Source of the DNA: Chthonomonas calidirosea
GTDB taxonomy: Bacteria > Armatimonadota > Fimbriimonadia > Fimbriimonadales > Fimbriimonadaceae
Assembly: GCA_945882415.1 (NCBI GenBank)
Contig: CAMCWC010000004.1
Coordinates: forward strand, 124,001 to 188,000
DNA: 64,000 nt
Direction: 5' to 3'
In this document: positions 1 through 64,000 of the stretch, piece by piece
How positions within the stretch are numbered: position 1 is the first letter of the stretch
Layout of the letters: the number at the start of each line of letters is the position of its first letter
Notes under the pieces: generated by a model
Told to the model about the DNA's origin: nothing
Database searches by the model: none
Seen by the model: only the letters and a program-made list of their open reading frames with translations
Made by a program: the position numbers and the translations under genes

Positions 1-432
1 CGCTTTAATTCGACCCGCATCCTTGTGCTCGTTCAGCCATTCGACAACTTCGCCCGCCGGAACGGCCTCGTTGTCACGGTGAAGAACATAGAAATCGCTG
101 TAGCTAACGCCCTGTCGCTCCAGGTTGCCGCGAATCTCTTCGTCCATCGCCTCTCGGGTCGTCCGGTTCCAATTCTCTCGGCCGTAGTGGTGGTGGCTGC
201 CTTTATCAAATCGAATCAACGCGTCTTCGCCGCGTGCTTCGTAATAGGCTTTCATCACGACGGAGAATCCTGGGCCGTAGTGGTAGCTGTTGTCGATGAT
301 GTTTCCACCCGCCGCACGGTACGTATCCAAAAGGGCGAACGCCTTTTCGTTGTCGTTCTGCGGAAGAGGGATCACGCCCATGACGAGCCGGGAGATTTGC
401 TTATCGAAGTGAGGAACGGTTCCGTATTTCAT
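1..432 (-). CDS. Aldo/keto reductase, C-terminus cut by the window edge
   Basis: The frame opens at ATG 432 and runs off the left end of the window, giving 144 codons without a stop. The N-terminal half reads as an NADP-dependent aldo/keto reductase. A catalytic Asp/Tyr pair is seen in DNSYHYGPGF, a Lys in IRFDKGSHH, and the substrate-pocket His in DFYVLHRDN. Its ATG overlaps the TGA of the Gfo/Idh/MocA gene (positions 429-432), so the two are translationally coupled and probably act on related sugar or polyol substrates. Substrate unknown. The family assignment rests on these motifs and the length cannot be judged. Confidence 0.85.
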   Translation of the reverse strand, partial: MKYGTVPHFDKQISRLVMGVIPLPQNDNEKAFALLDTYRAAGGNIIDNSYHYGPGFSVVMKAYYEARGEDALIRFDKGSHHHYGRENWNRTTREAMDEEIRGNLERQGVSYSDFYVLHRDNEAVPAGEVVEWLNEHKDAGRIKA

Positions 433-1421
433 GATTTGAGTTCGTTCGCAAAGGTGAAGCCTGCGCTTGCGCGAAGAGCATCAAGGGTTCGCATATTGCC
501 GAGGGTGTCCGCTTTAGTCATGTGCGGGCACTCTTTTTCAGCAAGGAATGCCGCGACAGCGTCGGCTTCGAGCGCGTACAGTTCGTTGTTCGTGAGAACG
601 AATTCTTGCTCGATTGGGTCCTTGCCGTGTCGTTCTAGGCGGAGTTTGCCGCTGCTGCACTTCCAGGGTTCGTCGACGAAGAGCCGTCCAGTTTCTCCGT
701 AGACGCGGGCGTCGTTGCGCAGGCTAACGTGAATTCCGGTGCCAAAGTGCGCCACGGCGCCGCTCGGGAACCCGAGCAGTCCAGCAGAGGATTCGTCGTA
801 GCCTTTGTCGGAAAAGAGACCGGAGAAACTGTGCGTACTTGGCTCTTCACCCACGGCGAGTCGAGAGAAGGAAACGCAATAGGAACCGACGTCCATCAGT
901 CCGCCGCCGCCGAGCGCGCCATCGGCGCGGAAGTTGGTCCAGTCCTTGCCGGCTTGGAAGCCGAATTCAGAATTCACCTGGAGCACCTGGCCAATTTCGC
1001 CATCCCGCAAGATTTTCTTGATTTCTATCGTTTGCGGAGCGCACCGATACATGAATGCTTCCATGAAGAAAACACCCGTTTCGTCAACGACTTTGAGGGC
1101 AGTTTCGGCCTCTAGGGCGTTGAGCGTGAACGGCTTTTCACAAAGGATCGCCTTGCCGGCTCGCGCTGCGTCGATCGTGTTTTGCATGTGAAGGTGATGC
1201 GGGGTCGCAATATAGACCGCATCCACATTTGGATCGCCGAGCAAGTCCTCATATGACCCGTATGGTTTTCCGCCGAACTGGTCGGTGAACTTCTTCGCGC
1301 CCTCATCGGACCGCGAACCGACCGCTACCAACTCTCCCGTTTTGGACTCTTTGAGCCCGTTTGCAAACTGGCGAGCAATTCCGCCGGTTGCCATGATTCC
1401 CCATCGAACGCGTTCAGACAT
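429..1421 (-). CDS. Gfo/Idh/MocA family oxidoreductase (dihydrodiol/xylose dehydrogenase-like)
   Basis: A 330-aa cytoplasmic NAD(P)-dependent dehydrogenase. The Rossmann fold begins at residue 7 (WGIMATGGIARQFANGL), and the family signature CEKPFTLN holds the conserved Lys. The middle part (FMEAFMYRCAP, then GGGGLMDVGSYCVSF) matches the dihydrodiol dehydrogenase/xylose dehydrogenase branch. Length is normal for the family. It is the first gene of a pair with an aldo/keto reductase (ATGA overlap at its stop). A TAATCT hexamer lies 9 nt upstream of the ATG (1431-1436 on the complement), so the transcript may be leaderless. The substrate is unknown and a sugar is likely. Confidence 0.88.
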   Translation of the reverse strand: MSERVRWGIMATGGIARQFANGLKESKTGELVAVGSRSDEGAKKFTDQFGGKPYGSYEDLLGDPNVDAVYIATPHHLHMQNTIDAARAGKAILCEKPFTLNALEAETALKVVDETGVFFMEAFMYRCAPQTIEIKKILRDGEIGQVLQVNSEFGFQAGKDWTNFRADGALGGGGLMDVGSYCVSFSRLAVGEEPSTHSFSGLFSDKGYDESSAGLLGFPSGAVAHFGTGIHVSLRNDARVYGETGRLFVDEPWKCSSGKLRLERHGKDPIEQEFVLTNNELYALEADAVAAFLAEKECPHMTKADTLGNMRTLDALRASAGFTFANELKS

Positions 1422-1445
1422 TTCGGCGGGAGATTACCGCCGGAA

Positions 1446-1451
1446 CATACT
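1446..1451 (+). promoter_or_regulatory. -10-like hexamer next to the csaA start
   Basis: CATACT ends 6 nt before ATG 1458. With no Shine-Dalgarno visible, transcription would start at or beside the start codon. Confidence 0.4.
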
Positions 1452-1457
1452 TTGGTG

Positions 1458-1787
1458 ATGGCTTCGTTCGATGAGTTTTTGGCAATTGAGTTACGGGCGG
1501 GAACAATCGTCGAGGTTGCTCCGTTTCCGGAAGCTCGAAAGCCGGCATACCAATTGACAATCGACTTCGGAGAGTTTGGGATTCGAAAGTCGAGTGCGCA
1601 AATTACAACCCTTTACCGGGCGGAAGAACTTGTTGGGACACAAGTGATGGCGGTCACAAACTTTCCCGCAAAGCGAATCGCCGGATTTGTGTCCGAAGTA
1701 TTGGTGTGCGGCGTAAACGATGCCGATGGCAACGTCGTTCTCGTCCGGCCAGATTTCCCGGTGACCAACGGCTCTCGGCTTTACTAA
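1458..1787 (+). CDS. csaA: CsaA-type tRNA-binding domain protein
   Basis: A 109-aa single-domain OB-fold protein of the CsaA/EMAP-II (tRNA_bind) family. The family pattern runs from DFGEFGIRKSSAQIT through VMAVTNFPAKRIAGFVSEVLV to the C-terminal glycine-rich end. Family members bind tRNA-like RNA and have been described as export-related chaperones. In-frame TTG 1452 and GTG 1455 also exist, but ATG 1458 gives the usual protein length. It converges on sufA-like 1784-2143 with a 4-nt overlap and diverges from the Gfo/Idh/MocA gene. Length and motifs are complete. Confidence 0.88.
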   Translation: MASFDEFLAIELRAGTIVEVAPFPEARKPAYQLTIDFGEFGIRKSSAQITTLYRAEELVGTQVMAVTNFPAKRIAGFVSEVLVCGVNDADGNVVLVRPDFPVTNGSRLY

Positions 1788-2143
1788 GCCTTTTTGGGAG
1801 TGAAGCTTGTTCCGCAACCGCAGCTCTTGGCCACGTTTGGATTTTCGAACTTGAATCCACCGCCGATCAAGTTGCCGGTGTAATCGAACGTGGCTCCCCG
1901 CAAGAAAACGGCTGACTTGGCATCACAAACCACTTTCACACCCTCAAAGGTTTGTTCCAAGTCGATCTGCTTCAATTGCGTGTCGATTCGCGTGACGTAC
2001 TCAAATCCAGAACAACCGCCACCTTTCACTCCGACACGCAAGAATGCTTCCGGCCGGCCGTCTCGCTCCAAAAGTCTCCGCAACTGCGCAATGGCGCGGT
2101 CGGTGATGATGATGGGGAAGGCGAGTTCGGATGGGTTCGACAT
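1784..2143 (-). CDS. sufA: HesB/IscA/SufA-type iron-sulfur carrier protein
   Basis: A 119-aa A-type Fe-S carrier that takes clusters from the SUF scaffold to apoproteins. The three conserved cysteines are present: one in GGGCSGFEY and two in the C-terminal SCGCGTSF. The rest (FLRGATFDYTGNLIGGGFKFENPN) is typical of SufA/ErpA. It is the last gene of the SUF operon; its ATG overlaps the end of the Rrf2 gene around 2143. Whether it is SufA or ErpA cannot be decided from sequence alone, and SufA is preferred from context. Confidence 0.9.
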   Translation of the reverse strand: MSNPSELAFPIIITDRAIAQLRRLLERDGRPEAFLRVGVKGGGCSGFEYVTRIDTQLKQIDLEQTFEGVKVVCDAKSAVFLRGATFDYTGNLIGGGFKFENPNVAKSCGCGTSFTPKKA

Positions 2144-2619
2144 TATCGGATAGGCACCGTAGGGCGGGCAGGAGCCGCGAAGAAGGAAACGTTCGGTCCG
2201 GGTTGTGACTCGGCGATCAAATCGGCGAGAGAAATGCTCCCAACGACATCATCGACTGCAACCTGGATTACTTGCCATAGGCTTTTGAGTCCGCAATCGA
2301 CGGAGTGTTTGCAAACGTCAAGCTGGCCCGTGTGGCGCTCGCAGAATTCGGCGTCGTAAAGTCTTCCGCCAAGGGCTTCAAGAACTTCTTTGACGGAGAC
2401 TTCGGACGGCTTGCGAGCAATCGAGTAGCCGCCGCTTTGGCCGCGCGTGCTCGTGATAATTCCATCCTTTCGGAGGATCATGAGCAGTTTGGCCACATGC
2501 GTTTGACTGAGGCCTTCGATGCGGCTGATCTCAGGAATCGTGAGGCTGCCTTCCGTTCCTAATCGTGCGATTTGGAGCAGACAACGGAGTCCGTATTCTT
2601 CCTGCGACGAGAATTTCAT
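2143..2619 (-). CDS. Rrf2-family Fe-S-sensing transcriptional regulator
   Basis: A 158-aa Rrf2 winged-helix repressor. Residues 1-60 carry the HTH (MKFSSQEEYGLRCLLQIA, then LSQTHVAKLLMILRKDG and the wing TRGQSGGYSIAR). Three cysteines in the cluster-binding segment (EFCERH, DVCKHSVDC) match the IscR/SufR-type [Fe-S] ligand region. Lying between the DUF59 gene and sufA, it most likely controls the operon according to Fe-S status. The palindrome at 7492-7507, upstream of sufC, is a candidate operator. The last 25 or so residues look disordered. Confidence 0.9.
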   Translation of the reverse strand: MKFSSQEEYGLRCLLQIARLGTEGSLTIPEISRIEGLSQTHVAKLLMILRKDGIITSTRGQSGGYSIARKPSEVSVKEVLEALGGRLYDAEFCERHTGQLDVCKHSVDCGLKSLWQVIQVAVDDVVGSISLADLIAESQPGPNVSFFAAPARPTVPIR

Positions 2620-2646
2620 TATCTGTACTTTTCCGTCAAGATTAGT

Positions 2647-3009
2647 TTACATGAGTCCGAGCATGAGCCGGACTTCCTCACTCATCGAGTCGATGGTGAA
2701 CGGTGGATCCCAGGTCAGTTCGAGGGTCACGGTGCCGATTCCAGGGGTTTGCCGGGCGGCCATTTGAACCTCGCCAGGCAAGGTGCCTGCTACAGGGCAC
2801 GCCGGGCTCGTGAGGGTCATCATGATATGCACGTCACGGTTGTCGGCCACCTGTATATCGTAAATCAGCCCAAGGTCATAGACGTTGACCGGAAGTTCTG
2901 GGTCGTAAACCGTTCGGATTTGCTCCGCAACTTCGTTGGCGAACAAAGAACGTGCAATCGGGGAAAGACCCGGCTGCTCGGGTCGATCTACGGCGATACG
3001 CTCAGGCAA
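2647..3009 (-). CDS. sufT: MIP18/DUF59-family Fe-S assembly protein (SufT-like)
   Basis: A 120-aa protein with the DUF59 core: the YDPELPVNVYDLGLIYDI motif followed by TLTSPACPVAGTLPGEV, which carries the single conserved Cys. The C-terminal LTWDPPFTIDSMSEE is also typical. SufT/YitW proteins help mature Fe-S proteins and usually sit inside suf operons, as here (between a small membrane protein gene and rrf2). No catalytic activity is expected. The symbol is assigned from family and context. Confidence 0.88.
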   Translation of the reverse strand: MPERIAVDRPEQPGLSPIARSLFANEVAEQIRTVYDPELPVNVYDLGLIYDIQVADNRDVHIMMTLTSPACPVAGTLPGEVQMAARQTPGIGTVTLELTWDPPFTIDSMSEEVRLMLGLM

Positions 3010-3024
3010 CTTGGCCTCCTAAGC

Positions 3025-3258
3025 TCAGGGCTTCCGGTAGATAAACAGACTGATTACCCCCCACCCTACGAGCGCCAACGCACAAATAAGGGTCGGGAAG
3101 GCATCGAGGTGCGCGTTTTGCCGAGCGTAAATCAGGGTGAGAATTCCCATCACCGTGAGGGCCGAAAGTAAGACGCGATCGACGTTGCGGAGCACCGCTC
3201 GCCTTCTGGCCAACTCTCCTGGCCCCTTGCGTTTCGACTGGAATGGATTTCGTACCAC
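3025..3258 (-). CDS. Small two-TM membrane protein in the SUF operon
   Basis: 77 aa with a basic N-terminus (residues 1-27) and two hydrophobic segments, about residues 29-45 (LLSALTVMGILTLIYA) and 53-74 (FPTLICALALVGWGVISLFIY). The start is GTG 3258. A possible promoter (TTGCAA, 18 nt, TATTTT) lies in the 68-nt gap after sufU on this strand, so this gene and sufT-rrf2-sufA may have an extra promoter. I do not recognise a family. No known SUF component looks like this. Confidence 0.65.
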   Translation of the reverse strand: MVRNPFQSKRKGPGELARRRAVLRNVDRVLLSALTVMGILTLIYARQNAHLDAFPTLICALALVGWGVISLFIYRKP

Positions 3259-3326
3259 GACTAATCACTAAAATACTCCAAAAATCGCAATTTTTGCAAA
3301 CATTGTTTAAATCGTCGTCAAAGGGC

Positions 3327-3785
3327 CTATTCGGTCTTTGCACTTTGCTCTCCTTGAATCGCGGACTTGAAGGTGTGCCACGGCAAATTCGCGCACTTGA
3401 TTCGCACGGGCAAGCGGCGGACGCCGCCGAGAGCGGCAAGGTCTCCGAGAGTGTCGATATCTTCCATCGCGGCCGACTCGTCGTTGGCGGTCAAGAATTT
3501 CTGGATGCGCTGAAAAAGTTCTTCCGCGTCTGAGACCGGCTGGCCCTGGAGGCTTACGGTCATCATGCTTGCGCTACTCATACAGATCGCGCAGCCTTCG
3601 CCATCAAAACGGATCTCGTCAATCTTGCCGTCGTTAACCGCCAGTTGTATCGTGACTTTGTCGCCACACAGCGGGTTGTAACCGGTGGCGGTGTGAGTCG
3701 CATTTTCCAATGCGCCCTTGCCACGAGGGTGTTTCTGGTGATCCAAGATCGTTTCTTGGTAAAGGTCGCGTAGGTCCCAACTCAT
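3327..3785 (-). CDS. sufU: SufU zinc-dependent sulfurtransferase / scaffold
   Basis: A 152-aa IscU/NifU_N-fold protein of the SufU type. Conserved ligands are Cys40 and Asp42 (NPLCGD), Cys65 (DGEGCAIC) and a later Cys in RIKCANLPW. It carries the SufU-specific insertion between the second and third Cys. SufU accepts persulfide from SufS and passes sulfur to the SufBCD complex. Its ATG overlaps the stop of sufS by 4 nt, the usual sufS-sufU coupling. Confidence 0.93.
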   Translation of the reverse strand: MSWDLRDLYQETILDHQKHPRGKGALENATHTATGYNPLCGDKVTIQLAVNDGKIDEIRFDGEGCAICMSSASMMTVSLQGQPVSDAEELFQRIQKFLTANDESAAMEDIDTLGDLAALGGVRRLPVRIKCANLPWHTFKSAIQGEQSAKTE

Positions 3786-5047
3786 GCAAAAATTTCCTTC
3801 GCGGCAATAACCGCTGACGCTAGCCGATCCATGTCTTCGAGGTCGTTATAGGCGGCGATGCTGGCCCGTGCGGTGGCAGGAACCCCAAGCCGCTTCATCA
3901 GGGGCTGGCAGCAGTGGTGTCCGGCGCGCACCGCAACGCCGTGCTGATCCAAGATCGTGCCAAGGTCGTGCGGGTGAACAGTCTTCAGGGTGAACGAAAT
4001 GATTCCGGCCATTTCTTCCGCATCGCCGTACACGCTCAATCCTTCGATTTCCGCTAACTGGCTCACGCCGTACTCTCTGACTACCGCCTCATAGTTTCCG
4101 ATCTCCGTAACGCGACGGACCCAGCTGTCGCGATTCCAGTTCGGCCCAGCAATATAGTCGAGGGTGGCACCGAGGCCCACGACGCCGGCAATGTTCGGCG
4201 TACCCGCTTCGAATTTTGCAGGCAGCTCGGCGAACGTCGTTTCCTCGAAACTGACCGATCGGATCATGCTGCCTCCGCCTTGGTATGGCGGCATCGCCTC
4301 GAGAAGATTCAGCTTTCCGTAAAGCACCCCAACCCCGGTTGGACCGTACATTTTGTGGATGCTGAGAACGTAGAAGTCCGCTCCGATCTCCTGAACATCG
4401 ATGGCGGCATGCGGTCCAGATTGAGCGCCATCGATGAGCACGGTTGCACCGAAGGCATGGGCCATCTCGGTCATTTCTTTTGCGGGCAAGATTGTCCCGA
4501 GTGCATTGCTGATATGAGTGAAGGCGACAATCTTGGTGCGTGAGTTCAGCTTGGCTTTGAAATCTTCGAGGTCAAGTTCACCGTTGTCGTGGATTCTCGC
4601 CGCGATGACTTTCGCCCCGGACGCCTCAGCGGCCAATTGCCAGGGCACGATGTTGGAGTGATGCTCAAGCTCGGTAAGGAGAATCTCATCTCCAGGCTGA
4701 AGGAGCGGACGAGCAAAGCTCTGGGCGACGAGGTTGATCGACTCGGTGCAACCCTTCGTGAAGATGATCTCGTTTCGGTCGGCAGCGTTTAGGACAACTT
4801 TCACCTGGTCCCGGACGAGTTCATACGCGTCGGTCGCTAGTTGGCTGAGCGTGTGCACGCCGCGATGAACGTTTGCGTACTGGTGCTCGACGAACGCGGT
4901 GGTGGCTTCGGTTGCGGCGTGGGGTTTTTGTGCGCTTGCCGCGCTATCTAAGTAGGCAAGTGCCTGTCCGTTCACCGCGGTCAGCAGGTTTGGAAAGTCT
5001 GACTTCGGGAACAGTGATGTAGAAATCTTGGGGAGTTCTTGAATCAT
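3782..5047 (-). CDS. sufS: Cysteine desulfurase SufS
   Basis: A 421-aa PLP-dependent class II cysteine desulfurase (group II). The PLP Lys is in SIHKMYGPTGVG, the cofactor-binding His in ELEHHSNIVPW, and the catalytic Cys in RAGHHCCQPLM. The open frame extends to 5080, but ATG 5047 is chosen: it lies 1-2 nt past the preceding gene's stop (5049) and gives the standard N-terminus MIQELPKIS. It supplies sulfur to SufU for cluster assembly. Confidence 0.94.
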   Translation of the reverse strand: MIQELPKISTSLFPKSDFPNLLTAVNGQALAYLDSAASAQKPHAATEATTAFVEHQYANVHRGVHTLSQLATDAYELVRDQVKVVLNAADRNEIIFTKGCTESINLVAQSFARPLLQPGDEILLTELEHHSNIVPWQLAAEASGAKVIAARIHDNGELDLEDFKAKLNSRTKIVAFTHISNALGTILPAKEMTEMAHAFGATVLIDGAQSGPHAAIDVQEIGADFYVLSIHKMYGPTGVGVLYGKLNLLEAMPPYQGGGSMIRSVSFEETTFAELPAKFEAGTPNIAGVVGLGATLDYIAGPNWNRDSWVRRVTEIGNYEAVVREYGVSQLAEIEGLSVYGDAEEMAGIISFTLKTVHPHDLGTILDQHGVAVRAGHHCCQPLMKRLGVPATARASIAAYNDLEDMDRLASAVIAAKEIFA

Positions 5048-5048
5048 T

Positions 5049-5366
5049 TCAAACTTCTTGGCTGAAGCGCAGAACGGCATCTAGCTCTTCGTTGAGCCGG
5101 TTCTGCAACTCCGGCGTCGGGGTTCCTGCTTGGGACTGAAGCTCGCGGGTGAGCGCATCAGCATCTATGCCGAGTTGCTTCGGTAATCCATTACTACGAA
5201 TGAACCAATACCGCGCGTTTGAGTAATCACCTTCTGCCCGGTGCAAGATTCCGTGGAGGTACGACCCGACCGGCGAGTCGATGGCCTGAACGATCTCGTG
5301 AGCCGCATCGTCTTCGCCAGCTTTGTAGAGCCGGACTGCCTCTGCGAGCGCGGTGCGATGATCCAT
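5049..5366 (-). CDS. Small conserved-looking hypothetical protein between sufD and sufS
   Basis: 105 aa, acidic and helical, with no signal peptide. The central stretch (YLHGILHRAEGD then NARYWF) looks like a degenerate helical-repeat hairpin, where a His-rich turn is followed by Asn-Ala-Arg-Tyr-Trp. It starts 2 nt after sufD ends and stops 1 nt before sufS starts, so it is clearly co-translated with the SUF genes. I do not recognise it as a known SUF component. An accessory role in cluster assembly is inference from position only. Confidence 0.75.
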   Translation of the reverse strand: MDHRTALAEAVRLYKAGEDDAAHEIVQAIDSPVGSYLHGILHRAEGDYSNARYWFIRSNGLPKQLGIDADALTRELQSQAGTPTPELQNRLNEELDAVLRFSQEV

Positions 5367-5368
5367 GG

Positions 5369-6703
5369 TTACGCGACTTCTAGCTTGTCGAACAGTCGGT
5401 TCTCAAGTGCTTGCCGAACGGCTTCACTCGATATGCGAGAAAGCACGTCATTAGCGAAGGCATACACGAGCAAAGATTCGGCTTGGGCTTTGGGAATGCC
5501 TCGGGCTTGGAGATAGAACAGGGCGTCCTTCTGAAGCTGGCCGATGGTGGCGCCGTGGGTGCATTTGACGTCGTCCGCGAAGATCTCCAACTGTGGTTTG
5601 GAGTTCATCTGCGCGGTCGCCGAGAGGAGCAGTGCTTGGTTGGTCTGCTTCGCATCGGTCTTTTGCGCGTCTTCGTAAACGAAAATTTTGCCGTTGAAGA
5701 TTCCCTGCGCATTGTCGCGAAGGACCGACTTGTAGACCTCAAAGCTGTTGCAATGAGGGAACGCGTGGTCGATTCGAGTGTGATTGTCCATCACCTGGTT
5801 GTCTGTGCCAACGTTCACGCCGTCCAAGCGAGTTTCGGTTCCGGAACCATTTAGCCAAACGTTCAGATCGTTTCGGTAGATTTGCCCGCCGAAGTTCACG
5901 TTAAACGCGGTGTAATTCGAGGAAGCATCCTGGTGGACGGCGTGGGTGCCGATGTGAGTCGCCGCAAGTGTTTCGTCTTGAACCCGAACGTGCTCAACGA
6001 TTGCGCCGGATTCCAGCACGACCTCGGTGACGGGAACGTTTAGGTAATTCCCTTCCAAACCGATGAACGACTCTATCAGCTTGGCCTGAGAATTGGTGCT
6101 GAAGTAAGCGTAAGCGCGGGGTGCGGAAATGAGCGGACCGCGATTTGCGGTGCTCAAGTTCAAAATGTGGATCGGCCTCTCGACGACGACGTTTTCCGGA
6201 ACATAGATCACGGCGATGTCGGCGAAGAAGGCTTGGTTGAGGTAGGTGAAACGCTCGTCGTTCGTGGTGCCGAGTTTCCCGACAAGGTTTGCCACGCGAC
6301 CAAATTGCTTTTCGAACGCTTGGTCGACTTCGAAAGGCAGTTCCTCAAAAGGACCGACGTACACGCCATCAGGAAGCGTGTCGGCCGTGCTTAGTTCTGG
6401 CGCGTACTGCCCATTCACAAACGCCAGGGTGATGGCATCGATCGCCACGATCGGGTGCGTCAGGTCTCCCCGCGACACGGTCGCGCCATAAGCGATTTGG
6501 AAGGCGGTCTCGTTCAGGTTCCGGAGACTGAGATACTTGAACTCCTCGTCTCGATGAGTCGGGACGCCGTACTCTCGGAACTTGTGAATCCCTCGCTCTC
6601 GAACGTCAGCAAAGCGACCGTCGGCTAAGGTGTTCAGGACCGCATGAGCGGCATTGAAGATTTCCGTGAACGTATCCTCTTTCGCGCGTAAGTCGGTGGT
6701 CAT
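5369..6703 (-). CDS. sufD: SufD-type FeS assembly protein
   Basis: A 444-aa SufB/SufD-family protein. The N-terminal helical domain has the GVPTHRDEEFKYLSLRNL signature. The beta-helix core ends with the conserved block FADDVKCTHGATIGQL and the C-terminal helix QARGIPKAQAESLLVYAFA, all typical of SufD rather than SufB. Its ATG overlaps the sufC stop (6700-6703). SufB, the partner carrying the scaffold Cys, is not encoded in this window, so either it lies elsewhere or this protein forms homodimers with SufC. Confidence 0.9.
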   Translation of the reverse strand: MTTDLRAKEDTFTEIFNAAHAVLNTLADGRFADVRERGIHKFREYGVPTHRDEEFKYLSLRNLNETAFQIAYGATVSRGDLTHPIVAIDAITLAFVNGQYAPELSTADTLPDGVYVGPFEELPFEVDQAFEKQFGRVANLVGKLGTTNDERFTYLNQAFFADIAVIYVPENVVVERPIHILNLSTANRGPLISAPRAYAYFSTNSQAKLIESFIGLEGNYLNVPVTEVVLESGAIVEHVRVQDETLAATHIGTHAVHQDASSNYTAFNVNFGGQIYRNDLNVWLNGSGTETRLDGVNVGTDNQVMDNHTRIDHAFPHCNSFEVYKSVLRDNAQGIFNGKIFVYEDAQKTDAKQTNQALLLSATAQMNSKPQLEIFADDVKCTHGATIGQLQKDALFYLQARGIPKAQAESLLVYAFANDVLSRISSEAVRQALENRLFDKLEVA

Positions 6704-7467
6704 CGGGCGGCCGCCAGCTCCTCTTCGATGAAGCTATAACCTTTGGCTTCAAGCTCGTGAGCAAGTTCTTTGCCGCCGCTTTTCACGATGCGACCTTCCA
6801 TGAGAACATGCACGAAGTCGGGAACGATGTAGTCCAGCAAGCGCTGGTAGTGGGTGACGACGATGATTCCGCGGCCCTCGCCCCGAAGGTGGTTCACACC
6901 GTTGGCAACGATCTTGAGCGCATCAATATCGAGGCCGGAGTCGGTCTCGTCGAGCACACAAAGCTTTGGTTCTAGAACGGCCATCTGGAAGATTTCGTTC
7001 CGCTTCTTTTCTCCACCGGAGAAGCCTTCGTTGACAGATCGGCTGAGGAGGGATGGATCCAACTCCATCATTTCGACCTTGCTGCGAATGTGCTTCATGA
7101 ACTCCGTCATAGTGAGCTCGGCTTCGCCGCGAGCTTTGCGAACGTTGTTCAAGGCAGCGCGGAGGAAGTAGGTGTTCGTGACACCTGGGATCTCGATCGG
7201 ATATTGGAATGCGAGGAAGAGCCCTGCGGCCGCCCGCTCTTCGGGATCAAGTTCAAGAAGGTCCGTTCCATCAAAATCCACCGATCCGCCGGTCACTTCG
7301 TAGTCCTGCTTGCCTGCCAAGATTGAGGCGAGGGTGGACTTGCCCGATCCGTTCGGGCCCATGATGGCGTGGACTTCGCCAGCGTTGACGGTGAGGCTGA
7401 TACCGCGGAGAATTTCTTTCTCTTCAACGCGGGCTTGGAGGTTCTGAATAACTAACATGGACGGCAT
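6700..7467 (-). CDS. sufC: SufC ATPase of the SUF complex
   Basis: A 255-aa ABC-type ATPase. Walker A is GPNGSGKST, the signature is SGGEKKRNEI, Walker B is LCVLDETDSGLD, and the switch His is in VVTHYQRLLDYI. SufC energises SufB/SufD conformational change. An alternative start is ATG 7458; neither has a clear Shine-Dalgarno. It is the first gene of the operon, and the upstream 7468-7634 region holds the candidate Rrf2 operator. Confidence 0.94.
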   Translation of the reverse strand: MPSMLVIQNLQARVEEKEILRGISLTVNAGEVHAIMGPNGSGKSTLASILAGKQDYEVTGGSVDFDGTDLLELDPEERAAAGLFLAFQYPIEIPGVTNTYFLRAALNNVRKARGEAELTMTEFMKHIRSKVEMMELDPSLLSRSVNEGFSGGEKKRNEIFQMAVLEPKLCVLDETDSGLDIDALKIVANGVNHLRGEGRGIIVVTHYQRLLDYIVPDFVHVLMEGRIVKSGGKELAHELEAKGYSFIEEELAAAR

Positions 7468-7491
7468 TGCGATCTACGGAAATTGTGACAT

Positions 7492-7507
7492 GAAAGTTGA
7501 CACTTTC
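7492..7507. promoter_or_regulatory. Inverted repeat upstream of sufC, candidate Rrf2 operator
   Basis: Perfect 6-bp arms GAAAGT and ACTTTC are separated by TGAC, 25-40 nt before the first sufC start codon. It is the only clear dyad in the 7468-7634 intergenic region. Because an Fe-S-type Rrf2 regulator is encoded in the operon, autoregulation here is a reasonable inference. Binding is untested. Confidence 0.4.
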
Positions 7508-7634
7508 GTACAGTTTCCGGTCCGCATCCGCTGGTCACGTTGTTCCAGGCTCGCATCGCTGATATCGATAATCTTTCAAGCAATCATGCAATGCAGGTTT
7601 TTTTCGCGCGCTTGACCCGTAGATAAAGTTACTG

Positions 7635-7988
7635 ATGGACCGCTTTTTCAACGTTCCGATAGATATTGAGCACGCGCTCACCGTTGTCGGTCGAGTCCAG
7701 TACATTTTATTGCAAGGGGTGGTTGGTGATTCCGCGCCGCACCTCAGCCTTGCGCGACTCGGACGGCTCGAAGAAATCTTGCAAGGTCCCGGGACAGAAG
7801 AGGAAATTTGCCTTTCCGCAAGTGCCGAAGCAAGGCTATTGGTTGCCGATATTCAGCTGGAAGGGGTGAAATCAGATCGGATCGGTCAGCGAATGCGGAA
7901 CTTGTTCGAGTTGCTAGGGCTTGGGAAAGAAGGAGCGCGGATCGGACTGCTTTGTGGCGAAGATCCGAATTCGCTTCAGCGACCGTAG
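7635..7988 (+). CDS. Hypothetical protein, 117 aa
   Basis: An open frame from ATG 7635 encoding an acidic, probably helical cytoplasmic protein (MDRFFNVPIDIEHALTVVGR at the start). It has no signal peptide, cysteine motif or recognised domain. It lies between the suf promoter region and msrB, in the same direction as msrB and 31 nt upstream of it. No Shine-Dalgarno is visible. The composition looks coding, but this is the least certain gene in the 7-10 kb stretch. Confidence 0.5.
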   Translation: MDRFFNVPIDIEHALTVVGRVQYILLQGVVGDSAPHLSLARLGRLEEILQGPGTEEEICLSASAEARLLVADIQLEGVKSDRIGQRMRNLFELLGLGKEGARIGLLCGEDPNSLQRP

Positions 7989-8019
7989 GCCCAGAAATTG
8001 TGGTCTTGGGAGCAAAAAG

Positions 8020-8592
8020 ATGAAACAAAACGTTGTGACGAATATGCAGATTGGATTACTCGCCGTAAGTGTGGTTGGACTCGTAGTGCTCGGAGCGTTC
8101 GCGACCGCATCGATGCAATCGAACGGGGCGGTTTCGAAGCCCAAAGACGAGGTTGGTGGCATGTCGGGGGTTGAGCCCGGAAGCCCAAAGCGAAAGGACA
8201 AAGTTGTTCGCACGGACGCCGAGTGGAAGAAGCGCCTCACTCCGGAGCAATACAAGATTCTGCGAGTTAAGGGAACGGAAGCTGCGTTCTGCGGTCGATT
8301 CCACGATAACAAGAAGACGGGCGTGTACCACTGCGCAGGTTGCGAACTGCCGCTCTTCGCGAGTAACGCGAAGTTTGATTCCGGTACGGGCTGGCCAAGC
8401 TTCTTCCAACCGGTGAGCAAGGCAAACACCTGGACCAAGCGGGACAGTTCGTACGGAATGATTCGCGACGAAGTTTTGTGCGCCCGATGTGACGGCCACT
8501 TGGGTCACGTCTTTGACGACGGCCCATCCGACAAGGGCGGCCTTCGGTTCTGCATCAACTCCGATGCGCTTACCTTCAAAGCGAGCAAGTAA
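8020..8592 (+). CDS. msrB: Membrane-anchored peptide methionine (R)-S-oxide reductase
   Basis: 190 aa. The start ATG 8020 follows GGGAGCAAAAAG. Residues 9-30 form a signal anchor (IGLLAVSVVGLVVLGAF), so the enzyme should act outside the cytoplasmic membrane. The SelR/MsrB domain fills the rest: zinc ligands in CAGC and CARCDGHLGHVF, the substrate region GTGWPSFF, and the catalytic Cys in RFCINS. It repairs methionine-R-sulfoxide in exported proteins and needs a reductant not seen here. Confidence 0.93.
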   Translation: MKQNVVTNMQIGLLAVSVVGLVVLGAFATASMQSNGAVSKPKDEVGGMSGVEPGSPKRKDKVVRTDAEWKKRLTPEQYKILRVKGTEAAFCGRFHDNKKTGVYHCAGCELPLFASNAKFDSGTGWPSFFQPVSKANTWTKRDSSYGMIRDEVLCARCDGHLGHVFDDGPSDKGGLRFCINSDALTFKASK

Positions 8593-8619
8593 TCTATAGG
8601 GAGCCTACAGGGCTTCGTG

Positions 8620-9630
8620 ATGGATTACCAAATCTTGCTCTTCTATAAGTTTGTCCCGGTCGCTGACGCCGTTAGCGAGCGGGACGCTCTGCTTGAAATT
8701 TGCAAGCAGCTCAACTTGAAGGGCAGGATCATCGTCGCGCCGGAAGGAATCAACGGCACGGTTTCCGGGCTCGTTGCAGACTGTGACGCGTACCGGGCAT
8801 GGATGGATGCGCATCCGCTTTTTGCGGAGACCGAGTACAAGATCGACCCGTTCGAAGGCCACGCTTTTGGCAGACTGAGCGTCAAAGCCCGCGCTGAAAT
8901 TGTGACGCTTGGCCATGAATGTGAGCCTTGGGAAAAGACCGGAAAGCATCTGGAACCCGCTGAGTTCAAGGCGATGATGGAGTCGGCAAATCCGCTGATT
9001 TTGGATATTCGGAACGACTACGAATTCGAAGTGGGTCGATTCAAGGGTGCGGTCCGACCGGACGTGAAGACTTTCAAGGAATTCCCAGATTGGCTGCGCA
9101 CGGTGATCGAGCCCGGCGAGGAACGTCCGATCTTGACCTACTGCACCGGTGGAATTCGGTGCGAGAAGCTGACGGCTTACTTGGTCGATCAGGGGATCGA
9201 GAACGTCTACCAACTCCACGGCGGCATCGTGACCTACGGCAAGGACGAGCAGACCCAGGGAGAGCATTGGGAGGGCGTGTGCTACGTCTTCGACGACCGC
9301 GTCACCGTGCCGATCGGTCCTAACGTGACCCCGGTTACGCGATGCCTACATTGCGGCGTTGAAATCGCAAGGTTTATCAACTGCGCGAGTGTGGATTGCA
9401 ACAAGCAGTTCACCTGCTGCGAAGCGTGTGAGGAGAAGTTTTCCCGCTCGTGTTCCGAGGAGTGCATCCACTCTGAGCGTCGGCGAGAAGAGAACGGCAA
9501 GCTTGCGATCGAATTGCGCTCGGAGCGAATCAAGCTCCGCCGCCAGGCCTATCGGGCCCGGCGGAAAGAGCGACTCAAAGCAGCTCAGTGCGCGGCTAAT
9601 GCCGCGCTAACCGAACCTACGATCTCGTAA
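8620..9630 (+). CDS. trhO: tRNA uridine(34) hydroxylase / rhodanese-like protein TrhO
   Basis: 336 aa of the YceA/TrhO family. An N-terminal acylphosphatase-like domain (GRIIVAPEGINGTVSG) precedes the rhodanese domain, with active-site loop TYCTGGIRCEK at about residue 170. A Cys-rich C-terminus follows (CLHCGVEIARFINC, CCEACEEKF). Characterised members hydroxylate U34 of certain tRNAs. GTG 8617 is an alternative start one codon upstream. The last 46 nt overlap the convergent dioxygenase gene. Confidence 0.9.
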   Translation: MDYQILLFYKFVPVADAVSERDALLEICKQLNLKGRIIVAPEGINGTVSGLVADCDAYRAWMDAHPLFAETEYKIDPFEGHAFGRLSVKARAEIVTLGHECEPWEKTGKHLEPAEFKAMMESANPLILDIRNDYEFEVGRFKGAVRPDVKTFKEFPDWLRTVIEPGEERPILTYCTGGIRCEKLTAYLVDQGIENVYQLHGGIVTYGKDEQTQGEHWEGVCYVFDDRVTVPIGPNVTPVTRCLHCGVEIARFINCASVDCNKQFTCCEACEEKFSRSCSEECIHSERRREENGKLAIELRSERIKLRRQAYRARRKERLKAAQCAANAALTEPTIS

Positions 9631-10436
9631 CGAATCTCCCCTTCATCCTCGCGTGGGACGCCGCAGGGGCCACCTTCTCCGTCAATGCCTGGCTGAACTT
9701 GGGACACGATTTCGCCCGCTAGATTCCAAACCGGGAAGTAGTGCTTACTCACCGATTCCGCGGCCCCATCGATGTAGTGCGCGATCAGCGTTCGCCGGAA
9801 TCGATCTTTCGAAATATTTTTGCCAGAGCCGTGAATCAGTTGGCCATTGAAGTAAAGGACATCTCCTCGCTTCATGTGAATCGGCTTCACGGTCATGCCG
9901 GGCGGAACTGGCACAGTCTCTCCGGTCCATGACTGCTCAGGGTCGCTCGCGATGGGGCAAAGGACCGGAATGTTGTGGGTGCCCGGCACCACGGTTAGGC
10001 AGCCGTTTTCATCGTCGCAATCGTCAAGCGCGAGCCATGCCGCAATGCAGGTTCCAGGCTGAACGTTGAGATAGCGCTGGTCTTGGTGGAGCGCTTGGCC
10101 ACGTGCTCCGGCGGGCTTGTAATAGACCATGGTTTGAACGGCCAACGGCGGAGTCTCACAAAGCGTCGTTAGGTCGTCGGCTATTCGTGGATCGATCATA
10201 AAACTGAAAGCGACGGAATCAGACCGATGAGGCTGCATCAATCGGGGATATCTGACCAAAGGGTCGTTGAGGTTGGCGGAACCCCAAATTTCTGCATAGC
10301 CATCTCCTCCGCGTTCAATCATGTCCGTGAAGTACTTGGAATATGCGTCGCACTCATCGGATGAGAATCGTCCCCTCGCAATCGCATATCCATCGGAATC
10401 GAACTGTAATTTCAGCGGTGAATCTTGAATCGACAT
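9585..10436 (-). CDS. Phytanoyl-CoA dioxygenase (PhyH) family protein
   Basis: 283 aa, Fe(II)/2-oxoglutarate-dependent dioxygenase. The facial triad is visible as HQD in ALHQDQRYLNVQPG and a distal His in LIHGSGKN; the 2-OG-binding Arg follows in RFRRTLIAHYID. The open frame extends to 10493, but ATG 10436 gives the natural N-terminus. It is divergent from an AraC regulator across a 100-bp gap, which probably regulates it. The substrate is unknown. Its 3' end overlaps trhO by 46 nt. Confidence 0.87.
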   Translation of the reverse strand: MSIQDSPLKLQFDSDGYAIARGRFSSDECDAYSKYFTDMIERGGDGYAEIWGSANLNDPLVRYPRLMQPHRSDSVAFSFMIDPRIADDLTTLCETPPLAVQTMVYYKPAGARGQALHQDQRYLNVQPGTCIAAWLALDDCDDENGCLTVVPGTHNIPVLCPIASDPEQSWTGETVPVPPGMTVKPIHMKRGDVLYFNGQLIHGSGKNISKDRFRRTLIAHYIDGAAESVSKHYFPVWNLAGEIVSQVQPGIDGEGGPCGVPREDEGEIRYEIVGSVSAALAAH

Positions 10437-10536
10437 ATTAATATTTTGACTGCAACCTCGGCTAAGTCGAATAGAAGGATATGCTATAGGCATTAAAGAA
10501 TCTGCTATTTACGATGATCCAATCGTTGCTCAGCTT

Positions 10537-11355
10537 GTGACAGGCCACTTTCGCGAGGGGCCCGGTTACCGGACCGTGCGCTCAACCGGCGCAACAAGTT
10601 GGCTGATGATGATGACTTTGCGCGGACAAGGCTTTGTGCGGGGGCGTGACTTTGAGATCAGCCTGACAAGACATCAAGCGGCGCTGCTCGTGCCAGGCGA
10701 ATATCACGATTACGGAGTTCCGGCTAGCGGCGAGTGGGAGTTTCTTTGGGCGCACTTTCATCCGCCAATTCGTTGGGGGGAATGGAACCGCTGGCCGTCG
10801 CATGGGAGTTCCATTTTCTTGCTTGACGAAGCCCCGGAACCCGCGATTGCCGCATTCTTCCAAGCGGTGAACGATGGGCTTAGCGGGCTCGCGCGAAAGG
10901 AGGAACTCGGGATGAATTCGATGGAACGAGTCTTTTTGCTGACCGGAGAGGACGGTAATGCTGTTTCTCTCGATCCTCGTATTCAGACGGTGGTTCGCTA
11001 CATCGGCGCCAATCTGCCGGGGAATCTGGACGTGAATCATCTCAGCAAAGTTGTGGGATTGTCACCTTCACGACTTGCGCACCTCTTTCGAGATTCTATG
11101 AAATCGAGCTTACGTGACTACGTGGAGCGCCAGCGGATGGAGCGCGCTCAAACGTTGCTCACCCTGACGGACTCCAAGGTGCAAAGCATCGCAGAGCAGG
11201 TTGGTTTCAGCGATCCTTTCCACTTTAGCGAGCGATTCCTGAGGTTGACCGGTCAACGGCCAACAGATTTTAGAAAATCGAAAAAAACTTTGAAACCCGT
11301 TGACTTTAATGGCGTCTTAACATATGTCGATGAAAAACGGTTCACGACAAGGTAA
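10537..11355 (+). CDS. AraC-family transcriptional regulator
   Basis: 272 aa. An N-terminal cupin-type sensor domain (roughly residues 1-110, with VPGEYHDYGVPASG and WAHFHPP) is followed by a C-terminal double HTH from about residue 150 (VNHLSKVVGLSPSRLAHLFR, then VQSIAEQVGFSDPFHFSERF). GTG 10537 is the first conventional start. The frame stays open upstream to an ATT at 10492, and the upstream codons (IYDDPIVAQL) look protein-like, so the true start may be non-canonical. It probably controls the divergent PhyH gene. Confidence 0.88.
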   Translation: MTGHFREGPGYRTVRSTGATSWLMMMTLRGQGFVRGRDFEISLTRHQAALLVPGEYHDYGVPASGEWEFLWAHFHPPIRWGEWNRWPSHGSSIFLLDEAPEPAIAAFFQAVNDGLSGLARKEELGMNSMERVFLLTGEDGNAVSLDPRIQTVVRYIGANLPGNLDVNHLSKVVGLSPSRLAHLFRDSMKSSLRDYVERQRMERAQTLLTLTDSKVQSIAEQVGFSDPFHFSERFLRLTGQRPTDFRKSKKTLKPVDFNGVLTYVDEKRFTTR

Positions 11356-11391
11356 AGCGGACCCGAGAAACCGGGCCGAAAGGAGGAGCAC

Positions 11392-11457
11392 ATGAGACGA
11401 CATATGACGCGAAACATGGCCGCCACCTGCATTGCAAGGGAGAAGAACGGCGATTGA
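11392..11457 (+). CDS. Possible 21-aa small ORF with strong Shine-Dalgarno
   Basis: ATG 11392 is preceded by AAAGGAGGAGCAC, one of the best ribosome-binding sites in the window. It opens a 21-codon frame (MRRHMTRNM...) ending at TGA 11457. It follows the AraC gene by 36 nt and precedes a terminator hairpin. Short hairpins flank it: CACCA/TGGTG near 11467-11480 and CCCG/CGGG near 11363. It could be a small protein or a leader peptide. It is not recognised. Confidence 0.4.
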   Translation: MRRHMTRNMAATCIAREKNGD

Positions 11458-11528
11458 GTTGGTCACCATTTTTGGTGGCAATTCGAGACCCAAAAATTTC
11501 CCGGTAGGGAAAAGCCATTAGGGCTTCA

Positions 11529-11558
11529 GCGGGGGTTGAACAGAGGTTCAACCCCCGC
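11529..11558. terminator. Bidirectional hairpin terminator between araC-side small ORF and gpsA
   Basis: A perfect 13-bp stem (GCGGGGGTTGAAC with its complement) closes a 4-nt AGAG loop. It lies between convergent transcription units, just past the gpsA stop at 11566. U-tracts are weak on both sides. Confidence 0.7.
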
Positions 11559-11565
11559 GTCTTGT

Positions 11566-12540
11566 TTAAACCGAACGGACTGGGCGGGCCATAAGCTGAC
11601 CGACAGCCTCGCTTGGAGTCATGTGGTGATGCATGACTTGGTGGATGGTTCGGAGCACCGGAAGTTCAAGACCGTGCCGATCACCCAGAACGATGGCCGA
11701 CTCGCAAGAAGAAATTCCCTCGACGACTTGCCCAATTTCCGCGAGGGCGTCCGCGAACAGTTTTCCTTCTCCGATGGCTCGACCGAATCGGTAATTTCGG
11801 GAAAGGCGACTCACCGCCGTGGCGAAGAGGTCTCCAACTCCGGCTGGCCCAAGGAAGGTCTCCATTTTTCCGCCCATGGCAACGCCAAGTTTGGCGAGAT
11901 CCACCAGTCCGCGGGATAGGAAGGCGCCTTTTGTGTTGTCGCCATAGCCGAGACCGTCTGACATTCCGGCGCCGATGGCAAGCACGTTCTTGAGTGCGCC
12001 GGCAATCTCGACTCCAATGACATCCGAGGAAGGTGAGACACGGAACATCGGGGTTAGGAAAGCCGCTGCGACTGCGCTTGCGCTACTAGAATTGCGACTT
12101 GCGGCGACGGCGACAGTGGGGATTTGTCGGGCGATCTCGACCGCGAGGTTTGGTCCGCTAAGAACCGACAGCTCGCTCGAAGGGCGTTCTTCTGCCACGA
12201 CGTCGACAAGCAGTTTTGCGGTTCCTGCTTCAAGCCCCTTTGCGGCAACCACCACAAGGCGGGTCTCACCCGGAAGCTCTTTTGCCATCGCGCGAACGGC
12301 ATCGGAAGGTACGGCGATGACGGCCATTTCTGCCAACGGAATCCCATCGTGAAGGGGCAGACAAACCAGATTGTCCGGGAATTGGAAGCCGGGAAGGTAG
12401 TGCCGATTTTCACGGTGGGCTTGCATTTCTGCGATTTCGGCTTGGTTTCTTCCGAGAAGTTGAACCTGATGCCCATTACGGGCAAGCAGGATCGAAAGCG
12501 CGGTCCCCCAACTTCCGGACCCCAAAACGGCGATCTGCAT
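11566..12540 (-). CDS. gpsA: Glycerol-3-phosphate dehydrogenase [NAD(P)+]
   Basis: 324 aa, cytoplasmic. It reduces dihydroxyacetone phosphate to sn-glycerol 3-phosphate for phospholipid synthesis. The N-terminal nucleotide-binding loop is VLGSGSWGTALS, and the catalytic Lys lies in IAGALKNVLAIGAGMSDGL. The following GDNTKGAFLSRGL and GPAGVGDLFAT are diagnostic. Length is normal. A TATAGT hexamer sits 8 nt before the ATG with no Shine-Dalgarno, suggesting a leaderless transcript. Confidence 0.95.
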   Translation of the reverse strand: MQIAVLGSGSWGTALSILLARNGHQVQLLGRNQAEIAEMQAHRENRHYLPGFQFPDNLVCLPLHDGIPLAEMAVIAVPSDAVRAMAKELPGETRLVVVAAKGLEAGTAKLLVDVVAEERPSSELSVLSGPNLAVEIARQIPTVAVAASRNSSSASAVAAAFLTPMFRVSPSSDVIGVEIAGALKNVLAIGAGMSDGLGYGDNTKGAFLSRGLVDLAKLGVAMGGKMETFLGPAGVGDLFATAVSRLSRNYRFGRAIGEGKLFADALAEIGQVVEGISSCESAIVLGDRHGLELPVLRTIHQVMHHHMTPSEAVGQLMARPVRSV

Positions 12541-12548
12541 ATGCCAAA

Positions 12549-12554
12549 ACTATA
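12549..12554 (-). promoter_or_regulatory. -10-like hexamer adjacent to gpsA start
   Basis: TATAGT on the minus strand ends 8 nt before the gpsA ATG (12540). This places the predicted transcription start on the start codon. Confidence 0.45.
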
Positions 12555-12663
12555 GACCCAACGGAGGCGCAGATTGGGTTGTGGGGCAGAAGATGTTCTG
12601 TGGAGAACGTTTCCGGCGCTGGGCTCATCGCTCTACGAGCCATGAAAGCAGGCTGAAACTTAA

Positions 12664-12940
12664 GTCTTCGACCCCTCCGGGGTCGGATTTCATGCGCGCC
12701 GGTCCAGGCATTTTCAATGCCTGGCTACCTTCTTTGATCCCTACCGGGGTCTGGAGGCTTCGTGGATGATGCGCTCACAAGCAAATCGCCGACGCAATTT
12801 TGCATTTTAGGTACGCGAGAATGCATATTCCGGATCGAGAGATTCTCGCTCCGGCTATCCCGAAGGGATCCAAGAGCGTTGCCAGACACTACAGAATGCC
12901 TGGAAGGTCTCGGCTGGACTGACGCGTTTTGGGTCGAGGA
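12664..12940. repeat. Composite palindromic repeat, copy 1
   Basis: A unit of about 277 bp has a left arm at 12664-12769 and a degenerate inverted right arm at 12848-12940. Left-arm landmarks are ACCCCTCCGGGGT, the core palindrome CCAGGCATT/AATGCCTGG, and CTACCGGGGTC. The right arm carries matching words such as CTCCGGCTATCCCGAAGGGA. The centre (about 80 nt) resembles that of copy 2. The stretch from 12541 to 13454 holds these repeats and no convincing gene. Confidence 0.8.
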
Positions 12941-13008
12941 GTGATTGTATTGACTTCAAACCTATCGAGTACTAATTATTTGCGCTGATCTCCCAACGTC
13001 TTCGTGCA

Positions 13009-13290
13009 GTCTTCGACCCCTGCCGGGGTCGGATTTCGTGCTTGCCGTTCCAGGCATTTTCAATGCCTGGCTACCTTCTTTGACCCCTACCGGGGTCTGG
13101 AGGCTTCGTGGATGACTTGCGCGTCTGACCAACTCGCCAATGTTTTTAACTTATTGGGCAGGTGCGAAGGCTTAATCCGAGTTGGAAAAGATTTGCTCCG
13201 GCTATCCCGGAGGGATTGAAGAAGGTAGCCAGGCATTGAAAATGCCTGGAAGATGTGGACGGGACCGACCCCTTGTGGGTCGAAGAATGG
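13009..13290. repeat. Composite palindromic repeat, copy 2
   Basis: Second copy of the unit at 12664-12940, displaced by about 345 bp. The left arm is 13009-13115 and is nearly identical to copy 1 (same core palindrome CCAGGCATT, TTC, AATGCCTGG). The inverted right arm is 13195-13290 and preserves the core better than copy 1 (CCAGGCATT, GAA, AATGCCTGG). The two arms could fold into a large cruciform or an RNA double hairpin. It resembles extragenic palindromic or MITE-like elements. Confidence 0.8.
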
Positions 13291-13454
13291 TTGCCCAGTT
13301 AGTATCAAGTCGGAAACTCCCGTTTGCCGAACTTTTTAGATGGTTGTGAGAATGAGAACGAGTGCCCGGTGGTGAAGACTGAAAGTCGTTCGCACGCCAA
13401 AGATTCGTTGAACGGGTACTTTCAGAGCGGAGCAGCGTCGCTCTCGAAAGCACC

Positions 13455-16413
<2,959 letters not shown>

Positions 16414-16753
16414 TGAGGATGTCGGAAATCAGGGCTAGGAATTCTGATTCATTCCATTTCATTCGAAAAGGAACGTGAGAAGTGGTTGTAACCTCCCAAA
16501 CGCCGGCTACCGGTCCAACCAGGAAAACTTGTCGAAGATACGGAATGCCGTAGAGACGAACAATCGTAGGTGTCTTGTTGGCCGTAAATTCGGCTGGCTC
16601 GAAGAGCACTTCGGTGGTCGCAGAAATCGCTCGCGCACAAATTTCTCCGGCGAGGATTGGTCCTTCAGAACGGACAAACTTCAGCCCTGCACGTTCAAGC
16701 CAAGGCTGTATCGTATCAAGTAGCTCCTCGATCGATTTTTCCCACATATCCAA

Positions 16754-16759
16754 AGTATA
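16754..16759 (-). promoter_or_regulatory. -10 hexamer of the HEPN-like gene pair
   Basis: TATACT on the minus strand lies 6 nt before ATG 16747, consistent with a leaderless transcript. No clear -35 is seen. Confidence 0.4.
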
Positions 16760-16803
16760 CGGGCGAAACCTTGCGAAACCGTTGAAAATGCCCGGGAAGT
16801 GTC

Positions 16804-16812
16804 TGGTACTAT
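16804..16812 (+). promoter_or_regulatory. Extended -10 promoter of rpsO
   Basis: TGGTACTAT forms an extended -10 (TGn plus TACTAT), with a TTGAAA 19 nt upstream at 16782-16787. It would give a 5' UTR of about 110 nt before rpsO. Confidence 0.45.
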
Positions 16813-16928
16813 ATGCGCTTGGGCCTAGCGCGTCTGGTTGCCCGTTGATTGTAATGTCCTTTTCTAGGGCGATGTAATGAGCGGAAACTGGACCTTGGCC
16901 GAAGAACCCAGAGGCTAACACTTCACAG

Positions 16929-17210
16929 ATGCCGTTGAATCCAGAATTGAAATCGAGCACGATCGCGAATTACGCGACGAAAGAAGGCGACACCGGTTCC
17001 ACCGAGGTCCAGATTGCGGTCATGCAGGCCCGTATCGCACAGATTACGGACCACTTGCGAACGCACAAGAAGGACAACCACGGTCGACGCGGTCTGCTTC
17101 TTCTCGTTGGAAAGCGACGACGACTCGAAGCTTATCTGCGAAACAAGGACGTCGTGAAGTACCGAGAACTCATCAAGAAGCTCGGAATCCGCGAAGTCAA
17201 GCCGCGATAA
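16929..17210 (+). CDS. rpsO: 30S ribosomal protein S15
   Basis: A 93-aa ribosomal protein that binds 16S rRNA early in 30S assembly. Diagnostic blocks are [35 protein letters not shown] and [13 protein letters not shown]. It is slightly longer than E. coli S15 at both ends. It precedes pnp, the widely conserved rpsO-pnp order, but a terminator lies between them. Of its 11 Arg codons, 8 are CGA and none is CGG. Confidence 0.97.
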
Positions 17211-17223
17211 TTTCATTTTGATC

Positions 17224-17267
17224 AGGGCTTGTCCCGTGCGCTCAGTCGCATTGGATGAGCCCTTTTT
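17224..17267 (+). terminator. Intrinsic terminator of rpsO
   Basis: An 11-bp stem (17224-17234 with 17253-17263, including two G-U pairs as RNA) closes an 18-nt loop that can itself pair, and is followed by TTTTT. Confidence 0.75.
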
Positions 17268-17343
17268 GCGTTTGGACTGGGGAACCGTGCCGGTCCTGCC
17301 GTGCGCCAGAACGTTGATTGTGCCCGGACTGACGGTTTTCGTC

Positions 17344-17352
17344 TGCTATACT
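17344..17352 (+). promoter_or_regulatory. Extended -10 promoter of pnp
   Basis: TGCTATACT is an extended -10 with no recognisable -35. It predicts a leader of about 120 nt (17359-17478) that contains short hairpins such as GGAC/GTCC near 17379-17392. A long leader fits known autoregulation of pnp, though no specific site is identified. Confidence 0.5.
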
Positions 17353-17478
17353 GCCGGTACGTGACTCCCCGGACCGTTGTCCGTTGACTGCTTGGTTCTG
17401 CGGAACTCGGCATTGAGCGGTCAGCACCGTTGGGTTGCGCACTGCGACGCGGATTTGTGCGGCGCAAGAGACCGAAAA

Positions 17479-19710
17479 ATGATTCACAACCACGAATTTG
17501 AGGTGGGCGGAAAGTCGCTCTCCCTCGAGACGGGGCGCGTTGCTAAGCAAGCTGGCGGCTCCATTCTCCTCGGCATGGGCGAAACCGTCGTCCTGGGCGT
17601 CGCAACGATGTCCGAAAACCCCCGCGACCTAGACTTCTTGCCGCTCGTTTGCGACTACGAAGAGCGAAAGTACTCTGTCGGAAAGATCCCCGGCGGCTTC
17701 ATGAAGCGAGGCGGACGACCTTCCGAAAAGGCCGTTTTGGTCAGCCGACTCATCGACCGACCGCTTCGACCGCTGTTCCCGAAGGGACTGCGAAATGACG
17801 TTCAAGTCATCGCAATGCCTTTCTCGGTAGACCAAGAGAATCCACCTGACGTTCTCGCAATCACCGCTGCTGGTGCCGCGCTTGCCGTTAGCGATATCCC
17901 ATTCAAGTATCCGGTTGCTGGCGTTCGAGTTGGCCGAGTTGATGGCGAACTGATCCTCTTCCCAAGCCAGGCCGAAATTCAGGCTGGCGATCTTGACCTC
18001 GTAGTTGCCGGTCACGAAGGCGCCATCTCGATGGTCGAAGCCGGTGCCACCGAGGTAACCGAAGAAGACATGATCGTTGCGCTGAAGTTTGCGCACGACG
18101 CGATCAAGATCATCTGCGCAGAAATCGCAGCATTCGCGAAGACGGCCGGAAAGCCGAAGCGCGAAGTAAACCTTCACACGATTGACGAAGGTCTCAAGAA
18201 AGCGATCGATAAGAAGTTTGGCAAGGACATCCAGAAGGCCCTCTTGGGATCGAAGGACAAGGCCATGCGAGAAAGCGCCCTTGATGAAATCATCAAGGAC
18301 ATCGTCGCGAAGCTGAAGCCCGAGTACGAGAACGAGCCAGACCTTCAGAAGCAGCTTTTCGAAGCCGCTGACGGCGTGGTTAAGGGTGTCGTTCGAGAGC
18401 TGATCATCAAGAAGGACAGCCGACCAGACGGCCGAAAGCTTGACGAAATCCGACCGCTCGAAGCCGTTGCTGGCATCTTGCCGCGAGTACACGGCTCAGG
18501 TCTGTTCACTCGTGGTCAGACTCAGGTTATGACTATCTGCACCCTCGGCTTGCCGGGCGACGCGCAGACGATGGACGGACTTGAGGACGAAGGTCCGAAG
18601 CGCTACATGCACTTCTATAACTTCCCAGCTTATTCGGTCGGTGAAGTTCGACCAATGCGCGGACCAGGCCGACGAGAAATCGGTCACGGTGCATTGGCAG
18701 AGCGAGCGCTCCGCTCGGTCGTTCCAATCGACGACCCCGAGTTCCCATACACCCTGTTGCTGATCTCCGAAGTTCTCGAATCGAACGGTTCGACTTCGAT
18801 GGCATCGGTTTGCGGATCGACGCTTGCGCTGATGGATGCAGGCATCCAGATCAAGGCACCAGTTGCTGGCATCGCGATGGGCTTGATGTCCGACGGCAAA
18901 GTTTTTAAGGTCCTTACCGACATTCAGGGCATGGAAGACTTCTGCGGCGACATGGACTTCAAGGTCGCGGGTACCCGAGACGGAATCACCGCATTGCAGC
19001 TCGACACCAAGCTGGACGGAATTCCAGACGATGTTTTGGCGCAGGCGCTGAAACAGGCAAAGGACGCTCGATTCGAAATTCTTGACGTCATCGAAGCCGA
19101 AATCTCGGCTCCTCGCGCAACCGTTGGTGACACTGCTCCACAGGTCACCACGATCCAGATCAGCACCGAGAAGATCGGCGCGTTGATCGGACCTGGCGGC
19201 GCGACGATCAAGAAGATCGTTGCAACTTCCGGAGCCAGCGTGGATGTTCAGCAGGACGGACGAGTTCTGGTTGGCGGAAGCGGCGGAACGCAGGTTCGCG
19301 ATGCAATCGCCATGATTCGCGCACTGACCGACGAAATCGCGGTCGGCACGGAATTCCGAGGAACCGTCACCCGAATCATCGGACGCGGCGTGTTCATCGA
19401 GTTCATCCCAGGTAAGGAAGGCATGGTGCCGAAGGAGCACCTCACGACCAAGCAGATCAGCCGAATCGAAGATGTGGTCAACATCGGCGACGAACTGAAC
19501 GTCAAGGTCCACGAAGTGGACGGCATGGGCCGAACTAACTTTACGGCGCTTGGCTTGGCGCAGACGCTTCCAACGTTGGATGACAACGAGGATGCAGATC
19601 CAAACGCAGTTCAGAAGCCGCAGGGCGGAGATCGAGACCGACGCGGTGGCGGCGGTGGAGATCGACGTGGTGGCGGTGGCGGCGGAGACCGATTCCGCGG
19701 CCGACGCTGA
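17479..19710 (+). CDS. pnp: Polyribonucleotide nucleotidyltransferase
   Basis: A 743-aa 3'-5' phosphorolytic exoribonuclease. Domain order is RNase PH 1, helical linker, RNase PH 2 (GQTQVMTICTLG, catalytic region around LLLISEVLESNGSTSMASVCG), KH (KIGALIGPGGATIKKI), then S1 (GTVTRIIGRGVFIEFIPGKEGMV). The tail is unusual: from about residue 712 it is a glycine-arginine-aspartate stretch with repeated RRGGGGG blocks, resembling RGG RNA-binding tails. An earlier in-frame start at 17377 is rejected because residues before MIHNHEF do not fit the family. Confidence 0.96.
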   Translation: MIHNHEFEVGGKSLSLETGRVAKQAGGSILLGMGETVVLGVATMSENPRDLDFLPLVCDYEERKYSVGKIPGGFMKRGGRPSEKAVLVSRLIDRPLRPLFPKGLRNDVQVIAMPFSVDQENPPDVLAITAAGAALAVSDIPFKYPVAGVRVGRVDGELILFPSQAEIQAGDLDLVVAGHEGAISMVEAGATEVTEEDMIVALKFAHDAIKIICAEIAAFAKTAGKPKREVNLHTIDEGLKKAIDKKFGKDIQKALLGSKDKAMRESALDEIIKDIVAKLKPEYENEPDLQKQLFEAADGVVKGVVRELIIKKDSRPDGRKLDEIRPLEAVAGILPRVHGSGLFTRGQTQVMTICTLGLPGDAQTMDGLEDEGPKRYMHFYNFPAYSVGEVRPMRGPGRREIGHGALAERALRSVVPIDDPEFPYTLLLISEVLESNGSTSMASVCGSTLALMDAGIQIKAPVAGIAMGLMSDGKVFKVLTDIQGMEDFCGDMDFKVAGTRDGITALQLDTKLDGIPDDVLAQALKQAKDARFEILDVIEAEISAPRATVGDTAPQVTTIQISTEKIGALIGPGGATIKKIVATSGASVDVQQDGRVLVGGSGGTQVRDAIAMIRALTDEIAVGTEFRGTVTRIIGRGVFIEFIPGKEGMVPKEHLTTKQISRIEDVVNIGDELNVKVHEVDGMGRTNFTALGLAQTLPTLDDNEDADPNAVQKPQGGDRDRRGGGGGDRRGGGGGGDRFRGRR

Positions 19711-19726
19711 TTCTAAGCTGAAGCAA

Positions 19727-19769
19727 AACGACGGCTGGCTCCTTTTTTGGAGCCAGCCGTCGTTCTTTG
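19727..19769 (+). terminator. Strong hairpin terminator of pnp
   Basis: A perfect 16-bp stem (19727-19742 with 19749-19764) closes a TTTTTT loop and is followed by CTTTG. It separates pnp from the nuo genes. Confidence 0.85.
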
Positions 19770-19821
19770 TCCGCCTTACGCCAACCAAAGGACCTACGCT
19801 CAGGTACATTCGATTCGGCCT

Positions 19822-21162
19822 ATGGCAGAGTGGTACGACAACCTCCATCCCGTTTGGCAAGCGCTGATTCGCGTCTTGCTTTTTGTTGGACCCCTGCTCA
19901 CGATGGTTCCAGCACTCATCTGGTTTGAGCGCCGAGTTTTGGGCTGGTTCCAAGACCGAATCGGTCCAAACCGAGTTGGAAACATCACCTTCCAAAAGAA
20001 GGACAAGTGGGTACCGGAGTTCCTTCGAGGCAAAAAGATTCGCCTCTTTGGACTTATTCAACCGATTGCTGATGGCATCAAGCTCTTCTTGAAGGAAGAC
20101 ATCACGCCAAGCTCGGTTGACAAGGTCATCTACTTCTTGGCGCCGGCTTTGGCCCTGTTTCCCGCCTTTGCCCTTGGAGCGACCTTGCCTTGGGGACCGT
20201 TCAAAGGTCTGACTCCCGTAGCCGACGTAAACATTGGCGTTCTTTGGATCATGGCGATCAGCTCGCTTGGCGTCTACGGCGTCGTTCTGAGTGGTTACGC
20301 TTCCAATAACAAGTATTCGTTGCTCGGCGGTCTTCGCTCTTCTGCTCAGCTGATCAGCTACGAACTGGGCATGGGCGTTTCGCTCGCTTGCATCGCGCTT
20401 TCCACTGGCTCTTTGAAGCTCACCGACATGGTCACCGCGCAGGAGGGGCCGCTTTGGGGAGTCGTTCCGGCAGTATCGAACTGGAACATTCTGACGCCGC
20501 ACGGCGCAATTGCCGCGGTCGTTTTTGCGATCTGTATGGTCGCCGAAACGAACCGAGCACCTTTTGACCTGCCAGAAGCAGAAAACGAACTGGTCGCGGG
20601 CTATCACACCGAATACAGCTCAATGAAGTTCGCTGTCTTCTTCATGGGTGAGTACGCCGCAATGGCGGTCTATGGCGGAATCTTCGCCACCGTCTTCTTG
20701 GGCGGCTGGCACATGCCGATTCCGGTCCGATGGGATTACATCGCGGAATCGCAGCCGATGCTTTCCGGCGTTGTTAGCTACTTCCAGTGGGCGGACTTCT
20801 GGATGGCGCCGGCTTGGTTCTTGCTGAAGGTTTGGATCATCATCTTCGGATTCGTTTGGCTCCGGGCGACGATGCCGCGACTGCGCTACGACCAGCTCAT
20901 GTCGCTCGGCTGGAAGACTCTTTTGCCGATTGCCACGGTTAACTTGATCGTTGTCGCGACGTGGCTCTTGCTCCAAGAGGTTGCCGGTCCTGGACCAGCG
21001 CTCGCTCTTTCGGTTTGTACATTCGCTGCGCTCTGGATTATCTTCCGCGCCGTGACCCGGCTGGAGCCTGCGAAGGAAAACTTCTTGCCAAACCGTGAAA
21101 TTTCGATGGTCGAAGTGAAGCCAGCCGAGAAGCCGGAAGCGCCGGAGGCAGCAGTTGCTTAA
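19822..21162 (+). CDS. nuoH: NADH-quinone oxidoreductase subunit H
   Basis: A 446-aa membrane subunit at the junction of the hydrophilic and membrane arms of complex I, forming part of the quinone channel. About eight to nine TM segments are seen. Signatures are WFERRVLGWFQDRIGPNRVG, GLIQPIADGIKLFLKED and AETNRAPFDLPEAE. It is about 100 residues longer than E. coli NuoH, with an extended amphipathic loop (PIPVRWDYIAESQPML) and a charged Pro/Glu-rich C-terminus. ATG 19822 is chosen by homology of the N-terminus. It is the first gene of the nuoHJKLMN run. Confidence 0.95.
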   Translation: MAEWYDNLHPVWQALIRVLLFVGPLLTMVPALIWFERRVLGWFQDRIGPNRVGNITFQKKDKWVPEFLRGKKIRLFGLIQPIADGIKLFLKEDITPSSVDKVIYFLAPALALFPAFALGATLPWGPFKGLTPVADVNIGVLWIMAISSLGVYGVVLSGYASNNKYSLLGGLRSSAQLISYELGMGVSLACIALSTGSLKLTDMVTAQEGPLWGVVPAVSNWNILTPHGAIAAVVFAICMVAETNRAPFDLPEAENELVAGYHTEYSSMKFAVFFMGEYAAMAVYGGIFATVFLGGWHMPIPVRWDYIAESQPMLSGVVSYFQWADFWMAPAWFLLKVWIIIFGFVWLRATMPRLRYDQLMSLGWKTLLPIATVNLIVVATWLLLQEVAGPGPALALSVCTFAALWIIFRAVTRLEPAKENFLPNREISMVEVKPAEKPEAPEAAVA

Positions 21163-21709
21163 TCTGTTTGCTGCGGTCGCAGCCCCCAAAATGGCCGGAT
21201 TTGCAATCACCGGCGAACTGCTGTTCTTTGCGGCTCTTGCCGGGCTTGCGATGCTCTCCGCTGTGGGGGTTGTCGCATTCAACAATGCGGTGCGCAGCGC
21301 GCTCTGCCTGGTCCTGAACTTCTTCGTTCTGGCAGGAATCTATTTCACGCTCAACGCCGAAATGATGGGCATCACGCAGGTGGTTGTTTACACCGGCGCG
21401 ATCATGGTTTTGTTCCTCTTCGTCATCATGCTGCTGAACCTAAGCGCTCCGGCCTTGCTACAGGATAAGAACGATCCGAAAACTGCCGTCGGCATGACGC
21501 TCGGAATGGTGATGTTCACCTTGGTGGCGCTTCAGGTGCTTCCTGGCTTGATGTCGAAGACGGAACCTGGAGCGGTTGATGGCTACGGCTCGCCAGTCAA
21601 CGTCGGCCGTGCGCTATTCACCGGGTTTGTCATCCCGTTCGAAGCGGTCAGCATTTTGCTACTCATCGGCATCGTCGGTTCAATTCTGCTGGCAAAGCGC
21701 CGCTTTTAG
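21155..21709 (+). CDS. nuoJ: NADH-quinone oxidoreductase subunit J
   Basis: A 184-aa complex I membrane subunit with five TM segments. The signature YFTLNAEMMGITQVVVYTGAI followed by VLFLFVIMLLNL is diagnostic. TTG 21155 is preferred because GGAGG lies 7 nt upstream and it overlaps the nuoH stop by 8 nt; ATG 21191 is a shorter alternative. nuoI, usually between nuoH and nuoJ, is missing here. Confidence 0.93.
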   Translation: MLNLFAAVAAPKMAGFAITGELLFFAALAGLAMLSAVGVVAFNNAVRSALCLVLNFFVLAGIYFTLNAEMMGITQVVVYTGAIMVLFLFVIMLLNLSAPALLQDKNDPKTAVGMTLGMVMFTLVALQVLPGLMSKTEPGAVDGYGSPVNVGRALFTGFVIPFEAVSILLLIGIVGSILLAKRRF

Positions 21710-21761
21710 GAGATTTGTTGATTCTTATGCGACACACAACATTTGTTGAAGGCGGCAAGAA

Positions 21762-22112
21762 ATGAGCGGAGTACCACTCGCTGCCTATCTGGCGCTTGGG
21801 CTGTTCATGTTCATGACGGGAGTTGTTGGCGTGGTTATCCGCCGAAGTCCCATTGTGATTTTCATGTGCATTGAGTTGATGCTCAATGCGGTTAACCTCA
21901 CCTTCCTCGCTTTTGCTCGCTACCAGTTTTCTCCCATGGTTGCCGGGAACAGCTTCAAAGAAGGACAGAGCGCGATGGCAGGCCAGATGATGGTGATTTT
22001 CGTTATGGCGGTTGCGGCCGCGGAAGTCGCAGTTGGACTCGGGATCATCATGGCGATCTTCCGACTACGTGACAACATCGACATCGATGAGATGAACTTG
22101 CTGAAGGGCTAA
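21762..22112 (+). CDS. nuoK: NADH-quinone oxidoreductase subunit K
   Basis: A 116-aa three-TM membrane subunit with the conserved buried glutamates: one in [16 protein letters not shown] and one in [12 protein letters not shown]. It has an extra hydrophilic loop (residues about 60-75, [14 protein letters not shown]) compared with the ~100-aa E. coli protein. A 52-nt gap separates it from nuoJ, and it ends directly before nuoL. Confidence 0.95.
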
Positions 22113-24140
22113 ATGGATAATAACGCAGTCTGGCTCATCATTTTGCTTCCGGTGCTTGGGTTCCTCATCCAAGGCCTCGCTGGCCCTTCGCTTCAGAAAA
22201 GGATTGGTAAGAAGGCACTGGGCGTCTTGGCCGTCCTGCCGATCGCAGCTTCTTTCGTTCTCGGCTTAATGCTGACCCAAGGACTGGCGAGCCAGGAGCA
22301 TGCCGAAGCGGTGATCGTCACCGGTGGAAGTTGGATCAACATCATGGGACTCAACATCCCATTCGAATGGGTGGTCGATCCGCTTTCGATGACGATGGTG
22401 CTGATCATCACCGGAGTTGGCGCGCTTATCCATCTCTATTCGACCGCTTACATGGCGGAAGACAAAGATTTCTCCCGTTTCTTTGCCTACTTGAACCTGT
22501 TCGTTGCGGCGATGTTGGTTCTCGTTCTCGGAAATAACCTGCCGCTTCTCTTCATCGGTTGGGAAGGCGTTGGCCTCTGCTCTTACCTTTTGATCGGCTT
22601 TTGGTACACCGACACCACAAATACAAAGGCCGCGAACAAGGCGTTCATCGTTAACCGAGTTGGCGACTGGTCGTTGATGTTGGGTCTGTTCCTGATCGTT
22701 GTTGTGATCAGCGGAGCGAACATTCCGGTGGAGGACAATCGCTACTTGAGCTACGACGCGATGCTCCCAGCCCTGACAACGGCGCTTAAGGCGAATCCGG
22801 CAATGGCGACGGCGATCGCGCTGTTGCTCTTTGGCGGCGCGGCTGGAAAGTCGGCTCAGTTCCCGCTCTACGTTTGGCTGCCTGATGCAATGGCTGGTCC
22901 AACCCCCGTGTCTGCCCTCATCCACGCGGCCACGATGGTCACTTCCGGCGTCGTTCTTCTGAACCGGATGAACATCGTGTTTCAGCTGTCTCCAACGGCG
23001 AGCGCTATTGTTTGCGCCGTCGGAGCATTCACGGCACTGTTCGCGGCGATCATCGCCTTCGGTCAGACGGACATCAAGAAGGTTCTGGCCTATTCGACGG
23101 TTTCGCAGCTCGGCTTCATGTTCATCGCTTGCGGAGCCGGCGCTTACTGGGCGGGCATGTTCCACGTCACCACCCACGCGTTCTTTAAAGCTCTTCTTTT
23201 CTTGGGCGCTGGCGCAGTGATCCACGCGATGTCGCACGAGCAGGACATGCGGTACTACGGCAAGCTCGGAAAGTACCTTCCGATCACTTTCGGAACGATG
23301 ATGATTGGAACTCTCGCAATTGCGGGTGTGCCCGGTCTTTCGGGCTTCTACAGTAAAGAAGCCATCCTTGGATCCGCGATTGCAAACTCGCACGCGGGGC
23401 AGTTGAGCGCGATTTCCGGCTGGGTTGGGCTTGGTGTCGCAGCTTTGACCGCGATGTACATGGGCCGCCTTGCCATGCTGACGTTCTTCGGAAAGGAGGA
23501 GCGATGGCGAAAGCTACCAGTTGCGGAACATCACGACCACGAGGATGGGCACGATGACGATCATAGCCACGCTTTGACCGGAGACCACAAGCCAAAGGAA
23601 GTTCCCGTCGCCATGTGGCTACCGTTGGTCGTTTTAGCATTGCTCAGCGCTGGAGCAGGCTTCATCCTCAATCAAGGGAAGCGATTTGAGCATTGGCTTT
23701 ATCCATCTGGACTATCGCAGCTCGGCGAGCTGAAGCACGAGGTGCCGAATTTGGAAATCTACAGCTACATTGCGGCAGGCCTTGGCCTCGTTGCTGGCGT
23801 GTTGGTTTACATTGGCGGTTTGCCCGCAAAGGAAGGTTTGGACGAAACGAAGTGGGCTCGATGGCGTCGCTCTGCGGCAAACCAGTTCGGCTTTGATGCC
23901 CTTCTAACAAATCTTTTCGCCGAAGGCGGACGAGACGTTGCCATCGGAACCAGTGCATTCCTTGAGGACCAGGTCATCGACGGCGCGGTCGAAGGATCAG
24001 CATCGGGAACGCGAAACTTTGGCGGCTGGCTCCAACAGATTCAGACCGGTGCGGTTCGACTTTACGCGATGCTGATGCTGCTGGGTGGAGTTGGCTTTGT
24101 GGGCTACTTCCTGTTCGTCGTGAATCGAGGTGGAAAATGA
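22113..24140 (+). CDS. nuoL: NADH-quinone oxidoreductase subunit L
   Basis: A 675-aa antiporter-like proton-pumping subunit (ND5). The antiporter core contains WEGVGLCSYLLIGFW, WLPDAMAGPTPVSALIHA and STVSQLGFMFIACG. A His/Asp-rich cytoplasmic-type loop lies near residues 470-490 (HHDHEDGHDDDHSH), and the C-terminal lateral helix region follows. It starts immediately after the nuoK stop and overlaps nuoM by 4 nt. Confidence 0.96.
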   Translation: MDNNAVWLIILLPVLGFLIQGLAGPSLQKRIGKKALGVLAVLPIAASFVLGLMLTQGLASQEHAEAVIVTGGSWINIMGLNIPFEWVVDPLSMTMVLIITGVGALIHLYSTAYMAEDKDFSRFFAYLNLFVAAMLVLVLGNNLPLLFIGWEGVGLCSYLLIGFWYTDTTNTKAANKAFIVNRVGDWSLMLGLFLIVVVISGANIPVEDNRYLSYDAMLPALTTALKANPAMATAIALLLFGGAAGKSAQFPLYVWLPDAMAGPTPVSALIHAATMVTSGVVLLNRMNIVFQLSPTASAIVCAVGAFTALFAAIIAFGQTDIKKVLAYSTVSQLGFMFIACGAGAYWAGMFHVTTHAFFKALLFLGAGAVIHAMSHEQDMRYYGKLGKYLPITFGTMMIGTLAIAGVPGLSGFYSKEAILGSAIANSHAGQLSAISGWVGLGVAALTAMYMGRLAMLTFFGKEERWRKLPVAEHHDHEDGHDDDHSHALTGDHKPKEVPVAMWLPLVVLALLSAGAGFILNQGKRFEHWLYPSGLSQLGELKHEVPNLEIYSYIAAGLGLVAGVLVYIGGLPAKEGLDETKWARWRRSAANQFGFDALLTNLFAEGGRDVAIGTSAFLEDQVIDGAVEGSASGTRNFGGWLQQIQTGAVRLYAMLMLLGGVGFVGYFLFVVNRGGK

Positions 24141-25819
24141 ACGTCCCTTTAAGCGCTCTCATCTGGTTCCCGGCTATCGGCGCGTTGCTTCTGCAACTCC
24201 TCGGCTTCGTGAAGAAGGAGAAGGACATCAAGAGCATCGCAGTCCTTTTCACCACGGTCGCGCTTGGTCTTAACCTCGCGGTTCTGAGCAAATCCAATTC
24301 TGGAACCTACTTGTTCCAAGCGGTCGAATCAGTTTCTTGGATTGAAAATCTGGGCATTCGCTACTTGGTTGGGTACGACGGCATCTCGTTCTGGCTCACC
24401 GTGCTCACCACGCTGATGACGTTGATCATCGTGGTGGCAACCCCGGACACGACGAAGAACCTTCGTGGATTCTTCGGCCTGGTGCTGCTTCTCGAAACCG
24501 CGATGCTCGGCTCGTTCTGCGCGCTGGACCTCGTTCTGTTCTTCAGCTTCTTCGAGCTCACGTTGATCCCAATGTTCTTCTTGGTCAGCTTGTGGGGCGG
24601 ACCAAATCGAAACAAGGCCGCAGCGAAGTTCGTCATCTACACCTTCGCCGGTTCGATCTTTATGCTGGTTGGTATTGTTGCGCTGGCTATTCAACACCAG
24701 AAGGTCACCGGACAGCTCGACTTCAGCATCATCAACATCCAAGCTTCAGTCGCTAGCGGCAAGTTCTGGGCGAACGCCCTTCAAGCGCAGACCTTAATCT
24801 TCTGGGCACTGGCGCTTGGGTTCATGGTCAAAACGCCGGCCTTCCCGTTCCACTCGTGGATCGGTGACACATACGCTGAATCGCCGACTGCCGGTCCAAT
24901 TCTGTCGAGCGTGATGGTGAAGATGGGAAGCTACGGTTTCCTGCGGTTCTGCCTACCGCTCTTCCCAGAAGCCGTTCAGTCCCAAGCACCGGTGTTTATG
25001 GCGATCGCCACCATCGGCATTCTTTACGGCGCGCTTGTCGCGATTGCGCAAACCGACATGCGGCGGATGATCGCTTACTCTTCGCTTTCGCACATGGGGT
25101 TTGTTCTGCTCGGGATCTTCAGCCTTTCCTACAAGGGCATGATCGGCGGCTCCTTCCAGCAATTCAGCCATGGAATCACCACCGGCTTGCTCGTGATTCT
25201 GGTCGGATATCTCGTCGAGAAGCACGGAACGGGCGACATGAATGCCTTCGGCGGCCTGAAGGCCAAGATGCCGCTCTTTGCGGGACTATTTCTGCTCGGC
25301 ATGCTCGGAAGCGTTGGTCTTCCGACAACGAACGGATTCATCGGTGAGTTCCTCGCCTTGATGGGCGCCTATGAAACCGGCGCGCGGGGTCTCTTCGGAC
25401 TTTCCCCCGGCTTCGCGATTGCCAGCGGTTTAGGCGTGGTCCTCGGCGCGGTGTATCTCTTCGTAATGTTCCAGAAAGTTTTCTACGGCCCGGTGAAGGT
25501 TACGGAAGGGCCAGACTGGCAGGATATTCCGGTCAGCAAAGCGCTGCCCGCGTTCGTTCTGGTGTTCTTCGTGTTCGTTGGCGGGTTGTATCCGAACCTT
25601 TTCTTTGGTCCGATGGAAGCCAGTACGCAGGCGACACGACTGATGGCGATCAGCGAAGCCACAAAGCGACCATCGTGGAAGGACAAGCCGGAAGAAGTGA
25701 CGATCCGAGTTGCCCTTGAAGATCCAATGCAGGGCCAATACATTCGAGCGGGATCCGAAAGACTAATTTCATCTGCTCGCCTTCACGGGAACGTGGACGA
25801 GAAACGGGAGATTCGATGA
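24137..25819 (+). CDS. nuoM: NADH-quinone oxidoreductase subunit M
   Basis: A 560-aa antiporter-like subunit (ND4) with about 14 TM helices. Key blocks are SFFELTLIPMFFLVSLWGG (with the conserved Glu), FPFHSWIGDTYAESPT and MRRMIAYSSLSHMGFVLLG. The tail after about residue 500 is hydrophilic (EATKRPSWKDKPEEV), longer than usual. ATGA overlaps occur at both ends with nuoL and nuoN. Confidence 0.96.
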   Translation: MNVPLSALIWFPAIGALLLQLLGFVKKEKDIKSIAVLFTTVALGLNLAVLSKSNSGTYLFQAVESVSWIENLGIRYLVGYDGISFWLTVLTTLMTLIIVVATPDTTKNLRGFFGLVLLLETAMLGSFCALDLVLFFSFFELTLIPMFFLVSLWGGPNRNKAAAKFVIYTFAGSIFMLVGIVALAIQHQKVTGQLDFSIINIQASVASGKFWANALQAQTLIFWALALGFMVKTPAFPFHSWIGDTYAESPTAGPILSSVMVKMGSYGFLRFCLPLFPEAVQSQAPVFMAIATIGILYGALVAIAQTDMRRMIAYSSLSHMGFVLLGIFSLSYKGMIGGSFQQFSHGITTGLLVILVGYLVEKHGTGDMNAFGGLKAKMPLFAGLFLLGMLGSVGLPTTNGFIGEFLALMGAYETGARGLFGLSPGFAIASGLGVVLGAVYLFVMFQKVFYGPVKVTEGPDWQDIPVSKALPAFVLVFFVFVGGLYPNLFFGPMEASTQATRLMAISEATKRPSWKDKPEEVTIRVALEDPMQGQYIRAGSERLISSARLHGNVDEKREIR

Positions 25820-27273
25820 TTCAGACACTGATGCCGAATACAAACTGGAGCATGGTGCTCCCCATTGCAATGGTTGCGGTGGCAGGGATTTTTGCCCTCA
25901 TTTTGGAAATGCTGTTTCCAAAGCGAGACAACAATCTAATCGTTTGGGCATCTCAAATTGGTCTTCTCATGGCGGCCGCGATGCTGATTCGGCAGTTTGG
26001 CCTTGAAACTGAGACGAGCTTTGCCGGAACGATCATCCGTGACCAGTTTGGATTGGCCATGCAATTGGTCTGCGTTATAGGCGCTTCTGCTACAATCGCT
26101 TTTTCTGAGGGCTATCTTCGCGAAAAGAAGATTCCGTTCGGTGAGTTCTATCCGCTGATGCTCTGGAGCACGGTCGGCGCAATGATGATGTGCTGCACCG
26201 AGAACTTGCTGGTCATGTTCGTCGGCCTAGAAATCCTCAGCATCGCGCTCTACGTTTTGGCCGGTATCAGCCGCGTTGAAGAGAAGGGCGAAGAAAGCGC
26301 GCTGAAATACTTCCTGTTGGGCGCTTTTGCCAGTGGATTCCTCCTTTACGGAATTGCGAACGTCTACGGCGCAACCGGCGGGCTCGGCATCGAAGGGATT
26401 GGTCTGGCTTGGGAATCGAAGGATCCTAACGTGCAGGCATTGCTCGCCTTCGGTCTCGCATTGCTGTTGATCGGACTTGGGTTCAAAGCAAGCTTCTTCC
26501 CATTCCACCAGTGGACGCCGGACGTTTACCAAGGTGCGCCGACCAACGTTACTGCCTTCATGGCGACGGTTGGGAAGACGGCCGCCTTTGCCTTCCTTTT
26601 TCGATTGCTTGAGTCAGCAACCGCAATGCAAGCCATCTGGGCACCGGCACTGGGTTTGATTGCGGTGCTAACGATGCTCTACGGGAACATCGTCGCGCTG
26701 ATGCAGAAGGACGTAAAGCGTGTGCTTGGCTACAGCTCGATCTCTCACGCTGGCTACATCTTGGTCGCGCTCATTGCGCACGGAAAGAACCCAGGTCGAA
26801 TCGGGCCCGAGACGGTGATCTATTACGTTCTCAGCTACACCTTGATGACGATCGGCTCCTTCGCCGTGATCTCGCTGCTCGCTCACGACGGCAAAGAATC
26901 CACCGGGCTCGATGACCTTCGAGGACTTTGGCAGCGGTCGCGCGTGGCCGCGGCTTGCATGGTGGTGTTCATGGTCTCGCTGATGGGGCTTCCGCCAACC
27001 AGCGGATTCTTCGGAAAGCTTTTGATTTTCCAAGATGCCTTGAATGCAGACCTGCTGCCTCTCGCAGTTGTGCTGGCGGTCTCGAGTATCGTGAGCGCGG
27101 CTTATTATCTCAACATTGCGCGACTCGTAGCGCTTACCGATGGCCCTACAGAGGAGATCAGCTTCGCGCGCTTCCGACCGGCAATCCAGAACACTTGCGT
27201 GCTGTGCGCAGTCGCGGTGATCGCTGCGATGGTGTTCTACTCACCCTTGACGCAGTTCTTAAGCTCGCGATAA
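25816..27273 (+). CDS. nuoN: NADH-quinone oxidoreductase subunit N
   Basis: A 485-aa antiporter-like subunit (ND2) and last gene of the run. It has about 14 TM helices, with ENLLVMFVGLEILSIALYVL, FFPFHQWTPDVYQGAPT and VLGYSSISHAGYIL as signatures. It converges on the YcxB-like gene, overlapping its 3' end by 15 nt. The shared terminator lies inside that neighbour's coding sequence (27304-27340). Confidence 0.96.
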   Translation: MIQTLMPNTNWSMVLPIAMVAVAGIFALILEMLFPKRDNNLIVWASQIGLLMAAAMLIRQFGLETETSFAGTIIRDQFGLAMQLVCVIGASATIAFSEGYLREKKIPFGEFYPLMLWSTVGAMMMCCTENLLVMFVGLEILSIALYVLAGISRVEEKGEESALKYFLLGAFASGFLLYGIANVYGATGGLGIEGIGLAWESKDPNVQALLAFGLALLLIGLGFKASFFPFHQWTPDVYQGAPTNVTAFMATVGKTAAFAFLFRLLESATAMQAIWAPALGLIAVLTMLYGNIVALMQKDVKRVLGYSSISHAGYILVALIAHGKNPGRIGPETVIYYVLSYTLMTIGSFAVISLLAHDGKESTGLDDLRGLWQRSRVAAACMVVFMVSLMGLPPTSGFFGKLLIFQDALNADLLPLAVVLAVSSIVSAAYYLNIARLVALTDGPTEEISFARFRPAIQNTCVLCAVAVIAAMVFYSPLTQFLSSR

Positions 27274-27744
27274 ATCGTTCTGCCACTCGGTTAATTCGGC
27301 TCGAAAAGCCGCGTAGTCCGCTTCGGACCACGCGGCTTTTGGTATTGGAATGACACCGAGCCGCCGAGTGTGAACAAGGTCGAGGTCGCCTTGCGATTCG
27401 ATTCGCCGGAAAGATTCCCGCACCAGCTTCATCCCGTCGTTGTTGTCGCCCTGGAAGTAGAGCGCGGTTTCATCGCCTAGCACTTTGCATCCTCGAGTGA
27501 ACAAGCGACTCGACTTGCTAGATGCAAGAAACGCTCGTCCTGGAATGGTGAGCGGCCACAGGATCGCCATCGCTCCGATCGCCCGAAGGATTCCTGTTCC
27601 AAATGCGAAAGCGAAAATCCCGAATAGCGGGATCGTGAGCGCAAACCACCAGAACGATTTGAAGTAGGTGATCGCGCCGACCTTTGCCAGATCGAACCGG
27701 GAAACGGTGAAACGGTCAGAGGTGAAGCGAACCTCAGGTGGCAC
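27259..27744 (-). CDS. YcxB-like membrane protein
   Basis: About 161 aa from GTG 27744. Two TM segments lie near residues 26-60 (WFALTIPLFGIFAFAFGTG, IGAMAILWPLTIPG). The soluble C-terminal domain ends in VIPIPKAAWSEADYAAFRAEL, the pattern of YcxB-type C-termini. The frame is open further upstream, including an ATG at 27795, but that would overlap the divergent hydratase start. Function of the family is unknown. The terminator of nuoN is encoded within its last 30 codons. Confidence 0.65.
   Translation of the reverse strand: MPPEVRFTSDRFTVSRFDLAKVGAITYFKSFWWFALTIPLFGIFAFAFGTGILRAIGAMAILWPLTIPGRAFLASSKSSRLFTRGCKVLGDETALYFQGDNNDGMKLVRESFRRIESQGDLDLVHTRRLGVIPIPKAAWSEADYAAFRAELTEWQNDLSRA
27304..27340. 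terminator. Terminator hairpin embedded in coding sequence
   Basis: AAAAGCCGCGT and its perfect complement ACGCGGCTTTT enclose a second short stem (GTCC/GGAC). It ends nuoN transcripts on the plus strand and lies inside the 3' end of the YcxB-like gene on the other. Confidence 0.65.
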
Positions 27745-27782
27745 TTGGTCATTGTGACATGCCGCTTGACGGGTATCTGAGC

Positions 27783-27788
27783 CATACT
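27783..27788 (+). promoter_or_regulatory. -10-like hexamer adjacent to the hydratase start
   Basis: CATACT lies 5 nt before ATG 27794 with no Shine-Dalgarno, consistent with a leaderless message. Confidence 0.35.
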
Positions 27789-27793
27789 TGGCC

Positions 27794-28543
27794 ATGCTCA
27801 TCGAAGAGCGGAAAAACGGCGTTCTGCACTTGGGGCTCAACCGTCCCGAGGTTCGAAACGCGTTCAACGCTTCGCTCATCCAAGCGCTGACTACGGCACT
27901 CTCCGGTATCACCGAAAGTGATCGCGCCGTTGTGATTCGAGGCGAAGGGGAGGCCTTTTGCGCCGGTGGAGACCTCAACTGGATGCGGGAGCAAGCCACT
28001 CAGTCCGAGGCAGAAAACGCTGCCGATGCCTTGAAACTGTATGAGATGTTCGATGCGGTCTATCGATGTCCGGTGCCCGTAATTGCTCAGGTTCATGGCC
28101 CTTGTTTCGGTGGTGGGTGCGGAATCGTTGCGGCCGCGGATATCGTGGTCGCTAGTTCAACGGCACTCTTCGCTTTTAGTGAAGCGAAGCTCGGACTGAT
28201 TCCGGCGACTATCTCACCTTTTGTTTTAAGAAAGATCGGTAGCTATTCGCGAGAGCTCTTTGTCACCGCCCAGCCGTTTGATGCTGCGCGAGGCAAGGAC
28301 GTAGGACTAGTGAGTTCGGTGGTGGACGAGACGGAGTTAGTGGGCGCGGTGGAAAAGTTGCTCAAGGCGATTCTGTCAAACGGCCCCCTTGCCGTTCGAG
28401 CTAGCAAGCAATTGGCCATTTCCGCACCACTCGATGGACCCGACGCCGCAGGGTTACTTGCGCAAACACGAGCGGGTGAAGAAGCGAAGGAAGGGATCAC
28501 CGCATTTCTAGAGAAGCGGAAAGCGAATTGGGGTGGCAAATGA
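27794..28543 (+). CDS. Enoyl-CoA hydratase family protein, methylglutaconyl-CoA hydratase-like
   Basis: 249-aa crotonase-fold enzyme. Oxyanion-hole segments are GEAFCAGGDLNWM and GPCFGGGCGIVAAAD, and the EAKLGLIPATISPFV block resembles LiuC/AUH methylglutaconyl-CoA hydratases of leucine breakdown. The next gene, coupled by ATGA, encodes a biotin carboxylase like the alpha subunit of methylcrotonyl-CoA carboxylase, which precedes this step, supporting the assignment. The carboxyltransferase, dehydrogenase and lyase genes are not in view. Confidence 0.85.
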   Translation: MLIEERKNGVLHLGLNRPEVRNAFNASLIQALTTALSGITESDRAVVIRGEGEAFCAGGDLNWMREQATQSEAENAADALKLYEMFDAVYRCPVPVIAQVHGPCFGGGCGIVAAADIVVASSTALFAFSEAKLGLIPATISPFVLRKIGSYSRELFVTAQPFDAARGKDVGLVSSVVDETELVGAVEKLLKAILSNGPLAVRASKQLAISAPLDGPDAAGLLAQTRAGEEAKEGITAFLEKRKANWGGK

Positions 28544-30039
28544 TTAAGTCTCTACTTGTTGCGAACCGAGGCGAGATTGCCTGCCGGATTTTTCAAACGT
28601 GCCGTGAATTGGGGATTCGAACGATTGCGGTTTACAGCGATGCCGATGCGGGTTTGCGCTTTGTGCGTGAGGCAGACGTTGCAATTCGTCTCGGCCCGGG
28701 TCCGGCCTCCGAGAGCTACCTTCGTGCAGACCTGATTTTGGCGGCGGCAATCGAACATGGAGCGGACGCTATCCATCCTGGTTACGGATTTCTCAGCGAA
28801 CGAGCCGAGTTTGCGGAAGCATGTATCGCCGCAGGAATCCGGTTTGTTGGGCCAAGCGGCGCGGCAATGCGGAAGCTGGGCACAAAAGCCGACGCAAAAG
28901 CGCTTGCACGCCTCGCTGAAGTTCCTTCGGTGCCTGGGTTCGAAGGCCAGGGACGCCTCGAAGAACTGCAGGCCGCAGCGGTAGGCATCGGCTACCCGGT
29001 GATGCTGAAAGCATCCAGTGGCGGCGGTGGGCGCGGAATGCGCATCGTGCACGACCCAAGCGCCTTTGCGGACGAATTCCACCTTGCCTCTGACGAAGCG
29101 CTCAAGTCATTTGGCGACGGAACAATGTTGGTCGAGAAGTACGTTCGAAACCCAAGGCACGTGGAGGTTCAGTTCATTGCGGACGGTCACGGGAATGTGG
29201 CCACGCTCTTTGAGCGAGAATGCAGCATCCAACGCCGACACCAGAAGCTCATCGAAGAGGCCCCGGCTGCCCGCGAAGTGCCATGGGAAGCCATGCGAGA
29301 GGCAACGCGCAAGCTGGTTTTGGCGGCGGAGTATGAGAACGCAGGGACAGCAGAATTCATTGTCGATCCCGAGACCGACGCGTTCTATTTCCTCGAAGTG
29401 AATGCGCGATTGCAGGTTGAGCATCCGGTCACCGAGGCGATTACGGGCGTCGATTTGGTCGCGGAACAGATTCGAGTGGCGTCAGGGCTGCCGCTCTCTT
29501 TCCCGCAACGACTGATTGATGGGGAGCGAAGTGAGATCTTTGGCCACGCCATTGAGGCCCGAATTGTTGCCGAGAATCCAGGCAAGGGCTTCGTGCCGTC
29601 GTTAGGCAAAATCCGAGCTTGGCTTACTCCGCGAAATCCCCACATTAGGGTGGATTCCGGCTTCGAAGTCGGCGATGAGGTGAGCCGATTCTACGACTCT
29701 ATGCTGGCCAAGATCATTGCGCATGGACCCGATCGGGCAACGGCAGTTCATCGGCTGCGGGCCGCGTTGTTGGACCTTCACATCCTAGGGGTCGACACCA
29801 ATGCAGGATTGATTATCGATTTGCTGGCCGATGAAACGTTCCGGTCCGGCCACATTCACACGGGGACGCTGGCTACTTTTTTAGAGACTTGGAGTGTTCC
29901 GGAACCCGGGCCGGAGCTGGCGCTCGTTGCGGCTAAAGCGACTCAGCCCCTAACGACTGGCCCCACGACTGGACCTGCTATCCAGAATGATCAACCGGCA
30001 TGGTCCATGCTCGATGGCTTCCGAAATGCGCGTCCTTAG
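28540..30039 (+). CDS. Biotin carboxylase subunit lacking the biotinyl domain
   Basis: 499 aa. An N-terminal biotin-carboxylase domain (LVANRGEIACRIFQTCRELG), ATP-grasp with KASSGGGGRGMRI and FLEVNARLQVEHPVTE, and the C-terminal BC domain (VPSLGKIRAW, VDSGFEVGDEVSRFYDSMLAKII) are intact. After about residue 450 the protein has a Thr/Pro/Gly linker and ends at AWSMLDGFRNARP. In methylcrotonyl/propionyl-CoA carboxylase alpha subunits this segment (DGWRLN-like) normally continues into the BT and biotinyl domains. The biotin domain appears lost or supplied in trans. The lipoprotein gene overlaps the end by 14 nt. Confidence 0.87.
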   Translation: MIKSLLVANRGEIACRIFQTCRELGIRTIAVYSDADAGLRFVREADVAIRLGPGPASESYLRADLILAAAIEHGADAIHPGYGFLSERAEFAEACIAAGIRFVGPSGAAMRKLGTKADAKALARLAEVPSVPGFEGQGRLEELQAAAVGIGYPVMLKASSGGGGRGMRIVHDPSAFADEFHLASDEALKSFGDGTMLVEKYVRNPRHVEVQFIADGHGNVATLFERECSIQRRHQKLIEEAPAAREVPWEAMREATRKLVLAAEYENAGTAEFIVDPETDAFYFLEVNARLQVEHPVTEAITGVDLVAEQIRVASGLPLSFPQRLIDGERSEIFGHAIEARIVAENPGKGFVPSLGKIRAWLTPRNPHIRVDSGFEVGDEVSRFYDSMLAKIIAHGPDRATAVHRLRAALLDLHILGVDTNAGLIIDLLADETFRSGHIHTGTLATFLETWSVPEPGPELALVAAKATQPLTTGPTTGPAIQNDQPAWSMLDGFRNARP

Positions 30040-31483
30040 TTTATTTGCGGTTTGCATACTGCTCGTTGGTTGCCGAATCGAGTATCCACCGGAAAAGCCG
30101 AAGGTCGGAGCATGGTACTGGCACAGCCCGGTCGAAGTGACGCCGATCCAAGCTCGCGAGGCAAGGAGCGCCGGGCTAAATGAAATCTATGTACGAGCCG
30201 GGACCCTAACCTACGACGGCGAGCGGTACCTAGTTCACCTTCGGCAAGAATGGAAGCAAAGCGAGAAGTTTGGCGTCCGGCTCGTTTACAACGCAGACGC
30301 AGGCGCACTTCGGCACATCGCTTCCGCGCTGGGCGATTCGTCGAATTCAACTGAAAGCTCCGAGAAGAAAGAACTTCTGATTCGACAGATTGCCGACGAG
30401 ATCGGCAACGCTTACCATGCCGACGAGACACTTGCCGAAGACGCCGGGCTAACCGTCATAGGGATTCAACTGGACTTCGACTTGCCGCAGAGTCGGCTAC
30501 GAGATTACGCGAGGTTAGTACGCAAGATTCGTGAACGGTTAGTGAATCGTGAAGTCTCGGTCACCGCACTTCAATCATGGGTCGGGACGCCGGAGTTTAA
30601 GGAGCTTCAGGAAGCGACAAGCTGGACGGTCCCGCAGCTGTATGAGGGGTACCTCGGCGAGGGACCTGAGAAGATGCACCTGAGCGACTTTGGACAACTG
30701 AAGCGCACGGTTGAGAAGCTCAACGAATCCGGGCACTGGTACCGAATTGGGATTCCGGTATACAGTCAGGCTTACCTGTTCGATGAGCGAGGGCGGTTTG
30801 TGACGGTGCACCGCGGCCTCACGCTGGAACAAGCATATAGGCATCCCGCAATGGAATTCGAGAAGCACACATCGAACCATGGAGAGCAACTCGTGCGGTT
30901 CCGGGCGACGAAAGCGGGAGCGGATGGGCGGGGCAAGGGGTACCGATTGATGTACGCGGTCACGGGACCGGAAACGGTTCGCGAGTTTATGGAAGCCCTC
31001 GGCAAACTTCCGGGCGGAAAGCGGCAGGGGGTGATCCTGTATCGTTGGACCGGGGATGAGACGCCGCAAATCTGGACCGGGCTAAAACCAGGGTTTGACG
31101 TCGGGCTGAACATAGAGACCGAAGTTCGACGCGACGTTGCGGCGCTTGTGGACGCGAATGGCAAGTTGCAGAACGAGGTGGCAATCAAGCTGGTCCAAGG
31201 TGACCTCACGACCATGAGCCTCGACCCTAGAGGGATGCGGGTCGATCTTGAATGGCGTGGGGTGACCATTTCTCAAGTCAGATCTCGTCGGCTAAAATTC
31301 TCCGGCACAACTCCGGAGCTGGTTTCAAAGATGACCCTGCTCGGGCCAGGGTTGGAGGCCGGGCAAAAGACAGTCGTTTACTTGATGGCAGAAGGAAATG
31401 GAGAGCTAGTCGTTACGGTGACGGGGAAGTCAATCTCGGGCAAGACTGTCACTTACAGACCCGTTCGGTTAGAATTGAAATAA
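30026..31483 (+). CDS. DUF3142-family lipoprotein
   Basis: 485 aa. The signal peptide ends in a lipobox (LFAVCILLVGC, Cys about residue 15), so the protein should be lipid-anchored outside the membrane. The mature N-terminal half resembles DUF3142: an opening KVGAWYWHSP and the TIM-barrel-like strand VIGIQLDFDLPQSRLRDY. The C-terminal part (EVAIKLVQGDLTTM onward) looks like a beta-sandwich. ATG 30026 is chosen because it starts the signal peptide. It overlaps the next lipoprotein gene by TAATG, indicating a functional pair. Activity unknown. Confidence 0.78.
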   Translation: MRVLSLFAVCILLVGCRIEYPPEKPKVGAWYWHSPVEVTPIQAREARSAGLNEIYVRAGTLTYDGERYLVHLRQEWKQSEKFGVRLVYNADAGALRHIASALGDSSNSTESSEKKELLIRQIADEIGNAYHADETLAEDAGLTVIGIQLDFDLPQSRLRDYARLVRKIRERLVNREVSVTALQSWVGTPEFKELQEATSWTVPQLYEGYLGEGPEKMHLSDFGQLKRTVEKLNESGHWYRIGIPVYSQAYLFDERGRFVTVHRGLTLEQAYRHPAMEFEKHTSNHGEQLVRFRATKAGADGRGKGYRLMYAVTGPETVREFMEALGKLPGGKRQGVILYRWTGDETPQIWTGLKPGFDVGLNIETEVRRDVAALVDANGKLQNEVAIKLVQGDLTTMSLDPRGMRVDLEWRGVTISQVRSRRLKFSGTTPELVSKMTLLGPGLEAGQKTVVYLMAEGNGELVVTVTGKSISGKTVTYRPVRLELK

Positions 31484-33657
31484 TGTCGACACGACGGGTG
31501 GGTTTTGTGATTGGAAGCATCGCGGCAAGCGCGTTGGTGCTGGCCTGTACCGGCGAATTCTACGATACGGTCTATTTCAACTCCCCGGATGTCGACTGGG
31601 GCGTGCCGCCTTCGCCAATGGTGATCTCTAGCTGGGACGAGCGGTCTCCGAGATCGAACCCTTTCTACAACAACCGCTACCAGTCTGAGAACGATATCTA
31701 CACGCGAGAGGAAAAGGCGACCAAGCTCGACGGGCGACTTGCCGCGGAGCTAGCAAAGCAGAACTACCGCGCGGCCAGCATCACGGCAAAGGCTCAGTTT
31801 GATTTCACCCAGGGGAAGATTGAGCGGTATCGGCTGCTGCGAGAGGCCACTCAACTCGCGGCAGCCAAGCCGTCTGCCGATTGGGGACGATTCTTTGCTG
31901 CGTATCGGAAGGAAGGCAGCAAGGCGGGTTCTGGTGTTGCGGAACTCGCTTCGATCACGAGTCCCGTCGTGTTGCCTTTTGCCTTGTACGTTCGAGCGGA
32001 TGCCGAGCAGGACTCGGCCAAGGCGGCGGCTTTGTTTGGGCAGGCGGCTCGGCTAAACGGTCCACGAAAGTTGCCCGCAACCGTGATGGCAGCGAGGAAG
32101 GGAATGGACGCGGCTTACCCATTTGAGGGCAGTCCGGTACCAAAAAATCGATCGCTGGGTTTGGCGGCAGTCACTCGGTTCCAGGCGATTACTCAGGATC
32201 CTTCGGCCACTCGATTTCGCTGGAATGCTCAGCATTGGCTCGTGCGACCGTTGTTTGCAAACAAGCAATACGATCAAGCTGCGCTCAGATACCTTCGGCT
32301 CGTCGGCAGCGCAACGCAAGAGAGCGATGAGCTGAGTGCGCTTAGTAGTTTTAGGAAGGCGTACCTGCGACTTTCGCCCGCCCAAGCGAAATCCTTCCGA
32401 GCCGGAATCCTCGCGGACCAGACGCTCGCCGAAGAGTATCTAGCGTTTAGGCTTTATCACTTCTATCGTAGTTGGGAAGATGAGAATCCCAAAGCAGACC
32501 TAAAAGCGCTTAGTGCTTTGGCCAAAGAAGTAACAGACCGATACCCACAGCTTCGACCGGAACTTGCGGCCAGAGTTGCCGAGATCGCTTTCTTGGCGAA
32601 GGACTATCCGCGAGCTATCGTGCTTGCAAAGAACGTTCCTTCAACGGCAAAGGGCGCTGACTTAGCGTCGTATGTGCTTGCTGCCGCCTACGAAAAGCAA
32701 GGCAAGCAAGCTGAGACCCTGAAAATCCTTGAGCAATTCGAATCGAAGTACCCCAAGAGCTACCTGAAGAATCCGGCGATTGAGTATCGGGCTTCTTTGC
32801 ACATTCGGAACAAGGAACTTGTGCTGGCTCTGGCAGATTTCGAAAAGCTTGAGTACCGCATGGATGTTGCGTATTTGCTTGACGTCCGCATGAGTCCCGA
32901 AGAGATTAACCTCGTGGCAACCGAGAGGAAGGCTCAGCCTGATGCCGACAAATACCGGCTCGCGTACGGGTATCGACTACTTCGCAAAGGTGGATATTCA
33001 GAGGCGGAAGCGGCCTTTAGTTCGATTCCCGAGGCTCGAAGAAAGAAGCTCGCAGAGGTAGGCGAACGTAACTATGCCTGGCTCCAAGACGAGTCTGGCC
33101 TTCTGGACACTATTCCTGACCCGTTGCAGACGACTCGCGACCTAAAGGCGCTTGAAGAGAAAATTGCGCGATCGTCGGGTAGCGCGAAAGCATCGGCCAA
33201 GTATGAACTTGCAAGCTATTTCTACAATCGCCGAAACCTGCTGCTCTACAATGCGTCATTGTGGCAAGGCGGACGCGGTGTATTGGTCGGACTGAACACG
33301 GGAATCACGGACCAATCCGATAAGAGCGCGGTAAGCGAACACTGTTTCGAACATGAGGCACTGGCGCAAGCTCGGAGAATATGTCTGGAGATTGCGAGCG
33401 AGCATCCTAAGGAAGCGACCACGGCCAAGGCGCTTTATCGCGCTGCGACGGCCACCCGCCGACTCGCCGACTTCAACAGCTGGTGGCGATACGAAACTTC
33501 GGCAACGTACTACAACGGGGCGGCAGATCTACTAAAGCGCGTTTACACGGAGTTTCCCGCAAGTGAGCTCTCCGCAAACGCAAAGAAGTACGAGTCGGTG
33601 TATCGAGAAGAAGGCAAGGAAAACGCGCAGTCTTCTCTGTTCGCGGCCACGCGTTAG
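31483..33657 (+). CDS. Large helical-repeat (TPR-like) lipoprotein
   Basis: 724 aa. It starts at ATG 31483, coupled to the DUF3142 gene, with a signal peptide and lipobox (IAASALVLAC). Most of the rest consists of alpha-helical repeats resembling TPR units, e.g. YVLAAAYEKQGKQAETLKIL and YRLAYGYRLLRKGGYSEAEA. A C-terminal part around residue 575 contains a Tyr/Trp-rich segment (YFYNRRNLLLYNASLWQG). It may scaffold an envelope assembly with the DUF3142 protein. No enzymatic motif is seen. Confidence 0.75.
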   Translation: MSTRRVGFVIGSIAASALVLACTGEFYDTVYFNSPDVDWGVPPSPMVISSWDERSPRSNPFYNNRYQSENDIYTREEKATKLDGRLAAELAKQNYRAASITAKAQFDFTQGKIERYRLLREATQLAAAKPSADWGRFFAAYRKEGSKAGSGVAELASITSPVVLPFALYVRADAEQDSAKAAALFGQAARLNGPRKLPATVMAARKGMDAAYPFEGSPVPKNRSLGLAAVTRFQAITQDPSATRFRWNAQHWLVRPLFANKQYDQAALRYLRLVGSATQESDELSALSSFRKAYLRLSPAQAKSFRAGILADQTLAEEYLAFRLYHFYRSWEDENPKADLKALSALAKEVTDRYPQLRPELAARVAEIAFLAKDYPRAIVLAKNVPSTAKGADLASYVLAAAYEKQGKQAETLKILEQFESKYPKSYLKNPAIEYRASLHIRNKELVLALADFEKLEYRMDVAYLLDVRMSPEEINLVATERKAQPDADKYRLAYGYRLLRKGGYSEAEAAFSSIPEARRKKLAEVGERNYAWLQDESGLLDTIPDPLQTTRDLKALEEKIARSSGSAKASAKYELASYFYNRRNLLLYNASLWQGGRGVLVGLNTGITDQSDKSAVSEHCFEHEALAQARRICLEIASEHPKEATTAKALYRAATATRRLADFNSWWRYETSATYYNGAADLLKRVYTEFPASELSANAKKYESVYREEGKENAQSSLFAATR

Positions 33658-34757
33658 AGAGAAGCTATTGCGCGGGTTGGGTTGGTTGAGACGTTCAAAT
33701 GGGTTTGGGCTAGTTGTTGCCATCTCTGCAACTGCGCAGGGGTTAGAACGCTCTCGATGCGTGCGTTATCTGCTGGACTCGTAGCGCCTGCGCACGAAAG
33801 TAGAACCATATAGATACTTTCAGACTGTTGAGGAACGAGGTTGAGCGCCTCCACGACTTCAGGCAGAAGGAGCGCGCTCGGACCGGCATGTTGAACCGCA
33901 GACTGAAACAGACGCTCCACATTTTCATTGCTGAGTTTCTGGAGCCGTCTCTCGGTTAGGCGTTGCATTGCCCTCTGCGTGTAGATCGGCGACTTACGCT
34001 GGACAGCGCGGACCGCTTCTGCTTGTCGAACATACTTTGGATCAGTACCGATCTCCCGAAGCCGTTCTGGATCACTGACGTCCCGTAGCATTACCGCACG
34101 AACAGAACCGGCTGGGCTGATGTAGCGCGAAGCGTAAGGGCGGCCATACATCTCCTGGACTCGACTTCGATCGGGCTCCGACAAATTTTGCACAATCGAA
34201 TACACGAGCTTTTGCGACTCAAATGCCATCCGCTGACGGTGCTCTCCTTCCCTTCGACGGCGATCTTCCCAGTACTCGTAAAGGGTTGCTCTTGGGGCGT
34301 TCTTTTTTGGGGCTACAAATTTTGGCTCGGGGATCAGTCGGTATGGGTTGTACTTTTCAAGCAGCTCGGCGACTTTCGACATGCTTTCGTCAGATAGAGA
34401 AAAGGTGTCTTTGGCCCGATCGTCCAGCCAAGGCATGAGGCCGGCTGTTCGAAGGCTCAGCTCAGAAAATCGCTTCTGTTGCGCTGGAGAAAGCGATGGA
34501 AACCAGCGGACGACCGCGAGCGCCCCTTGTCGCTGGAATCGCCAAACACCGGTGAGCTGATATCGCTCCGAGGGCGTGATGTCGCTCGTGCTTGACTGAG
34601 CTTGCTCAAGCCGCAATCGTTGGGCCGGGGTCAGGCGCAGGTCTTCTAGAGCCGCCTGATCGTTGAGTGCCATGCTCAGCAAGACGTAGCGGGGAAGCTT
34701 AACTTCGGACTGTACGAAGACCGAAATCATTGCGAGCGCGATCCCTGCGGTTGCCAT
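33654..34757 (-). CDS. Hypothetical membrane-anchored protein
   Basis: 367 aa from ATG 34757; a longer open frame to 34883 would cross the promoter of the divergent thioesterase gene. One N-terminal TM segment (residues 2-15, TAGIALAMISVFV) precedes a basic, Gln/Arg-rich helical exterior with repeated LTPAQRLRL-like words (LTPAQRLRLEQAQ, LSPAQQKRFSEL, LTPAQLQRWQQLAQ). These suggest a low-complexity helical protein similar to Spy/CpxP-like LTxxQ families. A TACATT lies 9 nt upstream. Function unknown. Confidence 0.65.
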   Translation of the reverse strand: MATAGIALAMISVFVQSEVKLPRYVLLSMALNDQAALEDLRLTPAQRLRLEQAQSSTSDITPSERYQLTGVWRFQRQGALAVVRWFPSLSPAQQKRFSELSLRTAGLMPWLDDRAKDTFSLSDESMSKVAELLEKYNPYRLIPEPKFVAPKKNAPRATLYEYWEDRRRREGEHRQRMAFESQKLVYSIVQNLSEPDRSRVQEMYGRPYASRYISPAGSVRAVMLRDVSDPERLREIGTDPKYVRQAEAVRAVQRKSPIYTQRAMQRLTERRLQKLSNENVERLFQSAVQHAGPSALLLPEVVEALNLVPQQSESIYMVLLSCAGATSPADNARIESVLTPAQLQRWQQLAQTHLNVSTNPTRAIASL

Positions 34758-34837
34758 CCTGTAACCAATGTACGCCAACTTTCGGTTCGAGCCAACCCCA
34801 TAATTTTGTTGGCGTTTGATACGGTAAACCAACGAAC

Positions 34838-35299
34838 GTGACTCCGGCTGAGTGGACCAAGTTTCTGCACCAACATTTGCCAATCACCTCCGAGATGGGA
34901 GCGAAGGTCGCAGTCGTCGGTGGGCATCAGATCGAGATTCAGTGCCCGCTTACTCCAAACATCAACCATCACGGGACAGCATTTGGAGGAAGTCTCGCCT
35001 CACTTGCCACCCTTGCCGGTTGGGTTTTGGTCAGCCATGAACTAGCGGAAAATGGGCTTTCCGATGCCCCGTTGGTGGTGCAGCGCAGCCGACTGAAGTA
35101 CCGAGCGCCGATCTCAGAGGATTTCACCGTTACGGCACGCGTTACTGAAGACCGTTTTGCGGAATTCGTGAGCCGGTATTGGCGTGCAGGATTGGCATGG
35201 ACGGCCGTGGACGTCGCGGTACTTGCCCACGGCCGGGTTTGCGTTGAGTTTAGGGGCGTTTATGTGGCGAAGCGCGGCTACGGCGTTGCGCCTAAGTAG
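34838..35299 (+). CDS. YiiD_C-type putative thioesterase
   Basis: 153 aa with a hot-dog fold of the YiiD C-terminal (thioesterase) family. HHGTAFGGSLASLATLAGW is the characteristic central-helix motif, followed by the VQRSRLKYRAPIS strand. The start is GTG 34838, with no clear Shine-Dalgarno. It is a stand-alone domain without the acetyltransferase half found in E. coli YiiD. Substrate is probably an acyl-CoA/ACP thioester. It converges on the GH2 gene, overlapping it by 22 nt. Confidence 0.85.
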   Translation: MTPAEWTKFLHQHLPITSEMGAKVAVVGGHQIEIQCPLTPNINHHGTAFGGSLASLATLAGWVLVSHELAENGLSDAPLVVQRSRLKYRAPISEDFTVTARVTEDRFAEFVSRYWRAGLAWTAVDVAVLAHGRVCVEFRGVYVAKRGYGVAPK

Positions 35300-37521
35300 C
35301 GCAAGTGCATCAGTCGGCTCAAGAATCGAGAGCCAGCCGGGTTGTTGGTGACGCATTGCGGTTGTTTGCCTAGTCCGCCAAATGGGCGCAAAGTCGTAAC
35401 GTAGCCGTGCGGATAGCGCACGAGAACGGGGGCTTCTTCGTAGGTTCGAACGTCCACTCGGTTCATGAGAACCTGGTAATCGCGGCCCCAGAATTTTGCG
35501 ATGTAGTCAATGTCGATCACCCGATCGCATGAGATGGGCATCAGGCGCTCCCATCGTTCCGCAAACCCGAGATCTTGCCAAAACTCGGCATCGAAGAACT
35601 CATATGCCGATTCTCGCCAGAACGGCGCGGGAAGGCTGGCGTCGTCCAGGAGGAACTGGATCGAGGGACGGCTTTCCGGGCGGAACCGGGTGGAGATTCG
35701 ACCCACGCCGTCTGGCGTTCCGATCAGATCGGTGAGGACTTCTGCCGGGTCGTGGATCGTCCAGCCTTCGAAGTTGGGTCGAGTGAGGACCCAGATGGGC
35801 CAGGCATTGCGGATGCCTGGGGCTTCGACGACCAACGTGAACTCGCCGGGCTGATCGCATTGCCAGTGGATTTCGGCGACCTTTCGCGCAGAGAGTGTCG
35901 GAATGGACACCGTTTCGCCGCGCCCTTCCGCGACGATGATGCCTTCGGAGCTCACGATGCTCCAGCGGACTTCGACGGTTTTGCCCTGCTCAACGGCAAG
36001 GCCGACCTTCAGAAGAATTCGCCCGACGAAGTGGTTTCGAGAATCCGCGTAGCCGGGGCGGTTTCCGCCGTGCTTCCAGCTTGGACGACGGACGGGGATT
36101 TGGTAGAAGACATCGGTCGAGTTCCAGGTCTCGATTTCGCCCGGATCGAATCGGGCGGCGTTCCAATCATCCATGAAACCGGCGGTCGAAATTGGGGTGT
36201 CTCGCAGCCCGGTGATGACGTAGCCTGAAAAGTCCGGCCGAGCGCGGACGTGCTCGGTGACGGCTTTTCGCACGAACAGCGCCTTTTGGCGGCTGGATTC
36301 CATGAGCCGGAAATGGCGGTTTTCGGTGGGAGCGGTGGCGAAGCGGTTTTTGGTGAGGAAGTGCGGGAGGTCGTATTGCCAGCGGACGCCTTTTGCGTTT
36401 CGATTGACGTCGCCGCTGGCCCAGAAGGGGTCCACTTTTCGGAGGGCTTCTAGGTTGCGGTGGACGTCGGTGTCGTTGGTTTCGCCGAGGAGGGTTGGGC
36501 GTTCGCCGTGGTTGCCGGTGTTGAGGCAGTCGAGGACGCTGGGGAAGAACTGGGTGTCGCAGTAGGGGTGGAAGTCGTCGAAGGTTCCGAACTCGCGGAG
36601 GTCGCCGCCGTACATTTCGGCACCGCCGGAGTTGTCGCGGACGAGGGGGCAGCCGGTGGTTTTCTGGACGAGTTCGACCAATTCTTGGCGGAACTCGACT
36701 GGGATGCCTTCGCCGAGTTCGCAGCCGATGGTCCAGGCGATGATGGACGAGTGGTGCGCGTATTGCCGGACGATGGCTTCGAGTTCCTTTCGGATTTGGC
36801 CGAGGCGCTCGGGTTGGCTGGATGGGTTCCAGAGCGGGAGTTCGAGCCAGCCGACTAGGCCGTATTCGGCGAGCAGGTCGAGGTAGCGATGGGGCGGGGC
36901 CCAGAGGCAGAACTTGACGGTATTGAAGCCGAAGGAGCGGATTTGCTCGAGCTCGGCGCGGATGGTGGCTTCGGGCGGGTTTGGATGGCCGAGTTCGGGA
37001 TACCAACCCCAGTGCAGGATGCCGCGCATGTAGAAGGGGGCGCCGTCGACGAGGATGTGCGGGCCGTCTACAGATGCTCGGCTGGTGGGCACGGATTGGG
37101 CAGCGGAAGGAGCGGTGTCGATTTCGACTTCTCGGAATATTCCGCCAAAGGTGTGGAAGACGTAGGGCAGGAAGCCGCTGGCGGCTTCTTCGACCGGGTA
37201 GTTGAGACCGCCGTTTTTGGTGACGCGGACGGTTAGGAGGACGCTTTGGCCCTGGTACTTCTTAATCGGCACTTCCCAGGCGTCCCAGATTCCGCGGTGG
37301 CGGGTGACGACTTCGCGGTTAATCAGGACGTCCGCGGCGTAGCTGACGCCGTGGAAGCGGAGGACTTGGGCGTCCGGCGGAATGGTAAGTTCGAGCTCGT
37401 ACACAACCGGGCCTTCATCGAAAACGGGCAGGTCTTCGTTCCATGCGTGCGGGATGGTGATGGCCTGCGGGCCGTCGCCATAGTCCACGGTCCAGCCCGA
37501 GAGAAGCGGTTGTGCGCTCAT
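35278..37521 (-). CDS. Glycoside hydrolase family 2 protein
   Basis: 747 aa with the GH2 order: N-terminal jelly roll (residues ~1-140), then TIM barrel (ILHWGWYPELGHPNPPEATI). The acid/base candidate lies in WTIGCELGEG, where the usual Asn before Glu is Cys, and the nucleophile candidate is in LLGETND. A further beta-domain region follows (residues ~490-600). It has no signal peptide, so it is probably cytoplasmic. Substrate unknown (beta-glucuronidase or beta-galactosidase-like). CTAATA lies 6 nt upstream of the ATG. A palindrome like the extragenic repeats occurs inside it (35800-35820). Confidence 0.85.
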   Translation of the reverse strand: MSAQPLLSGWTVDYGDGPQAITIPHAWNEDLPVFDEGPVVYELELTIPPDAQVLRFHGVSYAADVLINREVVTRHRGIWDAWEVPIKKYQGQSVLLTVRVTKNGGLNYPVEEAASGFLPYVFHTFGGIFREVEIDTAPSAAQSVPTSRASVDGPHILVDGAPFYMRGILHWGWYPELGHPNPPEATIRAELEQIRSFGFNTVKFCLWAPPHRYLDLLAEYGLVGWLELPLWNPSSQPERLGQIRKELEAIVRQYAHHSSIIAWTIGCELGEGIPVEFRQELVELVQKTTGCPLVRDNSGGAEMYGGDLREFGTFDDFHPYCDTQFFPSVLDCLNTGNHGERPTLLGETNDTDVHRNLEALRKVDPFWASGDVNRNAKGVRWQYDLPHFLTKNRFATAPTENRHFRLMESSRQKALFVRKAVTEHVRARPDFSGYVITGLRDTPISTAGFMDDWNAARFDPGEIETWNSTDVFYQIPVRRPSWKHGGNRPGYADSRNHFVGRILLKVGLAVEQGKTVEVRWSIVSSEGIIVAEGRGETVSIPTLSARKVAEIHWQCDQPGEFTLVVEAPGIRNAWPIWVLTRPNFEGWTIHDPAEVLTDLIGTPDGVGRISTRFRPESRPSIQFLLDDASLPAPFWRESAYEFFDAEFWQDLGFAERWERLMPISCDRVIDIDYIAKFWGRDYQVLMNRVDVRTYEEAPVLVRYPHGYVTTLRPFGGLGKQPQCVTNNPAGSRFLSRLMHLRYLGATP
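35800..35820. repeat. CCAGGCAT-type palindrome inside a coding sequence
   Basis: Eight-bp arms CCAGGCAT and ATGCCTGG flank TGCGG. This is the core of the repeats at 12.7-13.3 kb with a changed centre, here in frame in the GH2 gene (encoding PGIRNAW). Confidence 0.5.
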
Positions 37522-37527
37522 ACAGCG

Positions 37528-37533
37528 TATTAG
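37528..37533 (-). promoter_or_regulatory. -10-like hexamer adjacent to GH2 start
   Basis: CTAATA (or overlapping TAATAC) lies 5-6 nt before the GH2 ATG on the minus strand. A leaderless message is possible. Confidence 0.35.
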
Positions 37534-37586
37534 ACCGCTAACTTGCGAATCTTACAAGCGTCTATATCCATTGTCATGGAGGAACG

Positions 37587-38597
37587 ATGATTTTTTCAGC
37601 AATGATGCTAGTGGGCCAGGTGCCGAGTGTTTCGATTTCGGTGGTGAAGGTTTCGGAAGGGGTGCGGCCGGTGGCGATGGCTCCGGCGCCGCAGGGGACG
37701 CAGGTGGTGCTGTGCTTGGAGGATGGTTCGGTGCAGATTATCGACGCCAAGACCCGGCAGACCGTGCGGAAGTTGGCGAAGCATCCGGGGCCGGCTTATG
37801 CGGCGGCTTGGAGTCGGGATGGCGTTTGGATTGCGACCGGCGACGAGACGGGGCGGGTTTTCATTGAAGATGCACGGACGGGGGCGAAGGTGCAGGAGTA
37901 TCGCAGCCATACGCGCGGGATTCAGAAGGTGAGCTTTAACGTCGGGCGGACTTTGCTCGCTAGCGTTGGCAAGGACGACGCGATTGACATTCAGGATTTG
38001 GGCCTGAACACGCCGAAGGAAGAGCGGGAGATCCTTGGGAAGGGCTCCAACCTTTACGGTGGCGAGTTCAATCCGGCTTCGGCGAACCTGATTGCGACCG
38101 GGATTCTTGGCGACGTCGGTCGGGTTTATGACGCGAAGACCGGGGCAGTCGTCGGCATCTTGAGTCAGCCCGCCAATGAAGGGACCTTCGACGTTTCGTA
38201 CAACAAGAACGGCACGCGGTTTGTGACCACCGGTCGAGACGGGGTTAGCATGGTTTGGGATGCTAAGTCCCGAGTTCGACTTGCCCGATTGATGGGGCAC
38301 AAGGACTGGGTCACGAATGCGACCTGGTCGCCGAGTGGGCGCTTCATTGCGACGAGCTCTACGGATCGGAGCGTGATCTTTTGGAACTCGACGACCTTCC
38401 AGAAGGTAGCGGTTTTGAACGATCAGAACTCGGTCGGGTCGCCGATTTGCTTCTCGGGCGACGGTGCGTTCTTCTTGAGCACGAACGTGGGCGGCAGCCT
38501 GGTGGTGCATTCCGTTTCACCTTCGCAGCCAGCAGTTGCGGCGCCGGTGGCGAAGAAGCCAGCGAAGCGGACGGCTCGAAAGAAGCGGCGCGGTTAA
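37587..38597 (+). CDS. WD40 repeat protein with signal peptide
   Basis: 336 aa from ATG 37587, preceded by GGAGG. A hydrophobic N-terminus (MIFSAMMLVGQV) suggests export. At least six WD40-type blades follow, recognisable as GSVQIIDAKTRQTVRKL, GRVFIEDARTGAKVQEY, DAIDIQDLG, GRVYDAKTGAVVGIL, GVSMVWDAKSRVRLARL and RSVIFWNSTTFQKVAVL. The C-terminus is Lys/Arg-rich (KKPAKRTARKKRRG). Probably a beta-propeller scaffold; partner unknown. It converges on the pseudopilin-like gene with a 4-nt overlap. Confidence 0.82.
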   Translation: MIFSAMMLVGQVPSVSISVVKVSEGVRPVAMAPAPQGTQVVLCLEDGSVQIIDAKTRQTVRKLAKHPGPAYAAAWSRDGVWIATGDETGRVFIEDARTGAKVQEYRSHTRGIQKVSFNVGRTLLASVGKDDAIDIQDLGLNTPKEEREILGKGSNLYGGEFNPASANLIATGILGDVGRVYDAKTGAVVGILSQPANEGTFDVSYNKNGTRFVTTGRDGVSMVWDAKSRVRLARLMGHKDWVTNATWSPSGRFIATSSTDRSVIFWNSTTFQKVAVLNDQNSVGSPICFSGDGAFFLSTNVGGSLVVHSVSPSQPAVAAPVAKKPAKRTARKKRRG

Positions 38598-39169
38598 GGT
38601 TCGAAGAAGTGCCGCTTCGGGTCGGCGAACGGTCTTTGCTTGCCTTTGGCCAGGACCGTTCGCACCGAGCCGAAGGCGTTAAGCCTGAGGAACGGGCCGT
38701 CGAAGGTTTTAGCCTTTGGATCAACGGCTCCAATCCACGGGTTGGTGATGAGGCCGAGTTTGGGCTTCTCGAAAATTTGCTCGATTCGGTCGGACAGCTT
38801 TCCGGCCATGGCGAAGGCTCCGACGTACGGGTAGCTGATCCGGACTTCGGAGCTTCCGGAGGCTGCGCTGAGCGCGGGGTCCATCGGAAAGGGCGATTGC
38901 CCTTTTCGGTCTGGGTCGTCGTTGGCGATCAGGTCGGCGTCGTCCGCGAGTCGGTAGCGTAGCACGTTGAGGTTCGGCGACATGACGCCGTCGTGGTCCT
39001 CGCGATAGAGCTGCCAGGCGACAAAGATTCGGCGGAGCTTTCCGACCTCGGACTGCTGGGCCTGGCTTCGGCTGAGCAGGAATCCGGCGAAGATGGTCCC
39101 GGCGACGGAGAGGACGATGACGGACGACCAGAGAATGGTTCTTGGATTCATCCGCTTTCGGTCGGCCAT
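38594..39169 (-). CDS. Pseudopilin-like membrane protein
   Basis: 191 aa. Residues 12-33 form one TM helix (ILWSSVIVLSVAGTIFAGFLL) followed by a helix and the pattern AWQLYREDHDGVMSPNL, as in type II pseudopilins of Planctomycetes/Armatimonadota-like bacteria. The canonical Gly-Phe prepilin peptidase site is not evident, so it may be uncleaved. The rest is a small beta-rich domain. Function unknown. Confidence 0.6.
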   Translation of the reverse strand: MADRKRMNPRTILWSSVIVLSVAGTIFAGFLLSRSQAQQSEVGKLRRIFVAWQLYREDHDGVMSPNLNVLRYRLADDADLIANDDPDRKGQSPFPMDPALSAASGSSEVRISYPYVGAFAMAGKLSDRIEQIFEKPKLGLITNPWIGAVDPKAKTFDGPFLRLNAFGSVRTVLAKGKQRPFADPKRHFFEP

Positions 39170-39244
39170 GACTTCTCATGATGGCGTGCGCTTTGAGCTT
39201 CGCGCTTTGGGTGGCCTTGCTTGGCTTTGCGTTGCCTGGGTGGT

Positions 39245-39294
39245 CGGTGTAATTAATGCTCCCCCCCAGCCGGATTAATTAATTACACCGTTTT
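39245..39294. terminator. AT-rich 13-bp hairpin followed by TTTT
   Basis: Arms CGGTGTAATTAAT (39245-39257) and ATTAATTACACCG (39278-39290) are perfect complements, followed by TTTT. The loop carries seven C residues that could pair with the six G residues just after the T-run. The 39170-39583 gap otherwise holds no gene I can support. Confidence 0.55.
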
Positions 39295-39583
39295 AGGGGG
39301 GCTTTGGTGGCTCTGCATGGCCTTGAGTGGCGGGGCCGTCCCAGTCTATTGGGTTCTTGGCGGCGGAAAGTCAACCAATGATTTTCGGATTTTGTGTTCT
39401 GGTGGCCGGGAGCGGTCGGTCGGTGTGGTCGTGGTTTTTTCGGCCACTCTGGGGTCCCTCGTGACGCGCCGCGCGTCGGACTCGATATAGAGTTGGGGTG
39501 AGGAAGCAGATTGACGAGAAAAGGTTCCGAATCAGGCTGTTCTCGGATTAGAATAAGCCTACGCACGTGGGAGCAACGGCATC

Positions 39584-39919
39584 ATGACCTCGTTACATTA
39601 CTGGATTGGAGCAGTGCTGCACGTTACAGTGCTTTCCACCGTTTATTGGCTCCGGTTGACAGAGGGCATCGTGTCCAGTTCCTCGGTTCCGACCGTTCTG
39701 TGCTTGATTAGCGCCTCAAGCTTTAGAGGCGATCGCCGCCCTGGACAAGACGAGTTGGTGAAACACTTTGGTCGGGACGTTCTTTGGCCAGTTTTTGTTT
39801 ACGGATGTTTAGCAGTCATGTTCCTGCGGCCAGAAGTATTCGTCAGTTATTGCGTTCTCTTCATTGTCGGCGCGTACCTAATGAGGCCAGCTGAAAATAC
39901 GGAGCCGCAAGCTGATTAG
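39584..39919 (+). CDS. Small hypothetical membrane protein
   Basis: 111 aa from ATG 39584, with hydrophobic segments near residues 5-22 (YWIGAVLHVTVLSTVYWL) and 66-98 (VLWPVFVYGCLAVMFL, FVSYCVLFIVGAYL). Base composition is more AT-rich than the core genes. No family recognised. It opens a run of small orphan genes between the pseudopilin and nuoG, and could be an orphan immunity-type membrane protein. Confidence 0.5.
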   Translation: MTSLHYWIGAVLHVTVLSTVYWLRLTEGIVSSSSVPTVLCLISASSFRGDRRPGQDELVKHFGRDVLWPVFVYGCLAVMFLRPEVFVSYCVLFIVGAYLMRPAENTEPQAD

Positions 39920-40079
39920 GTGTTTGGACCAAGGAGAGTTGATGCCATGATGACAAACAGCATATTTGTGCTTACATTCGCTTCGCAAACGGAGCACCCC
40001 AACTGGAATCCGAAGCCGATTTCATGACCTTTGGCCAGGCTTTTGGGTAAGCGTTGTTTAGTTTGCGGGCGGTGAGGAA

Positions 40080-40517
40080 ATGGCAAAGGGCGTTTCAACG
40101 ACACTCCGATCACAGTTGAACGTGTCGGCGTTTCTTAAGTGCTCGGCGGAGGATCAGGCGACATTCCTCTTTGCGCTCCGATTTGAACGTGGCAACCAGA
40201 CGCGGATCGTCAAGCGGTTTCTGTTGCGACTGACGGAGCGGTTTGATGAGCTCGAGCAGGAACCTGCATTGGCTTTACTTGAGGTGCTCTTTGACTGCAC
40301 GGTGCTTCGGGCTCGGCCGTTCATTCGAAGAATGCTTCAGTCGAGCGATCCGAATGTTCGGTTCTTTGCGTCTGACTGGCTTCGGTTTTATGGCCAGAAG
40401 CGGGATCTTGCCCTCCTCAAGCCTCTTTACGACGATCATCGGGTTACTTGGCCATTCGGGCATACCGTTTCTTCACGTGCCCACGTGGCAGAACTTTCCA
40501 TCCTGGGAAGAGAGTGA
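40080..40517 (+). CDS. Hypothetical helical-repeat (HEAT-like) protein
   Basis: 145 aa from ATG 40080, preceded by GTGAGGAA. It is helical, with hairpins such as ALALLEVLFDCTVLRARPFIRRML and SSDPNVRFFASDWLRFYGQKRDLALLKPLYDD, a HEAT/Armadillo-like spacing. No signal peptide. Similar short HEAT-like proteins occur among immunity proteins of polymorphic toxins, but that link here is only positional. Confidence 0.55.
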   Translation: MAKGVSTTLRSQLNVSAFLKCSAEDQATFLFALRFERGNQTRIVKRFLLRLTERFDELEQEPALALLEVLFDCTVLRARPFIRRMLQSSDPNVRFFASDWLRFYGQKRDLALLKPLYDDHRVTWPFGHTVSSRAHVAELSILGRE

Positions 40518-40768
40518 GTAGGTTTCGGGGCGTTTAAGGTTTACGTTAGAATCGCAATTATCCACTCCACTTCAGGGTCGGTGTTTTCTGGGACTAGGCG
40601 GATAATGCCGGATCGATCTGCTTAAAATGGCCATGTGAGATATCAAGGAACGAGGGTTCTTGTTCTGTCCTCAAAAGTCACGCCGTTCACATTACAATGG
40701 CCACGGCGCGCGGACGATCGACACCATGCAGAAGGTAAGCGGTTTTGAGACGGGCAACGAAACGAAGA

Positions 40769-40984
40769 ATGCTCTATTCAGGCATCTCGATCATTCCGGC
40801 CATGTCGTACCATTTATACATTTCCAGCTATGCATGGCTATGGACGGGCAATCTAGGAGGCATATTTGACATCTTCAATGATCCACTGTTTCAGTGCCAG
40901 GTCATTTTTTCGATTGTTCTCTTCTGCAATTGGCAGTTTGGTCGAGTCGCGGTTCGCAGATTGAAGCAAGCGTTTAGGACATGA
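40769..40984 (+). CDS. Small hypothetical membrane protein
   Basis: 71 aa from ATG 40769, with two hydrophobic stretches (ISIIPAMSYHLYISSYAWLW and CQVIFSIVLFCNWQF) and a basic C-terminus (RRLKQAFRT). ATG 40802 is an alternative. An overlapping frame (40660-40869) is less protein-like. Unrecognised. Confidence 0.4.
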   Translation: MLYSGISIIPAMSYHLYISSYAWLWTGNLGGIFDIFNDPLFQCQVIFSIVLFCNWQFGRVAVRRLKQAFRT

Positions 40985-41018
40985 TGAATAGTAGTTTCAA
41001 GGTCAATGGAAATCGGAG

Positions 41019-41510
41019 ATGAAGGAGACACAAGAAGAATTGAGTGATTTTTCTGCCTGGAAAGCGGGCGAGTTGATTGGTTCCATCATAGACAGGTACG
41101 CGATCGATTTAGAAATTCCACCGGTCGAGGAGGGTTCGAAGTTTGTCGACATCGTCTTCGAACTTTTTCAATCGGACGAGGATGGAAGGGCAGAATTGGC
41201 AACGAACTTGACCGCCGTCTTGATTGAGCACGCTCGGAAGATGGGCGATTTTGAAGCGGTGATAGTGCTTTCAAGTCGCCTCGTGCCGACCGTACGTTCT
41301 GACGACGACAACGACAACGATATTCTGATCGTGACGGCACAAGAGCTTCGATCTGCTTTGTTTTGGCAGTACTTAGCGACAGATAATGTGGACAAGAGGC
41401 TGCTGAGAACTTCTAGTCAGTTGGCGGCGGCGATTTGTAAGTGTTCGGAGCACGAGATGCTTAGACTTGAGGCAGCGCTGACGCAGGGAGTGCGGGCACT
41501 CACCGGATGA
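41019..41510 (+). CDS. Hypothetical acidic helical protein
   Basis: 163 aa from ATG 41019; CGGAG directly touches the ATG, so the true start may differ. It is strongly acidic (an Asp-rich patch VRSDDDNDNDILIV) and helical, without signal or TM segments. No family recognised. Its size and acidity would suit an immunity protein, but no adjacent toxin is visible. Confidence 0.5.
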   Translation: MKETQEELSDFSAWKAGELIGSIIDRYAIDLEIPPVEEGSKFVDIVFELFQSDEDGRAELATNLTAVLIEHARKMGDFEAVIVLSSRLVPTVRSDDDNDNDILIVTAQELRSALFWQYLATDNVDKRLLRTSSQLAAAICKCSEHEMLRLEAALTQGVRALTG

Positions 41511-41539
41511 GTTTCGTTGCTTAAAGTTTAGTGACTCGA

Positions 41540-41917
41540 ATGAAAGCGATACCATCGCACAAGGTCAGGCGTTCTCGGGTGGAGAACTTGGTTTCTGGGC
41601 TCATTGTCATCGCCGGATGCGGAGCGATCTCTTTTTGGGTGCTCAAACAGTTTGATACTTCGGATTTCGAGCGTGCGGCGAAAGGGTTGGTTGGGAAGCG
41701 GAGCCAGGAAGTTCGAAGTAAGTTGGGAGCGCCGGATGAGGTTCATCCGGCCGAGGTGTTCAATCGGTCGGTCCGATCGGATATTCGGGCGTCGTTTGTT
41801 CCTAAGGAGATTCCGATGGCTCGGGGTTTGGTTTGGTATTACAACCGGATGCTGACGATGGTGTTAGTCTTTGTTGAGGAGGATAAGGTTGTGGAGGTTT
41901 ACGTTGGGAAGACGTGA
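41540..41917 (+). CDS. Membrane-anchored protein with BamE/SmpA-like domain
   Basis: 125 aa. One TM helix lies near residues 16-33 (LVSGLIVIAGCGAISFWVL). The soluble part has the order helix-LGAP turn (GKRSQEVRSKLGAPDEV), then WYYNRMLTMVLVFVEEDKVVEVYV, matching the BamE/SmpA layout. GTG 41531 is an alternative start. A BamE-like role in outer membrane assembly is only suggested by fold. Confidence 0.5.
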   Translation: MKAIPSHKVRRSRVENLVSGLIVIAGCGAISFWVLKQFDTSDFERAAKGLVGKRSQEVRSKLGAPDEVHPAEVFNRSVRSDIRASFVPKEIPMARGLVWYYNRMLTMVLVFVEEDKVVEVYVGKT

Positions 41918-42052
41918 TCGGTGGGCGGCGCTTTGAGCTTCGCGCCTTGCGTGGCTTTGTGTTGCCTTGTATAGCCCTGCATTGCAAGAGGCTCGCGCGG
42001 CTTTCGGCTCCGTTCGGATTTTTCGGAAGTTCGGATTTGTTGACGGTTTAGG

Positions 42053-42210
42053 CTGGTATTTCTGCTGGTCGGCTCTCTTCCCCCAACCCCCTTCTCTCGC
42101 TGGAGGCGAAAGAAGGGGGCTCGAGCTCGTTTGTTTTGGCTATGCGGGTCCTCATCCCCCGTCCCCTTCTCCATCGGAATGGAGAAGGGGCTCAAACGGG
42201 ACTCGGCTGG
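42053..42210. repeat. Double-hairpin extragenic repeat, copy 1
   Basis: Two consecutive hairpins: CCCCCTTCTCTCGC pairs imperfectly with GCGAAAGAAGGGGG, and CCCCTTCTCCAT (42163-42174) pairs perfectly with ATGGAGAAGGGG (42179-42190) around CGGA. The flanking words TTTCTGCTGG and CTCAAACGGGACTCGGCTG recur in the other copies. Confidence 0.8.
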
Positions 42211-42254
42211 AATCGGATTGGGTTTGTGAACCGCAGGTTGGTTAGTGGCTCCGG

Positions 42255-42282
42255 CCGCCAAAAGCGGCGGCAGAGCCGCCGC
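42255..42282. repeat. GC-rich REP-like hairpin before the RHS fragment
   Basis: GCGGCGGC (42264-42271) and GCCGCCGC (42275-42282) form a perfect 8-bp stem around AGA, next to a competing CCGCC/GGCGG hairpin. This lies where the RHS reading frame is interrupted. Confidence 0.5.
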
Positions 42283-42379
42283 ACTCCAAAGGAATTAGGC
42301 GACTTTCTCCAATGGTCCAACGCGGGGGAATTACACGGAGATTGTTCGAAACGGGCTTGGGGCTGGGGGGATTGATTAT

Positions 42380-43111
42380 GTGGAGGTCTTTAAGACCGGA
42401 TCGGCGACTTCGGTGCGGTTTCCGGTGTACGATGGACACGGGAACATGACGGCATGTTTGTTGCGTGACGGAGCGGGCGGATTTACTTTGACCTCTCGCC
42501 GGGCCTACGACCCTTGGGGGGCGATGCGGCAGTGGGGCACTCATCCGAGCGGGGCTTCGGCTTACCAGGGCGCGCCTTCTAACCGTTATGTAGGTTCACT
42601 GGGTCACCAGCAGGATGACGACTCGGGTCTGTACTACATGCGGGCAAGGTACTACGAGCCGGGGTCGGGTCGATTTATCAGTGAGGATCCGGCGATGGAT
42701 GGGGGAAACTGGTTCGCTTATTGCGGGAATGATCCAGTAAACCGATTTGATCGAAACGGTAAAACTTCGTTCTTCGCAGAGATGAATAATCTCATGGTCG
42801 AGTTTCATCAAGTGATGGTGATGTCTAGTGGACCGGCTGCAATCTACCGCATAAGGCAGTTAATAGCTGCGCTTCAAACATATCTTGGACTTGCACAATC
42901 TGAGATAATTCGGCTAGAAGTAAACATTGCTTATCTTGAAGGCGAGATGATCAAAGACCCGGACGCTGAGCGAAATCGTCAGAGAATTGAAATGATCCAA
43001 GCTGAGAGAGGTGCTCAAGGAATGAGCAAGGTGGACGTGATTGTGGGCCGAATTTACAATCCGCAGATGGAACTCGGAATAATTATCAATATTCTAGGAC
43101 GCGGGCTATAA
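42380..43111 (+). CDS. RHS-repeat core fragment with unique C-terminal tip
   Basis: The core signature is clear: SNRYVGSLGHQQDDDSGLYYMRARYYEPGSGRFISEDP split as RYVGSLGHQQDDDSGLYYMR and ARYYEPGSGRFISEDPA, then NWFAYCGNDPVNRFDRNGK. The RHS-like frame is open upstream to 42299 without a start codon (NYTEIVRNGLGAGG), so the gene is a 5'-truncated piece. After RFDRNGK, about 115 residues form a unique tip, strongly helical, with no known nuclease or peptidase motif. GTG 42380 is nominal. The next gene starts 2 nt later, as in RHS toxin/immunity pairs. Confidence 0.75.
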   Translation: MEVFKTGSATSVRFPVYDGHGNMTACLLRDGAGGFTLTSRRAYDPWGAMRQWGTHPSGASAYQGAPSNRYVGSLGHQQDDDSGLYYMRARYYEPGSGRFISEDPAMDGGNWFAYCGNDPVNRFDRNGKTSFFAEMNNLMVEFHQVMVMSSGPAAIYRIRQLIAALQTYLGLAQSEIIRLEVNIAYLEGEMIKDPDAERNRQRIEMIQAERGAQGMSKVDVIVGRIYNPQMELGIIINILGRGL

Positions 43112-43113
43112 CC

Positions 43114-43443
43114 ATGTCAGAAGAGAGTTGGAAGCACGTTGGGGATATTGATCTTCTGATAAGAAGAACTTGTGAATTTATTGGAGATAATCCCGCATTT
43201 GTCAGTGTTTTAGCCCGTGAAGTTTTGATTCCGCTCGCAGGGATGCGAGCAAGGCTTATGGTTGCGGCGTCAACAGTGACTTTACCGCGCCCACTTGGTA
43301 CCGATCGCGCCGCCCTCGCGATGAAAAGAGCCCAGATTGGCAAAGAACGAGATAGTTGCACGCTTGAACTCTTGTTCGAGGAGGCACAAGTTGAGCTGCA
43401 AATTGCAGAGCATACGTTAATAGATTTACAAAAACAAATTTAG
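43114..43443 (+). CDS. Candidate immunity protein for the RHS tip
   Basis: 109 aa, ATG 43114, beginning 2 nt after the RHS fragment stop. It is helical and soluble-looking, with no signal peptide, and contains FVSVLAREVLIPLAGMRARL and a Glu-rich C-terminus (LELLFEEAQVELQIAEHTLI). Immunity genes normally follow RHS-CT genes directly, so the position is the main evidence. The sequence is AT-richer than core genes and is not recognised. Confidence 0.55.
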   Translation: MSEESWKHVGDIDLLIRRTCEFIGDNPAFVSVLAREVLIPLAGMRARLMVAASTVTLPRPLGTDRAALAMKRAQIGKERDSCTLELLFEEAQVELQIAEHTLIDLQKQI

Positions 43444-43537
43444 AAACGTTAGGTTGTGTGTTCTTTTGTGGTTATAAGATAAGGATAAGTGACGATAGTA
43501 GTTCGGAAACAAACTGTAGTAGTCTTCTTTTGACAAG

Positions 43538-43747
43538 GTGGGCATTAAGACCGGATCGGCGACTTCGGTGCGGTTTCCAGTGTACGATAGTCACGGGAAC
43601 ATGACGGCATGTTTGTTGCGTGATGGTGCGGGTGGGTTTACTTTGACATCTCGCCGGGCCTATGACCCTTCGGGGGCGATGCGTCAGTGGGGGACTCATC
43701 GATGGTTCTGGGTGAGCTCGTTGAGCAGGACGCAAAGCGATGATTGA
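43538..43747 (+). pseudogene. Second, truncated RHS-core fragment
   Basis: Positions 43546-43700 duplicate 42391-42545 at about 92% identity (about 12 differences in 155 bp). The copied segment encodes KTGSATSVRFPVYDSHGNM onward. The core RYVGS...SEDP region is missing: just after GTH the frame runs into unrelated codons. In another frame, ATG 43702 gives MVLGELVEQDAKR, ending at TGA 43743, possibly the last codons of a deleted toxin tip. Confidence 0.7.
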
Positions 43748-43976
43748 AAAGAATGCGATAAGGCTACGAATACAGGCGTGGATCTATACTCTGATTTCAC
43801 TTTTAGCTTGGTCAGTCGTTCTCTTTGTTATTTCTGCGAATGACCGCAAAAACCTGATGGAACGGCCGGTGGCAATACTCGCAGTTTGTTCCTTGACGCT
43901 ATCGCTAATTGTGACGATCATCCAGTTAATTCGGCTTATTAGAATGCGTAAAGTGGAAAAGTCTTCGGGTAACTGA
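43740..43976 (+). CDS. Small two-TM protein downstream of RHS fragment 2
   Basis: 78 aa from ATG 43740, overlapping the preceding TGA (GATGATTG). Two TM helices are predicted by eye (residues 12-31 WIYTLISLLAWSVVLFVI and 43-66 AILAVCSLTLSLIVTIIQLIRL), with a basic C-terminus. A short membrane protein immediately after an RHS scar fits an orphan immunity gene against a membrane-active toxin; this is inference. Confidence 0.5.
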   Translation: MIEKNAIRLRIQAWIYTLISLLAWSVVLFVISANDRKNLMERPVAILAVCSLTLSLIVTIIQLIRLIRMRKVEKSSGN

Positions 43977-44009
43977 AAACGGGCGCTAGATTTGGATTGA
44001 GGCGAGGGT

Positions 44010-44155
44010 TTTTGCTCGGCGGCTCTCCACCCCCCTCCTCTCGCTCGGAAGCGAAAGGAGAGGGCTCGAGATCGAAAGTTTCGGCTGTTCGTATCCTCAT
44101 CCCCCGACCCCTTCTCCATCGGAATGGAGAAGGGGCTCAAACGGGATTCGGCTGC
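44010..44155. repeat. Double-hairpin extragenic repeat, copy 2
   Basis: Same layout as copy 1 (42053-42210), with CTCTCGCTCGGAAGCGAAAG in the first hairpin and CCCCTTCTCCAT/ATGGAGAAGGGG in the second. Its right flank CTCAAACGGGATTCGGCTG matches copy 1. The 43977-44394 gap contains only copies 2 and 3. Confidence 0.8.
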
Positions 44156-44192
44156 GTTCCGGGCGATCGGGATTGTTTTTGGACTCGGGCGG

Positions 44193-44346
44193 AGATTTCT
44201 GCTGGACGGATCTCCACCCCCAACCCCCTCCTCTCGCTCGGAAGCGAAAGCAGGGGGCTCGAACTCGTATGTTGCGGCTGCTCAATTCCTCATCCCCCGT
44301 CCCCTTCTCCGTCGGAACGGAGAAGGGGCTCTGAGATTTCCGCTGC
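44193..44346. repeat. Double-hairpin extragenic repeat, copy 3
   Basis: Shares TTTCTGCTGG at the left edge and both hairpins with copies 1-2. The second stem is compensated (CCCCTTCTCCGT pairs with ACGGAGAAGGGG), so base pairing is preserved although the sequence changed. Confidence 0.8.
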
Positions 44347-44394
44347 CAGAACACGAACGCTCGTCGGCGGGAGGCGATAGAAGCTAGAATAGGA

Positions 44395-46473
44395 ATGTCT
44401 CTTATGGCTGCGATCTCCGAGATTCCAATGGTCAACATCACCGTCAATGACGTGGCGATTCAGGTTCCGAAAGGGGAGCTGATCGTTGAAGCGGTGAAAC
44501 GCTTGGGTTTGGAAATCCCGATCTTTTGCTATCACCCCCGAATGAAGCCGGTGGGGATGTGCCGGATGTGCTTGGTGGAGATTGGCACGAAGGGTCCAGA
44601 TGGCAGCGTGCGCATGATGCCGAAGCCGCAGGCGGCCTGTTCTTTGCCGGCCAGCGAGGGGCTCGTGATTCTCACCGATACGGAACGGCTGCACACCGAC
44701 CGACGCGGCGTGCTTGAATTTCTGCTGATCAACCACCCGCTGGACTGCCCGATCTGCGACCGGGGTGGCGAGTGTCCGCTTCAGAACAACACGCTTTTCT
44801 ATGGCCCATCGACCAGCCGATTTGTCGAGATGAAGCGGCACGCGCCGAAGGCTTTTCCGCTGAGCAAGTACGTGACGCTGGACCTGGAGCGGTGCATTCA
44901 GTGCGGCCGGTGCGTTCGATTTACGGAAGAGATTAGCGGCGACGCGCAGCTTGGGTTCCGATTCCGGGGCGCTTCGATGCAGCCTTCGACGTTCCAGATG
45001 ACGGACTTTGAGAGCAAGTTCTCGGGGAACGTGATTGAGATTTGTCCGGTGGGCGCGCTGACCAGCACGAAGTACCGGTTCCGCGCGCGGCCTTGGGACT
45101 TGCAGACGAAGCCGGGGATTTGTACGCTTTGCAGCAACGGATGCAACATCCACGTGGACTACCGAAAGTCCGAGATTGTGCGCATTAACGGTCGCACGAA
45201 CGAGGAAGTGAACGAGGAATGGACTTGCGACAAGGGCAAGTTTGGCCACTACGCCTTTAACACCGACAAGCGAATTGAGCGGCCGCTGCTTCGGCGCGGC
45301 GACCAGTTGGCTCCGGTCGAATGGTCTTCGGCAACGGCGGCGGTGCTGGAAGTTTTCCGAAATGCGGGTTCGAAGGCGGCCGTGATTGCCGGGCCGGACT
45401 TGAGCAACGAGGATTACGCTTCGCTGGTTTGGCTGTTTAAAGATCAGCTCGGGACGCCGAACGTGGACCACCGGTTTGAGAAGTACTTGCCGGTCGCGAG
45501 CAATTCGATTGAAGCGAAGCTCGGCGTTTCGGCGGTGCAGAACCGGATTGCGGACTTTGCCACGGTTGGCAAGGTTTTTGTCTTTGGCACGTCGCTTGCG
45601 GATGAGGAGCCGATTCTTTACCTGCGGGTTCGAAAGGGCGCGACGAACAACGGAACGAAGGTTGGGGTTGCGCATTCCGAGTTGACCGAAGTGACGCAGT
45701 TTGCGACGGCATCGGCGGTTTATCATCCAGGGTCCGAGGCGATTCTGGCGACGGCGTTGCTGAACGCGGTCAGCGGCGGCGGTGGCGGGGAGTTTGCGGC
45801 TACGGGGCTTTCGGAAGCGGAGCTTGATGCGCTGGCGAAGTCGATCCATGGCGCGGCGATCATTACGACCCGAGAACTCTATAACTTGCCCGAAGGATCG
45901 CAGATTGTGGAGACGCTGGCGAAGATTGCGCAGGCCACGGGCGGCACTTTCAACTGTTACGCACGGAAGTCGAACGAAGAAGGGGCGACTTTGGCGGGCG
46001 TGGTGCCTGGTCCGGACGGACGAAACACCCACGAGATTTTGGCGGCAGCGGCGGCGGGAGAGATTTCGGCGCTGTGGCTTTCAGGTGTTGACCTGTTCAG
46101 CGTCGGGCTTGATGCAGAAGTGGTTCAGACGGCGCTGGAGAACGTTGAGTTCTTGGTGGTTCAGGATTGGATCGAGAGCGAGACGACGGCCTATGCTTCG
46201 GTGGTGCTGCCGATGACGGCAACTTTGGAAGCGGACGGAAGCTATACGAACCTGGAACGACGCGTTCAGTTCATGAAGGCGGTTATTCCGCTTCGAGGGG
46301 ACGCGAAGTCGGCTTGGAGAACGTTTAGTGACGTTTCGATGCGGCTGAAGGCGCGAACGCCGTTCTTTAACGCGGGCGAGATTTTGAACGAGATCGGGAC
46401 CAAGATTCCGGCCTTTGCGGGTGCTTCTGAAGAATCGGCGCACGGCGAAGGATTCACGTTAGCGTTAAGTTAA
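44395..46473 (+). CDS. nuoG: NADH-quinone oxidoreductase subunit G
   Basis: 692-aa Fe-S subunit of complex I. N-terminal [2Fe-2S] (FCYHPRMKPVGMCRMC, then QAACSLPA), the His-Cys3 [4Fe-4S] motif HPLDCPICDRGGECPLQ, two 4Fe-4S ligand sets (CIQCGRCVRF, EICPVGALTS), then a molybdopterin-like domain with CTLCSNGCNIHV and WTCDKGKF. It lies about 17 kb from nuoH-N and alone, which is unusual. Alternative starts are ATG 44404 and 44428. Its Arg codons mix CGG and CGA, unlike the nuoH-N genes. Confidence 0.94.
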   Translation: MSLMAAISEIPMVNITVNDVAIQVPKGELIVEAVKRLGLEIPIFCYHPRMKPVGMCRMCLVEIGTKGPDGSVRMMPKPQAACSLPASEGLVILTDTERLHTDRRGVLEFLLINHPLDCPICDRGGECPLQNNTLFYGPSTSRFVEMKRHAPKAFPLSKYVTLDLERCIQCGRCVRFTEEISGDAQLGFRFRGASMQPSTFQMTDFESKFSGNVIEICPVGALTSTKYRFRARPWDLQTKPGICTLCSNGCNIHVDYRKSEIVRINGRTNEEVNEEWTCDKGKFGHYAFNTDKRIERPLLRRGDQLAPVEWSSATAAVLEVFRNAGSKAAVIAGPDLSNEDYASLVWLFKDQLGTPNVDHRFEKYLPVASNSIEAKLGVSAVQNRIADFATVGKVFVFGTSLADEEPILYLRVRKGATNNGTKVGVAHSELTEVTQFATASAVYHPGSEAILATALLNAVSGGGGGEFAATGLSEAELDALAKSIHGAAIITTRELYNLPEGSQIVETLAKIAQATGGTFNCYARKSNEEGATLAGVVPGPDGRNTHEILAAAAAGEISALWLSGVDLFSVGLDAEVVQTALENVEFLVVQDWIESETTAYASVVLPMTATLEADGSYTNLERRVQFMKAVIPLRGDAKSAWRTFSDVSMRLKARTPFFNAGEILNEIGTKIPAFAGASEESAHGEGFTLALS

Positions 46474-46502
46474 GGCTTCATTTTCGCGGGTAGCGTTGTA
46501 GG

Positions 46503-47489
46503 ATGTTTCTTGCGGCGCTACTCGCTTCTGGTCCGATCGTGATTGCCCACCGCGGCGCGTCTGCGGAACTACCCGAGCACACGCTGGCGGCTTATACGCG
46601 GGCGATTGACCTTGGCGCAGACTTCATTGAGCCAGACGTCGTGATTACCAAAGACGGCGTTCTGATCGCTCGGCATGAGAACGAGATTTCGGGCACGACG
46701 GACGTAGCGGCGCACCCGGAATTTGCTGATCGAAAGGTCACGAAGGAGATCGACGGGGCCAAGATTACGGGCTGGTTTACGGAGGACTTTACGCTGGCCG
46801 AGCTGAAGACTTTGAAGAGTCGCGAGCGGTTGCCGCAGGTTCGTCCAGAGAGCGCGAAGTCGGACGGGAAGTTTGAGATTCCTGCGCTGAAGGAAGTGCT
46901 GGAGCTGGTGCGGCAGAAGAACGAAAAGCGCCGCAACCCGGTGGGGATTTATCCCGAGACGAAGCATCCGTCTTACTTCCGCAAAATCAACTTGCCTTTG
47001 GAGGAGCCGCTGGTGAAAATTTTGGCGGAGTTTGCTTACGACGAGAAGTCGCCCGCGTTTATTCAGTCGTTCGAAGTTGGGAATTTGAAGTGGCTGAAGG
47101 AGAAGACGAAGGTCCGGTTGATTCAGCTGGTTACGAACGGCGGGAAGCCGGAGGATGGTTCGGTCACTTATGCGCAGATGCTGAGTAACGATGGGCTGAG
47201 CGCGATTTCCACCTATGCGGCGGGAATTGGGGTGGAGAAGTCCTTGGTGATTCCGGTGAAAGATGGCGCATTAGCACCGGCTACTGATTTGGTGAAGCGA
47301 GCGCATGACGCGAACCTGCTGGTCCACATCTGGACGCTGCGGCCGGAGAATCTGTTTTTGCCAAAGAGCTTGGCAGGTAAGCCAGAGGAAGAGCACCGGG
47401 CTTTCTTGAATGCGGGGATCGACGGCTTCTTTTCCGACGCACCCGGACTGAGCGTCCGGGTGCGGAATGAGTGGCTAGCCCAGCGGTGA
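46503..47489 (+). CDS. Glycerophosphodiester phosphodiesterase
   Basis: 328-aa GDPD-family enzyme that hydrolyses glycerophosphodiesters to glycerol 3-phosphate. Catalytic-site strands are IAHRGASAELPEHTLAAY and FIEPDVVITKDGVLIARHE, with late residues WTLRPENLFLP and DGFFSDAPG. The N-terminus MFLAALLASGP is hydrophobic but short, so export is uncertain. It resembles the GlpQ-type (large) GDPDs. It converges on the beta-mannosidase gene with a 15-nt overlap. Confidence 0.92.
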   Translation: MFLAALLASGPIVIAHRGASAELPEHTLAAYTRAIDLGADFIEPDVVITKDGVLIARHENEISGTTDVAAHPEFADRKVTKEIDGAKITGWFTEDFTLAELKTLKSRERLPQVRPESAKSDGKFEIPALKEVLELVRQKNEKRRNPVGIYPETKHPSYFRKINLPLEEPLVKILAEFAYDEKSPAFIQSFEVGNLKWLKEKTKVRLIQLVTNGGKPEDGSVTYAQMLSNDGLSAISTYAAGIGVEKSLVIPVKDGALAPATDLVKRAHDANLLVHIWTLRPENLFLPKSLAGKPEEEHRAFLNAGIDGFFSDAPGLSVRVRNEWLAQR

Positions 47490-49922
47490 TCGGGTGAAGA
47501 TCACTGGGTGAACGCCGGCGAGCGATCTTGCTTCGATCTTGGTGAGGTCACCTTCGCACATGGTGTGGATGAATCCAGCATGGGGGATGGTGATGACGTT
47601 CATGTCGAACGGGCGAGTGGCTCCGTTTAGGGTGAGCATGAGGTCGACGGTGGGCTGAGTCACCTGGATGGTGACGACATCGGCATCGTCGGCTCTCGAG
47701 ACGGTGATCGGCGCGGGTTCGGCGAATCGCGCGTTCTTCGGCTCTGCCAGGAGGCGGAAGGTGCTTGATCCGGTTCCGGACTGGGCGTAGACGATCACGT
47801 CGGGGACGCTGAGGCCGTGCACGGAGAACTCTCCGAGCTTCCGTCGCTGGTTCGCGCCGAGTTCGAACTCGAAGTCCTTGCTATCGAGCACTTCGCCAGT
47901 TTGCAGGTTGTGCGCGGAGACGGTGACTTCGTCGGCGATTTCCTCGCGGCTATCGTTGCAAACGTAGACCTCGATGAGGTCGTTGTTGCGGACGAGGGAG
48001 ATGAGGACGTCGTCGTAAAGGCGTTCTAGCTCGTAGGCGAGGGCCTTTGGATTAGCCGCGCTATCGAAATAGGCCCAGCTTTGCACGGGCCAGATGTCGT
48101 TCATTTGCCAGATGAGGGAGCCTCGGCAGAATTCGGCGCGTCGATAGTGCTCGACTCCGTGCCGGAGGGCGTCTCGCTGGTTTAGCTGGCTGTAGTACAC
48201 CCAGTCGCCGACGTTCTTGCTGACCGGATAGTGGAGTTCGACGTAGCCGACATAGGTTTCGTAGCCCTTGCCGGTCTTGTCGTGCCATCGGTAGACCGGA
48301 TTGCGGTAGTTCTCTTTTTCGGCAGGTTTCCCGATGACCTCATTCCATACGGCGAGGGAGCAGGAGCTGGCAAAGCCGTATTCGCTGGAGAACCGGCCGT
48401 CTGACTCGGAGTAGAAGCGCCAATCGCCGCGACCGTGCCAGACGTCCCAGTTGTGCTGGTCGCCATAGCCGCCGGCGTTGTCTCCGCTCCATCCGCCCTG
48501 GGCCTGGGGCTCGGGGCTGGTGCCGATGGGGCTGGACGAGATGTAACCTCGGCCTGGATCGAACTGGTTCACCGCTTCGGGCAGGGTTTTGAAGTAGAGG
48601 TTTTCGCCGTAGTAGCGAGGTGGGTGGTTTGCGGCCGGTCCCCACTTTTGCTCCCACATTTGGTGGTTTTCGTTGTTGCCGCACCAAAGGGCCAGGCAGG
48701 GGTAGTTACGGAGGCGCTTGATGTTTGCCTTAGCTTCTTCGGCGATCTTTGCTTGCCACTCTTCGTCATCGGGGTAGTAGCCGCAGGCGAAGGGGAAGTC
48801 TTGCCAGACCATGATTCCGGCAGCGGAGCAGGCTTCGTAGAAGGCGTCGGCTTCGTAAAGTCCGCCGCCCCAAATTCGGAGCATGTTGCAGTTCAGGCCC
48901 TTGGCGTCCCAGACTTTGCTTTCGTATTGTCGAACGCTGATGGCGCTGGGGAAGGAGTAATCGGGAATCCAGTTGGCGCCGCGGGCCCAGATTTTTTCGC
49001 CGTTGATCTCGAACTCGAACGACTCGCCCCATTGGTCCTTCTCTCTTAGGAGCTTTGGACTGCTGAAGCCAACGGTGAGAAGTTGGATGTCGTGGACATC
49101 GTTGTTCTCGGAAAGTACGGCGGTAAGGTCGTAGCAGGTTGGATCGTCGGGGTGCCAGTAGGAAACCGAATCTTTCGGAACCCGAATGACCTCGGTGCCT
49201 TTCCAGCCGATTTCGTGCTCGGGACCTTCGAGAGTGAAGGCGAATTCACCGGTGCCATCTTGTTCGGTTTCCGCCCAAACCTTGATGGTTTCGCCGTCTT
49301 CTTCCCATCGGAACCAGACGTCGGTGATTCGGGCGTTGAACTCGAGGAGGACAACGGGCTTCCAGATTCCGCAGGAAACGAGCCTCGGGCCCCAATCCCA
49401 GCCATACATGCATTGGGCTTTTCGCACGAAGGCGCGCTCGTCAAACCTCTCTTTCGGATCGGCCAGGCCTTCTTTCGCGAAGTAAGCATCTCGGATTTCG
49501 TTGCCCACTTTGATGGCCGATTTGAAGTCGATTCGGAGTTCATTCGTGCCCTCGACGAGTTGTTCGGTTACGTCGATTTCGAGCGGGATGAACATGTTCT
49601 CGCTCTTGCCGATTTCGGTGCCGTTAAGGGAAACGGTGGCGATGGTGTCGAGGCCTTCAAAGCGCAGGACGCGGTGCTTGAAGTCAGAAGGGGACCAGTT
49701 GAAAGTGGTTCGGTAGCTCCAGTCTTCTTGGTCTACCCACTGCACGCCGATCTCGTGCATTTTCTCATGCGGATCGGGGATGATGCCGTTCGACATGAGG
49801 TCGAGATGGACGTGTCCGGGGACCACGGCGGGCAGCCATTCTGCCTTCGAGTATCCGATGTCTTTTCCTTCCGTGGATGATTGGATGAATTCCCAGCCAG
49901 CGTGCAGTACGGTCCTTTCCAT
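47475..49922 (-). CDS. GH2 beta-mannosidase
   Basis: 815 aa with the beta-mannosidase organisation: jelly roll (VLHAGWEFIQSSTEGKDIGY), immunoglobulin-like domain, then TIM barrel with acid/base Glu in WCGNNENHQMW and nucleophile Glu in SSEYGFASS. WQDFPFACGYYPDD and SLIWQMNDIWPVQSW are family blocks. No signal peptide, so probably cytoplasmic, cleaving imported manno-oligosaccharides. A palindrome covers its -10 and start codon (49920-49946). Confidence 0.92.
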   Translation of the reverse strand: MERTVLHAGWEFIQSSTEGKDIGYSKAEWLPAVVPGHVHLDLMSNGIIPDPHEKMHEIGVQWVDQEDWSYRTTFNWSPSDFKHRVLRFEGLDTIATVSLNGTEIGKSENMFIPLEIDVTEQLVEGTNELRIDFKSAIKVGNEIRDAYFAKEGLADPKERFDERAFVRKAQCMYGWDWGPRLVSCGIWKPVVLLEFNARITDVWFRWEEDGETIKVWAETEQDGTGEFAFTLEGPEHEIGWKGTEVIRVPKDSVSYWHPDDPTCYDLTAVLSENNDVHDIQLLTVGFSSPKLLREKDQWGESFEFEINGEKIWARGANWIPDYSFPSAISVRQYESKVWDAKGLNCNMLRIWGGGLYEADAFYEACSAAGIMVWQDFPFACGYYPDDEEWQAKIAEEAKANIKRLRNYPCLALWCGNNENHQMWEQKWGPAANHPPRYYGENLYFKTLPEAVNQFDPGRGYISSSPIGTSPEPQAQGGWSGDNAGGYGDQHNWDVWHGRGDWRFYSESDGRFSSEYGFASSCSLAVWNEVIGKPAEKENYRNPVYRWHDKTGKGYETYVGYVELHYPVSKNVGDWVYYSQLNQRDALRHGVEHYRRAEFCRGSLIWQMNDIWPVQSWAYFDSAANPKALAYELERLYDDVLISLVRNNDLIEVYVCNDSREEIADEVTVSAHNLQTGEVLDSKDFEFELGANQRRKLGEFSVHGLSVPDVIVYAQSGTGSSTFRLLAEPKNARFAEPAPITVSRADDADVVTIQVTQPTVDLMLTLNGATRPFDMNVITIPHAGFIHTMCEGDLTKIEARSLAGVHPVIFTRSPLG

Positions 49923-49946
49923 GTCGCTTCATTATGAAGCGACATG
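49920..49946. promoter_or_regulatory. 27-nt palindrome over the -10 and start codon of the beta-mannosidase
   Basis: CATGTCGCTTCAT (49920-49932) and ATGAAGCGACATG (49934-49946) are perfect complements around one T. On the minus strand, CATAAT sits 8 nt before the ATG inside the dyad. This would be an ideal repressor operator or a hairpin hiding the start. Confidence 0.6.
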
Positions 49947-49998
49947 ACTTCGAAAGTCCCCGCGCATATTTGCGTATACAACCCGGATTAGCTAGCAG

Positions 49999-51165
49999 TT
50001 ATGCGGTGAGGGCGAGCTCGGTCATGAGCTGGATTCCGGTTTCTAGGGCGTCGTCGTTGAAGTCGAAGTTTGGGGCGTGGAGGTTGGGATAGGAGTCCGC
50101 GCCATGGGGGAGGAGGCCGAGGAAGAAGAAGCAGGCGGGGATTTCGTAGCCGTAGTAGCTGAAGTCTTCGCCGCCCATGCTTGGGTGAGGTTCATGGTGC
50201 ACGTTGTCGGTGCCGATGGCTTCGGTGGCGATGCGGCGGAAGGTGTCGGTGGCGTCCGGGTCGTTAAAGGTGACCGGGTACGGGTTGCTTGTCCACGTGA
50301 TCGTGGCTTCTCCGCCGAAGGCCAGAGCGGTGTTCGCGACGATGGACTCGATGGCCTTCACCGCGATTTGCTCGGTCGCCATGTTGAGGGTACGGAGAGT
50401 GCCGTTGAGCTCGGCTTTCTCGGGAATCACGTTGTGGGCAACGCCGGCAAGGAATTGGCCGATGGTGACGACGACGGAGTCCAGCGGGTCTACGTTGCGG
50501 CTGGCGACGGTTTGGAGAGCGGTGACGATGTGGCTGCCGATGACGATGGGATCGATGCCGTTGTGGGGGTAGGCAGCGTGGGCGCCTTTGCCTTTGATGA
50601 TCACGCGGAACTGGGCGGCGGAGGCCATGATGGCACCGGGACGAGTGGAGACGTGGCCGATGCGGTGATCGGGATGGCCGTGGAGGCCGAAGATGATGTC
50701 GGCCGGGGTTCCAACGACTTCGCCTCGAAGGGCTCCGGCGTCTACGAGGGCTTTACCGCCCGCTCCACCTTCTTCGGCGGGTTGGAAGAGGAGCAGGACG
50801 TTGTTTTTGCGGTGCGGTGTTTCGGTGAGGAGTTTGGCAGTGCCGAGGAGGATGGCGGTGTGCCCGTCGTGTCCGCAGGCGTGCATCTTGCCGGGCGTTT
50901 GCGAGGCGTAGGGGAGGTTGGTTTCCTCGTGGATCGGGAGGGCGTCCATGTCTGCCCGGAGAGCAATGGTTTTGCTGGGTTCGCCGGTAGCGGGAATGAA
51001 GGCGACGACGCCGGTTTTGCCAACTTCGGTTTTGTGCTCGATGCCTAGCTGGGTGAGTTGCTCGTGGATGAGCTGAGCCGTTCCGGTTTCCTCATATCCA
51101 AGTTCCGGGTGCTGGTGCAGGTGGCGGCGGATCTTGGTGACTTCTTGGATGAGGCTCGGCGACAT
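49999..51165 (-). CDS. M20-family amidohydrolase (HipO/AbgA-like)
   Basis: 388-aa metallopeptidase-fold amidohydrolase. It starts HQHPELGYEETGTA, with metal-binding HACGHDGHTA, FQPAEEGG and HGHPDH, the dimerisation-domain GVAHNVIPEKAELNGTLRT, and C-terminal GGEDFSYYG. Family members hydrolyse N-acyl amino acids such as hippurate or indole-acetyl conjugates; substrate not determinable. It starts 33 nt after atpC. TACAAT lies 6 nt upstream, suggesting its own leaderless promoter. Confidence 0.9.
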   Translation of the reverse strand: MSPSLIQEVTKIRRHLHQHPELGYEETGTAQLIHEQLTQLGIEHKTEVGKTGVVAFIPATGEPSKTIALRADMDALPIHEETNLPYASQTPGKMHACGHDGHTAILLGTAKLLTETPHRKNNVLLLFQPAEEGGAGGKALVDAGALRGEVVGTPADIIFGLHGHPDHRIGHVSTRPGAIMASAAQFRVIIKGKGAHAAYPHNGIDPIVIGSHIVTALQTVASRNVDPLDSVVVTIGQFLAGVAHNVIPEKAELNGTLRTLNMATEQIAVKAIESIVANTALAFGGEATITWTSNPYPVTFNDPDATDTFRRIATEAIGTDNVHHEPHPSMGGEDFSYYGYEIPACFFFLGLLPHGADSYPNLHAPNFDFNDDALETGIQLMTELALTA

Positions 51166-51171
51166 GCACTG

Positions 51172-51177
51172 ATTGTA
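51172..51177 (-). promoter_or_regulatory. -10-like hexamer adjacent to the M20 gene start
   Basis: TACAAT on the minus strand lies 6 nt before ATG 51165, with no Shine-Dalgarno, in the short gap after atpC. Confidence 0.45.
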
Positions 51178-51197
51178 CGACGCCGAACCTTTTGAAG

Positions 51198-51608
51198 TTA
51201 CTTCGCGTTCAATCGGGCAGCGCGGAGGCGCTGGATGGCTCGTTCGACTTCTTGAACGGCATCGGATTGGGTCATCGTGCCGGAGTCGCTTCGGAGTTCT
51301 TTGCGGGCTTTGTCGAGCATTTGCTCGGCTTTTTCGACGCTCAGTTCCTCAGCCAGGGATGCTTCGTCGGCGAGGACGGTCATTTTGTCGGGGCGGACTT
51401 CGGCGAAGCCGCCGCCGATGTAGATGTAGCCGGTTTGGTTGTTGGCCTTATATTCCAGCAAGCCCGGCTTGAGGGCCGCGACGAGGGAGATGTGGCCGGC
51501 TTGGATACCGAAGTAGCCTTCGGTACCTGGCGCGACCACCGACGTTACGAGTTGCTCGACCACGGACTGGTCGGGCGACACCACGGATAACGTGAACTCT
51601 CTCGCCAT
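51198..51608 (-). CDS. atpC: ATP synthase epsilon chain
   Basis: 136-aa F1 central-stalk subunit that modulates ATPase activity. The N-terminal beta-barrel contains FTLSVVSPDQSVVEQLVTSVVAPGTEGYF and ends in GGFAEVRPDKMTVLADEA; the C-terminal helical hairpin is ERAIQRLRAARL. It follows atpD by 6 nt. The other atp genes are not in this window. Confidence 0.93.
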   Translation of the reverse strand: MAREFTLSVVSPDQSVVEQLVTSVVAPGTEGYFGIQAGHISLVAALKPGLLEYKANNQTGYIYIGGGFAEVRPDKMTVLADEASLAEELSVEKAEQMLDKARKELRSDSGTMTQSDAVQEVERAIQRLRAARLNAK

Positions 51609-51614
51609 GATTTG

Positions 51615-53078
<1,464 letters not shown>

Positions 53079-53119
53079 TTAATTCCTCTCTGGGCGTCGA
53101 TGAGCGAACCCATCAGCGC

Positions 53120-53155
53120 AACCTGCGGGAGTATACCAATCGAGCCCCGCAGGTT
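53120..53155 (-). promoter_or_regulatory. atpD promoter with -10 inside an inverted repeat
   Basis: AACCTGCGGG (53120-53129) and CCCGCAGGTT (53146-53155) are perfect complements. Between them, on the minus strand, TGGTATACT forms an extended -10. The repeat could be an operator, or a terminator for the upstream hydrolase. Confidence 0.5.
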
Positions 53156-53179
53156 GACGCATCTCTTGAATGCTTGCGA

Positions 53180-53941
53180 TTATTTCGCGGCGCTGAAGAT
53201 TTCTTTGAAGAACTTTTGGAGCTCATCCCAGCTTCTTCGGTCGGCTTCTGGGCGGTATCCCGGTCCAGGAGCGGTGAACGGGTGGCTGTCGACGTTGTAA
53301 GCGACGAGTTGATAGTCGACCTTCGCGTCTCGCATTTCGCCGAGGAATCCGACGAGCTGCTCATACGGCACGCTTGGGTCCTGGGAAGCGTGGCAGACCA
53401 GAACCTTGGCTTTGACCGCTCCAACGGTGGCAGGCGTCTTGGTGGCGAGTCCGCCGTGGAAGCTGATGACACCGCTGATGTCGGCGCCGGAGCGGGCGAG
53501 TTCCAGGACTCCGCCGCCGCCGAAGCAGTAACCCATAGCCGCGACTTTGTCTTTCTGGACTTCGGTTCGGGCGCGGAGGGTAGAAACCGCGGCGTTCATT
53601 CGGCTGATGAACAGCGGCATGTCATTTCGATACTTGCCGGCCATCTGGCCATTTTCGGCTTGAGTTTTTGGCTTGTTTCCTTTGCCGTAAATGTCGGCGG
53701 CGAATCCAACGTAGCCAAGTTCGGCGAGCATTCGGGCCCGGCGCTCTTCGTACTCATCGGTGCCGTTCCAGTCGTGGACGATGACGACGCCCGGGCGAGG
53801 GCCCTTAATATTGGTGTCGTACGCGATATAGCCTTCGAGGACGGTATCGCCGTCCTTGTACTCGACTCGTTCGGTTTTGATTTCGGCGGCCGATATGGCC
53901 GCAACGGCAAAGAGAGTTCCCAGGAGCGCAAGTCGAATCAT
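53180..53941 (-). CDS. Dienelactone hydrolase family protein, exported
   Basis: 253 aa. A signal peptide covers residues 1-19 (MIRLALLGTLFAVAAISAA). The alpha/beta-hydrolase core has the nucleophile Cys in GYCFGGGGVL (DLH-type), Asp in ASQDPSVPY and His in VDSHPFTAPG. The open frame extends to 54289, but ATG 53941 starts the signal peptide. Probably a periplasmic hydrolase; substrate unknown. It is 107 nt upstream of atpD on the same strand. Confidence 0.88.
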   Translation of the reverse strand: MIRLALLGTLFAVAAISAAEIKTERVEYKDGDTVLEGYIAYDTNIKGPRPGVVIVHDWNGTDEYEERRARMLAELGYVGFAADIYGKGNKPKTQAENGQMAGKYRNDMPLFISRMNAAVSTLRARTEVQKDKVAAMGYCFGGGGVLELARSGADISGVISFHGGLATKTPATVGAVKAKVLVCHASQDPSVPYEQLVGFLGEMRDAKVDYQLVAYNVDSHPFTAPGPGYRPEADRRSWDELQKFFKEIFSAAK

Positions 53942-53968
53942 CACCGTATTCTTACGCCGTTCGGCGAA

Positions 53969-53974
53969 TAGAAT
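53969..53974 (+). promoter_or_regulatory. -10-like hexamer of the second HEPN-like pair
   Basis: TAGAAT lies 8 nt before ATG 53983, with no Shine-Dalgarno between. Confidence 0.4.
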
Positions 53975-53982
53975 CAACAGCG

Positions 53983-54471
53983 ATGGCGCAGACGGTTGCC
54001 TCGATGAATTTAGCTCGTGATCAGCGTTGGCTGGATGCGAAGGCGTTGTACCGCCAGTCGGGTCGCCGAACGGGCTGCCTTTATCTGTGCGGGTACGTGA
54101 TCGAGATCGGGCTGAAGGCGGCCTATTTTGAGTTGGCGACTGCGGCGGACGTCGAGCTAGCAGGAAAGGATTTGACTCAACTCTGCCGTCATCCCGAAAG
54201 GCTCCCTGAGTTCTCCAGAGCCCGAGCCGATTTCGTGGCGCCATACGGTCATTGCCTCCCTGGATGGCTGTCACTGCTTGAACAAGCAAGATCTCGGTCG
54301 GGGCGTAATACTTCGAATGATCTTATGTTGGAGGTTTCTGGTCTCGTCGCCACGGTAATTTGGTCGCCCGGATTGAGATATGCCGTTGAACCTGTGCTAC
54401 AGGAAGAGCTAAACAGCGTGTATCGAACCGCCGAAAGAATCGTCAACAATAATAGGCAGTTGGTGAGCTGA
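53983..54471 (+). CDS. HEPN-like protein (GYVIEIGLKA family)
   Basis: 162-aa helical cytoplasmic protein. Residues 31-48 (GCLYLCGYVIEIGLKAAY) match the YLAGYxxECxLKA helix typical of HEPN-like proteins, and the C-terminal WSPGLRYAVEPVLQEELNSVY matches the WSxxxRY block of the same group. The RNxxxH ribonuclease motif is absent. It overlaps the next gene by TGATG, so the two form a pair. The role is unknown; relatives occur in toxin-antitoxin or nucleotidyltransferase-linked pairs. Confidence 0.65.
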   Translation: MAQTVASMNLARDQRWLDAKALYRQSGRRTGCLYLCGYVIEIGLKAAYFELATAADVELAGKDLTQLCRHPERLPEFSRARADFVAPYGHCLPGWLSLLEQARSRSGRNTSNDLMLEVSGLVATVIWSPGLRYAVEPVLQEELNSVYRTAERIVNNNRQLVS

Positions 54472-54782
54472 TGCCCGTAACACGAATAACATCTGACTAT
54501 CGCGACATCCTGAACAGTGTCGAGGAAACGATCATGGCGGAACTGAAGCACCCCAATCCAGAGGGTAGCGATCCACTGATTACGATATTCGAGATCCCCG
54601 ACGGAAATGTCCACTACCGAGTCGTTTCTAACGGATTCCGTGGCATTCGGATCGAGGACCGACCATTTTTGATTTTGCGCGCAATCGGTCAGGCCGTTGG
54701 TGAAAATGAAGTCGAGCGGGTTTCTCGTGCGATCGGCCTCACTTTTGAGGAAGCCGAGCGCACGAAGTCGAAAGCTGCTTAG
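54471..54782 (+). CDS. Hypothetical partner of the HEPN-like protein
   Basis: 103 aa, ATG 54471 coupled to the HEPN-like gene. It appears alpha/beta: an N-terminal helix (YRDILNSVEETIMAEL), strands (LITIFEIPDGNVHYRVVS) and a C-terminal helix-turn-helix-like tail (ENEVERVSRAIGLTFEEAERT). No family recognised. It converges on the homogentisate dioxygenase gene with a 4-nt overlap. Confidence 0.6.
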   Translation: MPVTRITSDYRDILNSVEETIMAELKHPNPEGSDPLITIFEIPDGNVHYRVVSNGFRGIRIEDRPFLILRAIGQAVGENEVERVSRAIGLTFEEAERTKSKAA

Positions 54783-55939
54783 CGACCGGTGATCCAGCTC
54801 TTCCAGTAGTTCGGGTCTTCTAGCTTCAGCGCGTCGGCGGTGAGCTTGAGGGGCCGGTGCGTGTCTACCATCACAGCCAATTCTTCCGTCTTGGTCGCTC
54901 CGATGGCCGCTTCGGTTGCTCCCGGCTGGGGGCCGTGCGGAATGCCTAGCGGGTGCAAGGTAATTGAGCCTTCTTTGATCCCCTTACGCGAGCCGAACTT
55001 GTCGTTGCAGTAGTACAGGACCTCATCCGAATCGACGTTGGAGTGGTTGTAGGGCACCACGATCGCGTCGGGATGGTAGTCCAGCATTCGCGGGCAGAAG
55101 CTGCAGATCACGAAACCCTGACCATAAAAGGTCTGGTGAATCGGTGGCGGCATGTGGAGCTTGCCGGTGATGGGAGAGAAGTCGTGGATGCTGAAAGCGT
55201 AGGGGAACACATAGCCATCCCAGCCGACCACGTCTAGCGGGTGGTACGGATGCGTGTACATCGTGTGCCGGTTGCGGGCACGGATGAGGACCTTGGTTTC
55301 GACTCGTTCGCCATGCACGGGCAGTTCTTCTGGCGGACGAAGATCTCGCTCGGTGAAAGGCGCGTGCTCTAAAAGCTGGCCGTACTCGTTTCGATACCGC
55401 TTGGGAATTTCAATTGGACCGTGCGAGAGCACGGCGATCATGCGGACGGGCAGGGTGTCGAACGTCAGCTTGTAAATGGTTCCACGAGGAATGACGAGGT
55501 AATCGCCCGGTCGAAACGTGATGGTTCCGAACATGGATTCCATCTTTCCGCCGGCGTCGTGGATGAAGAGGCATTCGTCGCCGTCGGCATTCTTATAGAA
55601 GTGCGGCATTTGTTCGGCAATCAGGGCCTGTGACCAAGAGAGGTCTTGGTTGCCCATGAGGGTGATTCGACCGGTAACGGCATCGCCGAGCGGGACCATG
55701 TTCTCGGTGAGCAAATGCCGGTGTCGCAGCGGCTCATCCTCGAGATAAACCGGCGCAACCGAACCTACATCCTCCCAGGCAATGACCTCGGTCGGCGAGT
55801 TGATGTGGTAGGTCGTGGACATTGGTCCGCTGAACCCACGGGTGGAAATCAGTTGTTCCGTGTAGAGCGAGCCGTCGGGCTGTCGGAACTGCACGTGATG
55901 TTTTTGCGGGACTTTTCCTAAACGTATGTAGCGTGGCAA
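54779..55939 (-). CDS. hmgA: Homogentisate 1,2-dioxygenase family protein
   Basis: 386 aa. This cupin dioxygenase opens the ring of homogentisate in Tyr/Phe catabolism. Visible family blocks are HPYHPLDVVGWDGYVFPYAF, HMPPPIHQTFYGQGFVICSF, and the metal region around ITLHPLGIPHGPQPGA. It is about 40 residues shorter than animal enzymes, like bacterial HmgA variants. TTG 55939 is preferred: GGAGG lies 5 nt upstream. The frame continues to a TTG at 55951. No fumarylacetoacetase gene is adjacent. Confidence 0.85.
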   Translation of the reverse strand: MPRYIRLGKVPQKHHVQFRQPDGSLYTEQLISTRGFSGPMSTTYHINSPTEVIAWEDVGSVAPVYLEDEPLRHRHLLTENMVPLGDAVTGRITLMGNQDLSWSQALIAEQMPHFYKNADGDECLFIHDAGGKMESMFGTITFRPGDYLVIPRGTIYKLTFDTLPVRMIAVLSHGPIEIPKRYRNEYGQLLEHAPFTERDLRPPEELPVHGERVETKVLIRARNRHTMYTHPYHPLDVVGWDGYVFPYAFSIHDFSPITGKLHMPPPIHQTFYGQGFVICSFCPRMLDYHPDAIVVPYNHSNVDSDEVLYYCNDKFGSRKGIKEGSITLHPLGIPHGPQPGATEAAIGATKTEELAVMVDTHRPLKLTADALKLEDPNYWKSWITGR

Positions 55940-56065
55940 CTTTGCCTCCAATAATAGTTTACGACAGGGGAGCGCGGGTATTCAGCGTTGGTTTTCTCCA
56001 GGCAAAATTGCCATGTACCGGAATTCCGGGACAAGAGAGAATCTTCGGGATCGCCTAAAACGTTA

Positions 56066-56087
56066 GTACCTGTTAAGCGACAGGTAC
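56066..56087. promoter_or_regulatory. Inverted repeat before the FlgM-like gene
   Basis: GTACCTGT (56066-56073) and ACAGGTAC (56080-56087) are perfect complements around TAAGCG, ending 5 nt before the start codon. In RNA this hairpin would sit over the ribosome-binding region. In DNA it could be an operator. Confidence 0.45.
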
Positions 56088-56092
56088 AGGAA

Positions 56093-56308
56093 ATGATGAG
56101 CAACCAACGATACATTGAGTCAACGAAGTCAGAAGTAGCAGTTGCTCCATTGACCGGTGTGGATCTCGTAGTCTCGGTTCGAGATTCGATCAAGCGAACC
56201 GACGACCGAGCTGACCTCATTGAAGCCGCAAAGGCGAAGCTCGTGAACGGCGTACACCCGGCCTCTGGACTTCAAATCGCCGACGCGATCATCGCCGACC
56301 TTAGTTAA
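56093..56308 (+). CDS. FlgM-like (anti-sigma-28-type) small protein
   Basis: 71 aa from ATG 56093 (56096 is one codon later). The C-terminal half (DDRADLIEAAKAKLVNGV, then LQIADAIIADLS) follows the FlgM pattern: Asp-x-Arg, a Lys-Ala-rich helix, Gly, and an IAxxxIxDL end. FlgM binds and inhibits flagellar sigma-28. No flagellar gene occurs in this window. An open frame to 55988 upstream is disregarded because the dyad and RBS lie inside it. Confidence 0.6.
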   Translation: MMSNQRYIESTKSEVAVAPLTGVDLVVSVRDSIKRTDDRADLIEAAKAKLVNGVHPASGLQIADAIIADLS

Positions 56309-56326
56309 AATTCAGTCCGAAAAACG

Positions 56327-56365
56327 AAAGCCGGGTGTCAGCTGAAGCTGACACCCGGCTTTTTG
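56327..56365. terminator. Bidirectional terminator after the FlgM-like gene
   Basis: A 16-bp stem (AAAGCCGGGTGTCAGC with its complement) and TGAA loop are followed by a T-run on the plus strand. The mirror A-run serves the opposite gene ending at 56384. Confidence 0.85.
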
Positions 56366-56383
56366 TCGTCCAGACGTTTGGGT

Positions 56384-56656
56384 CTAGGCGGTGACTCGTG
56401 CCTTTTCGACCACGCCCACGTACCATTCACTTCGGCCGTCCATCGGCGATTCATGCCAATCGTAGAGGAAGCGCTCGGTTGAAACCGAATTGGCCAGGGT
56501 TTTTGTCAATCCATAGATCGGCATGTACGTTTCGTACAGCACCGGATAGCAGTCTCCCGGCATGGGTGGCTGCATCAATTGATAGTCGTCCGTGACGTCA
56601 ACGACCACGACGCGGGCCAAGTTGTAGTCCCACAAGTCACCTGCGAGCTTTGCCAT
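56384..56656 (-). CDS. Hypothetical 90-aa protein
   Basis: From ATG 56656, a small acidic protein: DYNLARVVVVDVTDDYQLM, then PMPGDCYPVLYETYMPIYG and a Trp/Asp-rich end (FLYDWHESPMDGRSEWYVGVV). No TM or signal segment. It lies 22 nt beyond the terminator of the prohibitin-like gene, on the same strand, so it might be expressed only by read-through or from a hidden promoter. The frame stays open upstream, across the terminator. Unrecognised. Confidence 0.5.
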   Translation of the reverse strand: MAKLAGDLWDYNLARVVVVDVTDDYQLMQPPMPGDCYPVLYETYMPIYGLTKTLANSVSTERFLYDWHESPMDGRSEWYVGVVEKARVTA

Positions 56657-56678
56657 CGAGGACAAGACGGACCAGCAC

Positions 56679-56708
56679 AAAAAACTGCCGCGCATTTCTG
56701 CGCGGCAG
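56679..56708 (-). terminator. Terminator of the prohibitin-like gene
   Basis: CTGCCGCGCA and TGCGCGGCAG form a 10-bp stem around TTTC, followed (minus strand) by six T residues. Confidence 0.8.
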
Positions 56709-56720
56709 CGACAAATGACC

Positions 56721-57629
56721 TTACGGTTTTTCGGATTGCTTGGCTTCCGCGAGGAGGCTCTTGATGTCGATGATCGTTCCGCTTCCGCTGCTGACCGTGG
56801 GCAACTTTCCATCCCACTTTTCGATCCATGCCTGAGCGACAACGAGGGAGCCGCCGGCAACCTTCAGGGCCTGGGCGTTCAGCTTGGCCGATTCGGCTCG
56901 ACCTTGGGCACGAGCGACTTCGGTTTGGCGCTGAAGCTGAGCTTGCATCAAAACGTACTTCTGCTTTTCGGCTTCCTGTTGCGCGACCTGCTTGGCTTCG
57001 ATGGCGCGGTTGAACTCCTCCGAGAACGCGAAGTTGGTGATGCTCAGACCGCTCGGCTCGACGAGAATGTTATACGGCGAAAGTCGCGTGGTGATGTCTT
57101 GCTCAACCTGGCCCTTGACTTGAGCTCGGTTCTTGATCAAGTCCTCGGCGGTGTACTTCGCAGTGACCACTTTGATCGACTCTTGAACCGCGGGATCGAT
57201 GATTCGACTTTTGTATTGGTCGCCAACCTGCTTGTACAGCTCGTCAATCTTGTCGGGATCGACGCGGAAGTTGAGCGCGACTTTGGTCGTGACGGTCTGG
57301 AGGTCTCGCGAAGCCGCAGTTGCTTCCGATTCTTCTTTCTGGGTTCGGACTTCAAGCAGCACAACGGCATCGACGCCCGGTCGAACGAAGTGAATTCCCT
57401 CCGCGAGGTTGCCCTTGACGGCGCCGAACTCGAGTCGCACGCCGCGGTAGCCGGCGGGGATTTGGACAATTGTTGTTCCCGCAAACCCGCCTGCGATGAG
57501 GAGGATCGAGATGATGACCATGATTCCTGGAAGTGGTCCAAGTTTCTTGCCTTCGGGTGAGGCACCCTTGGCTGCTCCGAGGGCAAGACCCGCGATGAGC
57601 AAAATGACGCCTAGAACAGTAATTCCCAT
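56721..57629 (-). CDS. SPFH/Band 7 (prohibitin-like) membrane protein
   Basis: 302 aa. Two N-terminal hydrophobic segments (residues 3-20 ITVLGVILLIAGLALGA and 35-56 GIMVIISILLIAGGF) anchor it; the Band 7 domain follows (VQIPAGYRGVRLEFGAVKGN, TVTTKVALNFRVDPDKID), then a coiled-coil region rich in Glu/Gln/Ala/Lys (EAKQVAQQEAEKQKYVLMQA). Prohibitin-like proteins organise membrane microdomains and regulate proteases. ATG 57629 is chosen; ORF extension to 57671 lacks a signal. Confidence 0.9.
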   Translation of the reverse strand: MGITVLGVILLIAGLALGAAKGASPEGKKLGPLPGIMVIISILLIAGGFAGTTIVQIPAGYRGVRLEFGAVKGNLAEGIHFVRPGVDAVVLLEVRTQKEESEATAASRDLQTVTTKVALNFRVDPDKIDELYKQVGDQYKSRIIDPAVQESIKVVTAKYTAEDLIKNRAQVKGQVEQDITTRLSPYNILVEPSGLSITNFAFSEEFNRAIEAKQVAQQEAEKQKYVLMQAQLQRQTEVARAQGRAESAKLNAQALKVAGGSLVVAQAWIEKWDGKLPTVSSGSGTIIDIKSLLAEAKQSEKP

Positions 57630-57700
57630 TGCTTCGACTAGAGTAACGCAGTCGGTTGGATTAGGTTGCAATTCTGGCTACCATGGGCCGAACGCGGGGG

Positions 57701-57706
57701 TACAAC
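57701..57706 (+). promoter_or_regulatory. -10-like hexamer of the TenA/PqqC-like gene
   Basis: TACAAC lies 6 nt before ATG 57713. No Shine-Dalgarno is seen. Confidence 0.35.
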
Positions 57707-57712
57707 TAGGGC

Positions 57713-58291
57713 ATGTCGCGTGTGGAAGAACTCAACGCAATCGTTTCCTCTTTGGACCTCAATCAGCATCCTTTCTACCAAGCTTGGCGGGCCGGAACCC
57801 TCTCGAAGGACGTTCTCGCCGACTACGCGGTTGAGTACGGCCGATTCGTTGGCACGATCGCAAAGGGCTGGGAAACCTTGGGCGAGGCGCACTATGCCGA
57901 AGAAGAGCGAGAGCACGAGGTTCTTTGGGCCGACTTTAAGGGCGAGCTCGGCGCAACCGGCGTTAGCACCCGACCTCACACCGATGTTCTCGTGACCGCC
58001 GCGGAGCGATTCTTCTCGGTGAAGCCAGAAGCGATGGGCGCCCTCTACGCTTTCGAAGCTCAGCAGCCGTTCACCGCGCAGAGCAAGCTCGAAGGTCTGG
58101 AAGAGCACTACACGATGTCCGACAAGGCGAAGGAGTACTTCCGCATTCACGCCCTGGACGTAAACGAAGTTGAGGACCTGAAGAAGCACGTTGAAACGCT
58201 GAGCGACGCCGAGTTTGCTCGAGCTAAGACGGCTTGCCACGTTGTCTGCGCTTCGATGTGGTCGGCGCTTGACGGCGTTTACTACGCCTAG
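57713..58291 (+). CDS. TenA/PqqC-like heme-oxygenase-fold protein
   Basis: 192-aa all-helical protein of the heme-oxygenase-like (TenA/PqqC/CADD) superfamily. Candidate metal-ligand residues are spread in AEEEREHEVLW, ALYAFEAQQP and YFRIHALDVNEVEDLKKH, similar to the Glu/His/Asp sites of diiron members (e.g. CADD-type p-aminobenzoate synthases). No TenA catalytic Cys is seen. The diiron assignment is tentative. A single gene; neighbours do not name a pathway. Confidence 0.72.
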   Translation: MSRVEELNAIVSSLDLNQHPFYQAWRAGTLSKDVLADYAVEYGRFVGTIAKGWETLGEAHYAEEEREHEVLWADFKGELGATGVSTRPHTDVLVTAAERFFSVKPEAMGALYAFEAQQPFTAQSKLEGLEEHYTMSDKAKEYFRIHALDVNEVEDLKKHVETLSDAEFARAKTACHVVCASMWSALDGVYYA

Positions 58292-59256
58292 TCTTTCTTC
58301 CAACTTGCCAACGGCGACCAGTCCTCTACACGGTAGAGGGTGGCCGCCGTTGGTTCTTTTTCACCCTCATAACCGACGATGAAGTCACCGACGCGACGGG
58401 CAAAGGTGCTTTGGCGGAGGGTTCCGACGGTTGCCGTTTCGGCGTTAATGATTCGGGGCGAGGGGCCCTTTTCAAGAATGAACGCGGGGGACTGATCGTC
58501 TAGGAAGCGAATCGGTCGTCGTGATTCGAAGAGTAGCTGTCGGGCGCCAGTTGTGAGGTTGAGTCTTGAAGCCGTGAAGGTTCCGCTGTCGCTTTGCTCG
58601 ATGGCATTGCCTGCGGCAGTTAGGCTCACCAAACGCGTTCCGAGCTTCTTGAAATCCCAGGCGTTCGCGCCCAGGTTCCAGGAGGCTATTCCCCACTCGG
58701 TTGGCTTTTGAATCGGCACCGCTAGCTTGCCGTCGATGGTGAAGAGCATCGAATCGATGCCAAGCGATGCTGGCGAGTTGCCTGGCAGGCGGCCAAGGAG
58801 CTTTGGCTTTGGATTCGTGGCGGTTAGGTCAACTTCCACGAGGCACTCTAGCCAAGACTTTCCGGCGTCATCTACCCACCGGGGGACGAAATAGGTTTTG
58901 GTACCCAGCCGTTTTGCGCCAGTTAGAAAACGCGCTTGGCGATCTCGCTTGGCGGCAATGGTGGCACGAATCTCATCTTTCGTGAAGATGCGTGGGGACA
59001 CGGAAATCTCTTCGAGTCGGCTTGAACGTACGAGTTTGTTTGCTCGGACAGTAAGTCCGCGGTCGTCCCAGACTGCCCAGTGTTCATTTCGGCGAAAAGC
59101 GATGCTGAGGGGTTCAGTATCAATCTCGTTCTTAACCGGTTGACGAATCACCTTTCCGGCGTTCCGCACGATGAACATATCACGGTAGTAAGATAGTTCT
59201 GGTTTCGGCGCGTTCTGGGAAGCGGTTAGGCAAAGGGCAAGCAGTACTCCGGGCAC
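58288..59256 (-). CDS. Hypothetical exported protein
   Basis: 322 aa from GTG 59256, chosen because CGGAGG lies 6-11 nt upstream. The N-terminus (MPGVLLALCLTASQNA) looks like a short signal peptide. The remainder is beta-rich with repeated strand-turn motifs (TEWGIASWNLGANAWDFK, FDDQSP-like), perhaps a propeller. The frame extends to 59295. No family recognised. It converges with the TenA-like gene with a 4-nt overlap. Confidence 0.6.
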   Translation of the reverse strand: MPGVLLALCLTASQNAPKPELSYYRDMFIVRNAGKVIRQPVKNEIDTEPLSIAFRRNEHWAVWDDRGLTVRANKLVRSSRLEEISVSPRIFTKDEIRATIAAKRDRQARFLTGAKRLGTKTYFVPRWVDDAGKSWLECLVEVDLTATNPKPKLLGRLPGNSPASLGIDSMLFTIDGKLAVPIQKPTEWGIASWNLGANAWDFKKLGTRLVSLTAAGNAIEQSDSGTFTASRLNLTTGARQLLFESRRPIRFLDDQSPAFILEKGPSPRIINAETATVGTLRQSTFARRVGDFIVGYEGEKEPTAATLYRVEDWSPLASWKKD

Positions 59257-59274
59257 GAGGAACCTCCGAAAACA

Positions 59275-59460
59275 GTGTACTGCCGAGATTGCCACCGATT
59301 TGATTTGGAGAAAGAACGTTGCCTTGATCAGAAGGTGAACCCTCCGACTTGGTCCTCGGCCGTTGAGGTTGCAAATGTCCTGGGAGTGCGCTGCATCTGC
59401 CCGTTTAATGACTTTCGAGAGCGCTTAATCCTCTCGAGGAAACCTCCAGAGCAAAAGTAG
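59275..59460 (+). CDS. Small cysteine-rich protein, candidate metal-binding
   Basis: 61 aa, GTG 59275. Cysteines are arranged as CRDC at residues 3-6, ERC at 16 and RCIC at 39-41, spaced like a zinc-binding pair. The middle (LDQKVNPPTWSSAVEVANVLG) and end (FNDFRERLIL) look specific, supporting a real gene. It is followed 15 nt later by the zinc-ribbon protein gene. No family recognised. Confidence 0.5.
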   Translation: MYCRDCHRFDLEKERCLDQKVNPPTWSSAVEVANVLGVRCICPFNDFRERLILSRKPPEQK

Positions 59461-59463
59461 CGG

Positions 59464-59469
59464 TACATT
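59464..59469 (+). promoter_or_regulatory. -10-like hexamer of the zinc-ribbon gene
   Basis: TACATT lies 6 nt before ATG 59476. No Shine-Dalgarno is seen. Confidence 0.4.
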
Positions 59470-59475
59470 CTGGGC

Positions 59476-60189
59476 ATGGCTTCGGCCGAACTTATGCGTC
59501 TTTGGAAGCTCCACGAAATCGATTCGGAGCTACTCGACATTCGGCGAAAGGCCGCCAACTTCAATCCGGGCAAAGATATTCAGGCTCGAATTGCGGAACT
59601 TGAAGCCCTCGATGCGACGGTTGGAGCGAAATACCGAAACCTTCACACCGAGCAGATTGACCTCGATCTCAGCGTCAAAACCCTTCAAGACAAGTTGAAG
59701 AAGGTGGATAAGGAGATGTACGGAGGAACCGTCACTTCCAGCAAAGAAGTCGCGAACCTTGAAAAGGAAATTTTCTCCACCAAGAAGCAGATCTCGGATA
59801 TCGAGGAGAGGCTTTTGGTGATCATGGACGAGATCGGACCAGCTAAGACGGAAGCGGACAAGATCACGGCTGAGCTCGAAACCCGGAAGAAGCAGTATGC
59901 AGCGGCCCGAAAAGAAGCGGTGGCGTTGAAAACGCAACTTGAGACTCGCTATGCCGAACTCAATAAGGCTCGCCCAGATGCGGCCCGAATCATTCCGGCC
60001 ACGATGATGTCCAAATACGAGAACATCCGCGCGAAGCACGGCACCGCGATGGCCGCTCTAAAAGGGCAGAACTGTGGTGGTTGCGGAACCGTCCAATCCG
60101 AGCGAATCATTCTGAGCGCCCGAGACGATAAGACAGTTGTATGCGAATCTTGCCACCGAATCTTGTACTTTTCCGAAGGAATTCTCTAG
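59476..60189 (+). CDS. Coiled-coil protein with C-terminal C4 zinc ribbon (DUF164/CT398-like)
   Basis: 237 aa. Residues ~5-180 form a long coiled coil (KTLQDKLKKVDKEMYGGTV, EKEIFSTKKQISDIEERLL) and the C-terminus holds a C4 zinc ribbon (NCGGCGTVQ and VVCESCHRILYF). This is the DUF164/zf-RING_7 architecture, a widespread family of unclear function. Its last 49 nt overlap the next gene. Confidence 0.85.
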   Translation: MASAELMRLWKLHEIDSELLDIRRKAANFNPGKDIQARIAELEALDATVGAKYRNLHTEQIDLDLSVKTLQDKLKKVDKEMYGGTVTSSKEVANLEKEIFSTKKQISDIEERLLVIMDEIGPAKTEADKITAELETRKKQYAAARKEAVALKTQLETRYAELNKARPDAARIIPATMMSKYENIRAKHGTAMAALKGQNCGGCGTVQSERIILSARDDKTVVCESCHRILYFSEGIL

Positions 60190-60941
60190 CGTTTGCGGGC
60201 ATCTTGGCGATCGGTCTTGGTCCGATCGCCGGGTGTGCGCGGTTTCCAACTAACGGGATCGGAGAGTTTGCGCGCATTAGCTTTCGGTTGCGGGTGACCG
60301 GAAACATTAACGACGCAGTGGATGGCTCGCCGCTGACCCAGTACATCTATATCATTGCGCTTCGCGTATTGACCACGGATACCACGCCGCCGACGGGAGC
60401 GCCGATTCCAGTTATTGGCGACAACTCTCCTAACGGGTTCGTGGCGGGCTCTCCGACGCATTTCGTGTTGTATGACCCAACTCGACCGAGTCAGCCATTG
60501 ATCCTGAACAAATTCAATCCCGGGCCAACGGCAGGCGATCCGGCGAATGAAGTCAACCTGGGTTCTTGGTTTGACACGTCTGCGACCCGAGGACGCATCG
60601 TGAACTACACGCTGCCAGCCGATGGGGATCGACGTGAGTTGCGGTTTGACATCTTCGCCAATCAGCTCGCTGACTCGGACGCGGCGGCCGCGAACCTGCG
60701 GCGAATCCAGGTGAACATTCTCACGATGAACCGTCTCGCGACTACTTCCGGTACGCGGGTTTGGGACGCGCTCGGCAACACGTTGAATCCTGGCGAAGTG
60801 AATACGTTTGTTACGGTTGATCTTCGTTCGAACGTGATTGTCGATAATCGCCTTGGAGTTGAACCGCAAAACGATACGGTTGGAGCAAACGATCCGGACG
60901 TTGATATTTCTGACTTCAGCATCGAAGTCCAACGGCCTTAA
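60141..60941 (+). CDS. Hypothetical lipoprotein
   Basis: 266 aa. The N-terminal signal has a lipobox-like end (ILAIGLGPIAGC, Cys about 32) after a basic region, so it is probably lipid-anchored. The mature part is beta-strand-rich with Asn/Asp/Thr turns (FANQLADSDAAAANLRRIQV, GEVNTFVTVDLRSNVIV). It starts inside the zinc-ribbon gene, a 49-nt overlap. No family recognised. Confidence 0.7.
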   Translation: MRILPPNLVLFRRNSLAFAGILAIGLGPIAGCARFPTNGIGEFARISFRLRVTGNINDAVDGSPLTQYIYIIALRVLTTDTTPPTGAPIPVIGDNSPNGFVAGSPTHFVLYDPTRPSQPLILNKFNPGPTAGDPANEVNLGSWFDTSATRGRIVNYTLPADGDRRELRFDIFANQLADSDAAAANLRRIQVNILTMNRLATTSGTRVWDALGNTLNPGEVNTFVTVDLRSNVIVDNRLGVEPQNDTVGANDPDVDISDFSIEVQRP

Positions 60942-60949
60942 GTGTTGCA

Positions 60950-61606
60950 ATGAAGTCGTTTGACGCGGCGGAGGCCGCAGCCTACGAAACGAGGATTCAC
61001 CGGGTAGTGCCGGGGTACGAGGCTTTGCATCAGGCGGTTTGTCACCTTGCGGTGGAGCTTGGGCCACGACGGGTTTTCTGCAGCGGAGCAGGAACGGGTG
61101 CAGAGGCGGATTCCCTTTCAACCATGCTTCCCCACGCGGAGATCGAGGCGGGGGAGCCGTCGCTAGACATGCGAGCTCTCGGCGAGGTGCGAACGGCTGG
61201 GTCTTCAAACGTGACTTGGGTTGATGAGCCGACGGGCAGTTTTGACCTCGTGACGTCGATCTTGGTCGGGCATTTTGTTGCGGATGAGATTCTGTTTGGC
61301 TACTTCGCCGAACTCGGAACGCTGACCGTAGCCGGGGGCAGCCTGATTGTTGCGGTGATGGCGTCGCCGACTTCTCCCGCGGAGGCGGAAGATTGGATAC
61401 ACCATCTCGCGACTCAGTTGAACAAGCCGGCAGATTACGATGGCCGACATGACCGCGCTCAGGAGACCTACGAGTCTCTACCAGAGAATGTACGGCTTCG
61501 GGATGCTGCAGCTTATGAAGAAGTGATTGCCGGGGCCGGTTTCCGCCAGGAGCACGTGTTCTTTCGAAGACCGATGATTCATGGCTGGGTTTATCGCAAG
61601 TCGTAG
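60950..61606 (+). CDS. SAM-dependent methyltransferase
   Basis: 218 aa, class I fold. Motif I-like loop RRVFCSGAGTGAEADSLS, acidic residue in HAEIEAGEPSLDM (motif II-like), and FDLVTSILVGHFVADEI after SFDLV (motif post-I/IV) are visible. The C-terminal AYEEVIAGAGFRQEHVFF matches methyltransferase_25-like ends. Substrate unknown. It follows the lipoprotein by 8 nt. Confidence 0.78.
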   Translation: MKSFDAAEAAAYETRIHRVVPGYEALHQAVCHLAVELGPRRVFCSGAGTGAEADSLSTMLPHAEIEAGEPSLDMRALGEVRTAGSSNVTWVDEPTGSFDLVTSILVGHFVADEILFGYFAELGTLTVAGGSLIVAVMASPTSPAEAEDWIHHLATQLNKPADYDGRHDRAQETYESLPENVRLRDAAAYEEVIAGAGFRQEHVFFRRPMIHGWVYRKS

Positions 61607-61617
61607 CGGTCGGCGAG

Positions 61618-61623
61618 TACAAT
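61618..61623 (+). promoter_or_regulatory. -10-like hexamer of the TPR-protein gene
   Basis: TACAAT lies 8 nt before ATG 61632. No Shine-Dalgarno is seen. Confidence 0.45.
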
Positions 61624-61631
61624 CGTGATCA

Positions 61632-63464
61632 ATGAAAATCGCCGTTCTGCCCTTCAATACCGCCGAAGGGACTAAGCCTGCGTACGGTCGCCAGTTTGCC
61701 CAATTCACGGCAGAGCAACTTCGAAACGTTGCTGAGGCCGAAATCAACTCGGTAAACCTACTCACGCAGATCGAACAAGACGGTGTTCAGAGAACCGCCT
61801 ACGCCAATCTCGGCGACGTCCTTTTGCCTTATGAGCAGTTGAAAGAACTGTTTGAGCAGGCACAGGTCGATTTCGTTCAAGACGGAACGCTCTCTCTGAC
61901 CGACGACACGTTCTCGCTGGTGCTTCGATACCACGCCAAAGGAACGCTCGAACCTGTTTTCCAAGAAGAAGTTTCCTTCTCGAAGGCTGAACTCTTTGAT
62001 CGGTTGCGATGGATTCTGACGAAGCAAGCCGAATACTCGGAAGCAACGATGCCGGAAGGATTTTCCGCCGAGTCGTTGCAGTTTGGAACCGAAAATCCGG
62101 ACGTTTTCCTTGCTTTCCTTGAGGGCTTCGATGCGCTCAACTACGTTTCGCAATCGGAAGGCGCAGTCGTGCAGGAGTTCAACCCACAGCTTCCGCTCGA
62201 TGCCTTGGTCGAGGCGTTCGACAAAGATCGAGAGTTCCTCGGCGTTTACCAGCTTCTGGTTCAGTTTGCCCGCGCTTGTGCGAACTTCCGGATCGGCAAC
62301 TTCGAGATGCTGGAAGAAGCGCTTAAGAAAGCGGTCGAACTCAATCCGACCGACTTCCTCGGCTACTTCGGACTCGGCGATCTATATCAGCAGGTTGGCA
62401 TGATGGATCAGGCCGCCAACTCGTTTGAGAAGGCAATCCAGCGAAACGACACCGATCCTGGTCTGTACAACCGACTGGGTGTTACCCAGATGCAAATGAA
62501 TATGCCGGTGAACGCCGAGCGGAACTTTGCGAAGGCACTTGAGCTGGAAGGTCCAGACAAGCCATCGGCCGACTACCTTGCGGCAGTGCTTCAGCAGTCT
62601 GGACGAGATCACGAGATTCCGGCGATTTGGAAGGGCATCATCGATGGCGACGCCCAGAACGGTCAGGCTCACGCGAAGTACGCGGTCAGCTTGATCAATG
62701 CAGGCAAGAAGGAAGACGGCGAGCGAGCGTTTGAAACCGGCCTCGAAGTTGTTGAAGACAACACCGTCATCAAGCGGTATTACGCTCCGTACCTTGCCGG
62801 TAACGATGATCTCGACCGAGCGATGGACTTTTACGAGGATGTGCTTGACGTTGCTCCGAACGACGTTTCGACTTTGGTTGAATACGCGCAAACCCTTGAA
62901 AAGGCGGACCGAGCTTTCGAAGTTCCTCGTGTTCTGAAGGACATTCTTTCGAGCAATCCAGACCCGAATACTCGAGCTGAAGTTCTCGCGAAGTTGATCG
63001 AACTCGAACAGCCGAAGCGAGCAGAGAACGTTGAAGCCGCACGAGCCAAGCTTGAGCAGGAAGATTATCAAGGCGCGATTCGCGACCTGAAGCCGCTTCG
63101 AAACTGGTTGGCCGATTACTGGAAGCTCTGGGCTCTGCTCAGCACGGCTTACAACCGCGTCGGGCAGTTTTCGGATGCAGAAGATTCTGCGGTTCGACTC
63201 ATTGAACTATATCCGGGCTGTGAGCCAGCTTATGGCGAACTCGTTCAGGCCCTGAACGGTCAGGAGCGCAGCGAGGACGCGTATAACATCATGCGACAGG
63301 TGGCCGCGGCCAATCCGTCGTCGCTGCCGATTCACCTGAACTTTGGTTTGGCGGCCGCAGCGGCAGGACACAACGATGAAGCACGAGCCCTCGCGAAATC
63401 AATCCGTGACGCCATCGGACCGAATGAAGAGCTCGAACCCATCCTTGCCGAAATCGAGCGCTAA
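61632..63464 (+). CDS. Large TPR-repeat protein
   Basis: 610 aa without signal peptide. The N-terminal ~190 residues are a separate domain (MKIAVLPFNTAEGTKPAYGR, similar to TolB/adenylate-cyclase-linked N-domains), with a leucine-rich linker. From about residue 200, TPRs follow, e.g. LGYFGLGDLYQQVGMMDQAA and LYNRLGVTQMQMNMPVNAER. A repeat scaffold; partner not identified. The final 41 nt overlap the next gene. Confidence 0.8.
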   Translation: MKIAVLPFNTAEGTKPAYGRQFAQFTAEQLRNVAEAEINSVNLLTQIEQDGVQRTAYANLGDVLLPYEQLKELFEQAQVDFVQDGTLSLTDDTFSLVLRYHAKGTLEPVFQEEVSFSKAELFDRLRWILTKQAEYSEATMPEGFSAESLQFGTENPDVFLAFLEGFDALNYVSQSEGAVVQEFNPQLPLDALVEAFDKDREFLGVYQLLVQFARACANFRIGNFEMLEEALKKAVELNPTDFLGYFGLGDLYQQVGMMDQAANSFEKAIQRNDTDPGLYNRLGVTQMQMNMPVNAERNFAKALELEGPDKPSADYLAAVLQQSGRDHEIPAIWKGIIDGDAQNGQAHAKYAVSLINAGKKEDGERAFETGLEVVEDNTVIKRYYAPYLAGNDDLDRAMDFYEDVLDVAPNDVSTLVEYAQTLEKADRAFEVPRVLKDILSSNPDPNTRAEVLAKLIELEQPKRAENVEAARAKLEQEDYQGAIRDLKPLRNWLADYWKLWALLSTAYNRVGQFSDAEDSAVRLIELYPGCEPAYGELVQALNGQERSEDAYNIMRQVAAANPSSLPIHLNFGLAAAAAGHNDEARALAKSIRDAIGPNEELEPILAEIER

Positions 63465-64000
63465 GACTAGCGCGGTTGCTGAGGCCCCTAAAACTGCTGG
63501 GTGGATCAAGATTTTTGTCTTGTTCCACCTGCTTTGTATAACGGCTTGGGCACTTCCGAATCGGCTTGATTCCCTTGGGGCAACGGCTCGACCAACCGGT
63601 ACGGACATCCTGCTTGTTGAAAACCAGCGGCGGATTAAGCCTCTGTTGCCGGTTCGCGCCTACTTGTTCACTACGGGTTTTTGGCAGTACTGGGATATGT
63701 TTGCGCCAAACCCATCTCAGCGTGACTACTTTGGCGATGCCACGGTGGAGTACGCGAACGGGAAAAAAGAGCATTATCAGTACCCGCGCATGTACTTGTT
63801 ACCGATCGTCGAGAAGTATCCGGCAGAACGCTATCGAAAGTTCTACGAGCGCGCCCACCTTGAACAGAATCCATTCATCTGGTCGGTGTTTGCTCAGCGA
63901 ATTGCGCGAGTGATGGATAAGTACCCAGGCAACCCGCCCAAGTTGGTTCGGCTGCGTCGAAACTGGCGAGATGTTGCGGCGCCGGGCAAGCCGCAGGTCA
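63424..64000 (+). CDS. Membrane protein with W-MFAPNP motif, cut by the window edge
   Basis: The frame opens at ATG 63424 and runs open through 64000 (192 codons visible). One TM helix lies near residues 24-39 (WIKIFVLFHLLCITAW). Downstream it has FWQYWDMFAPNPSQRDYFG, a WxMFAPNP-type pattern found in HTTM-like and related membrane proteins, and many Tyr/Pro-rich turns. Family assignment is tentative and the C-terminus is unknown. Confidence 0.7.
   Translation, partial: MKSSNPSLPKSSAKTSAVAEAPKTAGWIKIFVLFHLLCITAWALPNRLDSLGATARPTGTDILLVENQRRIKPLLPVRAYLFTTGFWQYWDMFAPNPSQRDYFGDATVEYANGKKEHYQYPRMYLLPIVEKYPAERYRKFYERAHLEQNPFIWSVFAQRIARVMDKYPGNPPKLVRLRRNWRDVAAPGKPQV

Follow-up and report, generated by a model that had tools for sequence, protein, structure and literature searches.

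Leaderless mRNAs, in which the -10 region adjoins the start codon, are described in Deinococcus-Thermus (PMC12340547) and in Mycobacterium tuberculosis (PMC3898074). Their promoters carry a TAnnnT-type hexamer a few nucleotides before the ATG, which forms a positional peak over many genes. Another relevant process is template switching, a documented route from imperfect to perfect inverted repeats (PMC7202029, PMC8794818). In such quasi-palindrome correction, the dyad is perfect in one species and imperfect in the other, and differences in one arm restore the complementarity. A further comparison is provided by the operators of LacI/GntR-type repressors that overlap the promoter, where an inverted repeat lies over the -10 box and the start. 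The locus considered here, the start of a beta-mannosidase gene, resembles each of these systems in part.

The gene belongs to a Fimbriimonas-like armatimonadote with a genome of 3.36 Mb. The window, which denotes the whole stretch of 64,000 nucleotides that was analysed, covers the gene together with its neighborhood (Table 1). The M20 peptidase gene is codirectional and located 76 nt upstream, and the GDPD gene is convergent and located downstream. The rest of the neighborhood, read from the translations, is ordinary and includes a NADH dehydrogenase subunit and ATP synthase subunits. No regulator gene adjoins the beta-mannosidase among the neighboring translations inspected, as the sequence-only reading had already stated. 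The nearest relative, a pond MAG (G014, apparently JAIXQR010000002.1; below, the sister), has the same gene order and a beta-mannosidase protein that is 95% identical. Just past the stop codon of the gene, within the terminal part of that convergent GDPD gene, there is an 11-bp perfect dyad (window 47438-47464), which is identical in the sister and is a possible terminator.

The dyad at the start consists of CATGTCGCTTCAT-T-ATGAAGCGACATG and is exact at 49920-49946. On the minus strand, the site reads ...GACTTTCGAAGT CATGTCGCTT CATAAT GAAGCGAC ATG GAAAGGACC, and both the CATAAT hexamer (49936-49931) and the ATG (49922-49920) lie inside the symmetry. The initial description of a 27-nt perfect palindrome with 13-nt arms over the -10 and the start codon is exact in sequence and coordinates. 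Dyads with 13-bp arms and a loop of 1 are expected at ~0.002 per 64 kb, or 0.11 per 3.36 Mb genome, under a Markov model of order three whose parameters come from 400 kb of the genome, on which the dyad counts rest, with the 13-bp value extrapolated from 8-bp arms. For a named place, the observation exceeds this prediction from composition, and the earlier judgement that a chance dyad exactly here is unlikely holds in that sense; across many windows, one such chance dyad will be expected to appear. Longer perfect dyads (17 and 16 bp) are also present in the window and are terminator-like. A separate hairpin element, CCCCTTCTCC...GGAGAAGGGG, occurs in three copies in the window (42163-42190, 44108-44135 and 44301-44328) and has no copies elsewhere in the genome at ≤1 mismatch.

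Table 1. Features at the start of the beta-mannosidase gene, in window coordinates.
Feature	Position	Strand	Remarks
27-bp perfect dyad, 13-bp arms, central T (A on minus strand)	49920..49946	.	unique at ≤3 mismatches
Putative -10 hexamer CATAAT	49931..49936	-	8 nt before start codon; 6/6 identical in sister
Block upstream of dyad, GGTTGTATACGCAAATATGCGCGGGGACTTT	49953..49983	-	29/31 identical in sister; single copy in genome
GH2 beta-mannosidase	47475..49922	-	815 aa; Pfam Glyco_hydro_2_N2 E=8e-57 and Mannosidase_ig
ATG start codon of beta-mannosidase	49920..49922	-	outermost 3 nt of dyad; aligns with orthologous protein starts
Intergenic region, 76 nt, between M20 peptidase gene and beta-mannosidase	49923..49998	-	holds the predicted promoter; gene order same in sister

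The conserved element at this start is probably an ordinary leaderless promoter with a predicted transcription start, and the regulatory role of the palindrome is unproven, since the dyad is single in the genome and broken in the nearest relative. A hexamer of the form [T/C]AnnnT is located 5-10 nt, mostly 8 nt, before the start in 19/19 of the closest loci. In the relative L012, CATAAT itself recurs at 8 nt before the start, without the dyad. The proposal that CATAAT acts as the -10 element is supported by this recurrence and by a position kept across the genus. The same arrangement is visible across the lineage: TAnnnT forms a peak at 6 nt ahead of the first ATG, a position that it occupies in 7+14 genes over 400 kb of this genome and in 20 genes over 320 kb of the sister, against a background of ~1-3 genes per position further upstream. 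Within 5-10 nt before the first ATG, the hexamer is found in 52 of 279 genes (contigs C1 and C4 here, contig C4 in the sister); a Shine-Dalgarno-like motif precedes 49 of the same 279 genes, and the two groups have zero overlap. The positional peak over many genes is shared with the described leaderless promoters, but the CATAAT of the beta-mannosidase has C in place of the first T of TAnnnT, and its spacing is 8 nt in contrast to the lineage peak at 6 nt, with a transcription start that is predicted from the sequence. Many genes of this lineage seem to be expressed without a leader, and a by-product of the analysis is sequence evidence for wide leaderless promoter use in Fimbriimonas-like Armatimonadota; the literature search on leaderless genes in Armatimonadetes returned nothing relevant. 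Such wide use would change the reading of dyads near starts, because the sequence immediately upstream of the ATG would often be promoter DNA and not mRNA.

The site in the sister reads CGTACCGCTTCATAATGAAGTGACATG, in which 9/13 pairs are left. All four differences are one-sided, and the comparison revealed no compensatory changes in the 27-bp dyad. The identity of the dyad to the sister is 23/27 (85%), next to 83% for intergenic DNA and 83-92% for promoter flanks in the same genome pair; by this measure the dyad is no better kept than ordinary intergenic DNA or promoter flanks. The control terminator-type dyads at window positions 11529, 19727 and 56327 carry 5, 5 and 9 substitutions, respectively, and retain 13/13, 15/16 and 17/17 pairs in the sister, where pairing is kept via paired changes. 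Within the 27-bp dyad, the inner 13 bp (inner part, CTTCATAATGAAG) are identical in the sister and 17 bp are kept with one change, and conservation does not extend to the outer arms. The preservation of the inner part may be explained by promoter constraint, which alone is expected to conserve these 13 bp in ~1 in 4 cases (our own estimate from the identity rates of the genome pair). None of the 25 orthologous starts examined, namely the imperfect site of the sister and 24 others, carries the dyad, and the conservation looked for before orthologous beta-mannosidase genes is thus lacking. An unrelated case is L016, the orthologue in the congener G006, where the interval 49-95 nt ahead of the beta-mannosidase start is occupied by a perfect palindrome of 47 bp, with 23-bp arms and a loop of 1; neither its sequence nor its position corresponds to the 27-bp dyad. 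The block upstream of the dyad, which contains CGCA-N4-TGCG, is better kept in the sister than the dyad itself and is a possible -35 region or regulator site. As a shared motif it was rejected, with one copy only in the genome.

The best explanation, held with confidence barely above an even balance, is that the leaderless promoter is conserved, and that the perfect dyad is specific to the lineage and arose by chance or by a template switch, without a dedicated function. From the spacing of 8 nt between CATAAT and the ATG, transcription would start at the ATG or within ~2 nt of it, and the upstream arm would not be transcribed from the beta-mannosidase's own promoter. The perfect symmetry centred on the -10 box would be lineage-specific, with a mutational origin as the simplest account: either chance, or a template switch in which one arm of a shorter quasi-palindrome served as the template for the other. 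No dedicated function would be required for the dyad. The template switch is suggested by the distribution of the sister differences, since 3/4 of them lie in a four-base stretch of the upstream arm, where every one of the three creates a pair here. Both the perfect and imperfect states in two species and the one-arm differences restoring complementarity are shared with quasi-palindrome correction. Unlike in that process, the direction of change is unpolarised here, with no outgroup near enough, and the history may equally have begun with an ancestral perfect dyad that decayed in the sister. The four further differences from the sister just upstream of the dyad (CGAA vs ACCG) also count against this explanation, as they are not accounted for by a single template switch. 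A further point against it comes from one distant congener, L011, in which GTCG and CGAC flank the -10 box at a different spacing.

The low chance expectation (~0.11 per genome) and the location over the -10 box and the start, a place well suited to a repressor site, likewise count against an origin without function and favor the main rival, an operator private to this gene. A repressor dimer would bind the dyad and block RNA polymerase until its release by a sugar, and the regulator would be encoded elsewhere and control solely the beta-mannosidase here; taken jointly, these claims are possible but doubtful. The position is ideal for such a site, the inner 13 bp are identical in the sister and 17 bp differ by one change, and the genome encodes 12 LacI-family matches, the sole one on the same contig being ~119 kb distant. 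However, the conservation of the inner part is expected in ~1 in 4 cases from promoter constraint, the outer arms are unconserved, the other orthologues have no dyad at the start, and an adjacent regulator gene is absent. The full dyad has no second copy in the 3.36 Mb genome at ≤3 mismatches, which is also the outcome of the genome-wide check proposed with the sequence-only reading, and with a single copy the dyad was rejected as a repeated mobile element. The 19-bp core gave two further matches at 3 mismatches, compared with 1 match for a control pattern. Both were rejected as operator sites, because they fall in reading frames: the first inside the frame of a TerC-like membrane protein, the second at the end of the frame preceding an ftsZ-like gene (names from translation). 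The scan of ten loci around LacI-family genes revealed no similar site, only matches to 12 bases with 2-4 mismatches, which is the chance level. Known LacI/GntR-type operators resemble this site in that an inverted repeat covers the -10 box and the start, but the case here is an odd-length 27-bp dyad at one site, without an adjacent regulator and with unconserved symmetry. Neither conserved symmetry before orthologues nor further sites at related genes, as sought for an operator, were found. The earlier proposal of an operator for a sugar-responsive repressor fails the tests that were proposed with it, since the dyad has no copy elsewhere in the genome and no conservation before orthologues. 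As a regulatory claim, the palindrome is of little weight, being a single, unconserved case.

At the RNA level, the 27 nt fold with -17.3 kcal/mol (z -7.4), and Rfam gave no match in the window. This strong fold, together with the codirectional M20 gene 76 nt upstream, speaks for a hairpin that hides the start in M20 peptidase readthrough transcripts and leaves solely the leaderless mRNA to be translated. Such a mechanism is improbable, as the site of the sister folds to merely -7.0 kcal/mol with a helix that ends short of the ATG, and its 9/13 remaining pairs come without compensatory changes. Moreover, the start-hiding hairpin suggested in the sequence-only reading is unlikely because transcription from the gene's own promoter is expected to begin close to the ATG, which would leave the upstream arm out of the mRNA, as the promoter position and the lineage -10 peak suggest. 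The stable hairpin, ~50 nt past the M20 stop codon, could also be considered as the site at which transcription of the M20 peptidase gene terminates, which is very improbable: the T tract is absent, the terminator scan made no call, and the pairing is lost in the sister, unlike that of the terminator-type hairpins. As an intrinsic terminator, the dyad was rejected for its missing T tract. A combined role, with one palindrome serving at the DNA level as a repressor site private to the leaderless gene and at the RNA level as the structure hiding the start in readthrough RNA, is scarcely credible.

A better operator candidate than the 27-bp dyad is provided, because of its identity in the sister, by the 10-bp dyad CTATGGGCCAGAAATGGCCCATAG, located outside the window (L131 13328-13351, contig C4 193328-193351). 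This dyad adjoins, on the upstream side, the TACACT -10 box of a leaderless-type gene, which is itself followed by a YajQ-like gene.
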